Source of the DNA: Candidatus Nitrosopumilus limneticus
GTDB taxonomy: Archaea > Thermoproteota > Nitrososphaeria > Nitrososphaerales > Nitrosopumilaceae
Reading direction: 5' to 3'
Assembly: GCA_022117465.1 (NCBI GenBank)
Contig: JAHCGZ010000004.1
Coordinates: forward strand, 1-64,000
DNA: 64,000 bases
The notes under the pieces are model-generated. The model made no database searches. It was not told where the DNA came from and was given only the letters and a program-made list of their open reading frames with translations. This document shows, piece by piece, positions 1 to 64,000 of this stretch. The position numbers and the translations under genes were made by a program. Numbering within the stretch: position 1 is the stretch's first letter; every line of letters begins with the position of its first letter.

Positions 1-2
1 CT

Positions 3-200
3 TTTGTTCAAGGAATACAATTTCTAGTAAAAGAAAAAATTATCAAGATTCCTCCAACCACACAAGGACAAAGTTCTGGAAATGAAATCCCATCTTGGAT
101 TAAAAACAATGCAGGATGGTGGGCTGATGGTACAATTGATGACGACTCTTTTGTTCAAGGAATTCAATTTTTGATCAAAGAAGGAATTTTAAGGATTTAA
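3..200 (+). CDS. C-terminal end of a secreted repeat protein (partial)
   Basis: An open frame enters from the left edge and stops at TAA 198-200, giving 65 residues. The peptide carries the block FVQGIQFL twice, about 50 residues apart, with SWIKNNAGWWADGTIDDDS between the copies. Blocks of this type (Trp-rich, ending just before the stop) are, from my knowledge of the group, common as C-terminal repeats in large exported proteins of Nitrosopumilus-like archaea. The N-terminus, signal peptide and any catalytic domain lie outside the window, so the function cannot be told. Confidence 0.75.
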   Translation, partial: FVQGIQFLVKEKIIKIPPTTQGQSSGNEIPSWIKNNAGWWADGTIDDDSFVQGIQFLIKEGILRI

Positions 201-208
201 TAATTAAA

Positions 209-373
209 TTATTTTTGTTCTTTTGAATCTTTTTCTGTTTGATTTAGCCATCTATTTTTTCCACCTTCTCCATATTGACGCCAATCTTTTTTCATTGGTT
301 TTAGTATGTCATAACTATCTAAAAAAGTCTCTATGCGATCTTTTTTTAAAATTGAGAGTATATGCCTAAACAT
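209..373 (-). CDS. small basic protein of unknown function (54 aa)
   Basis: An ATG-to-TAA minus-strand frame of 54 codons. The product begins MFRHILSILKKDRIE and ends in a Lys/Glu-rich tail; it is charged, contains two Trp in its second half and has no membrane segment. It fills the space between the convergent secreted-protein fragment and S19e, and the amino-acid make-up looks like coding sequence rather than AT-rich noise. No family recognised. Confidence 0.5.
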   Translation of the reverse strand: MFRHILSILKKDRIETFLDSYDILKPMKKDWRQYGEGGKNRWLNQTEKDSKEQK

Positions 374-434
374 CTAAAAGAATTTTTATTATATGCTCAA
401 TGATTTATAAGACGATTATTGATTTTTTCACTTT

Positions 435-887
435 ATGGCAAAAGTCTATGATGTACCAGCAGATATGTTAATTGAAAGATTATCAGATATTCTAAAAAAT
501 GAAGATATTCCTGCTCCTTCTTGGACTTCATTTGTCAAAACTGGAGCACATGCAGATAAACCTCCGCAAGACAGTCAATGGTGGCACACTCGATGTGCAT
601 CAATAATGAGAAAAATTTACTTTAACGGTCCAATTGGTGTTAATGAATTAAAGAAAGACTATGGTGGGGGTAAACCATTAGGATATGGTGCAGCTCATCA
701 TAAAGATGCCAGTGGTGCAATCATTCGTACTGCAATTCATGGTTTAGAAAAACTTGGATATTTAGAAAAAATTGAAAAGAAAGGTCGAGTTGTTTCTAAA
801 AATGGAATGCAAAAACTAGATAGACTTGCAACAGAAATTCTAAATGAATTAATTTTACAAAGACCTGAATTGAAAATTTATCGTTAG
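435..887 (+). CDS. rps19e: 30S ribosomal protein S19e
   Basis: The 150-residue product matches the archaeal/eukaryotic S19e family: MAKVYDVPADMLIERL at the N-terminus, the core WWHTRCASIMRKIY and the winged-helix-like end with YGAAHHKDASGAIIR and LEKLGYLEK. S19e sits in the head of the small subunit and is absent from bacteria. A TATA-like stretch (atttataag, about 401-409) lies roughly 27 nt before the ATG, suggesting a leaderless or near-leaderless transcript. The PDCD5-like gene follows 6 nt after the stop, a pairing widespread in archaea, so the two are probably co-transcribed. Confidence 0.95.
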   Translation: MAKVYDVPADMLIERLSDILKNEDIPAPSWTSFVKTGAHADKPPQDSQWWHTRCASIMRKIYFNGPIGVNELKKDYGGGKPLGYGAAHHKDASGAIIRTAIHGLEKLGYLEKIEKKGRVVSKNGMQKLDRLATEILNELILQRPELKIYR

Positions 888-893
888 ATCAAA

Positions 894-1178
894 ATGAGTT
901 TTCCTGAATCAAATGGTCTTCCACCAGATTATAATGTTAATCATCAACAAATTGAACAAAAAGAACACATTCTCAAACAAATTCTTACTCCTGAAGCTAG
1001 AATGAGATTAAATAATATCAAAATGGTAAAACCTGAGTTATCCGATCTAGTTGAGCAGTATCTTATTGGAATGGCTACACAAGGTAAAATACCAGGGAAA
1101 ATAACTGACAATCAATTAAAGCAAATCCTTCTATCTACACAACAACCAAAACGTGATTTTAAGATAAATCGAATTTAA
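894..1178 (+). CDS. PDCD5-family DNA-binding protein
   Basis: 94 residues, the usual length for archaeal PDCD5/TFAR19 proteins. The helical core is visible: EHILKQILTPEARMRLNNIK, then VEQYLIGMATQGKIPGKITD and a basic C-terminal tail QQPKRDFKINRI. Family members form a three-helix bundle that binds double-stranded DNA weakly; the archaeal role is unsettled. It follows S19e by 6 nt, the conserved archaeal order, which supports the call. Confidence 0.88.
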   Translation: MSFPESNGLPPDYNVNHQQIEQKEHILKQILTPEARMRLNNIKMVKPELSDLVEQYLIGMATQGKIPGKITDNQLKQILLSTQQPKRDFKINRI

Positions 1179-1219
1179 GAATAATTAAATATAATTATGG
1201 GAAAAATTTTAGATTATTT

Positions 1220-2299
1220 ATGAAAGCAGTTGTATACACTGAATACGCACCAGATGATAATTATACTAAAATCCTTAAAGTCAAGGATATAGACGATCCA
1301 AAGCCAAAAGCAGATGAAGTTATTTTTAAAGTAAAATCCGCAGCCCTAAATTATAATGATATTTGGGGAATGAGAGGTGTTCCAGTTGCAGTTCCACTAC
1401 CACACGTATCAGGTTCTGATGCTGCAGGTGATGTTATTGCTGTTGGTGACGATGTTAAAAATATCCAGATTGGCGACAGAGTTGTTTCTCACTCTAATAT
1501 GTCATGCAGAGTTTGTAAAGCATGTACTGATGGTAGAGAATTTGATTGCATTAAAAGAACCATTTGGGGATTTCAAACCGGTCCAACGTGGGGCGCATTC
1601 CAAGAAGTAACACATCTTCCTGAAGTTAATATATCAAAAATTCCAGAAGGCGTATCATATGATGACGCAGCAGCTGCATCAATGACATTACTAACTTCAT
1701 GGCACATGTTAGTTGGAAGAGCAAAAATTACTCCTGGGCAAACTGTCTTAATTATGGGAGGAGGTTCTGGAGTTGGTAGCTTTGGAATTCAAATAGCAAA
1801 ATTATACAACTGTGATGTTATTGCAACAGCAAGCCCAGACAAACTAGACAAATGTTTAGAACTTGGAGCAGACTTTGCAGTTGATCACAGAAAAGATGAT
1901 TGGAGTAAAGAAGTCTTCAAAATTTCAAAAGAAATTGCAAAAAGAAAAGGTGAAGCACCAGGAATTGATCTCTCATTTGATCACATTGGTGAAACACATT
2001 GGAACCAACAATTACAATTGTTAAAGTATGGTGCAACACTTGTTTCATGTGGAGCAACTACAGGTTACAATGCACAAACTGATCTTAGACATGTGTTCTT
2101 TAAAGGAACTAATATTCTAGGTTCAACACAAGGAACAAAAGCAGAACTTGATCAAGCCCTATACTGGATGGGTCAAGGTAAAATTAAAGCTGCAATTGAT
2201 TCAACATACACATTTGAACAAGCAGCACAAGCACATACAAAGATGTTAACCGGAAAGGGAATGTTCGGCAAAATCTTAATGAAGCCTGAAGGCGCTTAG
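1220..2299 (+). CDS. zinc-type MDR alcohol dehydrogenase / quinone or enoyl-CoA reductase family
   Basis: A 359-residue medium-chain dehydrogenase/reductase. The GroES-like N-terminal domain holds the structural-zinc type cysteines (CRVCKACTDGREFDC, about residues 95-110), and the Rossmann domain carries GGGSGVGSFGIQIAK (about 181-195). The alcohol dehydrogenase, quinone oxidoreductase and acryloyl/crotonyl-CoA reductase branches cannot be separated by eye. Acryloyl-CoA reductase of the 3HP/4HB cycle belongs to this superfamily, so a link to that cycle is possible but is only inference. The CitE-like lyase begins 7 nt after the stop. Confidence 0.85.
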   Translation: MKAVVYTEYAPDDNYTKILKVKDIDDPKPKADEVIFKVKSAALNYNDIWGMRGVPVAVPLPHVSGSDAAGDVIAVGDDVKNIQIGDRVVSHSNMSCRVCKACTDGREFDCIKRTIWGFQTGPTWGAFQEVTHLPEVNISKIPEGVSYDDAAAASMTLLTSWHMLVGRAKITPGQTVLIMGGGSGVGSFGIQIAKLYNCDVIATASPDKLDKCLELGADFAVDHRKDDWSKEVFKISKEIAKRKGEAPGIDLSFDHIGETHWNQQLQLLKYGATLVSCGATTGYNAQTDLRHVFFKGTNILGSTQGTKAELDQALYWMGQGKIKAAIDSTYTFEQAAQAHTKMLTGKGMFGKILMKPEGA

Positions 2300-2306
2300 T
2301 CATTTA

Positions 2307-3161
2307 ATGACTCAACTATTTCGTAGTCTAATTTTCGTACCCGGTAATAATCCAAGATTTATAGAAAAGGCAAAGAAGATTCAGGCTGATATTGTTTGTT
2401 TTGATTTAGAGGATTCTGTTCCAGATAACGAAAAAATTAGTGCCAGAAAATTGATTAAAAATGCACTAAAATCACGTTCAGAATATTCTTCTTCCATTTT
2501 TGTTAGAACTAATTCTCCATTATCTGGAAAAATTCCATCAGATCTAAAAGAGATTATTCAAAAAGGAATCGATGGAATAGTAGTTCCTAAAGTTGATAAT
2601 ATTATAGAATTAAAAAAGATACAAAAAATTCTTTCTAGTTTAGAAAAATCTAAAAAATTGAAACCAATCCAAATCATTCCATCTATTGAATCAGCTGAAG
2701 GTGTTGTTAACTCATATGCAATTGCATCGTTTGGAAAACGTGTTACTGCTATAGTCTTTGGAATTTTTGATTTACTAAACGATCTTGGTGTTGAATATAC
2801 AAAAAACTCTCCTGGTGGAAAATATTCTAGATATAAAATTCCTGTTGATGCAGCAGCTGCAGGAATATCTGCCATTGATGGTATCTGGCAGGATCTAAAT
2901 GATCCAAAAGGATTACAGGACGATTGTAATTTTGGAAAAAGTTTAGGATATGCAGGTAAAAGTGTAATACATCCAGATCAAATTACTGTTGTTCACAAAT
3001 CATTTTATCCAAATAAAACTGAAATTTTATGGGCAGAAAAAGTTTGTAAGGTGTATCTTGAATCAACAAAAAAAGGTAAAGGTGCTACAACAGTTGATGG
3101 AAAAATGATAGATGAAGTGCATTACAAACAAGCAAAAACACTTCTTGATATTATAAAATAA
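2307..3161 (+). CDS. HpcH/HpaI-CitE family lyase (citrate lyase beta / malyl-CoA lyase-like)
   Basis: 284 residues with CitE/Mcl landmarks: FRSLIFVPGNNPRFIEKA at the N-terminus, FDLEDSVP (acidic metal/substrate site), the VPKVDN strand, IIPSIESAEGVVNS with the metal-binding Glu, and GKSVIHPDQI near the C-terminus. The family cleaves or forms 3-hydroxy-acyl-CoA thioesters such as (S)-citramalyl-CoA or malyl-CoA in a TIM barrel with Mg2+. The true substrate cannot be told. It lies directly after the MDR dehydrogenase and before a TPR protein with very short gaps, so an operon is likely. Confidence 0.85.
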   Translation: MTQLFRSLIFVPGNNPRFIEKAKKIQADIVCFDLEDSVPDNEKISARKLIKNALKSRSEYSSSIFVRTNSPLSGKIPSDLKEIIQKGIDGIVVPKVDNIIELKKIQKILSSLEKSKKLKPIQIIPSIESAEGVVNSYAIASFGKRVTAIVFGIFDLLNDLGVEYTKNSPGGKYSRYKIPVDAAAAGISAIDGIWQDLNDPKGLQDDCNFGKSLGYAGKSVIHPDQITVVHKSFYPNKTEILWAEKVCKVYLESTKKGKGATTVDGKMIDEVHYKQAKTLLDIIK

Positions 3162-3165
3162 TAAA

Positions 3166-3870
3166 ATGATTGACCTTCTTGATCCAACAAATGTAATCAC
3201 TCGAATGTTTAATAGTGAAAATTATGATCAATTATATAATTATTGTAAGGATCTACTCAAAAAGAATCCATCAGATATGCTTGCTCTTCAAAATATTTCA
3301 TTATCTTTGATATATTTGAAAAATTTTGAAGAAGCTGTCACATATTGTAACAAAGTTCTTGAAATAAATGATTCTGACACATATGCATTAAAAAATAAAA
3401 TTTTTGCTCTTGAAAGTTTGAAACAATATGATAAAGTTTTAGAATTATGTGAAAAACTTCTTGAAATTGATCTTAAAGATACTTGGGCTTTAAACAGTAT
3501 GGGCATATCTCTTAATGAATTAGATCGACACAAAGATGCAATCCAATATTATGATACTACACTTGTAATTGATCCTAATGATGTAACTGCATTAATGAAT
3601 AAAGCCATTTCACTTGATCATCTTGGTAATTATCAAGATGCAATTACTTACTATGATTTAGCTCAACGAATTGATTCTAGCTTAAGAGAAATTTCATCTG
3701 CAAAATCAAAATTATTTGAAAAATTGAACATGCCTGATGAAGCATTTTTAGCTGCACAAGGAGTACTGAACAAAGATATGGATAAAATTAAATCTGATGC
3801 TAAACAAAATAAATGTTCTATTTTCCATCAATTTTGTAATGATGAATTTCAAAATTCAGAATTAAAATGA
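3166..3870 (+). CDS. tetratricopeptide repeat protein
   Basis: 234 residues made largely of TPR units of about 34 residues, recognisable by repeated patterns such as FEEAVTYCNKVLEINDSD, YDKVLELCEKLLEIDLKD, HKDAIQYYDTTLVIDPND and YQDAITYYDLAQRIDSS. No signal peptide or membrane segment, so a cytoplasmic scaffold is likely. The start lies 4 nt after the stop of the CitE-like gene, suggesting co-transcription. The partner cannot be guessed. Confidence 0.88.
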   Translation: MIDLLDPTNVITRMFNSENYDQLYNYCKDLLKKNPSDMLALQNISLSLIYLKNFEEAVTYCNKVLEINDSDTYALKNKIFALESLKQYDKVLELCEKLLEIDLKDTWALNSMGISLNELDRHKDAIQYYDTTLVIDPNDVTALMNKAISLDHLGNYQDAITYYDLAQRIDSSLREISSAKSKLFEKLNMPDEAFLAAQGVLNKDMDKIKSDAKQNKCSIFHQFCNDEFQNSELK

Positions 3871-3927
3871 TTTCATTGTTAGTAATTATCTAAATCATTT
3901 TATACAAAGACTCTGTAGATTCTTTTG

Positions 3928-4518
3928 ATGTTTACAGGTATTGTTGAAGGAATTGGAATTGTTAATAAAATTTCTAAAATTACAAAAAACCGTAGTGCAA
4001 TTGAAATGACTATTGATTTAGGTAAACAAGTGAAGGGATTAAAAATTGGTCAAAGTGTTGCACTTAATGGTGTATGTCTTACTGCAACTAAATTGTCTAA
4101 ATCTAAATGTATTTTTGAAATGATTGAAGAAACTACAAAAAAAACTGATCTTGGTAATCTCAAAGTTGGAAGTGTGGTAAATATTGAAAGAAGTTTAAAG
4201 ACAGGAGGCAGATTAGAGGGTCATTTTGTTTTAGGTCACGTAGATGGGGTGGGAATTATAAAAAAAATTCTAAAAAAACCTAAAGAAGTTCAAATTTATT
4301 TTGAAGTTCCAAAAAATTTAACAAAATATGTTGTAAAGAAAGGATCTATTGCTATTGATGGAATTAGTTTAACTGTTGTTGACATCAAAAAAACATTAGT
4401 ATCTGTTTCATTAATTCCGCATACTATTGAAATTACAAATTTTCATACTAAGAGAGTAGGAGATAAGCTTAATATTGAAACCGATATCATCGGTAAGTAT
4501 ATTTTAAAACAAGCCTAA
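3928..4518 (+). CDS. ribE: riboflavin synthase, bacterial-type two-domain alpha chain
   Basis: 196 residues made of two similar lumazine-binding beta-barrels: MFTGIVEGIG opens domain 1 and LEGHFVLGHVDGVG starts the second half, with the usual GVCLTA and GISLTVV motifs in each. It dismutates two 6,7-dimethyl-8-ribityllumazine molecules into riboflavin. I place the start at ATG 3928, since the in-frame TTG at 3925 adds only one residue and the family begins MFTG. Euryarchaea and many crenarchaea use a different pentameric riboflavin synthase related to RibH, so the bacterial-type fold here is notable. First gene of the riboflavin operon. Confidence 0.93.
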   Translation: MFTGIVEGIGIVNKISKITKNRSAIEMTIDLGKQVKGLKIGQSVALNGVCLTATKLSKSKCIFEMIEETTKKTDLGNLKVGSVVNIERSLKTGGRLEGHFVLGHVDGVGIIKKILKKPKEVQIYFEVPKNLTKYVVKKGSIAIDGISLTVVDIKKTLVSVSLIPHTIEITNFHTKRVGDKLNIETDIIGKYILKQA

Positions 4519-4556
4519 TTATCTACTATTATAGTGGTAACTACCCATTTTTTAGT

Positions 4557-4568
4557 AAACTATATACC
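4557..4568 (+). promoter_or_regulatory. TATA-like box before ribB
   Basis: The sequence aaactatatacc lies about 25-30 nt before ATG 4591. That spacing is typical for leaderless archaeal transcripts and supports ATG 4591 as the ribB start over upstream in-frame codons. An internal promoter between ribE and ribB is therefore likely. Confidence 0.45.
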
Positions 4569-4590
4569 TAGATTGAAATTATTTTTTTAT

Positions 4591-5256
4591 ATGTCACTTG
4601 AAACTGGACTTGAATCCCTTAAACATGGAGAATTTGTGTTATTATTTGATTCAGCTGGACGTGAAAATGAAATAGATATGGTTGTTGCAGCAGAATTCAT
4701 TACTCCTGAACATGTTGCACGAATGCGTCAAAATGCTGGTGGCCTACTATGTATAGCACTTGAAAATAATTTTGCAAAATCTCTTGAATTACAATATATG
4801 CATGATATTTTATCTACCTCATCAGTATCAAATAAAGAAATGATAATGGGTTTAGCTCCTTATGGTGATTATCCTACATTTTCATTGTCTGTTAATCACT
4901 ATCAAACTTATACAGGAATTACTGATAGGGATAGAGCATTAACTATATTGGAAATGGCTAAAATCTATAAAGTTGAAAATAAGCAGAAAAAATTTGCCTC
5001 CTCATTTAAAACTCCTGGACATGTACCACTATTGATTGCATCAGAAGGATTATTAGCATCACGTCAGGGACATACTGAAATGTCTGTTTATTTAACTCAA
5101 ATTGCAGGATTAACTCCTGTAACAGCTATCTGTGAAATGATGGATGCTGAAACATATTCTGCATTATCAGTTGATAAAGCAGAAAAATTTGGAAAACAAA
5201 ATGGAATTCCATTAATTGATGGAAAAGAGCTTTTGGAATATGCTAAGGTGAACTAA
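4591..5256 (+). CDS. ribB: 3,4-dihydroxy-2-butanone 4-phosphate synthase
   Basis: 221 residues. The Mg2+/phosphate site is seen early as FDSAGRENEIDMVVAAEF, followed by the GGLLCIAL strand and the C-terminal HTEMSVYLTQIAGL and ICEMMD motifs. It turns ribulose 5-phosphate into the four-carbon unit used by lumazine synthase. An upstream in-frame extension to 4534 exists but reads MVTTHFLVNYIPRL, unlike the family, and overlaps the TATA box; I chose ATG 4591. No GTP cyclohydrolase II domain is fused. RibH starts 2 nt after the stop. Confidence 0.93.
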   Translation: MSLETGLESLKHGEFVLLFDSAGRENEIDMVVAAEFITPEHVARMRQNAGGLLCIALENNFAKSLELQYMHDILSTSSVSNKEMIMGLAPYGDYPTFSLSVNHYQTYTGITDRDRALTILEMAKIYKVENKQKKFASSFKTPGHVPLLIASEGLLASRQGHTEMSVYLTQIAGLTPVTAICEMMDAETYSALSVDKAEKFGKQNGIPLIDGKELLEYAKVN

Positions 5257-5258
5257 TT

Positions 5259-5672
5259 TTGAATATCGCTATTGTAGTTTCAGAATTTAATGAGGAGATA
5301 ACATCCCGTATGTTGGAAGTTGCTAAAGAAAAAGCTAATTCCATGCAATTAACAATTTCTCATATATGTATGGTTCCTGGAGCCTATGACATGCCTATAC
5401 TTGTAGATCAATTACTCCAAAATCAAAATATTGATGGAGTTGCAACTTTGGGTGCAATAATTAAAGGTCAAACTAAACATGATGAAGTAATATCTCACGC
5501 AACTGCTAGATCATTAACTGATTTATCATTAAAATATCAAAAACCTGTATCCTTAGGAATATCTGGTCCTGGAATGCAGGAAAGACACGCTTATGCTAGA
5601 ATTAGACCTGTTGCAGAAAGAGCAATTGAAGCACTTGTTAAAATTTCTAAAGAATTGGAAAAAATTAAGTAA
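5259..5672 (+). CDS. ribH: 6,7-dimethyl-8-ribityllumazine synthase, archaeal type
   Basis: 137 residues with the lumazine synthase core: VVSEFNEEITSRML, VPGAYDMPI, LGAIIKGQTKHDEVI (catalytic His) and SLGISGPGMQERHAYARI. The last block replaces the bacterial GVLT...QA motif and resembles the M. jannaschii enzyme. It condenses 5-amino-6-ribitylaminouracil with dihydroxybutanone phosphate. The start codon is TTG at 5259. The stop overlaps the next start as TAATG, so translation of the two is probably coupled. Confidence 0.93.
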   Translation: MNIAIVVSEFNEEITSRMLEVAKEKANSMQLTISHICMVPGAYDMPILVDQLLQNQNIDGVATLGAIIKGQTKHDEVISHATARSLTDLSLKYQKPVSLGISGPGMQERHAYARIRPVAERAIEALVKISKELEKIK

Positions 5673-6418
5673 TGATCCAACTTAGCATTTTAAAAATTAC
5701 TGAATATGGGCCTTGGACCTTAACTTTAGGTAGTGATCGAGAACATGAATTACAAATGCTTCAGGCATCATTATACAAACAAGTTCAACAATTATTTTCA
5801 GCAAAAAATTGTTTAGTATTTTTAAATAGATCTGATGAATTTTTTGTTGTATCAAACGGTCTTACTTTAGAAGATCATGTGGAAATTCAAAAATCACTCA
5901 AAAAATTATTTAAAATTACTTTAACTATTTCTATTGGTTATGGAAATACTCCGTTTGAAGCTAATCTAAAGGCATATGATGGTAAACAAAATAATGTAAT
6001 ACTAAATGAGGAACATGATATTTTTGGATTCATTGAAAATAAATTTGAATTTAATGTTTCTATAATGCATTTAGATGTTGACAATTTAGAATCAAAAAGA
6101 AATAATAATTCACCATATGAAATTTCATTACAAATTTTTGAACTATATTCTAAAATTGGAAGATATTTTATTGAAAAAAATTCTCTTACATTTTTTATGG
6201 GCGGTGATAATTACATGGTCGTTGCAAGTGATGATGCAAAAAATTCAGTTCAAAATTTTATAAATATAATTAAAAATGATCATAATATTTCTTTGAATTG
6301 TGGAATTGGAAATGCAAAAACTAGTAGAGATGCAGTCAAATTAGCCACAAAATCACTTGATACCATACGTGAAATTAGAGATTCAGGAAAACAAAAACCT
6401 GACGTTTATGAATTATGA
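5672..6418 (+). CDS. arfA: GTP cyclohydrolase III (FAPy-forming)
   Basis: 248 residues, the length of archaeal GCH III (GTP cyclohydrolase IIa). It consists of two cyclase/GGDEF-like halves: ISIGYGNTPFEANLKAY ends the first, and HLDVDNLES plus FMGGDNYMVVAS mark metal and nucleotide binding in the second, with NCGIGNAKTSRDAVKLA near the end. It opens the imidazole ring of GTP to the formamidopyrimidine nucleotide, the first step to riboflavin and F420 in archaea. It overlaps both neighbours (TAATG with ribH, ATGA with the amidohydrolase), placing it firmly in the riboflavin operon. Confidence 0.92.
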   Translation: MIQLSILKITEYGPWTLTLGSDREHELQMLQASLYKQVQQLFSAKNCLVFLNRSDEFFVVSNGLTLEDHVEIQKSLKKLFKITLTISIGYGNTPFEANLKAYDGKQNNVILNEEHDIFGFIENKFEFNVSIMHLDVDNLESKRNNNSPYEISLQIFELYSKIGRYFIEKNSLTFFMGGDNYMVVASDDAKNSVQNFINIIKNDHNISLNCGIGNAKTSRDAVKLATKSLDTIREIRDSGKQKPDVYEL

Positions 6419-7608
6419 TGTTATTAAAAAATATTAGTACATTATTGGGTGAAGAATTAAATTTTGTTTCAAATATTGATATTCAAATTAAAGACGATAA
6501 ATTTCAAAAAATTCATACCAATATCAAGTCTGATTCAAAAAAGGATACTATTGATTGTGAGGGGTTATTATTAATTCCTGGATTTATAAATTCACATACC
6601 CATATTGCTGATTCAATTGGAAAAGATATTACATTAAACAATACAGTTAACCAAAAAATTCATCCTATGTTTGGTATTAAATCTAAAATATTAAAAAATA
6701 CATCTAATGAGATTCTTTCCACATTTATGAAAAATACTTGTCAATCTATGATTCGAAAAGGTATCACTACTTTTGTTGATTTTAGAGAAGGGGGCTTAGA
6801 TGGTGCAGTTTTACTCAAAAAAGTTTCTAATGATGTTGCTATTCGTTCAATTATTTTGGGAAGATTGGATTATCACCAAACTTCCTTTGAAATTAAAAAA
6901 AATAAACCTCTTCCAAAAGAAAAACTCCTTGAACTTCCTTCTTTAGTCAAAGTATGTGATGGAATTGGAATTAGTGGTGCAAATGAGCATAGTAACTCAG
7001 TATTAACGTCGTATTCTAAAACAAAAAAACTAAGAGCAATTCATTCATCTGAAACTCAAGAGAGTGTACGAAAATCTAAACAAATTACAGGTAAATCTGA
7101 AACACTTAGAGCATTATCTCTAAAGCCTGATTTTTTGATTCACATGACCCATGCATCGAAAAGTGATTTAGAAGCAGCATCTAAAAAAACTAGAGGTATT
7201 GTTATTTGTCCTAGAGCAAATTCATCACTATCAGAAGGTATACCCGATATTGAAAAAATGAGAAATGCTGGATGTCTCCTTGCATTAGGCACTGATAATG
7301 TAATGATTAATTCTCCTGATATGTTTCGTGAAATGGATTTTCTTTGGAAGGTAACGATGGGAATTAAAAAAAAAAGAATTGATCCAAAAGATATTCTTAA
7401 GATGGCAACAATTAATGCTGGAAAAATTTTAAAAAAAGATATTGGAATTATTCAAACAAAAAAAATAGCTGATTGCATATTTTTTGATAAGCATGCATTA
7501 GATTTAGAACCAATGCATAATCCATATGCTTCAATTGTACATAGAGCATCTGAATCCGCAATTAAAGCAGTGATGATTGGAGGAAAAATTGTACATGGAA
7601 AAATCTAA
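6415..7608 (+). CDS. amidohydrolase-superfamily deaminase; candidate riboflavin-pathway deaminase
   Basis: 397 residues. The metal-dependent deaminase branch of the amidohydrolase superfamily is seen in order: SHTHIAD (HxH), IHSSETQES (His plus catalytic Glu), IHMTHASKSDLEA (His), CPRANSSLSEGIP and LGTDNVMINSPDMF (metal-binding Asp). Relatives deaminate guanine, S-adenosylhomocysteine, 5'-deoxyadenosine or cytosine. It overlaps GTP cyclohydrolase III (ATGA) and is followed by the ArfC-type reductase. The archaeal pathway needs a pyrimidine deaminase, and no bacterial-type RibD deaminase domain occurs in this operon, so this gene is a natural candidate. The family call is strong; the substrate is inference. 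A 5'-deoxyadenosine/SAH deaminase is the main alternative. Confidence 0.85.
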   Translation: MMLLKNISTLLGEELNFVSNIDIQIKDDKFQKIHTNIKSDSKKDTIDCEGLLLIPGFINSHTHIADSIGKDITLNNTVNQKIHPMFGIKSKILKNTSNEILSTFMKNTCQSMIRKGITTFVDFREGGLDGAVLLKKVSNDVAIRSIILGRLDYHQTSFEIKKNKPLPKEKLLELPSLVKVCDGIGISGANEHSNSVLTSYSKTKKLRAIHSSETQESVRKSKQITGKSETLRALSLKPDFLIHMTHASKSDLEAASKKTRGIVICPRANSSLSEGIPDIEKMRNAGCLLALGTDNVMINSPDMFREMDFLWKVTMGIKKKRIDPKDILKMATINAGKILKKDIGIIQTKKIADCIFFDKHALDLEPMHNPYASIVHRASESAIKAVMIGGKIVHGKI

Positions 7609-7609
7609 C

Positions 7610-8251
7610 ATGCACATAATTTTGAGTGCAGCAATCTCAATTGATGGAAAAATAGCTACAAGAACAAATGATTCAAAATTATCTTCTAAAGAAGATATTA
7701 TTAGATTGCATAAATTAAGATCTAAAATAGATGCAATTCTTATTGGAAAAAATACTTTAGTCCATGATGATCCTCTATTAACAGTACGTTATGCTAAAGG
7801 AAAAAACCCAATAAGAATTGTTTTAGATTCTAAAGGTACAATTTCAATAAATTCTAGAATTATTAAAACAAGTAATCAAATCCCAACTATAATAGCCGTT
7901 TCAAAAAAAATTAGTAAATTAAATTTATTAAAATTAAAAAAAATGCCTGTAGAAATAATTATTGCTGGAGAAAATTCAGTAAATTTAAAATTATTGCTCA
8001 AAAAGCTTGCTGCTAAAAAAATTCAAACTATTTTAGTTGAAGGTGGAGGTACTGTAAATTGGGAATTTATAAAAAATAATCTTTTTAACGAATTAATAAT
8101 TACTTTATCTCCTTACATAATTGGAGGAAAAGATGCTATCTCATTTGTTGAAGGAAAGGGATTTAGTAAAATTTCAAATTCACCTAATTTAAAATTAAAA
8201 TCAATTCAGAGGCTCAAAAATTACCTTGTAGTTAATTACATTAAAGTGTAA
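7610..8251 (+). CDS. arfC: 2,5-diamino-6-ribosylamino-pyrimidinone phosphate reductase (RibD reductase-like)
   Basis: About 213 residues matching the stand-alone archaeal RibD-reductase/DHFR-like fold: HIILSAAISIDGKIAT at the start, IDAILIGKNTLVHDDPLLTVR, NPIRIVLDSKGTI, and ILVEGGGTVNWEFI in the NADPH site. It reduces the ribosyl side chain to ribityl. ATG 7610 directly follows the amidohydrolase stop; an in-frame ATG at 7595 adds five residues and cannot be excluded. No deaminase domain is fused, unlike bacterial RibD. Last gene of the riboflavin operon. Confidence 0.88.
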   Translation: MHIILSAAISIDGKIATRTNDSKLSSKEDIIRLHKLRSKIDAILIGKNTLVHDDPLLTVRYAKGKNPIRIVLDSKGTISINSRIIKTSNQIPTIIAVSKKISKLNLLKLKKMPVEIIIAGENSVNLKLLLKKLAAKKIQTILVEGGGTVNWEFIKNNLFNELIITLSPYIIGGKDAISFVEGKGFSKISNSPNLKLKSIQRLKNYLVVNYIKV

Positions 8252-8286
8252 GTTCTTATAGTTTATTTAAAATAAAATTACAGAAA

Positions 8287-8529
8287 TTGGCAACAATAAA
8301 GAAATCAACAACAAAAAAGAAGACTGCAATAAAAAAGAAGGTTGCACCTAAAAAGAATGTTGCACCTAAATCAAAAGCAAAGAAACCAGCATTTGGAGGA
8401 TACGCTATTAATTTTGCAGGTCGTAAAGAAACTGTAGAAGAAGTATTCGGAAACAAACCAATCGCTCCTAGTGAGATGACTAAAAAAATCTGGGCTTTTG
8501 TTAAATCAAAAAGTCTTTCTAATCGCTAA
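8287..8529 (+). CDS. lysine-rich small protein, possible chromatin-type DNA binder
   Basis: 80 residues from a TTG start at 8287. The first 35 residues are a Lys/Ala/Pro tail (about 16 Lys) like histone H1 or Alba-associated tails. The second half is a compact block, AGRKETVEEVFGNKPIAPSE then MTKKIWAFVKSKSLSNR, that resembles the end of a SWIB domain (the LTKKLWxYIKxNxLQ pattern); that likeness is from memory and only suggestive. The gene stands alone after the riboflavin operon, 35 nt downstream of it. Confidence 0.72.
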   Translation: MATIKKSTTKKKTAIKKKVAPKKNVAPKSKAKKPAFGGYAINFAGRKETVEEVFGNKPIAPSEMTKKIWAFVKSKSLSNR

Positions 8530-8620
8530 ACAAATGTTAACTAATACAGTTAACAAATTTTTATCTTTTAATAATTTTTATTAAAAAGATATAGATATTG
8601 GATTTTATTTTTTTAAAGTT

Positions 8621-9178
8621 ATGTCTACAACATCATTACGACGTGATCATGAATTAATTGAAAAAGTAATCAAGGCTATGCAATCCACAATTGAATTATT
8701 AAATAATAAAAAACAAATTCCTGCATCAATTTTACTTCCTGTAATAGATTTTTCAAAAAATTTTACTGATGTTTGTCATCATACTAAAGAAGAGAAATCA
8801 TTATTCCCTGCGTTAGAAGAAGCTGGAATGCCTACTAACATGGGACCTATTGCAATGATGTTAATGGATCATCAACGTTCTCGAGAAATTGGAAATCAAA
8901 TGGAAAATTCAACAAAAGAATATCTTTCATCTGGAAATTCTAATAAATTAATTATTGATATGCAACTTTACGTAGATCATATCACAGAACATTTGTGGAA
9001 AGAAAATAATAAATTATTCATAATGGCTGAAGCAAGATTACAACATATCTCTAAAAAAGTTAATGATGAACTTTTTGATGTTGAAAAATCCCAATTAGAC
9101 GAATTAGGAAAATCTAGACTACATTATGAGGAATTAGCTGAAAATCTTACTCATGATGTTTCTAATCAGGGAAATTAG
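8621..9178 (+). CDS. hemerythrin HHE-domain protein
   Basis: 185 residues with hemerythrin-like His/Glu metal ligands: LRRDHELIEKVIKAM, CHHTKEEKSLFPALEEAG, LMDHQRSREIGNQM and YVDHITEHLWKENNKLF. A four-helix bundle binding a di-iron centre is expected, with possible O2 or NO sensing or iron handling; which of these cannot be told. A TATA-like aagatatagata (about 8587-8598) lies some 28 nt before the ATG. The acidic-tail gene begins 2 nt after the stop. Confidence 0.88.
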   Translation: MSTTSLRRDHELIEKVIKAMQSTIELLNNKKQIPASILLPVIDFSKNFTDVCHHTKEEKSLFPALEEAGMPTNMGPIAMMLMDHQRSREIGNQMENSTKEYLSSGNSNKLIIDMQLYVDHITEHLWKENNKLFIMAEARLQHISKKVNDELFDVEKSQLDELGKSRLHYEELAENLTHDVSNQGN

Positions 9179-9180
9179 AT

Positions 9181-9474
9181 TTGACTACTAGCATTTTTGG
9201 TGAAGTAATTCGAGTTAGAAAATTTACTAATGGTGATATCGAAATTGATTTTTATCATGACGACCAAATTACTGAATATAGATATTCTGCTGATCCTAGC
9301 AGGTTGGGTAATTTTCCAAAAGATTTAGCTGAAACATTAGCTTCAACATTGGATACCATAATCTGTATTGAGATTTTTTTCCAAGATAATGGAACTCCTA
9401 GCCATATAGAATTGGAACAATGTGACGATGAAGAAGACGATGAAGAAGACGATGAAGAAGACGATGATGACTAA
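9181..9474 (+). CDS. small protein with poly-acidic C-terminal tail
   Basis: 97 residues from a TTG start two bases after the hemerythrin stop. The first 78 residues look folded (IFGEVIRVRKFTNGDIEIDF, YRYSADPSRLGNFPKDLAETL). The last 19 are almost only Asp and Glu, encoded by about three 12-nt tandem units (gacgatgaagaa) at 9425-9472. No family recognised. Acidic tails of this kind are often found on proteins that bind basic partners, which is inference only. Confidence 0.75.
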   Translation: MTTSIFGEVIRVRKFTNGDIEIDFYHDDQITEYRYSADPSRLGNFPKDLAETLASTLDTIICIEIFFQDNGTPSHIELEQCDDEEDDEEDDEEDDDD

Positions 9475-9513
9475 TTTTAAATGACTTAATTAGTATAGAT
9501 AATTTTTAACTGA

Positions 9514-10029
9514 TCAAAAAGTTTGTTGCATATCTTTTTTAATTTGATCAATTTTCATCGAATATGCTTTTCTAGACTTTTCATTCTTTTTTATATTTAA
9601 GACATTTTGACATGATGGACATTTGAACATACCATCAAGTGCTTCTTCAAATGTAACTCTTGAACAGTCTTCATTACCACAATGATAAAAGTCAGAAGTA
9701 TTTTCATAATCAAATCTTTGTTGTAATCTTTCTCCAATTTTCTTTTTTTGATTTTCAATAAAATGTTCGACCTCTTCTCTTCGTGTTCTCCATCTATAAA
9801 CAAACCATCCTTTTCTTTCATCTTTGACTCTAATGCCTGTAATCAAAGATTTTCCAAAAAGATCATACAGTACTTTTCTCACCATGTTAATTCTCAGACC
9901 TGTTGAACTAGCAATTTCCTCATCAGTTGCATCCTCTGCTTTTAAAAGAGATCTTGCAACCTTGAGATATTCATCTCCACCAATCATTGATGAAATTTTA
10001 ACAAAAGGATCTTCGTACTTGTCTACCAA
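9514..10029 (-). CDS. tfe: transcription factor E, alpha subunit (TFE)
   Basis: 171 residues: an N-terminal winged helix (EDATDEEIASSTGLRINMVR, KVLYDLFGKSLI, WFVYRW), a linker, then a zinc ribbon CGNEDCSRVTFEEALDGMF...CPSC, ending in a basic tail. TFE works with TBP and TFB, stimulating promoter melting by the archaeal RNA polymerase. It is followed upstream on the same strand by trm56 with a 26-nt gap, so TFE may be the distal gene of a hflX-trm56-tfe unit. Confidence 0.93.
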   Translation of the reverse strand: MVDKYEDPFVKISSMIGGDEYLKVARSLLKAEDATDEEIASSTGLRINMVRKVLYDLFGKSLITGIRVKDERKGWFVYRWRTRREEVEHFIENQKKKIGERLQQRFDYENTSDFYHCGNEDCSRVTFEEALDGMFKCPSCQNVLNIKKNEKSRKAYSMKIDQIKKDMQQTF

Positions 10030-10055
10030 CTCTAATCCATTCTTAGTTTCTACTA

Positions 10056-10589
10056 TTAAGCCCTTGTTTCATTAACTTCAACATTTTTACCGTTTTTTGT
10101 GGGTATGATTCTTCTTTTAGCATCAGGAAAGATTTTTTCAAATTGCTTTCCATTTTGAATTCTATCTAATAATATTGCTAATGCACTAATTTCTGAATGG
10201 GGCTGGCTTCCTACGGCTATATTATAATCAGCCAAATCATAAATTTCTCTAGGAACTTTTTCTGCACCTACTACAACTAATATTTTTTCTTCTTTATGTA
10301 ATTGCACTTGAATATCATTAATTTTTTCACCATACATGGATAGATGAATTATTTTAAAACCATCTTCTTTTTTATTTTTTACAATTGATTTCCAATTATC
10401 AATAAATTCAACAATAAAATCTCCACCCCATGTATTATTGATTTTTTCTAATGTGTCTTTAATTTCTGGATTTACCTCGGTCATGAATATTTTTTCTGCT
10501 CCAAAAGCTCTTGATACTAATGCAACATGAGTTGTAACTCTATCATCTCTTACAACACGTTGTCCTATTCTAACAACTTGAATTATCAA
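10056..10589 (-). CDS. trm56: tRNA (cytidine-56-2'-O)-methyltransferase
   Basis: 177 residues matching archaeal Trm56, a SPOUT-class enzyme that methylates C56 in the T-loop of tRNAs. Key blocks: [26 protein letters not shown]-type stretch [39 protein letters not shown] and [17 protein letters not shown], the knot region. It overlaps the 3' end of hflX by 20 nt, so the two are coupled. Confidence 0.92.
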
Positions 10590-11700
10590 ATGTATCCATT
10601 ACTCCTTTCACTTCATTTTTTTTAAATTTATGTGGATTTTGACTTATCATAATATTTTGAATTAATTCTTTTAATTCTTTGATATTTTTGCCTGTTTTTG
10701 AAGATACTAGAATTACTTTTTCATTTTCATTTAAATTTAGTAATTCTTTTTTATAATTAATTTGATCATTTTTAATTAGATCTAATTTATTTAATGCAAA
10801 AATAATTTTCTCTTTTTTCACTCCTAATTCATCTAATGTTCTCATACAGCTAGCAAATTTTTTCTTTAATTCTAACTGTGAATCACTGATATCAATTACT
10901 AGAATAATTACATCCGAATAAGTTAATTCTTCTAATGTAGATTTGAATGCATCTATCATATATGCAGGTAATTTACTAATGAATCCAACAGTATCTGCAA
11001 TTAAAACTGCTTCTTGTTGAATCATGATTTTTCTTGTAGTAGTAGATAATGTTGTAAATAGTTCTTTACTTTCAGCTTTTGTTTCTCCTGTAGTTTTGTT
11101 AAATAATGTTGTTTTTCCTGCAGATGTATAACCTGCTAGTGAAATTGTTGAAAATCCCATTCTCTTTCTTCCTTGTCTGTGGAGCTCTCTTTGTTTTCCT
11201 GCTTTCTGTAATTTCATTTTTACGCTTTGCATTCTATGTTTAATATCATCATAGTAAACATCGACTTCAAATTTTCCTATTCCCATAAACCCTGGTTGTT
11301 CACCCATATTGGCTAGCCGAACTTTTTCTTTTGCCCTAACCATTTCATATCTTAATTGTGCTAATTTTACTTGTAATTTGGATTCTGCACTTGATGCTCT
11401 ACTTTCAAAAATTTCAAGAATTAATCCTTCTCTATCTAAAACTTCTCTTTGTAATTCAGTGGCTAAATTATAATTTTGACTAGGTTTTAGAATTTCATCA
11501 AATACTATTACATCAGGTCTGATTTTATCTGCAATTTCTTGTAGTTTTTCTAATACTCCTCCACTAATACCATATTTTGGTTTTTGAAGAAAATTTTCTT
11601 GAATAATATGAACTACTTCATATCCTGCTGCTTCACATAATCCCTTTGCTTCATTTACTGAATCTTCTTTGTCATATGTAATTAGAATCGCTTTATCCAT
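10570..11700 (-). CDS. hflX: GTPase HflX
   Basis: 376 residues. The HflX N-terminal domain ([20 protein letters not shown]) and the coiled linker ([20 protein letters not shown], GMGxxx-like [15 protein letters not shown]) precede the GTPase domain with G1 [18 protein letters not shown]3 [10 protein letters not shown] and G4 NKLDLI. HflX binds the large ribosomal subunit and helps rescue stalled ribosomes, as known from the family. It overlaps trm56 and starts 9 nt after the PhoU-like gene's end, so all four minus-strand genes may form one operon. Confidence 0.92.
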
Positions 11701-11709
11701 TTTGATTGT

Positions 11710-12756
11710 TTATTCCATTTTCTTTAATGTTTTTTCTATATTCATATTTAACACAATTTCTGCAATATCACTAGCATATTCAGAAATTCTTTTTATGTTT
11801 TCTGTTAATCTTCTAACTCTGTATATCTCCTCATGATCAGTTAAAGATTTTGACGCATCTCTAATTTTCCTCTCATATTTGCTAATTTCCTCTATTTTTT
11901 TGATAGTTTGTTCAGCATCATGATAATTCTCTTTGAATAACGCTAAACATGATTCATCTAACATATTTAATGAAAAATTATTCATTTCTTGTAGTTTGTC
12001 TAAAATTTCTTTTTTTATTGATTTTTTAAATTCTAAAAGATCCTTTGCAATAAATGCTGCATGATCTCCGGTTCTTTCAATATTTTTTACTACTAATCTA
12101 TATCCTAAACAATCTCTTGCATTTTTAAATCCCATTTCTTTTAAAAAATGTTCATTTTGTATTGCAATTTTTAATTGACGAATAATATAAAATCCAAATC
12201 TATCTACTTCATCATCTGTATTGATTACTTCTTGAGCTAATTCTAAATTATTTTCTTTAACTGCTAAAAGTGCGTCATTTGACATTGATTTTGCTAAATG
12301 AATCATTCGTTTGAATGCACCGTTAACTGATAATTCTAACAAATTTACTAAAACTTGAATTGTTATACCGTTACTTGAGTCTGAAATAATTTCAGAACCC
12401 ATTAACATTCTTTTAACAGCTTCCTTTACTGTGTTTCTTTGTAATGGATTTAATCTTCCAGTTTTTGATTTTAAATTAATTGTTTTAAATCCTAAAAAGT
12501 ATAATGAAATTAATTTTCTTACTATGGAATCAGATTGTTCATCTTCTATAATTTCAAGTGTTGCATCTTCTTTTTTTTGTACACGAGATTCAAATTTTGG
12601 TGGATACAATTCTAAAGTTGATGATCCTTTTCGAATCATCCTTACTTGGTCACCTTGTTTTAGTCCTAATTCATTAATCCATTGTTTCGGTAGTGAAACT
12701 ATATAGGATGATTTACCTGTAAATTGTATTTTTCTAGTTTCTCCATGTTCATCCAT
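11710..12756 (-). CDS. PhoU-domain regulator with N-terminal AbrB/SpoVT DNA-binding domain
   Basis: 348 residues. The first ~50 form a swapped-hairpin AbrB-like domain (RKIQFTGKSSYIVSLPKQW, LGLKQGDQVRMI). The rest holds PhoU-like helices with the acidic metal motif, for example EVINTDDEVDRFGFYIIRQ, and VVKNIERTGDHAAFIAKDL. This architecture is common in thaumarchaea, where it is annotated as a phosphate uptake regulator. No Pst transporter lies nearby, so the phosphate link is from the family only. Divergent from the PUA gene over an 89-nt spacer that must hold both promoters. Confidence 0.88.
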   Translation of the reverse strand: MDEHGETRKIQFTGKSSYIVSLPKQWINELGLKQGDQVRMIRKGSSTLELYPPKFESRVQKKEDATLEIIEDEQSDSIVRKLISLYFLGFKTINLKSKTGRLNPLQRNTVKEAVKRMLMGSEIISDSSNGITIQVLVNLLELSVNGAFKRMIHLAKSMSNDALLAVKENNLELAQEVINTDDEVDRFGFYIIRQLKIAIQNEHFLKEMGFKNARDCLGYRLVVKNIERTGDHAAFIAKDLLEFKKSIKKEILDKLQEMNNFSLNMLDESCLALFKENYHDAEQTIKKIEEISKYERKIRDASKSLTDHEEIYRVRRLTENIKRISEYASDIAEIVLNMNIEKTLKKME

Positions 12757-12845
12757 AATCTAATAATTTAAAATCTATCTATATAGTTATTTATTTTTAC
12801 TATAGACTAACATTAACTAATATTTACAATAATTGATGTTCAAAT

Positions 12846-13319
12846 ATGGAACTTTTTGTAAAACTCCAGCATTCACTTGATGCATTATTTGGTAGTGGAT
12901 CATCAAAATATTTGCCAAAAGATATTGATATTATTTTATCAAGAAAAACTGGTAGGATTAGAACCGTTTCTCATAAAGGAAAATTACTTTTTAGCATGAG
13001 AATTAATGGTAGTTTAGCAATTAGTGTTGATTTTGCTCAAACACTACTCCAAAGTAAAATATTTCGAGAAAATTGTATTACAATTAACAAGGATGCTGCT
13101 CCTTTTGTAATTGATGGAAGATCAGTTTTTTGTAAACATGTTATATGGTGTGGAAAAAATATCCGTGTTGGATCTGATACTCCAATACTATTTGAAAATA
13201 AAGTAATTGCGGTAGGTAAAGCCGTTTTATCCTCTGAGATGATTTCTAATTTTAAACAAGGTGTAGCAATTAAAGTTAGAGATAGTTTAAAAAGTCGTAA
13301 GGAAGATATAGTAGTATGA
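12846..13319 (+). CDS. PUA-domain RNA-binding protein
   Basis: 157 residues with a C-terminal PUA domain: FRENCITINKDAAPFVIDGR, VFCKHVIWCGKNIRVGS, VIAVGKAVLSSEMISNF and GVAIKVRDSLKS. The N-terminal 70 residues (LPKDIDIILSRKTGRIRTVS) resemble the pre-PUA part found in MCT-1/archaeosine-type proteins. Such proteins bind tRNA or rRNA. The stop overlaps the NAC start (ATGA), linking it to nascent-chain or ribosome biology. Confidence 0.85.
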   Translation: MELFVKLQHSLDALFGSGSSKYLPKDIDIILSRKTGRIRTVSHKGKLLFSMRINGSLAISVDFAQTLLQSKIFRENCITINKDAAPFVIDGRSVFCKHVIWCGKNIRVGSDTPILFENKVIAVGKAVLSSEMISNFKQGVAIKVRDSLKSRKEDIVV

Positions 13320-13657
13320 TGCGAGGAGGCAATCGCGAAATGCGAAGGATGATGGATAAGATGGGTCTTGATATGAAAGAACTACAAAATGTCCAACAAG
13401 TAATAATTAAAACTGATAAAAAGGAAATTATTATTTCAAAACCTGCTGTTACTGAAATGAAAGCAAAAGATAGTTCTATTTTTACAGTAACTACAGATAG
13501 TTATGAAGAAACAGAATTAGAGGTTCCAATTTTTTCAGATGAAGATATTCAATTAGTTAGTCAACAAGCTGGTGTTGATGAGGAAAAGGCAAAGAGTGCT
13601 TTAGAAGAAGCTAAGGGTGATCTTGCTAGAGCAATTTTACTTTTAACAACTGGGTAA
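13316..13657 (+). CDS. nac: nascent polypeptide-associated complex protein (archaeal alpha-NAC)
   Basis: 113 residues: a Met/Arg-rich ribosome-binding N-terminus (RGGNREMRRMMDKMGLDMKE), the NAC barrel (VQQVIIKTDKKEIIISKPAV, SIFTVTTDSYEETE), and a C-terminal UBA domain (DIQLVSQQAGVDEEKAKSAL, GDLARAILLL). Archaeal NAC is a homodimer that binds ribosomes near the exit tunnel. It overlaps the PUA gene by four bases. Confidence 0.95.
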   Translation: MMRGGNREMRRMMDKMGLDMKELQNVQQVIIKTDKKEIIISKPAVTEMKAKDSSIFTVTTDSYEETELEVPIFSDEDIQLVSQQAGVDEEKAKSALEEAKGDLARAILLLTTG

Positions 13658-13729
13658 ATGCACTTTTTGTGCCTAAAATATCTCTAAAAATGAATGGTTT
13701 AATAATGGAATTTATGAATTTTCGGTATA

Positions 13730-14065
13730 ATGGCAGATGTAGCAGAATCTAAAGTTACTGAAATAATCAAAACTCTAAATGTGTTAGAAGGTAATCTTGA
13801 CTCTTTAACTGGTAAAGTTGGAGATATGAAAAAACAGCTAACTGTAAAAACTTTGAGTGAAATTGATTTATTATTAGAAAAAACTCGTGCTATGGCTATT
13901 AAAGAAGCTGAAGTAATTATCAATGCATCAAAAGAAAAAGCAAATTCTGAATCTGCAAAAATTGTACGAGAAGGCGATTCTAAATTGGCTGAAATTGAAT
14001 CAAATGTTAATGCCAATTTTAATGATATGGTAAAACATGTTGTTACTACTATTTTGAAGGCATAA
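13730..14065 (+). CDS. coiled-coil protein, possible A-ATPase peripheral-stalk subunit (H-like)
   Basis: 111 residues, nearly all helical with heptad character: LNVLEGNLDSLTGKVGDMKK, then KTRAMAIKEAEVIINASKEK, SESAKIVREGDSKLAEIES and a short hydrophobic end VKHVVTTILKA. The length and the Ala/Glu-rich helix ending in a hydrophobic cap resemble subunit H/G of archaeal ATP synthases. No other ATPase gene is in the window, so the call is tentative. It has its own TATA-like sequence (ggtttaataatgg, about 13694-13706). Confidence 0.6.
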   Translation: MADVAESKVTEIIKTLNVLEGNLDSLTGKVGDMKKQLTVKTLSEIDLLLEKTRAMAIKEAEVIINASKEKANSESAKIVREGDSKLAEIESNVNANFNDMVKHVVTTILKA

Positions 14066-14126
14066 TTTTAGTTGTGTATTCATTTTTTGATTTTATAGTA
14101 TACTAGAAAATTTAGTAATTTTGTTC

Positions 14127-14427
14127 TTATTTTAATTTCTGAAATGGCTTCATTTTACCTTTATCAATAGTAAGATCATATGTTTTATGTAATCTTCTTC
14201 TCCATCTTACATGTGAATTTACAACTATTTTACCATATTTTTAATAATTTCTTCTTTAGTTGAAATTATCATTATTGTAAATTCCTATTAAAAATTATCA
14301 CTAGGCTCTCTTCCCTTTTCTAATGTTTCATTATATTTATTTAGTTTATGATTTTATTCATCTATTTTTTTATTATCTATGAAATTATTTACATCCAAGT
14401 AGAATAACCCTCATTCAATTCATCCAT
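14127..14427 (-). pseudogene. decayed small protein-coding gene, family unknown
   Basis: Read on the minus strand from ATG 14427, the sequence gives MDELNEGY, then after a frame change YLDVNNFIDNKKIDE, a stop, NHKLNKYNETLEKGREPSDN, two stops, EFTIMIISTKEEIIK, a second frame change near 14240, and YGKIVVNSHVRWRRRLHKTY followed by DLTIDKGKMKPFQKLK and TAA at 14127. The pieces line up in order and look like coding sequence (charged, little Phe/Leu bias) despite three stops and two frame shifts. The basic WRRR stretch might mark a nucleic-acid binder. Chance alignment in AT-rich DNA cannot be excluded. Confidence 0.35.
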
Positions 14428-14798
14428 TACTCAAACATTAAAAATCACAAAATCGTTTTTTCAATAATCAATTTTTATGCAGTTATTTTATTTGCCATAA
14501 AATATGTAATTTTTAAAATAATTTATTTTTGAATTTTTTTAATATCTTAATTTTTCTAAATTAATTAATATAAAATATGATGTTTATTCTATATTCTTAA
14601 TTATTTTTTAAAATAATTTAATTTTTATTGATTAAAGCACTATTTTTGATTACAATTCTAAAATTCTATTATTATAATTAACAATACATATTTATTACAC
14701 ATTTTTAGTTTTTTTTTGTAAATTATTAATTTAAAATTACTTTTTATGAAATAATTTTATATTTTATCACTATTTTTTATAAATTTTACTGATCCATG

Positions 14799-14809
14799 CT
14801 TATATACAT
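14799..14809 (+). promoter_or_regulatory. TATA-like box of the zinc-ribbon gene
   Basis: cttatatacat lies 25-35 nt before ATG 14834, fitting a leaderless archaeal transcript. A second AT-rich element (catataatatg) lies too close to the start to act as the TATA box. Confidence 0.45.
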
Positions 14810-14833
14810 ATAATTTCCATATAATATGCTACT

Positions 14834-15367
14834 ATGACGTGTAAAGGAATTTGTGTTAGATATAAAGCTCAAAAACCTGTAGGTACAGGAAGATATGCAT
14901 CTGGACAAAGAAGATGTCAAATTTGTGAAATTTTCATAAAATGGGAAGGTCTTTGGTGTCCTTGCTGTGGATACAGATTAAGAACAAAACCACGTAATTT
15001 GAAATACAAAGCAAAATTACGTGCAAGAGTTGAAGCTGATGCAGTCGAAATTGAGACAAAATCAATTTCAGAAATGGAACAAGAACTTCAAGATGAAGCC
15101 ATGGGAAAAATAAAAGTTAAATCTAAAACAAAATCTAAAACAAAAGATAAGACATTAAAAAATAAGACAATAAAAGAAAAGACAATAAAAGAAAAGACAA
15201 TAAAAGAAAAGACAATAAAAGAAAAGACAATAAAAGAAAAGACAATAAAGGACAAACCCACAAATTCAAAGGCAAAAACTCTATGTCAACATTGCCAAAA
15301 ATCATTTGTGTTTATTGATAAGCATGAAAAGAAATGTGAAAAAAATCCAATTTTATTGAATCAATAG
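14834..15367 (+). CDS. zinc-ribbon protein with KTIKE tandem repeats
   Basis: 177 residues. The N-terminal domain has cysteines at CKGIC, RRCQICEIF and WCPCCGYRLRTKPRN, a zinc-binding set that I recall as frequent and multi-copy in thaumarchaeal genomes, function unknown. The middle is Lys-rich, with a five-residue unit KTIKE repeated five times and one variant. A second small zinc finger closes the protein (LCQHCQKSFVFIDKHEKKC, C2HC type). Two metal sites joined by a flexible basic linker suggest nucleic-acid binding; this is inference. Confidence 0.8.
   Translation: MTCKGICVRYKAQKPVGTGRYASGQRRCQICEIFIKWEGLWCPCCGYRLRTKPRNLKYKAKLRARVEADAVEIETKSISEMEQELQDEAMGKIKVKSKTKSKTKDKTLKNKTIKEKTIKEKTIKEKTIKEKTIKEKTIKDKPTNSKAKTLCQHCQKSFVFIDKHEKKCEKNPILLNQ
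15166..15255 (+). repeat. 15-bp in-frame tandem repeat
   Basis: Five identical copies of gacaataaaagaaaa run from 15166 to 15240, followed by a sixth copy with three changes (15241-15255) and preceded by a degenerate unit (15151-15165). The unit is a multiple of three, so copy-number changes keep the reading frame and alter the KTIKE array length. Confidence 0.9.
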
Positions 15368-15398
15368 TAATAAAAGCTTAAGATATGTTCTAGAGTTA

Positions 15399-15740
15399 TT
15401 GAATTCATCAAATGGATTTTTCCATAAAATTATACAATTAGAGAATCGTAGTTTTTGTTTAAAAATTCAAAAATTTGAAAATGGTTATTTTGTTTCAGTT
15501 ACTGAAGGTAATGATAAAATTGGTTCGATGATTGTATCATTAGCATCTGGACCAAATCCAACTACTACAACAGTTATTCCATCTAGAAGTGAATCACTAT
15601 TTTTAAGATTAATTGCTGAACGAATTAGTACAAGAATGAAGGGAATTGCTTTAGTTTCTGTTTATATTCAAAAAGAATTAGAACCCTCAACCGCAAAAGC
15701 CTTAATGTCTGAAATTATGGAAATGATTGAAAATGAGTGA
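15399..15740 (+). CDS. conserved-looking protein of unknown function (113 aa)
   Basis: 113 residues from a TTG start at 15399. Beta-rich first half (FCLKIQKFENGYFVSVTEGN), a central SGPNPTTTTVIPSRSESL, and a helical end (LFLRLIAERISTRMKGIAL, STAKALMSEIMEMIENE). No membrane segment. It overlaps the UbiD-family start by eight bases, so it is co-translated with that decarboxylase and may serve it. No family recognised. Confidence 0.7.
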   Translation: MNSSNGFFHKIIQLENRSFCLKIQKFENGYFVSVTEGNDKIGSMIVSLASGPNPTTTTVIPSRSESLFLRLIAERISTRMKGIALVSVYIQKELEPSTAKALMSEIMEMIENE

Positions 15741-17064
15741 TTTAAGAGAGTATATTTCTCAGGTTAAAAAAATTAATGAACTTCAAACCATTAAAACCCA
15801 AGTTTCAACAAGATATGAAATTGCCGGTATTACAGCAAAAGTTGATCAATCACATGCTGTTTTATTTGAAAATATTAAAGAAAGTGATTTTCGATTAGTT
15901 TCTAATTTAGTGGGAACTCGCAAAAGATTTGCTTTAGCAGTTGGTGGCAGTGAGTCTAATATTCATCAAAAAGTAATTTCTGCAATAAAAAATGCAAAAG
16001 CACCAAAAATAATTTCAACTGGTAAATTTATGGAAAACAAGTCAAGAAATATTTATTCTATGCCTATTGTCACTCATTTTGAAAAGGAATCTGGACCTTT
16101 TATCACATCTTCCGTTGTTTATGTCAAAAACCCTGAAACTGGAAAACAAAATTCCTCATTTCATCGAATGATGCCAATTGATAAAACTCATTTTTCAATC
16201 AGGATGGTTGAAGGTCGTCATTTACACAGATGTTTTGTCGATGCAAAAGAACACGGAGAAGATCTAAAAATTGCAGTTACTGTAGGTGTTCATCCTGCAA
16301 TTTCTATTGCAGGTGCATATCAATTTGATTGGGGTAAGGATGAAATTAATATTGCAAATTCACTTTTAGGTGGAAAATTAACTTTGGCAAAACTTCCGTT
16401 TTCTGGATTGAATGTACCATCTGGTGCTGAAATTGTAATGGAGGGAAAAATTTTACGTGATAAAGTACATCCAGAATGGATGGTAGAAATGCTTCAAACT
16501 TATGATCATAAAAGATCCCAACCAATATTTGAAATCGAACATTTGTATTTTAGGAATAATCCTATTTTTCATGATGTTCTTTCTGGGTATGGCGAACACC
16601 GATTATTGATGGGAATGCCAATTGAATCAAAATTAAATGGAGAATTGAAAAAAGCATTTTCTCAAGTTAAACAAGTATCCATGACAAATGGAGGTTCAAA
16701 TTGGTTACATGCAGTTGTTCAAATAAAAAAGAAAACTGAATCTGACGCTAAAAAAATTATTAAAAAAACATTCGAATCTCATCGTTCATTAAAACAAGTA
16801 ATTATAGTTGATGAGGATATTGATCCAAATAATGCAGAATCTATTGAATATGCAATGGCAACTCGATTTCAGGCAGACAAGGATTTAATCATTATCAGAA
16901 ATGTACGAGGTTCTAGTCTTGATCCATCAAGTGATCAGAAAAAATTACAAACTGCAAAAATGGGTATTGATGCTACACGTTCTACTTCTAAACGCCCTGA
17001 AGGATTTGAAATAGCAAAAATTCCTAATATTGATAAAATTAAACTAGAAAAATATTTCAAATAA
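15733..17064 (+). CDS. UbiD-family decarboxylase
   Basis: 443 residues from ATG 15733 (a TTG six bases upstream is also in frame). UbiD landmarks: RLVSNLVGTRKRFALAVGG at the N-terminus, FHRMMPIDKTHFSIRMVEGR, GVHPAISIAGAYQFDWGKDE, SGLNVPSGAEIVMEGKI and the late VDEDIDPNNAESIEYAMATR. These enzymes use prenylated FMN made by a UbiX partner, not seen nearby. In archaea one UbiD homologue is anhydromevalonate phosphate decarboxylase of the archaeal mevalonate pathway, which is a fair but unproven assignment here. Confidence 0.9.
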   Translation: MSDLREYISQVKKINELQTIKTQVSTRYEIAGITAKVDQSHAVLFENIKESDFRLVSNLVGTRKRFALAVGGSESNIHQKVISAIKNAKAPKIISTGKFMENKSRNIYSMPIVTHFEKESGPFITSSVVYVKNPETGKQNSSFHRMMPIDKTHFSIRMVEGRHLHRCFVDAKEHGEDLKIAVTVGVHPAISIAGAYQFDWGKDEINIANSLLGGKLTLAKLPFSGLNVPSGAEIVMEGKILRDKVHPEWMVEMLQTYDHKRSQPIFEIEHLYFRNNPIFHDVLSGYGEHRLLMGMPIESKLNGELKKAFSQVKQVSMTNGGSNWLHAVVQIKKKTESDAKKIIKKTFESHRSLKQVIIVDEDIDPNNAESIEYAMATRFQADKDLIIIRNVRGSSLDPSSDQKKLQTAKMGIDATRSTSKRPEGFEIAKIPNIDKIKLEKYFK

Positions 17065-17119
17065 TGATTAATTAACTGATTAAATTAAATTAGATGAATA
17101 TACAAGTAAGTTAAGAAAA

Positions 17120-17608
17120 ATGTCTTCAAAAAATACCAATAAACCTTCAAAAAGTCCGTCAGAATCACATGCTGAAATAATTGTTAGAATGTTTCCTTCA
17201 GATGCAAATCCTGCTGGTAATGTATTTGGTGGTGAAATTTTAAAAAATATTGACATGGTTGCAGGTATTGTTGCACAACGTCATTCTCAATCTAATGCAG
17301 TCACTGTATCATTAGACAGTGTAAACTTTTTGAAACCTGTTTTCGTTGGAAATGTTCTTTTTCTAAATGCAAGAATAAACTATGTTCATAATTCTTCAAT
17401 GGAAATTGAAGTTAAAGTGGAAGCTGAAGATATTATAACTGGAATTCGTAATGTCACTGCAACTGCTTTTGTAACATTTGTTGGTCTTGGTCAAAATGGA
17501 AAACCAATTCCTGTACCAAATTTAACTCTTAAAACAGATGAGGAACGTGTCAAGTTTGAAGAAGGTAAATCTAGAATGGAAAAGCGATTAAAAAATCGTC
17601 AAAAATAG
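17120..17608 (+). CDS. hotdog-fold acyl-CoA thioesterase
   Basis: 162 residues with the acyl-CoA hydrolase pattern: FPSDANPAGNVFGGEILKNI (catalytic Asn/Asp region), AVTVSLDSVNFLKPVFVGN, NARINYVHNSSMEIEVKVEA and ATAFVTFVGLGQNGKPIPVP. It hydrolyses acyl-CoA thioesters as a homo-oligomer; chain-length preference cannot be told. A short Ser/Lys-rich N-terminal extension precedes the domain. Next gene starts 50 nt downstream. Confidence 0.88.
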   Translation: MSSKNTNKPSKSPSESHAEIIVRMFPSDANPAGNVFGGEILKNIDMVAGIVAQRHSQSNAVTVSLDSVNFLKPVFVGNVLFLNARINYVHNSSMEIEVKVEAEDIITGIRNVTATAFVTFVGLGQNGKPIPVPNLTLKTDEERVKFEEGKSRMEKRLKNRQK

Positions 17609-17658
17609 ACTTTGGTTTCATGGATCCATTTAAGAACAATGTTAATTTTATATAATTA

Positions 17659-18072
17659 ATGTCAACAGATTCAAAAAATAATGAATGGGATTCATTATGG
17701 GGAGAATATTCAAAATCTCTTGAAAATTGGAAATCTCTTTTTGGGCAAATCCAAAATGCCAGCAATGATATGCAAACTAAATTCAATCAAGTTTGGGAAA
17801 AAGCAAGTGCAGAATCTAGTCCTGAAACCATAAAAGATTTTACTGAAAATTGGCAAAAATCTATGACTAGTGTAGGTATCAAATCATTCAAAGATTTTAC
17901 TGACAATTGGCAAAAATTTATGACTGATTCAAATGTATCTGTTTTCAAACAATTTGCTGATAATTGGCAAAGAACTCTTAGTTCATCTGGTTTGGAACAA
18001 ATGAATGCTTATGGTGAAATGATGAAAAAGTTTGCTGAAACTTGGAATTCTATGTGGCCGAAATCTCAATAA
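17659..18072 (+). CDS. Trp-rich repeat protein, phasin/PhaE-like
   Basis: 137 residues, all helical, rich in Trp. A unit of about 24 residues recurs: IKDFTENWQKSMTS, FKDFTDNWQKFMTD, FKQFADNWQRTLSS, with weaker copies at YSKSLENWKSLFGQ and MMKKFAETWNSMWP. The pattern resembles phasins and the PhaE subunit of class III PHA synthase, which coat polyester granules; some Nitrososphaeria make such granules. No phaC gene is in the window. Function is therefore inference; the repeats are seen directly. Confidence 0.7.
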   Translation: MSTDSKNNEWDSLWGEYSKSLENWKSLFGQIQNASNDMQTKFNQVWEKASAESSPETIKDFTENWQKSMTSVGIKSFKDFTDNWQKFMTDSNVSVFKQFADNWQRTLSSSGLEQMNAYGEMMKKFAETWNSMWPKSQ

Positions 18073-18081
18073 TTTTTTACT

Positions 18082-18765
18082 TTATTTACAATTTATTAAC
18101 TCTTTAATTTTATTTCTTGATTCATCAATCAATCTCCTAATTACAGGTATGTAAATTTGACATAGATACATAATTTCAACATCAGTATCATTTTCTAAAT
18201 TTACAAATGCAGATGAAATAATTTTTTTATTAGTTACTTTTGGTTCATCTTTTTCATATCTTTTTGCATTAATTATTTTTAAAAACATTGGAGTTTGTCT
18301 CTTTATTTCAATATCTAATAGTTGCCTTGAGATAATCTTTTTATTTTTTAAATCAATTTTAATTTCTTGATTAAAATCATTTTTGTATCTCTCAATTGCT
18401 CTTATCATAATTTTAATTTCTGGTAATGATTTATTCCTATTTTTGAATTGACAAATTTTATTCATAAAATTTGAATATGAATTTTTATGTTCTTTTTCAT
18501 ATTTTAATGAAAACCATTGAGAAAATTTTAAACCATTTACATCTTTTTTTATATTTACTTTTTCATTAAATTTATTCTGAGTAACTTTTTCTGTAATAAA
18601 CAATCCAAAATCTATATTTGCTTCCTCAAATATTCCATTAATTATATTATTAATTGAATTAATGTACTTATTAAAAAAATATTCTACGTAAAATGGTTCA
18701 GGATCATATTGTTTGATTTGTTTTGAATATATTACACATTTTTTAATTTCTTCTTCAATATTCAT
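18082..18765 (-). CDS. unrecognised protein, 227 aa
   Basis: 227 residues, Lys/Ile/Asn-rich and helical, with stretches such as IEEEIKKCVIYSKQIKQYD, INSINNIINGIFEEANIDFG, KIMIRAIERYKNDFNQEIKI and EIMYLCQIYIPVIRRLIDES. No signal peptide, no membrane segment, no metal or nucleotide motif seen. The codon use is even more AT-rich than its neighbours. The start overlaps the stop of the upstream 127-aa gene by four bases, so the two form a pair and probably act together. Confidence 0.7.
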   Translation of the reverse strand: MNIEEEIKKCVIYSKQIKQYDPEPFYVEYFFNKYINSINNIINGIFEEANIDFGLFITEKVTQNKFNEKVNIKKDVNGLKFSQWFSLKYEKEHKNSYSNFMNKICQFKNRNKSLPEIKIMIRAIERYKNDFNQEIKIDLKNKKIISRQLLDIEIKRQTPMFLKIINAKRYEKDEPKVTNKKIISSAFVNLENDTDVEIMYLCQIYIPVIRRLIDESRNKIKELINCK

Positions 18766-19145
18766 TGATTTTTGCCGGATTCTGAATTTGCATATTTTGA
18801 CTGTGATTTTAATTCAATAGATAATTTATTAAAAATTTCATTTACACTTACATCCACCAAGTTTATTGTTGCATTTTCTTTTACAATTTGTTTTTCAAAT
18901 TTTTCTTTAATTGCAAATGAAACTGATGACCAATGTAAAATTCCCTTTAATTGCTCTTCAACAGTCACATTTGTAGTTGGAAGACTAGCTGATGCAAAAA
19001 CAATTCCATTAGTCCATTGCATAGTTGGAATACCTCCACCTGAAGATCTTGTGCTAAATGCTATTTGTTTTACCCAATCCTCAAATTTGTATTCAATAAT
19101 TTCATGAATAATTAATTTTTTCCATGGTTCAATTATGATATCCAT
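18762..19145 (-). CDS. unrecognised protein, 127 aa, paired with the downstream gene
   Basis: About 127 residues from ATG 19145 (an in-frame TTG at 19151 would add two residues). It has a distinctive STRSSGGGIPTMQWTNGIVF segment followed by ASASLPTTNVTVEEQLKGIL and a charged helical tail ending ANSESGKNQ. No family recognised. The four-base overlap with the next gene marks a two-gene unit. Confidence 0.68.
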   Translation of the reverse strand: MDIIIEPWKKLIIHEIIEYKFEDWVKQIAFSTRSSGGGIPTMQWTNGIVFASASLPTTNVTVEEQLKGILHWSSVSFAIKEKFEKQIVKENATINLVDVSVNEIFNKLSIELKSQSKYANSESGKNQ

Positions 19146-19191
19146 TAACAATCACCAAGTTAATCCAATTATAATCTTATTTTTTATTCCG

Positions 19192-19431
19192 TTAAATTTC
19201 TTTAATTTCTGTTATAGTACCTAAAACCGAATCCATTTTAACAATAGCCTTTTTTTCATCCCATCCTATTGCAACATACCAATCTCCTGCATCATCGTGA
19301 TATTTTGTTTCTAATGTTTTGAGTTCTTCTGGGTTTTTGTCATATTTCTTTGCAATTCCTGATACTGCTAATGCAATTGCATCCTTTTCCTTTTCTAATC
19401 TTCTCTTCATTAATCCTATTCCTGGACTCAT
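19192..19431 (-). CDS. small protein of unknown function (79 aa)
   Basis: 79 residues with an amphipathic helix (LMKRRLEKEKDAIALAVSG), then KKYDKNPEELKTLETKYHDD and a beta-rich end GDWYVAIGWDEKKAIVKMDS. No membrane segment or metal motif. It stands alone, 46 nt downstream of the 127-aa gene's start region, on the same strand. Confidence 0.68.
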   Translation of the reverse strand: MSPGIGLMKRRLEKEKDAIALAVSGIAKKYDKNPEELKTLETKYHDDAGDWYVAIGWDEKKAIVKMDSVLGTITEIKEI

Positions 19432-19549
19432 AATTAGTTGAGAATTTTTTATCTAATATACTTAATTCTTAACATTGGGAAAATTGTTCTTTTTTATAAA
19501 TTAGAAAATTACGATATTTCAAATAGTCCATTTTTAATGTTAGAATAAA

Positions 19550-20143
19550 ATGAAATTAATACAATTTTTTTCAAATTCTGTTCCAGTAAAATCTACTACA
19601 CTTGTTTCTCTTGTATCTATTTTAGCAGTTATTGGACCAATTGTAATTGTTTCAGCTGGATTTTGGGATGCAATATCTCATTTACAAAAAGAACCTGAAT
19701 TCTTTTGGAGTCCTTCTCATATTATAGTTTACATTGGAGTCTTTATTACAACTTTTGCTGCAGCAATGGGTTTCTTGCTGTTATTGAGAAAATCAGTTCA
19801 AGGATCCTTAAAAACTGGAATAAAACTTGTAATTGCAGGTTCTATTATTCAAATGATTTCAGGATTTGGTGATTCCTTATCTCATGATCTTTTTGGAATT
19901 GATGGATTAATTTCTTGGTCGCATCAGCCACTTGAATTTGGTTTGATACTTGCAGCATTGGGTGCTGTTTTAATTATAAAAAATAGGGAACATACAAAAC
20001 TAAAATTATTTCTTCCTATCTCAATTATTGCATTTTTATTTTTTGCAACTTGGTTAATTTTTAATTTAGTATTGGGTTTTGCTCATACTATACAATGTAT
20101 TCAAATTTATGAAATATTTTCATCAGGTTGTTCAATATTATAA
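19550..20143 (+). CDS. five-helix membrane protein with conserved-looking His/Asp pairs
   Basis: 197 residues with five hydrophobic helices (about residues 17-39, 58-80, 90-108, 125-145, 153-176). Between helices lie polar motifs FWDAISHLQKEPEFFWSPSH and GDSLSHDLFGIDGLISWSHQ, each with two or more His and Asp, which could bind metal or heme. No family recognised. Its last 37 bases overlap the convergent minus-strand gene. Confidence 0.75.
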   Translation: MKLIQFFSNSVPVKSTTLVSLVSILAVIGPIVIVSAGFWDAISHLQKEPEFFWSPSHIIVYIGVFITTFAAAMGFLLLLRKSVQGSLKTGIKLVIAGSIIQMISGFGDSLSHDLFGIDGLISWSHQPLEFGLILAALGAVLIIKNREHTKLKLFLPISIIAFLFFATWLIFNLVLGFAHTIQCIQIYEIFSSGCSIL

Positions 20144-20598
20144 TTTTTTATTTTTAGATAAGAAATTACCATAATCATTAACGAACCTAACACTATCAAA
20201 AGTCCAGGTGCTAGCATTTTTTGTGAATGTGTATCACCAAATTCAATTTGTAAATTAATTGCGTTTTCTGATATATTTGATACTTTTATGGTATATACTC
20301 CATCTTTCACAAAATCAAAATATGCTACTGAAAATTTGGTATTGACTTTTTGTTCATGTATAATATTCGAATTTTTATCTAAAACCTGAACAAATACATT
20401 TTCGTTCTCAAATTCAGGCATGTAAATTTTATAATATCCAATACCTATTCCTGAAAATTCTAGTTTTGATTCTATAGAATTTGATTTTTCTAATAGTATT
20501 TTCTCGTGATTTTTTTCTGTTTCATTAAAGATCACTGATACCCAAATCATTCCAATGACTACCAATACTAATGCAATTTTCAACGGTGATATTTTCAT
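20107..20598 (-). CDS. membrane-anchored extracytoplasmic beta-domain protein
   Basis: 163 residues from ATG 20598 (an upstream in-frame TTG adds five). A hydrophobic N-terminal segment (ISPLKIALVLVVIGMIWVSV), a beta-rich domain of about 90 residues (FSGIGIGYYKIYMPEFENEN, VAYFDFVKDGVYTIKVSNIS) that resembles GOLD/emp24-like sandwiches, and a C-terminal membrane helix (LLIVLGSLMIMVISYLKI). The domain probably faces outside. Convergent, overlapping the five-helix membrane protein. Confidence 0.72.
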   Translation of the reverse strand: MKISPLKIALVLVVIGMIWVSVIFNETEKNHEKILLEKSNSIESKLEFSGIGIGYYKIYMPEFENENVFVQVLDKNSNIIHEQKVNTKFSVAYFDFVKDGVYTIKVSNISENAINLQIEFGDTHSQKMLAPGLLIVLGSLMIMVISYLKIKNYNIEQPDENIS

Positions 20599-20640
20599 TT
20601 TATTATCTAGCAAATTGTTTGATTAATAAAATAACCTAAA

Positions 20641-20714
20641 GGGCTCGAAGGGATTTGAACCCTCGACCTAGCGGTTCGAAGCCGCTTGCTCTATCCAGAC
20701 TGAGCCACGAGTCC
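20641..20714 (-). tRNA. tRNA-Arg (TCG)
   Basis: Read on the minus strand, the cloverleaf has acceptor GGACTCG, a D arm with GGCTCAG...GAGC, anticodon stem AGCGG/CCGCT with loop CTTCGAA (anticodon TCG, Arg CGA codon) and T arm GAGGG/CCCTT with loop TTCAAAT. The acceptor 3' strand reads CGAGCCC, giving an A3-C70 mismatch in an otherwise fully paired stem. No intron and no encoded CCA. Confidence 0.93.
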
Positions 20715-20758
20715 AAACAATTAAGATTTTAACAGGTGTAAATATCTGTCTAGATACA

Positions 20759-21931
20759 TTGAAAGTTTCAAAAAAAGTTGTAGGAGTTGAATATGCAATT
20801 AGAGATATTGTTTTAGCTGCAAGAAAAGTTGAACAATCAGGTATGAAAGTAGATTACCTCAATATCGGCGATCCGGTTCAATTTGGTTTTCAACCTCCTG
20901 ATAATGTAAAACAAGCTTTGATCAATTCTATAATTAAAGGAGAAAATTATTACTCTTCATCTGAAGGTCTTTTAGAATTAAGACAAGAAATTGCAAAAAA
21001 AGAAAATGCCAAGGGACTATCAATTACTGCTGATGATGTTTTAATTACAAATGGTGTTTCTGAAGGACTTGATATGGTAATCTCTTCTATTGTAGAAGAA
21101 GGTGATGAAGTACTTTTACCTGGACCTTATTATCCACCATATGCCTCGTATGTGAGATTACACGGAGGAGTCCCTGTAGAATTTTCAGTTGACTTGAATA
21201 GTTCTACTCCTAATTTTGATGATATTAAATCAAAAATTACATCTAAAACTGTTGCAATCTGTTTGATTAGTCCAAACAATCCAACCGGTGTTGTATTTAA
21301 TGAAAAAGCGCTTAAAGAATTTGTAAATATTGCTAATGAGCATAATCTCTACATTATTTGTGATGAAATTTATGATCAAATAGTTTTCGATCACAAGTTT
21401 GTAGGAATTGGAAAAGTTGCAGGTGATTCTCCTGTAATTATTTTAAATGGATTTTCTAAAGTTCATTTAATGTCTGGTTGGAGAATTGGATATATTGCAT
21501 TCAATAAATCACCTCAACTTGAAGCATTAAGAGAACATCTTCCTAAACTTGCAAGAGTAAGAATCGCAACTAGTCTTCCAGTACAACATGCTGCTTTAGA
21601 ATCTCTTCGTGGATCTCAAAATTATATTAATGATTTTGTTGTAGAAATTAAAAAACATAGAGATTTTGTTGTAAAACGTCTTAATGAAATGCCTGGATTG
21701 TCTTGTTCTAATCCTCAAGGTGCATTTTATGCATTTCCAAAAATTGAAAATAATAGATTTAGTAGTGATAAAGAATTTGTTACAAAATTATTAGAATCAA
21801 AAGGAGTTCTAACTGTTCACGGATCTGGATTTGGAGAACAATACGGAAGTGGACATTTTAGACTTGTTTATCTTGCAAATATGGAAATCTTAGATTCTGC
21901 AATGAATAAAATTGAAGAATTTGTTAGTTAG
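20759..21931 (+). CDS. class I/II aminotransferase (alanine/aspartate type)
   Basis: 390 residues from a TTG start. Fold type I PLP enzyme: YLNIGDPVQFGFQPP, ENYYSSSEGLLELRQEIAKK, VLLPGPYYPPYASYV, SPNNPTGVVFNEKAL, CDEIYDQIVF and the PLP-lysine motif NGFSKVHLMSGWRIGY, ending with HFRLVYLAN (Arg for the alpha-carboxylate). The sequence resembles archaeal alanine or aspartate aminotransferases; the amino donor is not settled by sequence. The tRNA-Arg lies divergent, 44 nt upstream. Confidence 0.9.
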   Translation: MKVSKKVVGVEYAIRDIVLAARKVEQSGMKVDYLNIGDPVQFGFQPPDNVKQALINSIIKGENYYSSSEGLLELRQEIAKKENAKGLSITADDVLITNGVSEGLDMVISSIVEEGDEVLLPGPYYPPYASYVRLHGGVPVEFSVDLNSSTPNFDDIKSKITSKTVAICLISPNNPTGVVFNEKALKEFVNIANEHNLYIICDEIYDQIVFDHKFVGIGKVAGDSPVIILNGFSKVHLMSGWRIGYIAFNKSPQLEALREHLPKLARVRIATSLPVQHAALESLRGSQNYINDFVVEIKKHRDFVVKRLNEMPGLSCSNPQGAFYAFPKIENNRFSSDKEFVTKLLESKGVLTVHGSGFGEQYGSGHFRLVYLANMEILDSAMNKIEEFVS

Positions 21932-22329
21932 TAATTCCATTGAGAATATTTTTGTGTAATTATTTCTATAATACAATCAGTATTATCAAGTAATTCTTTT
22001 GCTGATTTATTTTCTAATGTTTTAAAATATTTTCTAAGTATTTTTTTTGCAATTATTTTTACTTTCGGCATATCTAAAATAATATTGGCAATTCCTTGTC
22101 CCATTACTCCGTAAATATTTGGAGCATTTACTCCTACATCTACACAAAATGATACACGATTATTTTTTTTTAGGTTTTTTATTTTTTGGCTTTTAGTATG
22201 AGTTCCTATGTAGATTTTGCCCCCCCTATACATATACCAGACAGGCGTAATATGTGGAAAATTATTTTTATCAATAGTAGATAATCGTAAAATTTTTTGT
22301 GTTTTTAGAAATTCATCTTTTTTGTTCAT
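21928..22329 (-). CDS. PPOX-class flavin/F420-dependent protein
   Basis: 133 residues in the pyridoxamine-phosphate-oxidase-like split-barrel family: LRLSTIDKNNFPHITPVWYM, GGKIYIGTHTKSQKIKNLKK and NRVSFCVDVGVNAPNIYGVM. Such proteins bind FMN, F420 or heme; the F420-linked NpdG gene lies close by. It overlaps the aminotransferase end by four bases (convergent) and the small membrane protein by 17 bases (same strand). Confidence 0.85.
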   Translation of the reverse strand: MNKKDEFLKTQKILRLSTIDKNNFPHITPVWYMYRGGKIYIGTHTKSQKIKNLKKNNRVSFCVDVGVNAPNIYGVMGQGIANIILDMPKVKIIAKKILRKYFKTLENKSAKELLDNTDCIIEIITQKYSQWNY

Positions 22330-22546
22330 ATCTTCTAAATCCTAACACTACCATAAGAATACCAAATGCAAACATTCCCATTGAAACTTTTTCATTTGTA
22401 ATTTCTCCATTAATCAAAAAATCTTCTACAAAGTCTGGACCCCATATGATTAATTGTTGAATTAAAACTATTGATGCCATAACACAAAACATCACACCAA
22501 TTGCCGTATACCAATTCCTACCTCGCCTCTGATATTCATGACTCAT
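22313..22546 (-). CDS. small membrane protein, two helices
   Basis: 77 residues with two hydrophobic helices (AIGVMFCVMASIVLIQQLII and MGMFAFGILMVVLGF) and basic ends. It overlaps the start of the PPOX gene by 17 bases, so both are likely translated from one message. Family unknown. Confidence 0.72.
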   Translation of the reverse strand: MSHEYQRRGRNWYTAIGVMFCVMASIVLIQQLIIWGPDFVEDFLINGEITNEKVSMGMFAFGILMVVLGFRRYEQKR

Positions 22547-22564
22547 GATTAATGGAAAATAGAT

Positions 22565-23236
22565 TTAGATTATTTTTATGCCTGGATTTTTAATTTTATT
22601 TCTAATCATCGCATTAAGTAATAATGGTGTAGACATTTCTGCAAGATATGATAATTCTATTGGTCCCAAGTAAATTGATCTTAATCCTTTAATTTCATTA
22701 ACTAAACCATTTACAACTTGAACTGATTCATTATCATCTCCACAAACAAAAATATCATAATCTAATTCTAGCATAGGATTAATCAATTTTTTTTCAGAAA
22801 TTACATGAAATGCTGATACTAATTTTGATTTATCTTTCATGTGATTTAATACGAGTTTATATGAAAATGGTTTGTTATCTTTAATTGAAATACATTCAAA
22901 ACCAACATCTGTTTTTGTCATTGGTACAATTGGAGATACAACAACACATGTATCTTTTATTTCAGATAAAATTCCAGAACATACTGAATCAATATTTTCA
23001 TATGGAATTGATAAAACTAAGACATCACTATCTTTTGCAACTGAAACATTGTCATTTCCAGTAATTGTTCCTTTGATATTTCCAAAAGATTCTTTTGCAA
23101 TGTTTGTATATTCTGTTGCTGATTCTGATGCTCTCGCAGCATCTCTTGAACCAATTATTACGTGATGATTTATAGACCATCTTAATGCAAAACCTTTTCC
23201 CATCCCACCAGTTCCACCAATAATTCCAATTTTCAT
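22565..23236 (-). CDS. npdG: F420H2:NADP+ oxidoreductase (NpdG-like)
   Basis: 223 residues: IGIIGGTGGMGKGFALRW is the N-terminal dinucleotide-binding loop, GSRDAARA the NADP-specific segment, VLVLSIPYENIDSVCSGI and VVVSPIVPM follow, and VSAFHVISEKKL is the F420-site region. It shuttles hydride between reduced F420 and NADP+, supplying NADPH. Thaumarchaea make F420, and the adjacent PPOX protein may also use it. The gene ends 18 nt from the small membrane protein's start. Confidence 0.88.
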   Translation of the reverse strand: MKIGIIGGTGGMGKGFALRWSINHHVIIGSRDAARASESATEYTNIAKESFGNIKGTITGNDNVSVAKDSDVLVLSIPYENIDSVCSGILSEIKDTCVVVSPIVPMTKTDVGFECISIKDNKPFSYKLVLNHMKDKSKLVSAFHVISEKKLINPMLELDYDIFVCGDDNESVQVVNGLVNEIKGLRSIYLGPIELSYLAEMSTPLLLNAMIRNKIKNPGIKII

Positions 23237-23287
23237 GATTTACTGCCTGATAATGTTATTATTATCTCTATTTGAAGTCCGATCATT

Positions 23288-23911
23288 ATGGGTCAAATAA
23301 TTTTTCTTAGACATGGCCAAGCAAAAAATAATACTGAAAGAATTCTAGCTGGTAGAACTCCAGGTGTTCCATTAACTGATGTAGGAATTAAACAAGCTGA
23401 ACAAACTGCTGAATTACTTGAAGATATGAATATTTCTGCAATTTATTCAAGTCCTATTCAAAGAGCAAAACATACTGCTGAAATTGCTGGGAAACATAAT
23501 TCTATTGATGTAATAATTGATGAACGTTTAATTGAACTTGATATGGGTAAATTTACTGGTGTTTCATATGATGAGATTTTTACTAGTCATGGAAATGTCT
23601 TTATGAAATTTTATAATGGAGAATTGGAAATCGCTCATAATGGCATAGAGACTTTTACTGATGTTAAAAAACGAGTCTACTCTATAGTAAATGAAGTTAT
23701 TGAGAAACACCCTGATGAAAATGTTGTATTAGTTACCCATATGGACCCAATCAAAGCAATGCTATCTACAGTAGTTGATTTATCTCCAACTAATCTATTT
23801 GAATTGATAATCGCTAATGCATCACTAAATATTTTTAGAGAAAATAATCATAAATTTTCTCTTTCTGGAATTAATGTAATGCATTCTTCTAGATTCGATC
23901 AGAATTGGTAG
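23288..23911 (+). CDS. histidine phosphatase (phosphoglycerate mutase family)
   Basis: 207 residues with the catalytic IIFLRHGQAKNNTERILAGR motif, SSPIQRAKHTAEIAG, ERLIELDMGKFTGVSYDEI (acid/base Glu) and the second His in VVLVTHMDPIKAML. Family members are phosphatases or mutases, including alpha-ribazole phosphatase and 2,3-dPGA-dependent PGM; the substrate is open. Divergent from npdG, 51 nt apart. Confidence 0.87.
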   Translation: MGQIIFLRHGQAKNNTERILAGRTPGVPLTDVGIKQAEQTAELLEDMNISAIYSSPIQRAKHTAEIAGKHNSIDVIIDERLIELDMGKFTGVSYDEIFTSHGNVFMKFYNGELEIAHNGIETFTDVKKRVYSIVNEVIEKHPDENVVLVTHMDPIKAMLSTVVDLSPTNLFELIIANASLNIFRENNHKFSLSGINVMHSSRFDQNW

Positions 23912-23967
23912 ATAATATTCTTGAAAACCCTTATAAGGAAATTGAAGTCGAATTGAAATAATCGCTA

Positions 23968-24228
23968 ATGAAGTTCCTATTTGGATTTTTACTGATAGTG
24001 GCAGTTTTATTAGCACTTCCGGCTGTAGACTTTGTTTTTGCAGCAGGTGATGAGCCTGGTAAATATCTTGATCGTAGAGTTGTGATTTGGAATTTATTTT
24101 ATAAGATGATGACTGTAGCATTTACTGTTGGTTCAGTAGTTTCTGGTACTATTATTTGGCAAGTTTGGAGATTTAGAGAATCTCATCCAAAAGCCAAACC
24201 AACTAGTTTTGAGGGAACTGACTGGTAA
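23968..24228 (+). CDS. heme-copper oxidase subunit II, N-terminal membrane part
   Basis: 86 residues: a signal-like helix (FLFGFLLIVAVLLALPAVDF), the linker GDEPGKYLDRRVVIWN, and a second helix followed by IWQVWRFRESHPKAKPTSFE. The last block is the conserved stretch after the first membrane helix of ordinary CoxB, so the piece equals the CoxB N-terminus. The CuA part is in the next gene, two bases after the stop. A separately encoded N-terminus is the likely arrangement; a recent frameshift is unlikely as a clean stop and new ATG are present. Confidence 0.8.
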   Translation: MKFLFGFLLIVAVLLALPAVDFVFAAGDEPGKYLDRRVVIWNLFYKMMTVAFTVGSVVSGTIIWQVWRFRESHPKAKPTSFEGTDW

Positions 24229-24230
24229 AT

Positions 24231-24662
24231 ATGTCTGGACACTCTAATTGGCCTGAATGGATTTATGTTACTGTAGTTATTGCATTAATGGCTTGGGTAG
24301 GTGCAGAAGCATGGGAAGCAGAGAGACTTGTTGAACATGTTCCAGAAGATGCTAAAACAATTATTGTAACAGGGCAACAGTGGTTTTGGACTTTTGAACA
24401 TGAAGATGGAACAAAAGAAATTGGTGAATTACATGTTGAAGTAGGAAAAGCCTACAAATTTGAAGTAGTATCAAAAGATGTTAACCATTCTTTTAACATT
24501 CACGATTATGTTGTTTTAATGGATGCAATTCCTGGTAGAGTTAACACTGTATGGTTTGCACCTGATAAAGTTGGAGAACATGATATTCAATGTAGAGAAT
24601 ATTGTGGATTAATTCACTATAACATGCGAGGAAAATTATATGTTGAGGAGCCATCACATTGA
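24231..24662 (+). CDS. coxB: heme-copper oxidase subunit II, CuA domain part
   Basis: 143 residues. One membrane helix (WIYVTVVIALMAWVGAEAW), then the cupredoxin CuA domain: VTGQQWFWTFEHEDG, NHSFNIHDYVVLMDAIPG and CREYCGLIHYNMRG, which carries both Cys, the His and the Met of the binuclear CuA site (first His in DVNHSF). It accepts electrons from a small copper protein and passes them to subunit I. It sits between the CoxB N-terminal piece and coxA. Confidence 0.93.
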   Translation: MSGHSNWPEWIYVTVVIALMAWVGAEAWEAERLVEHVPEDAKTIIVTGQQWFWTFEHEDGTKEIGELHVEVGKAYKFEVVSKDVNHSFNIHDYVVLMDAIPGRVNTVWFAPDKVGEHDIQCREYCGLIHYNMRGKLYVEEPSH

Positions 24663-24711
24663 TAATCTTAATAACGCTTTTATCAGAAATTATTTTCGAG
24701 GAAGTTAACTA

Positions 24712-32642: not shown

Positions 32643-33674
32643 TTAACTATTTGATATTTCTTTAATCATTTTTTTAATAATTTCTGATGCTAATTCAGCA
32701 CCGTTTGTGTTTATTTTGTTTCTTTTTTCCTCTAATTTTTTTAAAATTAATTTATCTAGTTGATTGATATCTTCAAAAATAAATCCCTCATTTCTTGCAT
32801 TATCTTCTTGTTCAAAATGACCCTTAATTGGAATAAATATTCCAGGTGTACCATATGCTTTAGCCTCATCAATTGTTGATTTACCTGCTAGAGAAATTAT
32901 CAAATCTGATGCATAAATCATTTCATGTAAATTGTCCACAAATCCTAAATTTTTTACATTTTGAAATTTTTTTGTAACTGCTGGACCTGAAACTACAACA
33001 ATTTCAATATCTTGATTAATTTTTAAAATAGATTTTATAGATTTATCAATTAAAAATATTCCTGCATCAGTTCCTCCAATTGAAATAACTATTGTTGTCT
33101 TGGTAAATGAAAATTTCTTTCTTAATTCTTCTCTTGAAAAATTTATTTTTCTAACTATGGGACCTACCTTTTTGATATTATCTTTATCTTCACCTACTTC
33201 TGGAATTATAACAACATCACAATTTTTTATTATTTTCATCATAGATTTGTTCATTCTTTTTTCAATAAATGATGAAATTCCTTTTGTAAATTTTGTCTCC
33301 AGTACATCTGTGATTAATATATTTGGAATTTTTAAATTCTGTGCAACAGTTAATGAAGCAAAATCTTCATCACTAATTACTAATTGTGAATTATTTTTTT
33401 TAATAATTTTTTCTGATATCTTTTTACAATTTTTATAATATTGATAATAATTCCATAACCATTTTGTTTGATTGTTTAAGATTCCATTTTCTACAATAAA
33501 TGATGGTGGATTATAGACATCCTCTAGTTTGTAATCTAATTTTTTTAAAATCTTTGCTGCTCCACTACCTGTTACAAAATTAACTGAAATATTTTTAAAG
33601 TTAGTTACAATTGCAATATCTCTAGTTACATGACCTAATCCAATAGGACTAGAAAAAAAATCATAAACATTCAT
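32643..33674 (-). CDS. GT-B glycosyltransferase, MurG/UDP-GlcNAc transferase-like
   Basis: 343 residues from ATG 33674 (a TTG nine bases upstream is in frame). GT-B fold hints: FFSSPIGLGHVTRDIAIVTN (Gly-rich donor loop), VISDEDFASLTVAQ, TTIVISIGGTDAGIFLIDKS, VSGPAVTKKFQNVKNLGFVD, and SDLIISLAGKSTIDEAKAYG, the MurG-like acceptor end. Archaea lack murein, so the product is likely a surface or lipid-linked glycan. The start lies 30 nt before lysC on the same strand. Confidence 0.82.
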   Translation of the reverse strand: MNVYDFFSSPIGLGHVTRDIAIVTNFKNISVNFVTGSGAAKILKKLDYKLEDVYNPPSFIVENGILNNQTKWLWNYYQYYKNCKKISEKIIKKNNSQLVISDEDFASLTVAQNLKIPNILITDVLETKFTKGISSFIEKRMNKSMMKIIKNCDVVIIPEVGEDKDNIKKVGPIVRKINFSREELRKKFSFTKTTIVISIGGTDAGIFLIDKSIKSILKINQDIEIVVVSGPAVTKKFQNVKNLGFVDNLHEMIYASDLIISLAGKSTIDEAKAYGTPGIFIPIKGHFEQEDNARNEGFIFEDINQLDKLILKKLEEKRNKINTNGAELASEIIKKMIKEISNS

Positions 33675-33755
33675 AATTTTCAATATTTTTAATCAAATTT
33701 CTATATTTTCCTTTGTCTGAAAGTTTAAATGGATTTTAACGAGGAATGTCTCTGT

Positions 33756-33830
33756 GGGCTCATAGTCTAGCTCGGTTATGACGTCGCCCTTACACGGCGA
33801 AGATCCGGTGTTCAAATCACCGTGGGCCCA
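33756..33830 (+). tRNA. tRNA-Val (TAC)
   Basis: Acceptor GGGCTCA/TGGGCCC (one T-G wobble), D arm TAGTCTAGCTCGGTTATGA, anticodon stem TCGCC/GGCGA with loop CTTACAC (anticodon TAC), T arm CCGGTG/CACCG with TTCAAAT loop, discriminator A. No intron. Confidence 0.95.
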
Positions 33831-33907
33831 TTTTTATTTCTAATTATGAATTCTCAATTGTTTAAATGCGTCAATCCTATATGCGGTCATAATTAAAAAT
33901 AATTGTA

Positions 33908-34886
33908 ATGTCCTCCTTTACTTTTTTAGTTTACAAAAAAAATTACTTGCATTGGTTTTATCTACAACTTTAATTTCCATATCAATAACAACTCTAATAT
34001 TTCTAAATTTTGATAATATATCAATACTTCAATTACCAGAAAATATAATTGTAATTGGTATTTCTTTAATGATTGGAATAAGCATTCTCACATATCTTTT
34101 AGCAAAACGACTCTCCGATCCAATTACCAAGCTTAGTGAAGCAACTTATCAAATTTCTCGCGGCGAATTTAATATTAGAACTAATATAAAATCTCGTGAT
34201 GAAATAGGAAATCTTTCTATAGCTTTTGATAACATGGCAAAAAAACTTCAAGAGGCTGAAATTACTATTAAGCAAAAAGAGGAAGTCATTAAACAACAGG
34301 AGGATATACTTCTAAAATTTTCTCAACACACACAAAATGATTGTGTTGGTGTAATTGATATGAAAGATTCTACAAAAATTTCTGCTAAATTATCTGATGG
34401 TGATGTTACAAAATTGTATGAAATTTTTCTTAATTTTATGGCTAGAATTGTTCAAAAATATGATGGGGAAGTAGTAAAAAATATTGGAGATGCGTTAATG
34501 TTTAGATTTCCAAATACTGATCTTAATGATAGTAAAGTAATTAAAAATATTTTAGAATGTTGTTTATGCATGATTGAATCTCATAATGATCTAAAAAAAC
34601 AACTTGAAGAAGAAAAAATGCCTGAATTAAATTATAAAATTAGTATTAGTTATGGTTCAGTAAAAGTGGCTCAAAGTACTACATCTACAATTAATGATAT
34701 TTTGGCTCAACAGTTAATCGATGCTTTAAAATCAATTCACTATGTCCAGAAAATGGGCTTATTGTTGATGATAATTTGTATAATGCTATAAAAGATTTTG
34801 TTGATTATGATATTTCTCAATTATCTGAAACTGAAATAAATAAAAAATATGGATATACAATATTTCAAGTTAAAAGAAAAAAATAA
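33908..34886 (+). pseudogene. HAMP plus class III adenylate/guanylate cyclase gene with two homopolymer frameshifts
   Basis: The readable central frame (TTG 33952 to stop 34791) gives a membrane segment (NIIVIGISLMIGISILTYLL), a HAMP domain (KRLSDPITKLSEATYQISRG, FDNMAKKLQEAE) and a cyclase domain (GVIDMKDSTKISAKLSDGDV, YDGEVVKNIGDALMFRFPN). The cyclase then derails. Adding one T to the T-run at 34700-34703 restores DIFGSTVNRCFKINSLCPEN and a sensible end to TAA 34884-34886. Adding one A to the A-run near 33935-33942 joins ATG 33908 in frame (SSFTFLVYKKKLLALVLS). Either the assembly misses bases in homopolymers or the gene is freshly broken. Signalling role from family only. Confidence 0.7.
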
Positions 34887-34900
34887 TCTTTAATATTTTT

Positions 34901-35407
34901 CTATCCGATCTTACAGCAGCTTTTACTTTGTAATCCTCTAGTAATCCAATAAATTGAAAATATCAAAACTCCTACTGAAATAAATTTCAATTCTAGTCCT
35001 TGCATTGGAAATAGAGACAATCCTCCAACAGCCCCTAAAATTACTGCTAATGGAGCAGTACATGCTGGACAACCTGGTGTGAATGCTGCAAAGACTCCGC
35101 CAAATATTGCTGATGAATTTGTTTTAACTGAATTAACTTTAAGTGAATTCATTTTTTTTATTTGATTCATTTTAAATGCCATCATTGCAAAATTAATACC
35201 AGCTAAAGTTGAAATTACTACTGTTAATCCAATTGATGTAAAAATATAATGTGGAGCTAATTTTACTTCCATATCAAAGTGAGTTGGTAACATTGACATT
35301 GTTAAAAAGTAATAAATTATTCCTAAACCTATTCCACTAATTATTCCAATCATAGCATATTTTCTCATTGTTAAAACATTTGAAATTAATTGAATCTTGG
35401 TTTGCAC
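34901..35407 (-). CDS. polytopic membrane protein with CPAC motif
   Basis: 168 residues with four to five hydrophobic helices and the motif FTPGCPACTAPLAVILGAVG inside a membrane-adjacent loop; the end reads GLQSKSCCKIG with a vicinal Cys pair. Cys pairs of this kind can bind Cu or Hg or do redox work, as in small metal transporters, but no family is recognised. It converges on the broken cyclase gene, 14 nt apart. Confidence 0.75.
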   Translation of the reverse strand: MQTKIQLISNVLTMRKYAMIGIISGIGLGIIYYFLTMSMLPTHFDMEVKLAPHYIFTSIGLTVVISTLAGINFAMMAFKMNQIKKMNSLKVNSVKTNSSAIFGGVFAAFTPGCPACTAPLAVILGAVGGLSLFPMQGLELKFISVGVLIFSIYWITRGLQSKSCCKIG

Positions 35408-35486
35408 TATCTTAATGTAAAATCTATCATATTTTAAGCATTTTTTAATAACAAAGATTCTTAGCCTTTAATTTTTGATAATATGC

Positions 35487-35738
35487 ATGGCTGAATTTTC
35501 ATCTGCTGAAAAAATAATCTTAATTCAATATGGAATTAAAAAATATGAAAATGAGGAAACTGTTTTTGAAAAATTAAAAAATATAATGAGTGAAAAAGAC
35601 ATTCAAAGAAATATTGATACTTTAATTGCAACTCAGATAGTGAGACGAATAGGACCTGAAATTCTTCAAAACAATGAAAGTCATACTGAATTACCTGATT
35701 TACCAGAAAATCTAAAATCCATTATTGAAAATTTATAA
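35487..35738 (+). CDS. small helical protein (83 aa), function unknown
   Basis: 83 residues from ATG 35487; the longer frame from a TTG at 35475 seems less likely. Helical, with AEFSSAEKIILIQYGIKKYE and VFEKLKNIMSEKDIQRNIDT, and a charged end. No family recognised. The following 249 nt hold no gene. Confidence 0.65.
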   Translation: MAEFSSAEKIILIQYGIKKYENEETVFEKLKNIMSEKDIQRNIDTLIATQIVRRIGPEILQNNESHTELPDLPENLKSIIENL

Positions 35739-35987
35739 TTTTAAGTAATTCTTTTATTTCTTAATGCATTATAGTTGAAAATTTGGTCTTTGTTTTACCT
35801 AATTTGTAACCAATGAAAACTAGAATTGGGGATTTCAATAATACCAATAAGATAAGATAGTCAGTTAATTCCAATATGATATCTATTCGACTAAGCTTCT
35901 AAAAAAACTCACTACTCCAATGTTGTAAGTTTTACATAAAATAATCTTTTTTAAAATAGAAACTATACACCAGTAATTTTTGCTAAT

Positions 35988-36869
35988 TTAAAATCCTCTA
36001 ATTCCTTGAGGACGTACAATTTCTGGATGTTCTTTCATCCATTCTATTTTTTCTAACATTTCTTGTTTTTCTTGTGGCAATGTACCTTTTACAGTATATG
36101 CATTTGAACCATGATTTACTCTAAATACAATTTCTTCTTTTGTATTAATTTGATTAACCAACTCATAGAGTTCCTCTAGTCCCTCGTCATCATTTATTTT
36201 AACAAATTCACCTTCATACTTGTCGATAAATTCTTGTTTGATTCCGTTTTCTAAATAAAGTGTTAATGCTCCAACATAATGTGGTGAGCATGCACTAATC
36301 ACTTCTGCTGTTCCTTTAATGTGATCTTTTGAATATTTTTTACCCCCTAAACCTAAAATTACCATACATGACATTATGTAACCTGCCTCCTTTGCTTTGT
36401 TAACAGATTTGATAATTGTTTTTGCAACAGCACCTTTAGTTACTTTTTTCAAAACAATATCTGAACCGCTTTCAATTCCTAAATAGAACATATCGAGTCC
36501 CGCATCATTCATTTTCTTTAATTCTTCAGGTGTTTTTTTCAAAATATTCATAGGCATTGCATAACATGAAATTCTCTCAATGTTTGCAAATTTTTCTCTA
36601 ATGTATTTTAGAATTTTAATCATATACTCAGAATCAAGATTTAATGCATCACCATCTGCAAGAAATATTCTTTTTGTATCTGGTAGATAATTTGCCATCA
36701 TATCTATTTCAGCTTTTATATCATCCCATGATCTCTCAGAATATTCTTTTGACCTATACATGTCACAAAATGAACATTCATTAAACGAACAACCTAGAGT
36801 TACTTGAAAAATTAAAGATCTAGCCTCTGATGGTGGTCTGTACAATGGAGCATCATAATTTAACATCAT
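35988..36869 (-). CDS. radical SAM protein with CX4CX2C cluster motif
   Basis: 293 residues. The opening YRPPSEARSLIFQVTLGCSF leads to the cluster cysteines at about residues 27, 32 and 35 (CSFNECSFC), i.e. CX4CX2C instead of CX3CX2C. This matches a widespread family of small radical SAM proteins of unassigned reaction. Other blocks: KRIFLADGDALNLDSEYM, FYLGIESGSDIVLKKVTKG and SCMVILGLGGKKYSKDHI. It stands alone. An N-terminal second Met (36866) is an equal start. Confidence 0.88.
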   Translation of the reverse strand: MMLNYDAPLYRPPSEARSLIFQVTLGCSFNECSFCDMYRSKEYSERSWDDIKAEIDMMANYLPDTKRIFLADGDALNLDSEYMIKILKYIREKFANIERISCYAMPMNILKKTPEELKKMNDAGLDMFYLGIESGSDIVLKKVTKGAVAKTIIKSVNKAKEAGYIMSCMVILGLGGKKYSKDHIKGTAEVISACSPHYVGALTLYLENGIKQEFIDKYEGEFVKINDDEGLEELYELVNQINTKEEIVFRVNHGSNAYTVKGTLPQEKQEMLEKIEWMKEHPEIVRPQGIRGF

Positions 36870-36932
36870 TTTTGATTCACAGTAATTACTTGATTATGTT
36901 TTTTATACTTATCATAAATGTTTTTTAATTAA

Positions 36933-37040
36933 ATTATAGAAAAATTTTGTGACTTGGTAAATCATCCTGATATCAAAAAACTTCTTTGATTTGTAGGCTT
37001 ATTCAACGAGATTGTTAACAAATTAGAAAAAAGTGAATAA
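36933..37040 (+). pseudogene. short coding relic with an in-frame TGA
   Basis: One frame reads IIEKFCDLVNHPDIKKLL, then TGA (36987-36989), then FVGLFNEIVNKLEKSE and TAA. The residues look like coding sequence (helical, charged) but no start codon precedes and one stop interrupts. A remnant of a lost helical protein is the most natural reading. Family unknown. Confidence 0.3.
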
Positions 37041-37180
37041 TCTAGAAAAAGGTTTTTTCTAAACATTGTAAATGATTGAAATTTCATATTAGTGATTATG
37101 ATACTTATTACTATGTTTTTTATTTCCATAATTTAGTAAAAGTAACTCATAAATTTCATACAAATGTTATGTCACATTAG

Positions 37181-37193
37181 ATATATTATATAG
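37181..37193 (+). promoter_or_regulatory. TATA-like box of the deoxyhypusine-synthase-like gene
   Basis: atatattatatag ends 20 nt before ATG 37213 and begins 32 nt before it. The spacing fits a leaderless archaeal transcript. Confidence 0.45.
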
Positions 37194-37212
37194 TAAAATT
37201 AGATTGTGAAAT

Positions 37213-38286
37213 ATGGATTATCATAATTTTCATGGAAAAAATATTCCTCATATTGAAATAAATCCAGATATGAAAATTGAGGATCTTGTAGAACTTTATG
37301 CAAACTCAGGTTACAATGCAAGACAACTTGGGGAAGCTGCAAAACTATTTCGTAAGATGATTGAAGAAGATGCAACTATTTGTCTTACTATATCAGGTGC
37401 AATGACACCAGTTGGATTTGGAGGTTTATTCAAATCTCTTATTGAAAAAGGGTTTGTTGATTGGATAATATCAACTGGTTCTAATCTGTATCATGAAGAA
37501 CATTTTGCATGGAATCTTCCTGTAAAACAAGGACATTTTGAGGTTGATGATATGATTTTGTATCAGAAAGATATTGTCAGGATAAGAGATGTCTATATCA
37601 AAGGTGAAGAAACGTTGAAAAAACAAGATATGATCATACAAAAAATGTTTGAAAATAATTTATTTGAAAAACCATTTACTACTGCGGAATTTGCAAACAG
37701 GATGGGCAAATATTCAAAAGAGTATTCAAAACATCCAGAAAAAAGTTTTGTTGTTTCTGCATATGATTATGATGTGCCACTTTACATTTCAACATTAAAA
37801 GATTCTTCACTTGCCCTTGATCTGGCTCCACTTAGGCTTGCTAACAAACCGTTTGCCTTGGATTTTGTAAGAGAGGTAATTGAGCAGGCTGCAATTTTAT
37901 ATAATTCAAAAAAGTCTGGAATTGTAGAGATAGGTGGCGGTGTCCCAAAAAATACTGCACAACAAACGGGTCCATTATTAGATCAAATTTTAGGTCTTGG
38001 TCATGGAGGACAAAATTACATTATACAGATTACTGATGCTAGACCCGATACCGGAGGTTTGTCTGGAGCTACACTTCAAGAAGGTAAAAGCTGGGGAAAA
38101 GTAAAAGATTCTCACGAAGACGTCATTGTAGTTTATGCTGATGCTACAATAGCATTTCCAGTTTTATGCTTGTATGCACTTAGTATGGAAAGTTCACGAA
38201 AACCAAAACGATTATACAAAAAATTAGGACAATATTATGATGATCTATCTGAAGCGTATTTTAACAAAAATAAATTAAAGCAATAA
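37213..38286 (+). CDS. deoxyhypusine-synthase-family protein, divergent paralogue
   Basis: 357 residues of the DHS fold: LCLTISGAMTPVGFGG-like ICLTISGAMTPVGFGGLFKS, WIISTGSNLYHEEHFAWNLP, IVEIGGGVPKNTAQQTGP, YIIQITDARPDTGGLSGATL and EGKSWGKVKDSHEDVIVVYA. SWGK carries the imine-forming Lys. The GxxKHH motif of true DHS (His288 in the human enzyme) is replaced by GVPKNTAQQ, as in bacterial DHS-like proteins and homospermidine synthase. It probably uses spermidine or another polyamine with a small amine acceptor instead of aIF5A. Followed, 116 nt later, by a canonical DHS. Confidence 0.85.
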   Translation: MDYHNFHGKNIPHIEINPDMKIEDLVELYANSGYNARQLGEAAKLFRKMIEEDATICLTISGAMTPVGFGGLFKSLIEKGFVDWIISTGSNLYHEEHFAWNLPVKQGHFEVDDMILYQKDIVRIRDVYIKGEETLKKQDMIIQKMFENNLFEKPFTTAEFANRMGKYSKEYSKHPEKSFVVSAYDYDVPLYISTLKDSSLALDLAPLRLANKPFALDFVREVIEQAAILYNSKKSGIVEIGGGVPKNTAQQTGPLLDQILGLGHGGQNYIIQITDARPDTGGLSGATLQEGKSWGKVKDSHEDVIVVYADATIAFPVLCLYALSMESSRKPKRLYKKLGQYYDDLSEAYFNKNKLKQ

Positions 38287-38368
38287 TACGTACACCTGTT
38301 TAGTTTTTCTAAAAAAATCGTATAGATCATATATAGTACATAATTTTTTATGGTCAAAATCAAATTTT

Positions 38369-38380
38369 AAGAAATTTATA
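38369..38380 (+). promoter_or_regulatory. TATA-like box of the dys gene
   Basis: gaaatttatatg lies about 23-34 nt before GTG 38403, which supports the GTG start on a leaderless transcript and shows the second DHS gene has its own promoter. Confidence 0.4.
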
Positions 38381-38402
38381 TGTCAAGTAAACCTAGAGTA
38401 GT

Positions 38403-39338
38403 GTGGAAGAAAATAGAATTGTAAAAGATATTTCAATAAAAAATGGTGATGATCTTCAAAGCATTTTTGATCAACTATCTACATCAGGTGGTTTTGAATC
38501 AAGGAATCTTGCTGACGGTCTTGAAATTCTATCAACAATGATAAATGACAAAGACTGCTTAAACTTTCTCTCATTTGTTGGAGCAATTACATCTACTGGT
38601 ACTCGAGGTATAATTGTAGATATGCTTAAGAAAAAAATGTTTGATGTTGTAATTACTACATGTGGTGCATTAGATCATGATATAGCAAGATTTTTTTCAA
38701 ATTATTTAGAGGGATCATTTACTTTAGATGATGGTGAACTGTTAGAAAAAAACATTCATCGATTAGGTAATGTGCTTGTCCCTATGGATAGCTATGGACC
38801 AATAATTGAAGAAAAAATGCAAATGTTTTTGGAAACTGCTTATAAATCAGGCACAAGAGAAATGTCTACTGCAGATATTACAAGAATGATAGGAGAAAAT
38901 CTTGGTGAGGGCTCATTTTTGTATTGGGCATACAAGAACAACATCCCAGTAATAGTACCTGGAATAGTAGATGGTGCTGTGGGTAATCAGATTTGGTTAT
39001 TTACTCAAAAACATAGTGATTTCAAACTTAACGTTGTAGCTGATGGTGAAATTTTATCCTCATTAGTTTTTAAAGCAAAAAAATCTGGTTCACTTATGTT
39101 AGGTGGTGGCATATCTAAACATCATACTCTTTGGTGGAATCAATATAGAGATGGTCTTGATTATGCTGTATACATTACTACAGCTCAAGAATTTGATGGA
39201 AGTTTAAGCGGAGCTCTAATTAGAGAAGCAATTTCATGGGGTAAAGTTACTCAAAATGCAAAACAAACTACAATTCATGCAGAAATAACTACCATCTTAC
39301 CATTTCTCTATTCTGCACTTCTTGCTAGAATCAAATAA
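38403..39338 (+). CDS. dys: deoxyhypusine synthase
   Basis: 311 residues from a GTG start. Canonical DHS motifs: LNFLSFVGAITSTGTRGIIV, VITTCGALDHDIARFF, MLGGGISKHHTLWWNQYRDG (His pair at about residues 240-241), YAVYITTAQEFDGSLSGALI and ISWGKVTQ with the imine-forming Lys. It moves the butylamine part of spermidine to the lysine of aIF5A. Together with the upstream paralogue it forms a pair with split roles. Confidence 0.92.
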   Translation: MEENRIVKDISIKNGDDLQSIFDQLSTSGGFESRNLADGLEILSTMINDKDCLNFLSFVGAITSTGTRGIIVDMLKKKMFDVVITTCGALDHDIARFFSNYLEGSFTLDDGELLEKNIHRLGNVLVPMDSYGPIIEEKMQMFLETAYKSGTREMSTADITRMIGENLGEGSFLYWAYKNNIPVIVPGIVDGAVGNQIWLFTQKHSDFKLNVVADGEILSSLVFKAKKSGSLMLGGGISKHHTLWWNQYRDGLDYAVYITTAQEFDGSLSGALIREAISWGKVTQNAKQTTIHAEITTILPFLYSALLARIK

Positions 39339-39410
39339 CTAAATGCGTTTGTAGACTCTGATCCGTAAAAACTATAATTTTTTTAAAAATTAATTTTAAG
39401 ATCGCATCAA

Positions 39411-39548
39411 TTATTTTACAAGTAAAATATCTTTTTTTGAAGTAGACACAACACCATTTAAAATACTTCCAAGTACTTTAGAACCCCAATCAGCTCTACC
39501 AATCATAATAAGATCAAATCCTTTTTCATATACTTCAATTAAGGATAA
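39411..39548 (-). pseudogene. truncated universal stress protein (UspA) remnant
   Basis: Read on the minus strand, 45 codons end in TAA (39411-39413): LSLIEVYEKGFDLIMIGRAD, WGSKVLGSILNGVVSTSKKD, ILLVK. This is the end of a Usp domain (DLIxxGxxG...LGSxxxxVxxxSxxxVLxV). No start codon and no N-terminal hundred residues exist; the frame runs into the divergent nickel/cobalt transporter gene. The gene was cut, possibly when the transporter arrived. Confidence 0.65.
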
Positions 39549-39551
39549 ACT

Positions 39552-40319
39552 ATGATAGAAGAACTAATTCAACACCTTCCAACTACAACTCCTTTCTTTG
39601 TACTTGCTGCAGGATTTGTGATAGGTCTTTTCCATGCATTTGAACCTGATCATGTTGTTGCTGTAGCAACACAAAATTCAAAATCTTCACAAAAAAGTTC
39701 ATTATCATTTTTTCAGCAAATTCGCTCAGGTGCTATCAAAAGCTCAATTCTAAGCGCATTATGGGGAGCTGGACATACTTCATCAATAGTTATTGTAAGT
39801 TTGTTAATTTTTGTATTTTCAATAAATATTCCAAATGAAATGTTTAGTAATTTTGAATTTGGAGTAGGTATGATGCTTGTAATTCTTGGCGTCTTTACAT
39901 ATCTTAATAGAAGATCAGCTAAAGAAAAACACACTCACACTCATACTCATGACAATGTAGTTCATGCACATCCTCATACACATGATATAGTACACACTCA
40001 TGGACATAAGGCGTACATTATTGGCTGTATTCATGGGCTATCAGGAAGTGGAAGTCTAGTTGTGTTAGCACTTTCAACATTACATGATTTTCAAACCATC
40101 TTGTCATTTATTCTAGTTTTTGGAATAGGATCAATTATTGGAATGATGTTGGTAAGCAGTGCTATTGGATTACCATTTTCATTTTCAGTTTATTCAAAAC
40201 GAATTAACAAAATTTTACGTTACGTAGTTGGAACAATTAGTATTATAATCGGTATTGGTATTTTATACAACATTATAACAAGTGGAAATTTTTTTGGATT
40301 GAATATTATCAATATATGA
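39552..40319 (+). CDS. nickel/cobalt transporter (NiCoT/UreH-like)
   Basis: 255 residues, about six membrane helices. The metal-binding signature is in helix one, GLFHAFEPDHVVAVATQ (H-x4-DH), with a second WGAGHTSSIVIV and a His-rich cytoplasmic loop HTHTHTHDNVVHAHPHTHD. The late segment GCIHGLSGSGSLVVLALS fits too. It imports Ni2+ or Co2+; cobalamin synthesis or urease would be the users. Preceded on the opposite strand by a cut Usp gene. Confidence 0.88.
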   Translation: MIEELIQHLPTTTPFFVLAAGFVIGLFHAFEPDHVVAVATQNSKSSQKSSLSFFQQIRSGAIKSSILSALWGAGHTSSIVIVSLLIFVFSINIPNEMFSNFEFGVGMMLVILGVFTYLNRRSAKEKHTHTHTHDNVVHAHPHTHDIVHTHGHKAYIIGCIHGLSGSGSLVVLALSTLHDFQTILSFILVFGIGSIIGMMLVSSAIGLPFSFSVYSKRINKILRYVVGTISIIIGIGILYNIITSGNFFGLNIINI

Positions 40320-40473
40320 TTTTGTAATAATTCTAAGCTCACAAATATGTACAAATCTCATGCCTAGTTCCTAGAAAAGAAAATCTTGCAGGTAAGATGT
40401 TAAGAAGTTAAAATTAGAGATCAGAAATTTCTATGAATAACTTTATTATACAAAATCTTAAATTTGTTTTATC

Positions 40474-42570
40474 ATGGCAGAATCTGTCTTTTTATCACCA
40501 AAATCTATTGCAGTAATTGGCGCCTCTGATACAGCTGGAAGTGTTGGTGCTACAATTACATCAAATATTATTAAAGGTTTTACGGGAGTTGTTTATCCAA
40601 TTAGTCCTTCAAGAGATCAAGTCTTTTCAAAAAAAGCATACAAAACTGTTTTAGATGTTCCAGAATCAATTGATCTTGCAGTTATTGTAATTAAAAATAT
40701 TCTAGTTGCATCAGTTTTAGAAGAATGTGGTAAGAAAAAAATCAAAGGAGTAATTATCATTACTGCTGGTTTCAAAGAGGTTGATAAAGAGGGTGCAAAA
40801 CGTGAGCAAGAAATTAAAGACATTGCTAAAAAATACAAAATCCAAATCATTGGACCAAATTGTCTTGGTGTAATGAATTTAGATCCAAAAACAATGATGA
40901 ATTCTACATTTCTTAAAATTACTCCAAAATCTGGAAAGATTGCACTTGTATCTCAAAGTGGTGCAATTTGTGCTGCACTAGTTGAAGATGCTAGTGCACA
41001 AGGAATTGGTTTTTCAGCAGTTGTCAGTCTTGGAAATAAAGCTGCAATGAGCGAAGTAGATATTCTCAAAATACTTGCTAATCACAAACAAACTGAAGTT
41101 ATTGTAATGTATCTTGAAGATATGGGGGATGGACAAGAATTTCTTAAAGTTTGTAAAAATATTACTAAAAAACTCAAAAAACCTGTACTTGTTCTTAAAT
41201 CTGGACGTAGTCCTGAAGGTGCAAAAGCTGCAATGTCTCATACTGGTGCATTAATGGGTTCTGATGAAATCTATGATGCATTACTAAAACAATCTGGTGC
41301 AATTAGGGTTGATACTATGGAAGAACTATTTGATTATGCAACAGCATTTTCTAAACAACCACTACCAATAACAGGTGATCTTGTAATTGTTTCAAATGCA
41401 GGAGGACCTGCAATTATTTCAACCGATGTATGTTCAAAGTTGAATATCAAAATGGCAAATATAGATACAGTTAGAAAACAAATAGATGTAGTGATTCCTC
41501 CTTGGGGAAGTTCTAGAAACCCTGTTGATATTGTAGGTGATGCTGATTTTAATCGATTCAATAATGTTTTAGATCGAGTTCTTGCTCATCCAAAAGTTGG
41601 TTCAGTAATTACAATGTGTACACCTTCTGGAACTTTAGATTATGATAAGCTTGCTGAAGTAATTGTTAGTATGTCAAAAAAATACAAAAAAACAATGCTT
41701 GCTAGTTTAATGGGATTAGATGAAGGAATCACAAATAGAGAAATTTTAGCAAAAGGAAATGTTCCATATTACACATATGCTGAAGGTGCAATTCGAACTC
41801 TTGCTGCAATGATTAGATTTAGAAATTGGATTAAATCTTCAAATGGTAAAATTACTAAATTCAAAGTAAACAAAGCAAGAGCTCAGAAAATTTTTGATAA
41901 AGTAAAAAGTGAGAAACGATCAAACCTTCTAGAGGAGGAAGGACAAGAAGTTCTCAAAGCATATGGTTTACCACTTCCTGCTAGTGCACTAGCTACAAGT
42001 GAAGCAGATGCTGTAAAAACTGCTAAGAAAATTGGTTACCCGGTTGTTATGAAAATTGCATCACCACAAATTATCCATAAATCTGATGCAGGAGGTGTTA
42101 AAGTTAATCTAACTAATGATGCTGAAGTAAAAATTGCATTCAAAACAATTATTCAAAATGCAAAAAAATATGATAAAAAAGCCGAGATAAAGGGAGTTTT
42201 GATAGTGGAGATGGTAAAAGGAGGTAAGGAATTAATCATTGGTTCAAAATTAGAGCCTGGATTTGGTCCAGTCATAATGTTGGGAATGGGTGGAATCTAT
42301 GTTGAAGTTCTAAAAGATGTTACATTCAAACTTGCACCTATTACTGATAAAGAATCTGATGATATGATATCTTCAATAAAAACACAAAAACTTCTTCAAG
42401 GTGTTAGAGGAGAAAAACCATCTGATATTACAAAATTATCTGAGTGTATTCAGAGACTATCACAACTAGTTTCTGACTTTAAGGAGATTAAAGAATTAGA
42501 TATGAATCCTGTACTTGTTATGGAAAAAGGTAAGGGTTGTAAAATTTTAGATGTTAGAATTGGGTTATGA
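40474..42570 (+). CDS. ADP-forming acyl-CoA synthetase, 4-hydroxybutyrate type (CO2-fixation cycle)
   Basis: 698 residues with fused alpha and beta parts: CoA-binding domain (SIAVIGASDTAGSVGATITS), GPNCLGVMN, the phospho-His segment AAMSHTGALMGSDEIYDALL, then an ATP-grasp domain (AYGLPLPASALATSEADAVK, YPVVMKIASPQIIHKSDAGG). It makes acyl-CoA from acid, ATP and CoA with ADP and Pi as products. In Nitrosopumilus maritimus the gene next to 4-hydroxybutyryl-CoA dehydratase is the energy-saving 4-hydroxybutyryl-CoA synthetase, and the order here is the same. The 3-hydroxypropionate isoenzyme is the alternative. Confidence 0.9.
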   Translation: MAESVFLSPKSIAVIGASDTAGSVGATITSNIIKGFTGVVYPISPSRDQVFSKKAYKTVLDVPESIDLAVIVIKNILVASVLEECGKKKIKGVIIITAGFKEVDKEGAKREQEIKDIAKKYKIQIIGPNCLGVMNLDPKTMMNSTFLKITPKSGKIALVSQSGAICAALVEDASAQGIGFSAVVSLGNKAAMSEVDILKILANHKQTEVIVMYLEDMGDGQEFLKVCKNITKKLKKPVLVLKSGRSPEGAKAAMSHTGALMGSDEIYDALLKQSGAIRVDTMEELFDYATAFSKQPLPITGDLVIVSNAGGPAIISTDVCSKLNIKMANIDTVRKQIDVVIPPWGSSRNPVDIVGDADFNRFNNVLDRVLAHPKVGSVITMCTPSGTLDYDKLAEVIVSMSKKYKKTMLASLMGLDEGITNREILAKGNVPYYTYAEGAIRTLAAMIRFRNWIKSSNGKITKFKVNKARAQKIFDKVKSEKRSNLLEEEGQEVLKAYGLPLPASALATSEADAVKTAKKIGYPVVMKIASPQIIHKSDAGGVKVNLTNDAEVKIAFKTIIQNAKKYDKKAEIKGVLIVEMVKGGKELIIGSKLEPGFGPVIMLGMGGIYVEVLKDVTFKLAPITDKESDDMISSIKTQKLLQGVRGEKPSDITKLSECIQRLSQLVSDFKEIKELDMNPVLVMEKGKGCKILDVRIGL

Positions 42571-42640
42571 TAATTTTTTATTCGTAAAATTTTTTCCTTT
42601 ATAATTCAGACTATTTATATAACTTAACACTAATTGAGCC

Positions 42641-44170
42641 ATGGCTAATAATTTAAAAGTAATTAGATCTGGTGACGATTACATTCAAAGTCTCAGAAAC
42701 AGAAATCTCAAAATTTATCTTTTTGGGGAATTAATTAAAGAACCTGTAGATCATCCAATTATTAGACCATCAATTAATGCAGTTGCTGAAACTTATGATC
42801 TTGCATTACGCGAAGAAGCTCTTGCTTCAGCTGATTCATCAATTACTGGATTGAAAGTTAATAGATTTTTACACATTGCAGAAAGCGCAGAAGATTTAGT
42901 TTTACAAAATAAAATGCAAAGAAAACTCGGACAAAATACTGGCACTTGTTTCCAAAGGTGTGTTGGAATGGATGCATTGAATTCTTTACATTCAACTACA
43001 TATGAAATAGATGAAAAACATGGAACTGATTATCATAAACGATTTTTAGAATTTGTTAAAATGATTCAGAAAGAAAATCTCGTTATTGGAGGTGCAATGA
43101 CTGATCCAAAAGGTGATAGAAGTAAAGGTCCATCGGAACAAGATGATCCTGATTTATTCACACGAATAGTTGATAGTGATGAAAAAGGAGTATATGTTTC
43201 TGGAGCTAAAGCACACCAAACTGGTTGTATAAATTCTCATTGGATAATTTTAATGCCAACTATTAGATTAACTCAAAATGATAAAGAGTATGCAATTGTT
43301 GGTGCAATTCCTGCAGATGTTAAAGGACTCACTTACATTTACGGTAGACAATCTTGTGATACACGAGTAATGGAAGGAGGTGGTGATATAGATTTAGGTA
43401 ACGCAAAGTTTGGTGGACAGGAAGCTATGATGATTTTAGATAGAGTGTTTATTCCATGGGATAAACTATTCATGAATGGAGAATTTGAATTTGCATCAAT
43501 GTTGGTAGAGCGTTTTACTTGTTATCATAGACGAAGTTATGTATGCAAGACTGGACTAGGCGATGTTTTAATTGGTGCTGCTGCAACAATTGCAGATTAT
43601 AATGGAGTTCCAAATGTTTCTCATATTAAAGATAAAATTATTGAAATGACTCATCTTAATGAAACAATTTTCGCCGCAGGAATTGCATCTTCACACCAAG
43701 GACATAAAATGAAATCTGGTGTTTATCTAAATGATGACATGCTTGCACAAGTTTGTAAACATAATGTTACTCGATTTCCATATGAAATTAGTAGATTAGC
43801 ACAAGACATTGCAGGTGGATTAATGGTTACATTACCATCTGAAAAAGATTTTAGACATCCAGAAGCAGGTCCAATGTTAAAAAAATATCTTGTTGGAAGA
43901 AAAGGTGTAGATGTAGAAAATAGAATGAGAATTTTAAGATTAATAGAAAATATGACAATGGGTAGAAATGCAGTTGGATATCTTACAGAATCTATGCATG
44001 GTGCAGGTTCACCACAAGCTCAAAGAATCCAAATTCAACGACAGATGCAAGTAGGCTACAAGAAGAATTTAGCAAAGAATTTAGCTGGAATTAAAAATGA
44101 TATTGAAATACCTAATGAACCATCTGAATATTTCAAACGTGTTTTCAAAACAAAAGATTCTGTATTTTAA
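42641..44170 (+). CDS. 4-hydroxybutyryl-CoA dehydratase
   Basis: 509 residues of the AbfD family: EDLVLQNKMQRKLGQNTGTC, FQRCVGMDALN with two of the cluster Cys, MTDPKGDRSKGPSEQDDPDL, CYHRRSYVCKTGLGD with the cluster His and third Cys, and RNAVGYLTESMHGAGSPQAQ. The [4Fe-4S]/FAD enzyme makes crotonyl-CoA by a ketyl-radical route and is the signature of the 3HP/4HB cycle. By memory, the His-Cys spacing in the clostridial enzyme is one residue longer than the six seen here. Starts 70 nt after the synthetase gene. Confidence 0.95.
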   Translation: MANNLKVIRSGDDYIQSLRNRNLKIYLFGELIKEPVDHPIIRPSINAVAETYDLALREEALASADSSITGLKVNRFLHIAESAEDLVLQNKMQRKLGQNTGTCFQRCVGMDALNSLHSTTYEIDEKHGTDYHKRFLEFVKMIQKENLVIGGAMTDPKGDRSKGPSEQDDPDLFTRIVDSDEKGVYVSGAKAHQTGCINSHWIILMPTIRLTQNDKEYAIVGAIPADVKGLTYIYGRQSCDTRVMEGGGDIDLGNAKFGGQEAMMILDRVFIPWDKLFMNGEFEFASMLVERFTCYHRRSYVCKTGLGDVLIGAAATIADYNGVPNVSHIKDKIIEMTHLNETIFAAGIASSHQGHKMKSGVYLNDDMLAQVCKHNVTRFPYEISRLAQDIAGGLMVTLPSEKDFRHPEAGPMLKKYLVGRKGVDVENRMRILRLIENMTMGRNAVGYLTESMHGAGSPQAQRIQIQRQMQVGYKKNLAKNLAGIKNDIEIPNEPSEYFKRVFKTKDSVF

Positions 44171-44184
44171 TTATTATTTTTAAT

Positions 44185-44841
44185 TTATTGATTATTTTCT
44201 TTTGATTTATCTGAATCATCAATTTTCTTTTCAGTAATTTCTGATTTTTTTATATCTTCAGAATATTCTGAATCCACTTCAATTTTACCAATATCTGATA
44301 ATTCTTCTAATGTTTCTTTACTTACAATATCTTTAACGTCTTTTTTGTTACCTGTAAATTGTTTAATTATCATGATTCCAATTACAATTGCAATAATTAT
44401 GTAATTCATTGGAGGTTTCAAAATTTCTGTAATGTAACCTACTTGTGGAATAATATATGCAACTTTTCCAATATACTCTTCTTCTGTAATTGGATAATCT
44501 GTTCCTCTGATCCATGTTGGATTTGCATCACCTTTTGTTCTAACCGTTTTTGGGTCTTCATTTAGTATTGATTCAACTCTGTGAACAATCACTCTATTAT
44601 GATCTGAGGGTCTATCAAATACAATAATGTCACCTACTTGAATTTCCTTAAATGGTTCATGACCTTGAATAACTATGATATCATAAACTTGTAAAACTGG
44701 AATCATACTTCCACTGGCAACAACATAAAATGGATTTTGTGTTCCAAATGCCACCTGTAATCCAATCCAAATCACTAAAACTGCTACAGCAACAATCAGA
44801 ATGTCTTTGATTACGCCTTTTGAAATAGATTTTTTAACCAT
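44185..44841 (-). CDS. signal peptidase I, archaeal Sec11-like
   Basis: 218 residues from ATG 44841, which has a clear SD (AGGAG 8 nt upstream). Membrane helix (GVIKDILIVAVAVLVIWIGL), catalytic Ser in VVASGSMIPVLQVYD, catalytic His in DHNRVIVHRVES and Asp in RTKGDANPTWIRG, as in Sec11-type enzymes with Ser-His-Asp. A second helix and an acidic tail (SKETLEELSDIGKIEVDSEY) follow. It removes signal peptides of exported proteins. Downstream zinc-ribbon gene lies on the same strand. Confidence 0.9.
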   Translation of the reverse strand: MVKKSISKGVIKDILIVAVAVLVIWIGLQVAFGTQNPFYVVASGSMIPVLQVYDIIVIQGHEPFKEIQVGDIIVFDRPSDHNRVIVHRVESILNEDPKTVRTKGDANPTWIRGTDYPITEEEYIGKVAYIIPQVGYITEILKPPMNYIIIAIVIGIMIIKQFTGNKKDVKDIVSKETLEELSDIGKIEVDSEYSEDIKKSEITEKKIDDSDKSKENNQ

Positions 44842-44882
44842 TATATTTCTCCTTAGCAATATTCATTAAATTTATTAATAAA

Positions 44883-45656
44883 TTAGATTTTTGTTCCACA
44901 TTCTTCACAGAATTTAGACCCAACTTTATTTACAAATCCACATTCAAAACATTTTCCTGGCTGAGATGCAACACTTTCTTCAGGTTTTCCTAATAGAATT
45001 ACTTCTCCAACTTTTTTAATGGCAATCCAAGGAATACTTCCTTCTGTTCCATCATTTTTTGTAATAACTAAAACCATTGATTGTGTATTTCCATCAATAC
45101 CAATTTGTTTTGCAGTACCGATTTTATTTGCATTTTCATCTATAACACTTCTACCTTCAATTGGACTAACTGATGCAGATGAATTTGCTTGTGTAGCCTG
45201 TACTGTAGGTGCTATTGTAGCCTGTACTGTAGGTGCTATTGTAGCCTGTACTGTAGGTGCTATTGTAGCCTGTACTGTAGGTGCTGTTGAAACATTAGCA
45301 TCTAATGGTTTTGCACTTCCAATTTCTTTTTGTTCATTTGGTTTTTTGAATTCTCTATATTCTGCAATTGTAGCGTTACATGCTTTACAAATGTATTGAC
45401 CTCGTTCAGCAAGAACTAAATTTTCTGCAACTTCTTCATTTGGATTTTCAAATTCTATTTTTGGTGGACCTTCAAATTCTTTTTCACATGTATTGCAAAA
45501 ATGTTTAGTAATTTTATCAACATCTAATCTACCAATTGGTGCCAAAAATAAATCTGGACCACCTAAATTTCCTTTCATTTGTTGTTCATCTGTAACTGTA
45601 GCCATAACATAGCCTCCAGAACCTCTTAATTTTTTTAATCTAAGTTCTGAACTCAT
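44883..45656 (-). CDS. zinc-finger and PRC-barrel protein with APTVQATI repeats
   Basis: 257 residues. N-terminal zinc site with CNTCEKEFEGPPKIEFENPN and GQYICKACNAT; a linker of four APTVQATI octapeptides; a PRC-barrel (SPIEGRSVIDENANKIGTAK, SMVLVITKNDGTEGSIPWIA); and a C-terminal zinc ribbon (KCFECGFVNKVGSKFCEECG). PRC-barrels occur in RNA-processing and photosynthetic proteins and often bind RNA or protein. Function unknown. It lies 41 nt after the signal peptidase's start region on the same strand and shares no membrane part. Confidence 0.82.
   Translation of the reverse strand: MSSELRLKKLRGSGGYVMATVTDEQQMKGNLGGPDLFLAPIGRLDVDKITKHFCNTCEKEFEGPPKIEFENPNEEVAENLVLAERGQYICKACNATIAEYREFKKPNEQKEIGSAKPLDANVSTAPTVQATIAPTVQATIAPTVQATIAPTVQATQANSSASVSPIEGRSVIDENANKIGTAKQIGIDGNTQSMVLVITKNDGTEGSIPWIAIKKVGEVILLGKPEESVASQPGKCFECGFVNKVGSKFCEECGTKI
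45193..45288. repeat. 24-bp tandem repeat (4 copies, in frame)
   Basis: Four head-to-tail copies of a 24-base unit (read on the plus strand it starts gtagcctgtactgtaggtgc) at 45193, 45217, 45241 and 45265; the last differs by one base. Each encodes APTVQATI on the minus strand. The near identity implies recent expansion. It is in-frame coding repeat, not CRISPR. Confidence 0.92.
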
Positions 45657-45772
45657 AAATCAAAGTCATCAAAACGTCATTTAAGTATATATCAAATTTA
45701 GTCTTTTTTTAAAAAATAAAGATCTAGAATTTGGTGAACGTTTTTAGGTATGATAAATATTTTAAAAATATA

Positions 45773-46099
45773 ATGGGAATTACTCAAATTTCAGATGCAA
45801 AGTCTTGGCAAGTGGATGTCATAAATTCTGACATTCCTGTATTTGTCGACTTTTGGGCCGAATGGTGTGGTCCGTGCAGAATGGTAGGTCCAGTAGTTGA
45901 AGAACTAGCAAATCACTACGATGGCAAAGTAAAATTTGTAAAGGTTAATGTCGATGAGGCTAATGAATTAGCTTCAAAATACAATGTATTTAGCATTCCA
46001 ACATTGATTCTCCTTAACAAAGGCGTAATAGTTAGCCAGCAAGTAGGTGCTGCTTCTAAAGAATCATACCAAAGTATGATTGATAGAGCACTAGCATAA
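45773..46099 (+). CDS. trxA: thioredoxin
   Basis: 108 residues from ATG 45773, which gives the usual thioredoxin start (MGITQISDAKSWQVDVINSD); an in-frame TTG at 45731 would add fourteen residues. Active site FVDFWAEWCGPCRMVGP, cis-Pro in FSIPTLILLNKG. A general disulfide reductase in the cytoplasm. Between two zinc-ribbon genes. Confidence 0.93.
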   Translation: MGITQISDAKSWQVDVINSDIPVFVDFWAEWCGPCRMVGPVVEELANHYDGKVKFVKVNVDEANELASKYNVFSIPTLILLNKGVIVSQQVGAASKESYQSMIDRALA

Positions 46100-46169
46100 A
46101 TTACTAAAATTCATTTTTTCTTATTTTTATATCCTAAAGTAATTAATATTCCAAAAATTGACTCAGGTT

Positions 46170-46709
46170 ATGTCCTTTGGTGAAGTTGATACACTTGGAA
46201 TGCTTTTTGACAAACTACAAAGTTTGTTTGATGAATCTCAAGGTTACTATGAATCATTTTTAGATACTAACAATATGTACAAAAAAGGTCAACTTACTGA
46301 CAAACAATTCTTTCAAAAACTAGGTGATTATACAGTTGCATATTCTGCATTAGAATTTCTAGCTATCAAGGTAATATTTGAATTAAAAAAAGCTGTAGAT
46401 TCTGGTGGAAGAAACACACAATCTCCTGGATTAATGCCGGGAATGGGTCAACCCGGAATGATGGCAGGAGGAATGGGCCAACTACCAAGATCTGGAACTG
46501 CACAAAATCCTGTAGGTAGAGGTCCACCAGGAATTGTATCTGCACAAGAAGCATTTGGAAATGTTGGAACTTTACCATCACCTGATCCAGCTTTAATGCC
46601 AAGACAAACAATATCTCCACAAGAACAATCTGGAATTAGATGTACTTCGTGTGGTAGTGAGTTAAGAGCAAATTCTAAATTCTGCACAAAGTGTGGAACT
46701 AAAGCATAA
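46170..46709 (+). CDS. C-terminal zinc-ribbon protein with Gly/Met/Pro-rich linker
   Basis: 179 residues from ATG 46170 (TTG 46158 is also in frame). The helical first half (LFDKLQSLFDESQGYYESFL, FFQKLGDYTVAYSALEFLAI) is followed by a flexible Gly/Met/Pro linker (GLMPGMGQPGMMAGGMGQLP) and a C-terminal zinc ribbon CTSCGSELRANSKFCTKCG. Ribbon of the zinc-ribbon type found in many archaeal proteins of unknown role. It resembles its neighbours at 44883 and 46728 in this ribbon. Confidence 0.8.
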   Translation: MSFGEVDTLGMLFDKLQSLFDESQGYYESFLDTNNMYKKGQLTDKQFFQKLGDYTVAYSALEFLAIKVIFELKKAVDSGGRNTQSPGLMPGMGQPGMMAGGMGQLPRSGTAQNPVGRGPPGIVSAQEAFGNVGTLPSPDPALMPRQTISPQEQSGIRCTSCGSELRANSKFCTKCGTKA

Positions 46710-46727
46710 AATTAGAAATATATTTTT

Positions 46728-47087
46728 TTATTCTTGAGTAGTGCCACATTCAGGACAAAACTTTGCTGTCGTTGAAAGACTAGTACCGCATTCTGAACAG
46801 AATTTTCCATCTGTCTTTAATTCATTGTATGCATTTCCAACATTTGCTGAACTTTTTACTGCACCTGATGGAACATAGGTGTCATCATCAATTAAAACAG
46901 GTTGAAAGTCCTGTTCTATCAAATATGTCATCATTCTTGGAATACCTCCTCCATCATTTTTTGGGTCTGGAACTGAATCTCCCATCCAAAATGCAAATCT
47001 CATTAGAGTTAATTCTGGAGTAGAAAATGCAAGAGTATGTTTTGACATATAATCCTGTGCTGCCTTTTTACCGTCAAAAACTTCCAT
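46728..47087 (-). CDS. zinc-ribbon protein, 119 aa
   Basis: 119 residues. N-terminal part folded and unknown (FDGKKAAQDYMSKHTLAFST, ELTLMRFAFWMGDSVPDPKN, PRMMTYLIEQDFQPVLIDDD); C-terminal ribbon CSECGTSLSTTAKFCPECG. Third zinc-ribbon protein within about 2.2 kb. Convergent with the previous gene, 18 nt apart. Confidence 0.78.
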   Translation of the reverse strand: MEVFDGKKAAQDYMSKHTLAFSTPELTLMRFAFWMGDSVPDPKNDGGGIPRMMTYLIEQDFQPVLIDDDTYVPSGAVKSSANVGNAYNELKTDGKFCSECGTSLSTTAKFCPECGTTQE

Positions 47088-47130
47088 GATGACATTCTTT
47101 TTTATTTAATTATAATAGTTTCTGGTAAAA

Positions 47131-47202
47131 TGGACCGGGAGGGAATCGAACCCTCGACATCTTCGTTGCGAACGAAGCATTATACCCCTAAACCACCGGC
47201 CC
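47131..47202 (-). tRNA. tRNA-Ala (CGC)
   Basis: Minus strand: acceptor GGGCCGG/CCGGTCC with a G3-U70 wobble, the classic alanine identity element; anticodon stem CTTCG/CGAAG with loop TTCGCAA (anticodon CGC); T arm GAGGG/CCCTC with TTCGATT; discriminator A. No intron, no encoded CCA. Confidence 0.96.
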
Positions 47203-47252
47203 TCAAATAATCTAGGACTAAATTGCACTTTTATTCATTTTCTAAGTAGATT

Positions 47253-47450
47253 TTAATCGAATCCTCTTTCTAACTTGATTTTTTTAATTACATCCTTGAC
47301 TAATTCTTCATCTTTTACAACTAATTCTTGTAATTTTTTCTTATATTCCTCATCACCCCATCTTTGTTGACTAAACATTTCTTTCACTAATTTTACAATT
47401 TCAGATTTATTTCTCTGGTGGTCTCGTTTCACTATCTCTGAATCTTCCAT
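47253..47450 (-). CDS. small charged protein (65 aa), function unknown
   Basis: 65 residues, about half charged: EDSEIVKRDHQRNKSEIVKL, VKEMFSQQRWGDEEYKKKLQ, ELVVKDEELVKDVIKKIKLE. Fully helical. No membrane part, no metal site. No family recognised. It lies between tRNA-Ala and the divergent dihydroorotase-like gene. Confidence 0.68.
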   Translation of the reverse strand: MEDSEIVKRDHQRNKSEIVKLVKEMFSQQRWGDEEYKKKLQELVVKDEELVKDVIKKIKLERGFD

Positions 47451-47524
47451 AATTTTTCTTTTGGATTAATCAACTTAAGCGTATTCCTTAACGCATAATA
47501 GAGTCCATATCATAAAATTTTTTG

Positions 47525-48922
47525 ATGACATATGATACAGTAATTGTTGATTCGCACGTAATACTTCCTAATGGAATGATTAACAAAAATATTGTAATTG
47601 ATGAAGGAAAAATTATAGAATTAACTACTGATATTCCTGCATGTGATCATAAAATTAATGGAAATGGATTAATTTCAATTCCTGGTGCAATTGATACTCA
47701 TGTTCACTATGGAGTTTATTCACCAATTAATGAAGCTGCGAAAACTGAATCTCATGCTGCAGCAATAGGTGGAGTTACAACTATGATGCGAATGCTTCGA
47801 TTAGAATCTACATTTTCAAATACTTTGGAAGAACAACTTTTAGCTTCGTCAGAATATCATTATATTGATTATGCTATACATGCTTCCATTTTTACACAAA
47901 AACAAATTGATGAAATGAATTTTTGTATAGATAAGGGAATTACGTCTTTTAAAATTTACATGAATCTTGGTGGTGAAATTGGTCATGTTTACATGGATAT
48001 GCCTCCAAATTCTTCTAATCTTGTAGAATCTAAAGTAAATGTTACAGATCAACTTGTAGAAAAAATTGTAAAAAATGCAGCACGACTTGGTTGTCCTGTA
48101 CTTGTTCATGCTGAAGATTATGAATCATGTGGTTGTGGAATAAAAAAAGCTAAAGAAAAAAATCAGGATGGATTATCTGCTTGGTCTTCTAGTCGTTCTC
48201 CAGAATTTGAAGCTAAAGCAATTAAAACAGTATGTAAATTTGGACGAAATTATGATTGTGTAATTTATTTTGTTCATATTGGTTCAGAACAAGCACTATT
48301 ACAAATTCAAGAAGAGAAAAAACTTGGAACAAAAATTTTTGTAGAAACTTGTCCTCACTATCTAACATTGTCTTATGAAAATCAAAATGATTATCTTGCT
48401 AAAGTCATGCCACCAATACGAACAGAGAATGATCAAAAAGCTGTTTGGATTGCATTATCCAATAATCAAATTGATTGTATAGGAACAGATCATGTTGCTA
48501 ATCAGCTTAAATTGAAACTTGATGGTAATGATGTTTGGAGTGCATTAGCTGGTTTTCCAGGAATTGGTACTTCATTACCACTATTACTTAATGATGGCAT
48601 AAATCAAAATAGAATTACACTTGAACAGTTTGTAAAATTCACTAGTTACAATGCTGCAAAAATTTTTGGTATGTATCCACAAAAAGGAACACTTGCAAAG
48701 AATTCTGATGCTGATGTTACTATGATTGATTTAAAAAAAGAAAAGAAAGTTACTTCTGAATTATTTGGAGGATTTTCTGATTATATTGTATATGAAGGAC
48801 GAAATTTGAAAGGTTGGCCTGTTAAAACTATGGTTAGGGGAGAATTAGTTGCTGAGAATTTTGAGGTTATTGGAAAACTTGGGCACGGTAAACTTGTTTC
48901 AAGAACTATAAATTCTAAATAA
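47525..48922 (+). CDS. pyrC: dihydroorotase-like cyclic amidohydrolase
   Basis: 465 residues from ATG 47525. Amidohydrolase metal motifs: IPGAIDTHVHYGV (HxH), ITSFKIYMNLGG with the carboxylated Lys, CPVLVHAEDYES, CVIYFVHIGSEQALL, FVETCPHYLTLSYE and IDCIGTDHVANQ (Asp). Type I dihydroorotase, dihydropyrimidinase and allantoinase share this layout; dihydroorotase for pyrimidine synthesis is the likeliest in an autotroph. No other pyr gene is nearby. Its end overlaps rpiA by 8 bases, convergent. Confidence 0.82.
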   Translation: MTYDTVIVDSHVILPNGMINKNIVIDEGKIIELTTDIPACDHKINGNGLISIPGAIDTHVHYGVYSPINEAAKTESHAAAIGGVTTMMRMLRLESTFSNTLEEQLLASSEYHYIDYAIHASIFTQKQIDEMNFCIDKGITSFKIYMNLGGEIGHVYMDMPPNSSNLVESKVNVTDQLVEKIVKNAARLGCPVLVHAEDYESCGCGIKKAKEKNQDGLSAWSSSRSPEFEAKAIKTVCKFGRNYDCVIYFVHIGSEQALLQIQEEKKLGTKIFVETCPHYLTLSYENQNDYLAKVMPPIRTENDQKAVWIALSNNQIDCIGTDHVANQLKLKLDGNDVWSALAGFPGIGTSLPLLLNDGINQNRITLEQFVKFTSYNAAKIFGMYPQKGTLAKNSDADVTMIDLKKEKKVTSELFGGFSDYIVYEGRNLKGWPVKTMVRGELVAENFEVIGKLGHGKLVSRTINSK

Positions 48923-49589
48923 TTTCAAATTTACCATTTGTTTTGGCTTTGTAAATTATATCTGGTTTTCTTAAAAAAATACCTGATTCTAAAACTCCTG
49001 TTGTTTGTTTAATTTTTTGTGTTAATTCTTTAGGATTTTTTATTGTTCCAAAGTCACAATCTAAAATTATGTTTCCATTTTCTGTAAACATTGGATAACC
49101 TCTATCTACAAATCGAATTTTAGATTCACCGCCTAATTTTTTAATAGAGTACATCACTGAACTTCTTGCTAATGGATGAATTTCTATTGGCACACTTCTT
49201 GTAAAATTTTTAACAAATTTTGTTTTATCTGCCATAACAACAACCTTTTTTGCAAGACTAAACAAAATATTTTCTCTTAATAGTGCTCCTCCTCCTCCTT
49301 TAATGACAAATTTTTGTGAATCAATTTGATCTGCACCATCAAATACAATATCTATGTGATTGACTTGATCTGACTCTAGTAATTGTATACCAGCTTTTTC
49401 TGCAACTTGTTTAATTTGTAATGAAGTTGGAATACCTTTGATGTTATAATTTTTTAATTTAATTAATTTTCCAAGTGATTTAACTAATACAGTTGCAGCT
49501 CTACCACTACCTAATCCAATCACTTGATTATTTTTAATTAATTTTAATGCATCATTTGATAATGCCTCCATGGCACTATCGTAAGACAA
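48915..49589 (-). CDS. rpiA: ribose-5-phosphate isomerase A
   Basis: 224 residues from a TTG start that directly follows the stop of the upstream gene; ATG 49571 is an alternative that would remove six residues. RpiA motifs: NQVIGLGSGRAATVLVKSLG, DIVFDGADQIDSQKFVIKGG, GGALLRENILFSLA and ILDCDFGTIKNP. It converts ribose 5-phosphate and ribulose 5-phosphate, the latter being the RibB substrate. Minus-strand group with L37e and LSm. Confidence 0.92.
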   Translation of the reverse strand: MSYDSAMEALSNDALKLIKNNQVIGLGSGRAATVLVKSLGKLIKLKNYNIKGIPTSLQIKQVAEKAGIQLLESDQVNHIDIVFDGADQIDSQKFVIKGGGGALLRENILFSLAKKVVVMADKTKFVKNFTRSVPIEIHPLARSSVMYSIKKLGGESKIRFVDRGYPMFTENGNIILDCDFGTIKNPKELTQKIKQTTGVLESGIFLRKPDIIYKAKTNGKFEII

Positions 49590-50549
49590 TTACTCTACCT
49601 CAGCTTGATCAAGTTTTGATAAAACTCTCATAATATCACCTTTGATTTTATCTAAATCATCGGTGTCATCATCAAAATCATCATCAACTATTGATGTTTT
49701 TGGTTTTTGATCTGGTTGTACAAGTGCTTTATCTTCTGTTATTTTTGTTACTTCTTTATCTAAATCTGGTTTATTTTCAAATGAAATTTCAGGTTTTGGT
49801 GAAATTGATTGAATGATTTCCACTTTATCTTCTACTACAGTTTTAGGCTGAACAATTTCTTTAATAATTTCTTCTTTTGGTTTAATTAATTCAGTTACAA
49901 ATATTTTTGGTTGTGGAATTGTTTTTACAATTTCTTTTCCTTCAAATAGGGGGAATTTTGGTTCAGCTCTTGAAATGTTTGTTAATGTTGTTAATTCAAA
50001 TAATTGTCTTGATTTTGTTAGTGGAATTTCAATTGGATCAATTTTTGTTTCCTTTAATTTTTCAAAATTAAATGTGTCCTTGATTGATTTTGAAATTTCT
50101 TTTTTTATTTCCTCTTTTTCTTGTTTTATTTCAGATGTTTGAATTTTTGAATTTAACATATTTGATGATAGTTCATGTAATCTCTCATCAAGTTTTGATA
50201 GTTTTTGATCCATTAAAGTAATCAAGCCATCTCCAATTGGACCTAAATCTGGGTGTTTACTTGCTTGTTCAAGTTTTTCTAATTTAGCTAAAATCATTCC
50301 CAATTGATGTTGATATTTTAATAATAGTTTATCTTTTTGAATTTTAGAAAATTCATCATCCTCTTGATATAATCTTGAAATAGTTTTTGTTAGAATATCT
50401 TTTTCAATCTTTAAAGAACTAATTTGATTTTTAATATGTGAACTAGCACCTAGACTTAATAATTGATTTTTATTTTTAGGTATTTTTCTTACAACAGATG
50501 CTGTTGCAACTCCTGCGATAGAACTTAAAATTAAAACAATTTCTTGCAT
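49590..50549 (-). CDS. N-terminally anchored coiled-coil protein
   Basis: 319 residues. A hydrophobic N-terminus (MQEIVLILSSIAGVATASVV) is followed by long coiled coil (QISSLKIEKDILTKTISRLY; KIQKDKLLLKYQHQLGMILA; LDERLHELSSNMLNSKIQTS), a disordered Lys/Glu/Pro middle and an acidic end DDDFDDDTDDLDKIKGDIMR. No family recognised. Its ATG comes directly after the L37e stop (TAGATG), so these genes share one transcript. Confidence 0.78.
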   Translation of the reverse strand: MQEIVLILSSIAGVATASVVRKIPKNKNQLLSLGASSHIKNQISSLKIEKDILTKTISRLYQEDDEFSKIQKDKLLLKYQHQLGMILAKLEKLEQASKHPDLGPIGDGLITLMDQKLSKLDERLHELSSNMLNSKIQTSEIKQEKEEIKKEISKSIKDTFNFEKLKETKIDPIEIPLTKSRQLFELTTLTNISRAEPKFPLFEGKEIVKTIPQPKIFVTELIKPKEEIIKEIVQPKTVVEDKVEIIQSISPKPEISFENKPDLDKEVTKITEDKALVQPDQKPKTSIVDDDFDDDTDDLDKIKGDIMRVLSKLDQAEVE

Positions 50550-50717
50550 CTATGTATACCATTTAATCCAGGAATACTTTCTTCGTTTAGCCTCTGGAAA
50601 TCCACAACTTGCGCATTGGTTATGACGCTTGTGAAGTGAATTTTTACCACATCTTCTACATCTAATATGGACTTTCTTTTTGGTAAATCCACCCATAGAA
50701 GTAGTACCCCTTGTCAT
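50550..50717 (-). CDS. rpl37e: 50S ribosomal protein L37e
   Basis: 55 residues, ATG 50717 to TAG 50550: [54 protein letters not shown]. The four Cys (CxxC-x14-CxxC) bind one zinc. Family identity is clear from [20 protein letters not shown]37e is an archaeal/eukaryotic large-subunit protein. It follows LSm by 10 nt, an order found in many archaea. Confidence 0.95.
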
Positions 50718-50727
50718 TCCAAATCAC

Positions 50728-50964
50728 CTAATTTTTTGGTGGTGGAGGAGATATCATTACGACATTGTCTCCTCTTACTACAATGGAACCAAGGCTTTTT
50801 GTCTCACCTTCAGGAGCTATTTCTTCTGAAGAATCAAGTAGCAGATTCATGTGTTGATCAAAACCTAAGAGATTACCTCTAATAGTTTTGCTCCCTTTGA
50901 GTTTTATTAATACAATCTGATTAATACTCTCATCCAGTACTTTTACTGCCATATCAACGGACAT
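50728..50964 (-). CDS. lsm: Sm-like archaeal protein (LSm)
   Basis: 78 residues with Sm1 (INQIVLIKLKGSKTIRGNLL, GFDQHMNLLLDSSEE) and Sm2 (GSIVVRGDNVVMISPP) motifs. It forms a heptameric ring that binds U-rich RNA. The upstream methionine at 50952 (AVKVLDES) is an alternative start. LSm and L37e are typically adjacent in archaea. Confidence 0.93.
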   Translation of the reverse strand: MSVDMAVKVLDESINQIVLIKLKGSKTIRGNLLGFDQHMNLLLDSSEEIAPEGETKSLGSIVVRGDNVVMISPPPPKN

Positions 50965-51020
50965 CTATATCACTCATTGACTTCCCTGTAGAGGGATTAT
51001 ATTAAAATATCATTGTGTAT

Positions 51021-51743
51021 CTATAAACTATCTTCAGTAAGGTAAGTTTGACACTTTTTTGACAAGTTTTGTACAATTTCATTCAAAATCTTAATTCCAT
51101 CTTTTTTTGTTGCTTTTGTTGGATCACCCCAAATTCCATTTTTTGTAGCTTTTGGAAATGATTTATTGGCTAATTTTCCAATTTTAATTATTTCTTGTTT
51201 TGTCATTTTATCTGTAATCAAACCTTTTTTTGCTAGTTTCATTTTAACATTTTTTGAAATTGCTAACATTAGAGATGTTTCTACAAACCCTGCATGATCA
51301 AAATCTTTATCCATAAAATGCCAATAGGATAATGAAAATACTTTAACTTTATTTTTTAATTTTTTTCTAATTTTCAAATCAATATCTTTAATTGATTTTA
51401 AATTTCCATGATGACCATTAATAATAAAAATTGTTTTAATATTATTTTCTAGTAATGATGTGCATAAATCTATTAGGATTGCACGTAATGTAGATTCTTT
51501 AATACTTAAATTGAAAAATGGTGCATGTTCAAATGAATTTCCATATGTTATGGTTGGAAGAAGAAGATAGTCATTTTTATCAGATAGTTTTTTTGCTACT
51601 TTTGATACAATATCTGAATCAGTTGAAATTGGTAAGTGTGGACCATGTTGTTCAATTGAACCAATAGGAATAATCGCAATTTTATTCTTATTTTTAAGCA
51701 AATTTCTTAGTATTGGATCGAATTGTGTTTTAATATCTGTCAT
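51021..51743 (-). CDS. arfB: creatininase-family amidohydrolase, ArfB candidate (FAPy deformylase)
   Basis: 240 residues of the creatininase family: IIPIGSIEQHGPHLPISTDS (metal site), LLLPTITYGNSFEHAPFFNL, IFIINGHHGNLKSIKD and DFDHAGFVETSLMLAI. In archaea a member, ArfB, deformylates the product of GTP cyclohydrolase III. The first and later steps of that pathway sit at 3.9-8.3 kb in this window, which supports the assignment; other creatininase-like amidases are possible. Next gene (purU) ends 5 nt upstream on the same strand. Confidence 0.8.
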   Translation of the reverse strand: MTDIKTQFDPILRNLLKNKNKIAIIPIGSIEQHGPHLPISTDSDIVSKVAKKLSDKNDYLLLPTITYGNSFEHAPFFNLSIKESTLRAILIDLCTSLLENNIKTIFIINGHHGNLKSIKDIDLKIRKKLKNKVKVFSLSYWHFMDKDFDHAGFVETSLMLAISKNVKMKLAKKGLITDKMTKQEIIKIGKLANKSFPKATKNGIWGDPTKATKKDGIKILNEIVQNLSKKCQTYLTEDSL

Positions 51744-51748
51744 TTATT

Positions 51749-52618
51749 TCACTTTGACTTGATGTGAACCTTTCTCCAACGAACTTCTAATTTATTTTCT
51801 AGATGCATTTTTGTTGCTTTAAGTAAAGTATCCGCTTCAAGTTTTTGTCCTTTCCTTTTTATTTTTTCTAATGTATCATTTGGATCAACTTTAAATGAAT
51901 CCTGAAAAATAATTGGTCCTTGATCTAAATTTTCTGTTACATAATGTGCCGTTACACCAACAATTTTTGTACCTCTTTCATAAGCTTGAGCATATGCTGA
52001 TGCACCTGCAAATGCAGGTAGTAATGATGGATGAATGTTAATTATTCTATTTGGATATCTCCAAACAAAATTAGGAGTTAAAATTCTCATATATCTTGCA
52101 AGTGAAATTAAATCAATATTATATTTTTTACAAATTTCAATTATTTCTTCTTCTGCTTTTACTTGATTTTTTTCTTTTATTGTAATAAATGGGATTTTAG
52201 CTTGTTTTGCAATTGATTCTAGTGATTTTTCTGTACCAACTATTACTGAAATTTTTCCTTTGAGTGATTTTCTATTTGCAATAAATGTTTGAAGGCATAA
52301 TGGTTCTTTTGTAACAAATACTGCAATATTTTTTTCTAAATTAGTTTCATGATGTGTATTTACATCCATTTTTTCTTTTTTTGCTAATTTCTGAATTTCA
52401 ATATCAAATTTTTTTATATTTAATTTTTTAGAAAATGAAACTTCTAGATACATACCAAAAAGATTTTTGATTACATTTTGATTTACTTTCTCAATGTTTC
52501 CACCTTCTGAAAATGCAAAATTAGTAAATTTAGCTACAATACCTTCTGTGTCTTTACCAACTACTGTAATTCCAACTACTGTTTTTTTCATAACTTTGTA
52601 TGATGAAGTATTTCTCAT
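51749..52618 (-). CDS. purU: formyltetrahydrofolate deformylase-like protein (PurU family)
   Basis: 289 residues: N-terminal ACT domain (KKTVVGITVVGKDTEGIVAK; FGMYLEVSF), then a formyltransferase/hydrolase domain with KKYNIDLISLARYMRILTPN, NRIINIHPSLLPAFAGASAY (HPSLLP) and GVTAHYVTENLDQGPIIFQD. It releases formate from 10-formyl-THF. The second Met (52591) starts the ACT domain and may be the real start. It is paired with the deformylase-type ArfB gene, suggesting shared handling of formyl groups. Confidence 0.88.
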   Translation of the reverse strand: MRNTSSYKVMKKTVVGITVVGKDTEGIVAKFTNFAFSEGGNIEKVNQNVIKNLFGMYLEVSFSKKLNIKKFDIEIQKLAKKEKMDVNTHHETNLEKNIAVFVTKEPLCLQTFIANRKSLKGKISVIVGTEKSLESIAKQAKIPFITIKEKNQVKAEEEIIEICKKYNIDLISLARYMRILTPNFVWRYPNRIINIHPSLLPAFAGASAYAQAYERGTKIVGVTAHYVTENLDQGPIIFQDSFKVDPNDTLEKIKRKGQKLEADTLLKATKMHLENKLEVRWRKVHIKSK

Positions 52619-52643
52619 TATTAATCATTCACAGAAAAATAAA

Positions 52644-52731
52644 TGGTGCGGGAGGTGGGATTCGAACCCACGAACTCCTGAGAGATAGGGTCCTAAACCC
52701 TACGCCTTTGACCAGGCTGGGCAACTCCCGC
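52644..52731 (-). tRNA. tRNA-Leu (TAG) with encoded CCA
   Basis: Minus strand: acceptor GCGGGAG/CTCCCGC, D arm TGCCCAGCCTGGTCAAAGGC, anticodon stem TAGGG/CCCTA with loop TTTAGGA (anticodon TAG), a long variable arm (TCTCTCAGGAGTTC), T arm GTGGG/CCCAC with TTCGAAT, discriminator A and CCA directly encoded at 52644-52646. Confidence 0.96.
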
Positions 52732-52777
52732 AACGACTAGCCATTAAACACAAATTTATCTATTATTAAATAATCTC

Positions 52778-54127
52778 ATGGCAAAATTTTTTGGAACTAA
52801 TGGAATTAGAGGAGTATTTCCTGATGATTTCACGTTAGAATTTATTCATGATATTACATTATCTATTGGAACTTATTTTGAGAATGGACCAATTTTAATT
52901 GGGTATGACGGAAGAGAGTCAAGTCCATTAATTTGTAAAATTATTACTTCTACTCTTAATTCCATTGGAATTGATTGTAGTATTGCTGGACTTGTTCCAA
53001 CCCCATGTCTTGAGTATGCAGTAAAGTCTCTTGGATATTCTGGAGGAATAATGATTACTGCTTCACATAATCCTCCACAATATAACGGAATTAAACCTGC
53101 AGGAAAAGATGGTGTTGAAATATCACGTGAGGATGAATTAGTAATTGAAGATATTTATTTTAAAAAAAGTTGGTTATCTACTCCTAAAAAATTGGGAATA
53201 ACTAAAGAAGAAACTAGATCAATCGAAACATATCTTAATGGAATTAAATCTCATATCGATTCTAAACTTGTAGAATCAAAATCTTTCAAAGTTGTTTTGG
53301 ATCTTGGTAATGGTGCTCAAGCAGTTACTGCACCTGATTTTTGTAAGATAGTAAATTGTGAACCAATTCTTGTAAATGAAAAAATTGATAGTACATTTCC
53401 AGGACGTGGTTCTGAACCAACACCACAAAATCTTTCAACTCTTTCAAAAACTGTAATCGAAAACAAAGCTAATTTTGGAATTGCATTTGATGGCGATGGT
53501 GATCGAAGTATTTTTTGTGATAATCTTGGAAATATTTTAACCGGTGACAAGTCTGCATTGATATTAATTCAACACATTCTAACGAAAAATCCTAATTCTA
53601 TAGTTGTCACTTGTTTAAACTCTGGTTCTAACACTGAAATCTTGACTGAAAAATATAATTCTAAAGTTATACGTACTAAGGTAGGTAGTGTCGAGGTTTC
53701 AAGAAAAATGCTTTCAACTAATGCATTAATTGGATTTGAAGAAAATGGCGGATTTATGTTTGGAAAACATAATCAAGTTAGGGATGGTTGTATGAGTTTG
53801 GCATTAATGCTTGATCTTTTATCACATACAAATAATTCTCTTTCAGATAAAATTTCTAAATTGCCTCCATCTTTTACCACAAAAGATAAAATTCAATGCT
53901 CACTTGAAGATTCTAAAAGAATAATTTTAGCACTAAAAGAAGAATTTCCACAATCTGATATTTCTGATGGTATCAAAATTGTTATTGATTCTAAAAATTG
54001 GGTAATGATAAGAGCAAGTGGTACTGAACCAATCATTAGAATCTATGCTGAATCTGAAAATCAAGACAAATTAGATGTTCTAATGCTTAAATTTCTTCAA
54101 AAAGTGAAGTTAATTATTTCCAGATAA
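52778..54127 (+). CDS. glmM: phosphoglucosamine/phosphomannomutase (GlmM-like)
   Basis: 449 residues, alpha-D-phosphohexomutase: FFGTNGIRGVFPDDF, GYDGRESS, IMITASHNPPQYNGIKPAGK (phospho-Ser), GIAFDGDGDRSIFCDN (Mg), GFEENGGFMFGKHNQVRDGC (sugar loop) and IRASGTEPIIRIYAESEN (phosphate). It makes glucosamine 1-phosphate or mannose 1-phosphate for surface glycans; the substrate is not fixed by sequence. Divergent from tRNA-Leu. Confidence 0.9.
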   Translation: MAKFFGTNGIRGVFPDDFTLEFIHDITLSIGTYFENGPILIGYDGRESSPLICKIITSTLNSIGIDCSIAGLVPTPCLEYAVKSLGYSGGIMITASHNPPQYNGIKPAGKDGVEISREDELVIEDIYFKKSWLSTPKKLGITKEETRSIETYLNGIKSHIDSKLVESKSFKVVLDLGNGAQAVTAPDFCKIVNCEPILVNEKIDSTFPGRGSEPTPQNLSTLSKTVIENKANFGIAFDGDGDRSIFCDNLGNILTGDKSALILIQHILTKNPNSIVVTCLNSGSNTEILTEKYNSKVIRTKVGSVEVSRKMLSTNALIGFEENGGFMFGKHNQVRDGCMSLALMLDLLSHTNNSLSDKISKLPPSFTTKDKIQCSLEDSKRIILALKEEFPQSDISDGIKIVIDSKNWVMIRASGTEPIIRIYAESENQDKLDVLMLKFLQKVKLIISR

Positions 54128-54161
54128 CACTTTTAATACACAACATTGGATTTGAAACACT

Positions 54162-54548
54162 ATGGGAAAACCCTATTACGTTAAGTTTGAAACTCCTGAA
54201 GATTTGGTTAGTCCAATCTTAGAAGCCGTTAGAATTGCATCAACTACCGGTAAAGTCAAAAAAGGAACAAATGAAGCAACAAAGGCTATTGAACGTGGTA
54301 CTAGTAAATTAATTGTAATTGCTGAAGATGTAGAGCCACCAGAGGTAGTAGCACATCTTCCAATTTTATGTGAAGAACAAGGCGCAGCATATGCTTTTGT
54401 TCCAAGCAAGGGAGAGTTAGGTAAATCATTAGGTATTGATATTACTTCAGCCGCTGCAGCAATTTTGGACGCTGGCGATGCACAACATATCGTCGACCAA
54501 GTTACATCTAAAATTGCTGATATTAAAGGCGGTAAGAATAAAAAATGA
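54162..54548 (+). CDS. rpl7ae: 50S ribosomal protein L7Ae
   Basis: 128 residues: [40 protein letters not shown] and [21 protein letters not shown]7Ae binds kink-turns in 23S rRNA, in box C/D and H/ACA RNPs and in RNase P. First gene of a translation operon; S28e overlaps by four bases. Confidence 0.97.
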
Positions 54549-54757
54549 GTGCAACTGAAGAAGTAGTACAATCTGAAATTATTCAAATTGTAGGCAGAAC
54601 TGGTATTGCCGGTGAAGTTATTCAAGTTAGAGTTAAAGTTCTTACTGGTAAGGATAAAGGAAGAATTCTTACAAGAAATGTTAAGGGTTCTGTTAGAATG
54701 GGTGAAATTTTAATGCTAAGAGAAACAGAACGGGAAGCAAAAAAAATCTCTAGGTGA
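54545..54757 (+). CDS. rps28e: 30S ribosomal protein S28e
   Basis: 70 residues: [20 protein letters not shown] and [19 protein letters not shown] with the [12 protein letters not shown] end ([12 protein letters not shown]). Archaeal/eukaryotic small-subunit protein near the decoding site. ATGA overlap with L7Ae. Confidence 0.97.
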
Positions 54758-54763
54758 TTATGA

Positions 54764-54964
54764 ATGAGTCTTTTAGTTAAGCCATGCAGTTTTTGTGATA
54801 GACCTATTGCAAAGGGTTCTGGAACAATGTTTGCTAAAAATGATGGAACTGTTTTATGGTTTTGTTCCGCAAAATGTAAAAAAAATGCACTAGTTCTAAA
54901 ACGTGATCCTAGAACATTAAAATGGACTAAGAAACACGTTAAGGGTGGAATTAGAAAGAATTAG
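54764..54964 (+). CDS. rpl24e: 50S ribosomal protein L24e
   Basis: 66 residues with the L24e zinc ribbon: CSFCDRPIAKGSGTMFAKND and FCSAKCKKNALVLKRDPRTL, KWTKKHV. Four Cys as CxxC...CxxxC. Starts 6 nt after S28e; the ATG at 54764 is the second of two nearby ATG codons (an earlier one at 54760 is out of frame). Confidence 0.96.
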   Translation: MSLLVKPCSFCDRPIAKGSGTMFAKNDGTVLWFCSAKCKKNALVLKRDPRTLKWTKKHVKGGIRKN

Positions 54965-54966
54965 AA

Positions 54967-55368
54967 TTGTCTGAACAATCATTATTTATTGTAAAACCTG
55001 ATGCTGTATCTAGAAATTTAGTTGGTGAAGTTGTATCAAGATTTGAAAGAAAAGGTTTCAAACTTTTAAAATTAAAGATGTTTACATTTACTCAAGCACA
55101 AGCAGAAAATTTCTATGGTGTTCATAAAGACAAACCATTCTTTGGAGAATTAACATCATTTATCACATCAGGACCTGTTGTAGCGGCTATCATTGAAGGT
55201 AACAACGCAATTGCGACTACAAGAATTATGATTGGCGCTACAAAATCATTTGAAGCAAATCCTGGTTCAATTAGAGGAGACTTTGGATTAGGATTTAGTG
55301 AAAATATTATTCATGCATCAGATTCCCAAGAAAGTTTTAATCACGAATCAAAGGTAGCGTTTGAGTGA
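54967..55368 (+). CDS. ndk: nucleoside diphosphate kinase
   Basis: 133 residues from a TTG start. Ndk motifs: SLFIVKPDAVSRNLVGEVVS, FERKGFKLLKLK, YGVHKDKPFFGELTSFITSG, ATTRIMIGATKSFEANPGSI and the phospho-His segment NIIHASDSQESFNHE. It balances nucleoside triphosphates, here probably GTP for the aIF5B gene that follows. Confidence 0.95.
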   Translation: MSEQSLFIVKPDAVSRNLVGEVVSRFERKGFKLLKLKMFTFTQAQAENFYGVHKDKPFFGELTSFITSGPVVAAIIEGNNAIATTRIMIGATKSFEANPGSIRGDFGLGFSENIIHASDSQESFNHESKVAFE

Positions 55369-55374
55369 TTTGAT

Positions 55375-57156
55375 TTGCAAATTCGTCAACCAATAGTAGC
55401 AGTTCTTGGTCACGTAGATTCTGGAAAAACATCTTTACTAGATAAAATTCGTGGAACCGGTGTACAAGGCAGAGAAGCGGGTGGAATTACTCAGCATATT
55501 GGTGCAAGTTTTCTACCATCTGAAACTATCAAAGAAATGTGTGGTCCATTGTACAAAAAATTAGAACAATCAGAACACAAAGTTCCTGGATTATTAGTAA
55601 TTGATACTCCCGGACACGAAGTATTTACTAATCTTCGTTCAAGAGGTGGCTCAGCTGCTGATATTGCAATATTGGTAGTTGATGTTAATCGTGGATTTCA
55701 ACCCCAAACAAATGAAAGTCTAAAAATTCTGCAAAGCAGAAAAGTTCCATTCCTTATTGCTCTAAACAAATGTGATCAAATTTCTGGATGGAGAAAATCT
55801 GAAACTAAATTTATTTCTCAGGCAATTAAAGAACAAGATGCCTCAATACAAACTGATTTAGATCAAAAAATCTATGATGTTGTAGGAACATTATCTATTT
55901 TAGGATACAAATCTGAAGCATTTTATCGTGTTAGTGATTTTAAATCTGAAATTGCAATAATTCCAATTTCTGCACGCTCTGGAGTTGGAATTCCAGAATT
56001 ACTAAGTGTTTTAGTTGGACTAACTCAACAATATTTACAAAAACGATTAAACCAAGAAGAAAAAGAAACTCGTGGTATCATCCTTGAAGTAAAAGATGAA
56101 ATTGGATTGGGACATACTGCTAATGTAATTTTGATTGATGGTACTATCAAAAAAGAACATAGTATAGTTGTTGCAAAACGTGATGGTGTTATAGTTACAA
56201 AACCTAAGGCATTACTTTTACCAAAACCACTTGATGAAATGCGAGACCCACGAGATAAATTTAGATCAGTTACGCAAGTTGATGCAGCAGCTGGTCTAAA
56301 AATTGCATCACCTGATCTTGAGGGTGTTCTTCCAGGAAGTACTCTTTATGTTGCAAAAAATGCTGATGAAATTGAAAAATTTACTAAACTAATAGAATCT
56401 GAAATGCAATCTATGTTTATTCATACAGAAACTAATGGAATTATTTTAAAATGTGATACCATAGGTTCACTTGAGGCTATTGTTGAGATGTTAAAACGTT
56501 CTCAAGTTCCAATAGCAAAAGCAGACATTGGACCCGTAAATAGGCGTGATGTCATTGAAGCCAAAGCTATCAAAGAAACAGATAGACATCTTGGAATTGT
56601 TTTGGCATTTAATGTTAAGATATTACCTGATGCACAAGAAGAGTCAGAATCAAGTCATATCAAATTATTTGAAGATAAAGTAATTTACAGTTTAATTGAT
56701 AATTACAATGCTTGGGTTGAAGAAGATTCTGCCAATGAAGAAGATGCAATGTTTGCTGAAATAACACCAATTTCTAAATTTACATTTATGAAAGGTATGG
56801 TATTTCGTAACAATGATCCTGCAGTTTTTGGTGTGCATATTGACGTTGGTAATTTAAAACATAAAATTCCATTTATGAATATGAAGGGAAGAAAAATAGG
56901 AACCATACATCAACTTCAATTAGATAAAAAAACTGTGTCCTCTGCAAAAACAGGTGATGAGGTTGCATGTTCTGTTAAAGATGTTACCATAGGAAGACAA
57001 ATTTTTGAAGATGATGTGTATTATACATTTCCTCCATCACCTGAAGCAAAAAAATTACTTACTAAATTTTTACATAAATTAAATAGTGAAGAACAAGAAG
57101 TTTTTAATGAAATAGTTAGACTTCAACGTCAAATAGAACCCATGTACGGTTACTAG
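55375..57156 (+). CDS. infB: translation initiation factor aIF5B (IF-2 homologue)
   Basis: 593 residues from a TTG start. GTPase domain: AVLGHVDSGKTSLLDKIRGT, REAGGITQHIGAS (switch I), VIDTPGHEVFTNLRSRGG, ALNKCDQI; then domains II-IV with SVEVVKRDGV-like VVAKRDGVIVTKPKALLLPK and an end typical of archaeal aIF5B (FNEIVRLQRQIEPMYGY). It joins the ribosomal subunits at initiation. Last gene of the L7Ae operon. Confidence 0.96.
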   Translation: MQIRQPIVAVLGHVDSGKTSLLDKIRGTGVQGREAGGITQHIGASFLPSETIKEMCGPLYKKLEQSEHKVPGLLVIDTPGHEVFTNLRSRGGSAADIAILVVDVNRGFQPQTNESLKILQSRKVPFLIALNKCDQISGWRKSETKFISQAIKEQDASIQTDLDQKIYDVVGTLSILGYKSEAFYRVSDFKSEIAIIPISARSGVGIPELLSVLVGLTQQYLQKRLNQEEKETRGIILEVKDEIGLGHTANVILIDGTIKKEHSIVVAKRDGVIVTKPKALLLPKPLDEMRDPRDKFRSVTQVDAAAGLKIASPDLEGVLPGSTLYVAKNADEIEKFTKLIESEMQSMFIHTETNGIILKCDTIGSLEAIVEMLKRSQVPIAKADIGPVNRRDVIEAKAIKETDRHLGIVLAFNVKILPDAQEESESSHIKLFEDKVIYSLIDNYNAWVEEDSANEEDAMFAEITPISKFTFMKGMVFRNNDPAVFGVHIDVGNLKHKIPFMNMKGRKIGTIHQLQLDKKTVSSAKTGDEVACSVKDVTIGRQIFEDDVYYTFPPSPEAKKLLTKFLHKLNSEEQEVFNEIVRLQRQIEPMYGY

Positions 57157-57554
57157 TTTGAATGCTTTTTACAAATCATGTGAATTCCAGGTGCACCAAC
57201 AGCTCCCATCATTTTATCTACTATTTTACCTGATTTGAACATGATAAATGTTGGAATTGATTGAATTGCAAATTTTATTGATATGTTTTGATTTTCATCA
57301 ACATTAACTCTTGCAAATTTTACATTAGGATAATGTTTATCTAGACTTTCAAATACTGGATGCATTGATTTACAAGGACCACACCATTCAGCCCAAAAAT
57401 CTACTAGTGTTAGATTTTCTGCTGAAATTGTTTGTTCAAAATTTAAATCATTTAAATTAATAATTCCGGGCTCAATTTTTGGTTGTGCCTTTTGATTAAT
57501 CATTGCATCTAACTTTTTTTGCATGATTTTAGCAATTTCTGGATCCTCAGACAA
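57153..57554 (-). CDS. thioredoxin-family protein with N-terminal extension
   Basis: 133 residues from a TTG start. A helical, Lys-rich N-terminal 45 residues (DPEIAKIMQKKLDAMINQKA) precede a thioredoxin domain: LTLVDFWAEWCGPCKSMHPV, FARVNVDENQNISIKFAIQS, PTFIMFKSGKIVDKMMG. The WCGPC site is intact. It overlaps infB by four bases (convergent). Cellular partner unknown. Confidence 0.9.
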   Translation of the reverse strand: MSEDPEIAKIMQKKLDAMINQKAQPKIEPGIINLNDLNFEQTISAENLTLVDFWAEWCGPCKSMHPVFESLDKHYPNVKFARVNVDENQNISIKFAIQSIPTFIMFKSGKIVDKMMGAVGAPGIHMICKKHSN

Positions 57555-57598
57555 TACAAACTAAAATTTAATTCTATTAAAAAATCTATGTCAAAAAA

Positions 57599-57754
57599 TT
57601 ATTCATCTATATTTTTTATTGGAATTGCTTCAAATCTTCTTGATTTACAAATTGGACATTGATCTATGTATCTTGTAAAACTTACTGATGTATATGCAAT
57701 TCCACAATCTCCACAAATTCGAAGATTTCTAGCTAGTTTTCCCATACTATCCAT
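57599..57754 (-). CDS. small zinc-ribbon protein (51 aa)
   Basis: 51 codons, ATG 57754 to TAA. Two CxxC pairs (RICGDCGIA and DQCPICKSR) about 20 residues apart make a rubredoxin-like zinc ribbon; tails RRFEAIPIKNIDE and MDSMGKLARNL. Similar short zinc ribbons are typical in archaea, role unknown. It is divided from the thioredoxin gene by 44 nt on the same strand. Confidence 0.75.
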   Translation of the reverse strand: MDSMGKLARNLRICGDCGIAYTSVSFTRYIDQCPICKSRRFEAIPIKNIDE

Positions 57755-57873
57755 GATAATCTATTATGATTAAAAGTTAACTTGGATATTTTTCTAATTT
57801 TTATTATAGATAAAGAAGTAAATCCAACATATATTGAGAAATTTAACACAATTATGAGTTCCAATTACAAAAC

Positions 57874-58290
57874 TTACAAATCCAACAAAAATCTCATGTA
57901 CACAGCATCCTCATTTCTAATTTCCATATCATAAAATGTAGGTGCCTTAATCTCAACTTTGAAATTGTGTTTTTCTAAATCAAGAGATTCTCCAAATACT
58001 TTTGCATGAATTTGATAAAAATCATTTTTTTTAATATTGAATTCTATTCTTTTTATTGCAAATCCCTCAGTAATGATAACAAATGTAATTTCTTCTAACC
58101 AACTATAAAGAAGATAATACAGATCCTTTCCTTGTGAGACAAATTCTCTACTGCTTTTTTCTTCAACTTTATTTTGATCTAATGTTAAATTAATCACTGC
58201 ATCTGCTGCAACTGAAAATGCTTCTTTTAGATCTTTTGCATTAATTTCAATTATTGCATCTGTTGCATGATCTAGAAATTTGTAACTCAT
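57874..58290 (-). CDS. archease
   Basis: 138 residues: YKFLDHATDAIIEINAKDLK with the metal-binding His and Asp, EAFSVAADAVINLTLD, LYYLLYSWLEEITFVIITEG, and the end RNEDAVYMRFLLDL. Archease activates the tRNA ligase RtcB by supporting guanylation. RtcB is not in the window. Confidence 0.93.
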   Translation of the reverse strand: MSYKFLDHATDAIIEINAKDLKEAFSVAADAVINLTLDQNKVEEKSSREFVSQGKDLYYLLYSWLEEITFVIITEGFAIKRIEFNIKKNDFYQIHAKVFGESLDLEKHNFKVEIKAPTFYDMEIRNEDAVYMRFLLDL

Positions 58291-58399
58291 TCGTATTTTT
58301 TTATTTTCTCTAACTATTAATCTACATGTATCATTCTATTGTTTATTAGTAATTATGCTTAAAAAGTGAAATTTTTTACATTAAACATTTTAATCCAAT

Positions 58400-59563
58400 T
58401 TGAAAAGATTAATCATATTGAATACTGCAGAAATTTCAATAATTTTACCTACGTATAATGAATCTAAAAATATTCGTGGAATTTTAGATCATATAAAAAA
58501 ATCCTTTCCTGCTAATCTAAAACTTGAAACTATAATTGTAGATGATAATTCTCCTGATAATACTGCTAAAATTGCTGAAGATTATTTTCACTCAATTAAG
58601 GAAAAATCAAGTCATACAATTAATGTAATTAAACGAAAAGCAAAAAATGGCTTAAGTTCTGCAATTCTTAATGGAATTCAAGAATCTTCTGCTGACACAA
58701 TTGTAGTAATGGATAGTGATTTTTCACATCCTCCAAGTATTATTCCTAAATTAATTGATGCAATTAAACAAACTAGATGTGATATTGCAATTGCTTCAAG
58801 ATATGTTAGTGGAGGTTCAATTCAAGGTTGGTCAATAAAAAGAAAATTAATGAGTAAAATTGCAACATTAATTGCGAAAAAAGGATTAGGTATAGAATCT
58901 CATGATCCAATGTCTGGATTTTTTGCATTTAAAAAAAATATTCTTGATGGATTAAAATTTGATGCACTTGGTTACAAAATGTTATTAGAGATTTTAGTAA
59001 AAACAAAAGGTGTTAAAATAGAAGAAGTACCTTACACGTTTACTGATAGAGAATTAGGTTCTAGTAAACTTGATACTAAAATTATTATTGATTATTTCAA
59101 ATCAGTTTGGAAATTATACAAATATGGACGTAGAGTTGAAAAAGATGAAAAACGTTCTTCTGTCAAATTTCTTTCAAAGGCTGCAAGATTTTTTACTGTT
59201 GGAGCATCTGGTTTAGCAATTAATTATATTGCATCTATGATTTTTTCATTAAATTCCAACATGTGGTATATTCACGCTACTATATTTGGAATAATATTTT
59301 CTATTTCAAGTAATTTCTTACTAAACAAATATTGGACATTTGAAGATAGAAACTTTTCTCTAAAACGAACTCTAATCCAATATGGAAAGTTTGTTGGATT
59401 TAGTTCAATTGGAGCATTAGTTCAATTGGGTATGGTTTACAATTTTGTAGATCAATGGAATATTTCATATCCAATTTCACTAGTATTGGCAGTAGGTGTT
59501 GCAGCATTTGGTAATTTATTACTAAACAAAAAATGGACTTTCAAAGAAAAAGTTTGGAGTTAG
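58400..59563 (+). CDS. dolichol-phosphate mannosyltransferase-like GT2 fused to GtrA membrane domain
   Basis: 387 residues from a TTG start. GT2 domain: ISIILPTYNESKNIRGILDH, TIIVDDNSPDNTAKIAEDYF, DTIVVMDSDFSHPPSIIPKL (DxD), IASRYVSGGSIQGWSIKRKL, MSGFFAFKKNILDG. The last 120 residues form a GtrA-like four-helix membrane part: FFTVGASGLAINYIASMIFS, SNFLLNKYWTFEDRNF and FGNLLLNKKWTFKEKVW. The fusion makes lipid-linked sugar and moves it across the membrane; this is inferred from both families. Confidence 0.9.
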   Translation: MKRLIILNTAEISIILPTYNESKNIRGILDHIKKSFPANLKLETIIVDDNSPDNTAKIAEDYFHSIKEKSSHTINVIKRKAKNGLSSAILNGIQESSADTIVVMDSDFSHPPSIIPKLIDAIKQTRCDIAIASRYVSGGSIQGWSIKRKLMSKIATLIAKKGLGIESHDPMSGFFAFKKNILDGLKFDALGYKMLLEILVKTKGVKIEEVPYTFTDRELGSSKLDTKIIIDYFKSVWKLYKYGRRVEKDEKRSSVKFLSKAARFFTVGASGLAINYIASMIFSLNSNMWYIHATIFGIIFSISSNFLLNKYWTFEDRNFSLKRTLIQYGKFVGFSSIGALVQLGMVYNFVDQWNISYPISLVLAVGVAAFGNLLLNKKWTFKEKVWS

Positions 59564-59680
59564 AAATAATTTAATTTTTAAACTATTTTTCTCACTTCTG
59601 ATATCTAGGCTTAAAATGAAGAATTTTATTTAAAAAATCACTCATAAGGTAATTTAATAAGTTTTATTTGTAAAAAATAC

Positions 59681-60208
59681 ATGGAACCATTTGATTCATT
59701 TTTGATGTTTATAGCGGATTCTTTAGGTGAACATCTCTATGAAGGAATATTCTTTGCAGCATTGATTGAAACTATAATACCTCCAATTCCTACTCTTGCA
59801 ATATTTCCAACAGCTGGATTTTTAGCATCACAACAGGGAATTTCATTATTGGGTGTCATTCCTATGATTATTCTTGGTGGGACTGGTGCAACAATTGGAA
59901 CTTCTGTAATATACTTAATTTCGTTAAAACTTGGACGTACTGTTTTACTTCGTTATTTAAAAAATTTTAGAATAAATGAACAAAAATTAGAACGAGTAGA
60001 AATATGGTTTGAAAAATATGGTGATAAAGCCGTTTTAATTGGACGAGTGATTCCAATTATGAGAGAAATGATATCAGTTCCTGCTGGATTACTAAAAATG
60101 AAAATTCCTAAATTCATTTTGTTTACTTTTATTGGTTCTTGTATTTGGTCATCCATTACTATTCTTGGCGGATATTATTTTGGTGAAGCAATGGGCATTA
60201 GTAATTAA
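59681..60208 (+). CDS. DedA-family membrane protein
   Basis: 175 residues with four to five helices and the DedA signature: FAALIETIIPPIPTLAIFPT, GATIGTSVIYLISLKLGRTV, FEKYGDKAVLIGRVIPIMRE and VPAGLLKMKIPKFILFTFIG, ending WSSITILGGYYFGEAM. Members act as lipid scramblases or flippases. It has a TATA-like box of its own upstream (tttaataagtttta, about 59652-59665). Confidence 0.88.
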   Translation: MEPFDSFLMFIADSLGEHLYEGIFFAALIETIIPPIPTLAIFPTAGFLASQQGISLLGVIPMIILGGTGATIGTSVIYLISLKLGRTVLLRYLKNFRINEQKLERVEIWFEKYGDKAVLIGRVIPIMREMISVPAGLLKMKIPKFILFTFIGSCIWSSITILGGYYFGEAMGISN

Positions 60209-60294
60209 TTAGATTTTTAAATATATACTAGATATGACAATTCATTTTGTTTTGGAAAGATCTATAAGCCAAGAAAAAATCACTTTGATAAGAA

Positions 60295-60366
60295 ATGATT
60301 AAAACTAATGATTGGTGGGATGAATTTCCTGGTCTTGAACAAGATTTAGAAGAAAATTTTGCATAG
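60295..60366 (+). CDS. very short acidic ORF (23 aa), uncertain
   Basis: ATG to TAG, 23 residues: MIKTNDWWDEFPGLEQDLEE plus NFA. It contains two adjacent Trp and is strongly acidic, unlike random AT-rich DNA. It lies between dedA and hisS, 45 nt before the hisS start. It might be a microprotein or an upstream leader of hisS. No family recognised. Confidence 0.3.
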   Translation: MIKTNDWWDEFPGLEQDLEENFA

Positions 60367-60411
60367 CGTTATAGAAATATCTAAATCACAATCTTCTAAC
60401 AGATAATTACA

Positions 60412-61692
60412 TTGGAATTACCACGTGGAATGAAAGATTTTACAGGTTCTGAAACTGGAAATATAGAACATATTAGGTCTCATTTTAAAAAACTCTCAAA
60501 TTTATATGGATTTTCGTTTATGGATCCTTCTCCAATTGAATTACTTTCCACTCTTGAAACAAAATCCGGTTCTGCAATCAAAGATGAAATCTATTATTTT
60601 AAAGATAAAGGAGATAGAGAAATTGCTCTAAGATTTGATTTTACAATGGGTCTTACTAGATACGCCACATCCCAAAAATCTATGAAACTTCCAGCCAAAA
60701 TTTCTAGTTTTGGTGGAGTATTTAGATACGATGAACCCCAAAAAGGACGTTATCGGTACTTTCATCAATGGGATCTTGAAATTTATGGTAAAGCGAATAT
60801 AGAATCAGAATCAGAAATTATTGAATTAACTTCAAGATTATTTGATTCATTATTATTAAAAAATATTACAATTGATGTTAATCATAGAAGACTTGTGGAA
60901 TCATACATAAACAAAATTTTTGATTCAAATGATTTACAATTAGTAGGCGATATATTACGTGCAGTTGATAAAACTTCAAAAAAATCAAAAGATGAAATAA
61001 TTAAAGAATTTGAAGATAGATATTCTAAAGAAAAATTAGAAAAGATTTTAGAGTTTTCACAAATTAAAGGTTCAATTAAAGAGGTTGAATCTGTATTTGA
61101 TGTATCTCAATTGGAATCTTGGGATGAAATTAAAGCATTATTTGAATCTCTAGAAAATCGAGGAGTTTCTAATGTTAGAATTAATTTTGGAATAGTTAGA
61201 GGCTTAGATTACTACTCTGGTATAGTTTTTGAAGTATTTGATAAAAATTCACAACTTGGTGCATTAGCTGGTGGAGGTAGATATGATACTTTAACTAAAG
61301 CATTCAATAGAGATGATATTGGTGCAACTGGTGTTGCAGGTGGTGTTGAACGAATTATTTTAACTATGCAAGAACAAAATATTATTTCAGAAATGGAACA
61401 GTCTAGAGTTTCAATTTTATACATTAATGATGACATGCAAAAAGTTGCGCATTCTATTACATCTCTACTTAGATTAAATAATATTCCAACTGACATAGAT
61501 TTAGTAGGAAGAAATCTAAAAAAACAAATGGATATTGCAAATAATGCAAGATTCACAATTATTGTTGGTCCTCAAGAATTAGAACAAGGAAATGTAGTCC
61601 TCAAAGATATGAAAACTGGAATTGAAGGAATTATCTCTTTAGAAAAATTAACTGATGATCCAAAATCTGTTTTTAATTTAGAAATGCTCTAG
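60412..61692 (+). CDS. hisS: histidyl-tRNA synthetase
   Basis: 426 residues from a TTG start (LPRGMKDFTGSETGNIEHIR). Class II motifs: MDPSPIELLSTLETKSGSAI (motif 1 region), FRYDEPQKGRYRYFHQWDLE (motif 2), His-A VRGLDYYSGIVFEVF and GAGGRYDTLTKAF-like LAGGGRYDTLTKAFNRDDIG, motif 3 ATGVAGGVERIILTM, then the anticodon-binding domain. It charges tRNA-His. It overlaps the aIF6 gene by 20 bases, convergent. Confidence 0.96.
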   Translation: MELPRGMKDFTGSETGNIEHIRSHFKKLSNLYGFSFMDPSPIELLSTLETKSGSAIKDEIYYFKDKGDREIALRFDFTMGLTRYATSQKSMKLPAKISSFGGVFRYDEPQKGRYRYFHQWDLEIYGKANIESESEIIELTSRLFDSLLLKNITIDVNHRRLVESYINKIFDSNDLQLVGDILRAVDKTSKKSKDEIIKEFEDRYSKEKLEKILEFSQIKGSIKEVESVFDVSQLESWDEIKALFESLENRGVSNVRINFGIVRGLDYYSGIVFEVFDKNSQLGALAGGGRYDTLTKAFNRDDIGATGVAGGVERIILTMQEQNIISEMEQSRVSILYINDDMQKVAHSITSLLRLNNIPTDIDLVGRNLKKQMDIANNARFTIIVGPQELEQGNVVLKDMKTGIEGIISLEKLTDDPKSVFNLEML

Positions 61693-62338
61693 TTAAATTC
61701 ATTATTTCTGAACCACTTGTTAATGAACCAACTACAATGCAATGATTATTTGCTAAAATTCCTGATGACACATAAGGCACACCACCATTTATTGATGAAT
61801 GTTCTATATTTACGCCTAATACATCTGCTATAATCTCCAGATCTTTTTCTTCTGTTTCAGGATGAATTACAGCACCAGTATTATTTGCTCTAATTGCAAC
61901 TCCAGCTAAATGAGATCCAGCTATCTTTTTTTGAAGTACTTCAACTCCCATTACATCTGATATTACTTTACAATTTTCTTTTGATAAAGCTGGTGAAACA
62001 ATCGCTCCTTTATCATTTGCACAAATTACATTTCCAAGTGCATTAAATTTAGTATCTAAAACTCCAACTTCTAACTTTGTTTCATTTTTTAAAAAATCAT
62101 ATTCATCTTGATATGCAGTAGTTGGCAATAGAAATCCTTTATTGTTCATTACTGACAATGCTCCAATTAATCTTGTATTTGCAATTGCAGCATAGATTAT
62201 TTCAATATTCAAATACTCCTCTAGTTTTTTTGCCTTAGTTTCTGCAAATCCCATTGGTACCAATCCAATTGTATCATTAACGCTAATGTAAACGCCAATG
62301 TTCGGTCCTCTATAAACATCATATTTGACAATATCCAT
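61673..62338 (-). CDS. eif6: translation initiation factor aIF6
   Basis: 221 residues with the pentameric eIF6 repeats: KYDVYRGPNIGVYISVNDTI, GLVPMGFAETKAKKLEEYLN, VLDTKFNALGNVICANDKGA, IVSPALSKENCKVISDVMGV and GGVPYVSSGILANNHCIVVG. It binds the large subunit and blocks subunit joining. Convergent with hisS. Confidence 0.96.
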   Translation of the reverse strand: MDIVKYDVYRGPNIGVYISVNDTIGLVPMGFAETKAKKLEEYLNIEIIYAAIANTRLIGALSVMNNKGFLLPTTAYQDEYDFLKNETKLEVGVLDTKFNALGNVICANDKGAIVSPALSKENCKVISDVMGVEVLQKKIAGSHLAGVAIRANNTGAVIHPETEEKDLEIIADVLGVNIEHSSINGGVPYVSSGILANNHCIVVGSLTSGSEIMNLTRAFLN

Positions 62339-62437
62339 ATCAAGACTATTTATGGTTCAACGTTATGAACGTAAGGGAATTCTACCTGCCTAATTATTCA
62401 ATTTTTTTATTTTAATTTGCTAGTTTTACTAGTTTCA

Positions 62438-62454
62438 TCTAGATTTAAATAATA
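62438..62454 (+). promoter_or_regulatory. promoter of the first ferredoxin
   Basis: The 17-mer tctagatttaaataata contains a TATA-like box about 20-33 nt before ATG 62474, matching a leaderless transcript. The same 17-mer occurs before the second ferredoxin. Confidence 0.6.
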
Positions 62455-62455
62455 A

Positions 62456-62983
<528 letters not shown>

Positions 62984-63040
62984 ATTAACTATTTTTAGAT
63001 ACTAAAATTTAAATTTTTAATTTAGTCTTGACTAATTTAC

Positions 63041-63057
63041 TCTAGATTTAAATAATA
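63041..63057 (+). promoter_or_regulatory. promoter of the second ferredoxin
   Basis: The same 17-mer tctagatttaaataata as at 62438 lies 20-36 nt before ATG 63077, so both ferredoxin genes have their own matched promoters. Confidence 0.6.
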
Positions 63058-63076
63058 TTCTAAATTACCGGATTCA

Positions 63077-63622
63077 ATGGCAGATCTACAAATACCAGAA
63101 GACTTTTGTCAACACGGAGATCCTAAAGGAAAAACAAGCCATGGTAATGGTGAAAATTTCCATTATATCTGGGGTGACGGAAGAACTGATGGTGCAGCAT
63201 TCTCAAACGAAGATGTAAAGGCGGCCTATGCAGCAAGAGGAGAAAAACAAGTTCCTCTTGGAATTCATGGAACAAGCGTTGCAGTCGATTGGGATTCATG
63301 TGTAGCAGCTGGTTCATGCATGAGTGTATGTCCAGTTCAAACATTCCAATGGTTCAGAACCGAACAAGATATTCCAGCAGCAAAAGTTATTGGAACAACC
63401 TTTGAAGGTACTGGTTTAACAGAAATGGATGAAAGATTAGATTATACCGACAAATCAATGCCAATCAGAGAACACGATTGTACAGTTTGTATGGCATGTC
63501 AAGAAATTTGTCCTGAAGGAGCAATCCTTATTGAATCAGCTAATCAAGAATGGCACGAAAAAGCAGCCGGAACATATGTACTTATGAAATCTGGTTCTGA
63601 AAATCCACACGCACACGATTAA
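63077..63622 (+). CDS. zinc-containing-type 7Fe ferredoxin, second copy
   Basis: 181 residues, clearly a paralogue of the preceding gene: N-terminal HGDPKGKTSHGNGENFHYIW with more His than copy one; VPLGIHGTSVAVDWDS; cluster I CVAAGSCMSVCP, which lacks the Asp of copy one (Ala-Gly instead); VQTFQWFRTEQDIPAAKVIG; cluster II CTVCMACQEICP. C-terminal tail HAHD is longer. The different N-terminal His set and cluster I residues imply different redox potential or zinc site. Confidence 0.92.
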   Translation: MADLQIPEDFCQHGDPKGKTSHGNGENFHYIWGDGRTDGAAFSNEDVKAAYAARGEKQVPLGIHGTSVAVDWDSCVAAGSCMSVCPVQTFQWFRTEQDIPAAKVIGTTFEGTGLTEMDERLDYTDKSMPIREHDCTVCMACQEICPEGAILIESANQEWHEKAAGTYVLMKSGSENPHAHD

Positions 63623-63650
63623 AGATTTTTTCTTTTTTCTTATTTTTATA
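63623..63650 (+). terminator. poly-T termination region of the second ferredoxin
   Basis: Several T-runs (gattttttcttttttcttat) follow directly after the stop. T-tracts without hairpins are the usual archaeal intrinsic terminator. Confidence 0.4.
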
Positions 63651-63693
63651 TTCATTATCAACAGATTTTAATCACTACTTTCAAACATTTTTT

Positions 63694-63777
63694 GCAGAGG
63701 TCGCCTAGCTCGGTAGGGCGCGGGCCTTGAGAGCCTGTGTGCGCAAGCATGCGGGGGTTCAAATCCCTCTCTCTGCG
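63694..63777 (+). tRNA. tRNA-Ser (TGA)
   Basis: Acceptor GCAGAGG/TCTCTGC (one G-T), D arm GCCTAGCTCGGTAGGGC, anticodon stem CGGGC/GCCTG with loop CTTGAGA (anticodon TGA), long variable arm TGTGCGCAAGCATGC, T arm GGGGG/CCCTC with TTCAAAT, discriminator G. Class II tRNA with serine-type variable stem. No intron. Confidence 0.95.
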
Positions 63778-63780
63778 TTT

Positions 63781-64000
63781 TTATTTTTCTATTTTTGCAA
63801 TCTCTGCAAGCATTGCAGATAATTGAATTTCAGAATTTGCTCCTACTAAAATTCTGTAATCATACTTTGCAATTATTTCTAAAATATCTGATAGTTTATC
63901 GTGTTTTGATTTGAATACAGCTGAATTGATATATTTGAGAAAATCTGATACCGACATTCCATACACTTTTATCAATTCAATCATTTTCTCTCTTGATTTA
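63781..64000 (-). CDS. rfcS: replication factor C small subunit, C-terminal end (partial)
   Basis: The frame is open to the right edge of the window; 72 residues are visible up to TAA 63781-63783. The ending YDYRILVGANSEIQLSAMLA followed by EIAKIEK matches the RFC small-subunit C-terminus (DFRxxEGANExIQLxAxLA), and KVYGMSVSDFLKYINSAVF the helix before it. RFC loads the PCNA clamp. An internal Met at 63984 should not be taken as the gene start. Ends 3 nt from tRNA-Ser. Confidence 0.8.
   Translation of the reverse strand, partial: KSREKMIELIKVYGMSVSDFLKYINSAVFKSKHDKLSDILEIIAKYDYRILVGANSEIQLSAMLAEIAKIEK

Follow-up and report, generated by a model that had tools for sequence, protein, structure and literature searches.

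An amidohydrolase-superfamily protein as the proposed pyrimidine deaminase of archaeal riboflavin and F420 biosynthesis

The riboflavin operon and its host genome

The window analysed here is a stretch of 64,000 nucleotides from Candidatus Nitrosopumilus limneticus (contig JAHCGZ010000004.1, positions 1 to 64,000). It carries a riboflavin operon with the gene order ribE-ribB-ribH-arfA-AHS-arfC (Table 1), where AHS is shorthand for the amidohydrolase-superfamily protein of this operon and its family relatives. An earlier note on this DNA had described the AHS reading frame and its neighbours. The frame is present as described, as is the ATGA through which it overlaps the GTP cyclohydrolase III gene, and ribE, ribB, ribH, arfA and arfC were each identified by Pfam or NCBIfam profiles. 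The frame encodes 397 amino acids from position 6415 or 396 from 6418, and the true start is probably 6418 because relatives begin at the second methionine. The arfC gene was said to follow at once, and indeed, since the AHS stop codon occupies 7606-7608 and the likely arfC start is 7595 or 7610 (in-frame ATGs at both), the two genes slightly overlap or abut. The arfB gene that the note placed at 51.0 kb is a creatininase-family gene, unlinked to the operon.

Table 1. Genes and sequence motifs in the window
Feature	Position	Strand	Evidence or remark
HpcH/CitE-like lyase gene	2307-3161		
ribE, bacterial-type riboflavin synthase	3925-4518	+	TIGR00187, PF00677
ribB	4534-5256	+	PF00926, TIGR00506
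ribH, lumazine synthase	5259-5672	+	PF00885, TIGR00114
arfA, GTP cyclohydrolase III (GCH_III)	5672-6418	+	PF05165, 170 bits
AHS, proposed 2,5-diamino-6-ribitylamino-4(3H)-pyrimidinone 5'-phosphate deaminase	6415-7608	+	NF005552, PF01979, AF2 model, closest folds
HxH metal motif, H61-T-H63	6595-6603	+	invariant in 45 AHS members
D66	6610-6612	+	invariant, AHS-specific
HxxE motif, H210-E213, by analogy with the superfamily a putative metal ligand and proton shuttle (Glu)	7042-7053	+	invariant
D294-N295, putative metal-ligand Asp and AHS-specific Asn	7294-7299	+	alignment
arfC (rib_reduct_arch), 2,5-diamino-6-ribosylamino-pyrimidinone 5'-phosphate reductase	7577-8251	+	TIGR01508, 204 bits, above cut-off
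arfB-type formamide hydrolase, creatininase family, unlinked	51021-51743	-	PF02633, 171 bits

The host genome (1.19 Mb, 95% complete) encodes three further amidohydrolases, a urease alpha subunit, an adenine deaminase and a protein of the hydantoinase/dihydroorotase type. The description of AHS as the only deaminase-like protein therefore holds in a narrower form: it is the sole member of the SAH/cytosine/guanine-deaminase branch in the genome, but not its only amidohydrolase. A genome-wide search for a separate CDA-type RibD found none, in agreement with the earlier note; the RibD model matches ArfC alone. The sole CDA-fold protein of the genome, encoded elsewhere, is ComEB/dCMP-deaminase-like; it was considered as the pathway deaminase and rejected, being of the dCMP-deaminase type and not RibD.

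Two other features of the operon can be mentioned. Most of the Nitrososphaerales examined have a gene for an HpcH/CitE-like lyase upstream of ribE, and in some cases a TPR gene separates the two. Moreover, Nitrososphaerales have the bacterial-type RibE together with one lumazine-synthase-family protein, whereas most other RibH-positive Thermoproteota have two proteins of this family, consistent with an archaeal RibC.

Family assignment, conserved residues and predicted structure

The window protein matches PF01979 in a Pfam profile search and scores 324.8 bits against NF005552/PRK07213 "chlorohydrolase" (equivalog cut-off 294), covering positions 1-377 of 382. It thus belongs to this family by score; the name does not fit, and a renaming is due. 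The cut-off is missed by AHS members of the Thermoproteales, Sulfolobales and haloarchaeal types, and NF005552 is the best family of every member scanned, including those from Asgard archaea and haloarchaea. The guanine and 8-oxoguanine deaminase models TIGR02967 and NF006055 gave 61 and 90 bits, far below their cut-offs of 375 and 532. The CDA domain PF00383, the fold that carries the HAE...PCxxC zinc motif in CDA-type RibD/Rib2, had no match in the protein among the Pfam profiles.

The motifs listed in the earlier note, and with them the deaminase branch of the superfamily, are all found: H61xH63, H210xxE213, H243 and D294-N295. Motifs, model and PDB matches agree on the HxH, HxxE, H and D arrangement in a (beta/alpha)8 barrel. 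Among 45 aligned members, the superfamily metal and catalytic residues H61, H63, H210, E213, H243 and D294 are invariant. So are D66, K89, E125 and N295; 42 of the 45 also retain R267 and R377. Six adenosine-type paralogues have M/G/Q at position 66, E/Q/K at 89, F/S/L/Y at 125 and G at 295, and thus differ at all of these AHS-specific positions apart from one lysine; residues 294-295 read DN in all 45 AHS members and DG in all six paralogues. An AlphaFold2 model built with 48 natural sequences has a pLDDT of 93.8, and its Foldseek matches comprise adenosine-type deaminases, TrzN, the isocytosine deaminase Vcz (TMq 0.83-0.87), guanine deaminase and MTA/SAH deaminase.

The nearest PDB relatives, by E-value as well as fold, are SAH/MTA/5'-deoxyadenosine deaminases (TM0936, 4gbd, DadD-like). 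This could indicate that AHS is itself an adenosine-type deaminase, acting on SAH, MTA or 5'-deoxyadenosine and lying in the operon by happenstance, which the earlier note had kept as its alternative. We consider this very improbable. The window protein scores 58, 102 and 110 bits against the corresponding equivalogs NF012037, NF005557 and NF006549 (cut-offs 779, 522 and 540), and over all the models of this kind its scores span only 58-128 bits against cut-offs of 522-779. The known enzymes differ from AHS at D66, K89, E125, R267, N295 and R377; position 89 in particular is glutamate in four of the six paralogues and lysine in all 45 AHS members. In the tree, adenosine-type paralogues form a separate clade (support 100/100), and the lineages that have them carry AHS in addition. 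The host genome already encodes an SAH hydrolase. Finally, this alternative leaves unexplained the clustering with rib and cof genes and the co-occurrence with RibH described below.

Gene context in riboflavin and F420 clusters

The order ribB-ribH-arfA-AHS-arfC is kept in all 20 Nitrososphaerales examined, and in each of them AHS and arfA share a strand and are no more than 250 bp apart; the homologue thus stays in the riboflavin cluster, a check proposed in the earlier note, and it does so beyond this order. In other Thermoproteota, divergent AHS genes are found beside arfC or after ribB-ribH-arfA (L059-L067, L071-L074), or beside ribH or ribB, and the Asgard loci L100 and L102 likewise have AHS beside rib/arf genes. 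Among the matches listed, 80 public genome contigs have relatives, and rib genes occur near AHS in 78 of these, Asgard archaea included. Sulfolobales-like genomes and some others have AHS at a distance from their rib genes, and a profile scan of viral contigs found no AHS relatives. The conservation of clustering across phyla rules out chance clustering.

The two contigs of the 80 without rib genes are FO/F420 clusters, with the orders AHS-cofG-cofH (L077) and cofH-AHS-HAD (L121). Over all loci searched, AHS occurs with cofG and/or cofH in eight (L056, L057, L058, L060, L061, L064, L077 and L121). The compound 5-amino-6-(D-ribitylamino)uracil is the substrate of RibH. It is also the compound on which CofH acts, according to the NCBIfam name of TIGR03551. 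Since AHS travels with either riboflavin or F420 genes, it must act on the common trunk before 5-amino-6-ribitylaminouracil, and this trunk, from GTP to 5-amino-6-ribitylaminouracil, is the only explanation that covers both gene contexts. The F420 context, which the earlier note had not foreseen, strengthens the deaminase assignment. Gene context alone would suit a deamination or a phosphatase step equally, and the predicted fold argues against a phosphatase.

In L121, from a Methanomethylicia MAG, the HAD-type hydrolase gene (L121:3442-4050) overlaps AHS and may encode the missing ARPP phosphatase (EC 3.1.3.104).

Co-occurrence with trunk enzymes in Thermoproteota

The phylum sample comprised 299 genomes of Thermoproteota, each at least 85% complete; a lumazine-synthase-family protein is encoded in 126 of them. 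NF005552 alone misses divergent AHS proteins; for example, Sulfolobales-like genomes seemed negative with it (1e-13 to 1e-18), and the broader profile A2 gives about 290-330 bits. AHS, ArfC and RibH occur together in each of the 59 Nitrososphaerales. Among the 67 other RibH-positive genomes, AHS was detected at 215 bits or more with A2 in 63, G080 among them; in G070, a protein scoring 165 bits falls within the AHS family in the tree. Outside Nitrososphaerales, AHS is therefore present in 63 of 63 genomes with both RibH and ArfC (62 at 215 bits or more, G070 by tree), which makes 122 of 122 in the sample, one by tree only; as the genomes are related, these are not independent events, and the pattern covers many family-level groups. 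The RibH-positive genomes without AHS (G060, G154 and G172) also lack ArfC and RibD.

Conversely, AHS was found in none of 72 RibH-negative genomes tested: none reached 200 bits, and the top paralogue scored 184. Three AHS-positive, RibH-negative genomes (G018, G102 and G096), picked for having AHS and left out of the 72, have it adjoining arfC, with cofGH in the same cluster in G018 and G102. Both linkage to and co-occurrence with trunk genes, as expected for the class of archaeal riboflavin/F420 pyrimidine deaminases, were thus found.

A creatininase-type ArfB is present in 56 of 57 AHS-positive genomes, and its gene lies inside the AHS cluster in G175 and G211 and next to it in G019. This bears on the idea that AHS performs another hydrolytic step of the trunk, for example deformylation in place of ArfB, as amidohydrolases are able to cleave amides and AHS adjoins arfA, whose product requires deformylation. 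Given the near-constant presence of ArfB, sometimes beside AHS itself, such a role appears highly unlikely; sequence and structure group AHS with deaminases acting on C-NH2, and the deaminase slot would then be vacant in every genome.

Some individual genomes deserve mention. G080 (99% complete) has AHS and RibH with ArfC undetected, a possible ArfC replacement. G118 (99% complete) has AHS, ArfC and RibH with creatininase-type ArfB undetected, a possible ArfB replacement. The AHS relative of G070 (L192:1363-2550) has a long branch, carries SPASN/GGDN instead of CPRxN/GTDN, lies away from rib genes and is the sole deaminase candidate in this RibH- and ArfC-positive genome. In addition, ArfC-like reductases occur in RibH-negative genomes with no rib, cof or AHS neighbours (L161:5988-6650 and L170:2716-3396); the one in L170 adjoins what may be, as read from its sequence, an ECF transporter S component.

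Replacement by a RibA-RibD fusion

By the RibD profile, the RibD deaminase domain is absent from 79 genomes, most of them AHS-positive. In the genomes examined, this profile matches the reductase half only (from about position 118-147), apart from hits of at most 24 bits and with the exception of G278, where it matches positions 1 to 341. G278 encodes a 583-amino-acid fusion of GTP cyclohydrolase II, CDA deaminase and reductase (RibA-RibD-RibD_C), divergently oriented from cofG-cofH (L160:4294-8551), and it has no AHS, RibH or creatininase-type ArfB. It apparently possesses an F420-only trunk made of bacterial-type enzymes. Of all single arguments for AHS as the source of the deaminase, this natural replacement is the strongest. 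Genomes with ArfC only were considered as a possible contradiction of the AHS link and rejected as such: those tested have no RibH, and G278 has the RibA-RibD fusion.

Proposed reaction

Context, co-occurrence and the absence of RibD support the proposal of the earlier note that AHS is the archaeal pyrimidine deaminase, with a presumed substrate, and we put at roughly 90% the probability that it is the deaminase of the archaeal riboflavin/F420 trunk. In the proposed scheme, ArfA would open GTP, ArfB would deformylate the product and ArfC would reduce the ribosyl side chain. AHS would then hydrolyse the 2-amino group of 2,5-diamino-6-ribitylamino-4(3H)-pyrimidinone 5'-phosphate, with ammonia and 5-amino-6-ribitylaminouracil 5'-phosphate as products. 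Its mechanism would be that of guanine and isocytosine deaminases, with H61, H63, H210 and D294 holding the metal, the water activated by metal and E213, and H243 assisting. From their conservation pattern, K89, R267 and R377 may bind the phosphoribityl arm, and E125, D66 and N295 the 5-amino-pyrimidinone.

The main uncertainty concerns the exact form of the substrate and the order of the steps. The same deaminase might act at another point, either before ArfC on the ribosylamino compound, as in bacteria, or on the ribityl compound after loss of its phosphate; arfA-AHS-arfC is a frequent gene order, and the HAD hydrolase gene overlapping AHS in L121 would also suit this view. It seems rather unlikely, as reported archaeal biochemistry puts reduction before deamination (PMC3403918; the title of Graupner 2002 as it appears in PMC8305020), and the conserved K89, R267 and R377 would suit a phosphorylated substrate. 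Deamination of the phosphorylated ribityl compound is the reaction that we propose.

It is likely that most archaea making riboflavin or F420 go from the ArfC product to 5-amino-6-ribitylaminouracil with a deaminase of the amidohydrolase fold, unrelated to RibD/Rib2, with the gene lying in riboflavin or F420 (FO) clusters according to the cofactor made, and that CDA-type RibD occurs only where bacterial genes were acquired.

Relation to known systems and previous predictions

The RibD deaminase domain and fungal Rib2 belong to the CDA superfamily; the step is the same as that proposed here, whereas the fold and metal motif of AHS are unrelated to theirs. AHS is accordingly proposed as a non-orthologous replacement of the RibD/Rib2 of bacteria, fungi and plants. 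Guanine deaminase and isocytosine/8-oxoguanine deaminase (Vcz, 7ww2) share the superfamily fold and motif with AHS, and amidohydrolases that deaminate isocytosine have been described (PMC6186785). They remove the 2-amino group of a 2-amino-4-oxopyrimidine ring (PMC6186785), which is the chemistry proposed for AHS, but they are only 14-18% identical to it in structural alignment, their substrates are free bases and AHS falls outside their equivalog models.

NF005552 was detected in the genomes of M. jannaschii and H. volcanii, which served as controls. MJ0699 is presumably a COG0402 amidohydrolase, and AHS is likely orthologous to MJ0699/HVO_2483. In Table 6 of PMC8305020, HVO_2483 (34% identical to MJ0699) is given as "prediction", citing Rodionova et al. 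2017, and HVO_2483/MJ0699 stands after arfC and before the gap for the phosphatase (EC 3.1.3.104), a position that corresponds to the deaminase slot. The deaminase idea is thus probably not new for the euryarchaeal genes. In the literature searched, no assay was found of an archaeal gene for the deaminase step, which had long lacked an assigned gene, and at least one recent paper still writes "RibD" at this step in archaea (PMC9478397).

To the MJ0699/HVO_2483 prediction as listed in PMC8305020, the present analysis adds the Nitrososphaerales operon, the F420 clusters, a near-exact co-occurrence throughout the phylum, the RibA-RibD replacement and the AHS-specific residues. The outcome is one testable protein per genome with its key residues; the F420 clusters, as an independent context, fix the step. 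If correct, the assignment would close an annotation gap in many lineages, ammonia-oxidising archaea among them, put right the NF005552 label "chlorohydrolase" and provide a clean case of a core cofactor pathway in which one enzyme has been replaced by a non-orthologous one.

In haloarchaea, including Halobacterium salinarum NRC-1, AHS relatives were found on plasmids and outside rib clusters (L158:5875-6894 on pNRC200, L156, L157 and L159), so plasmids of this group may carry a vitamin gene that is possibly essential.
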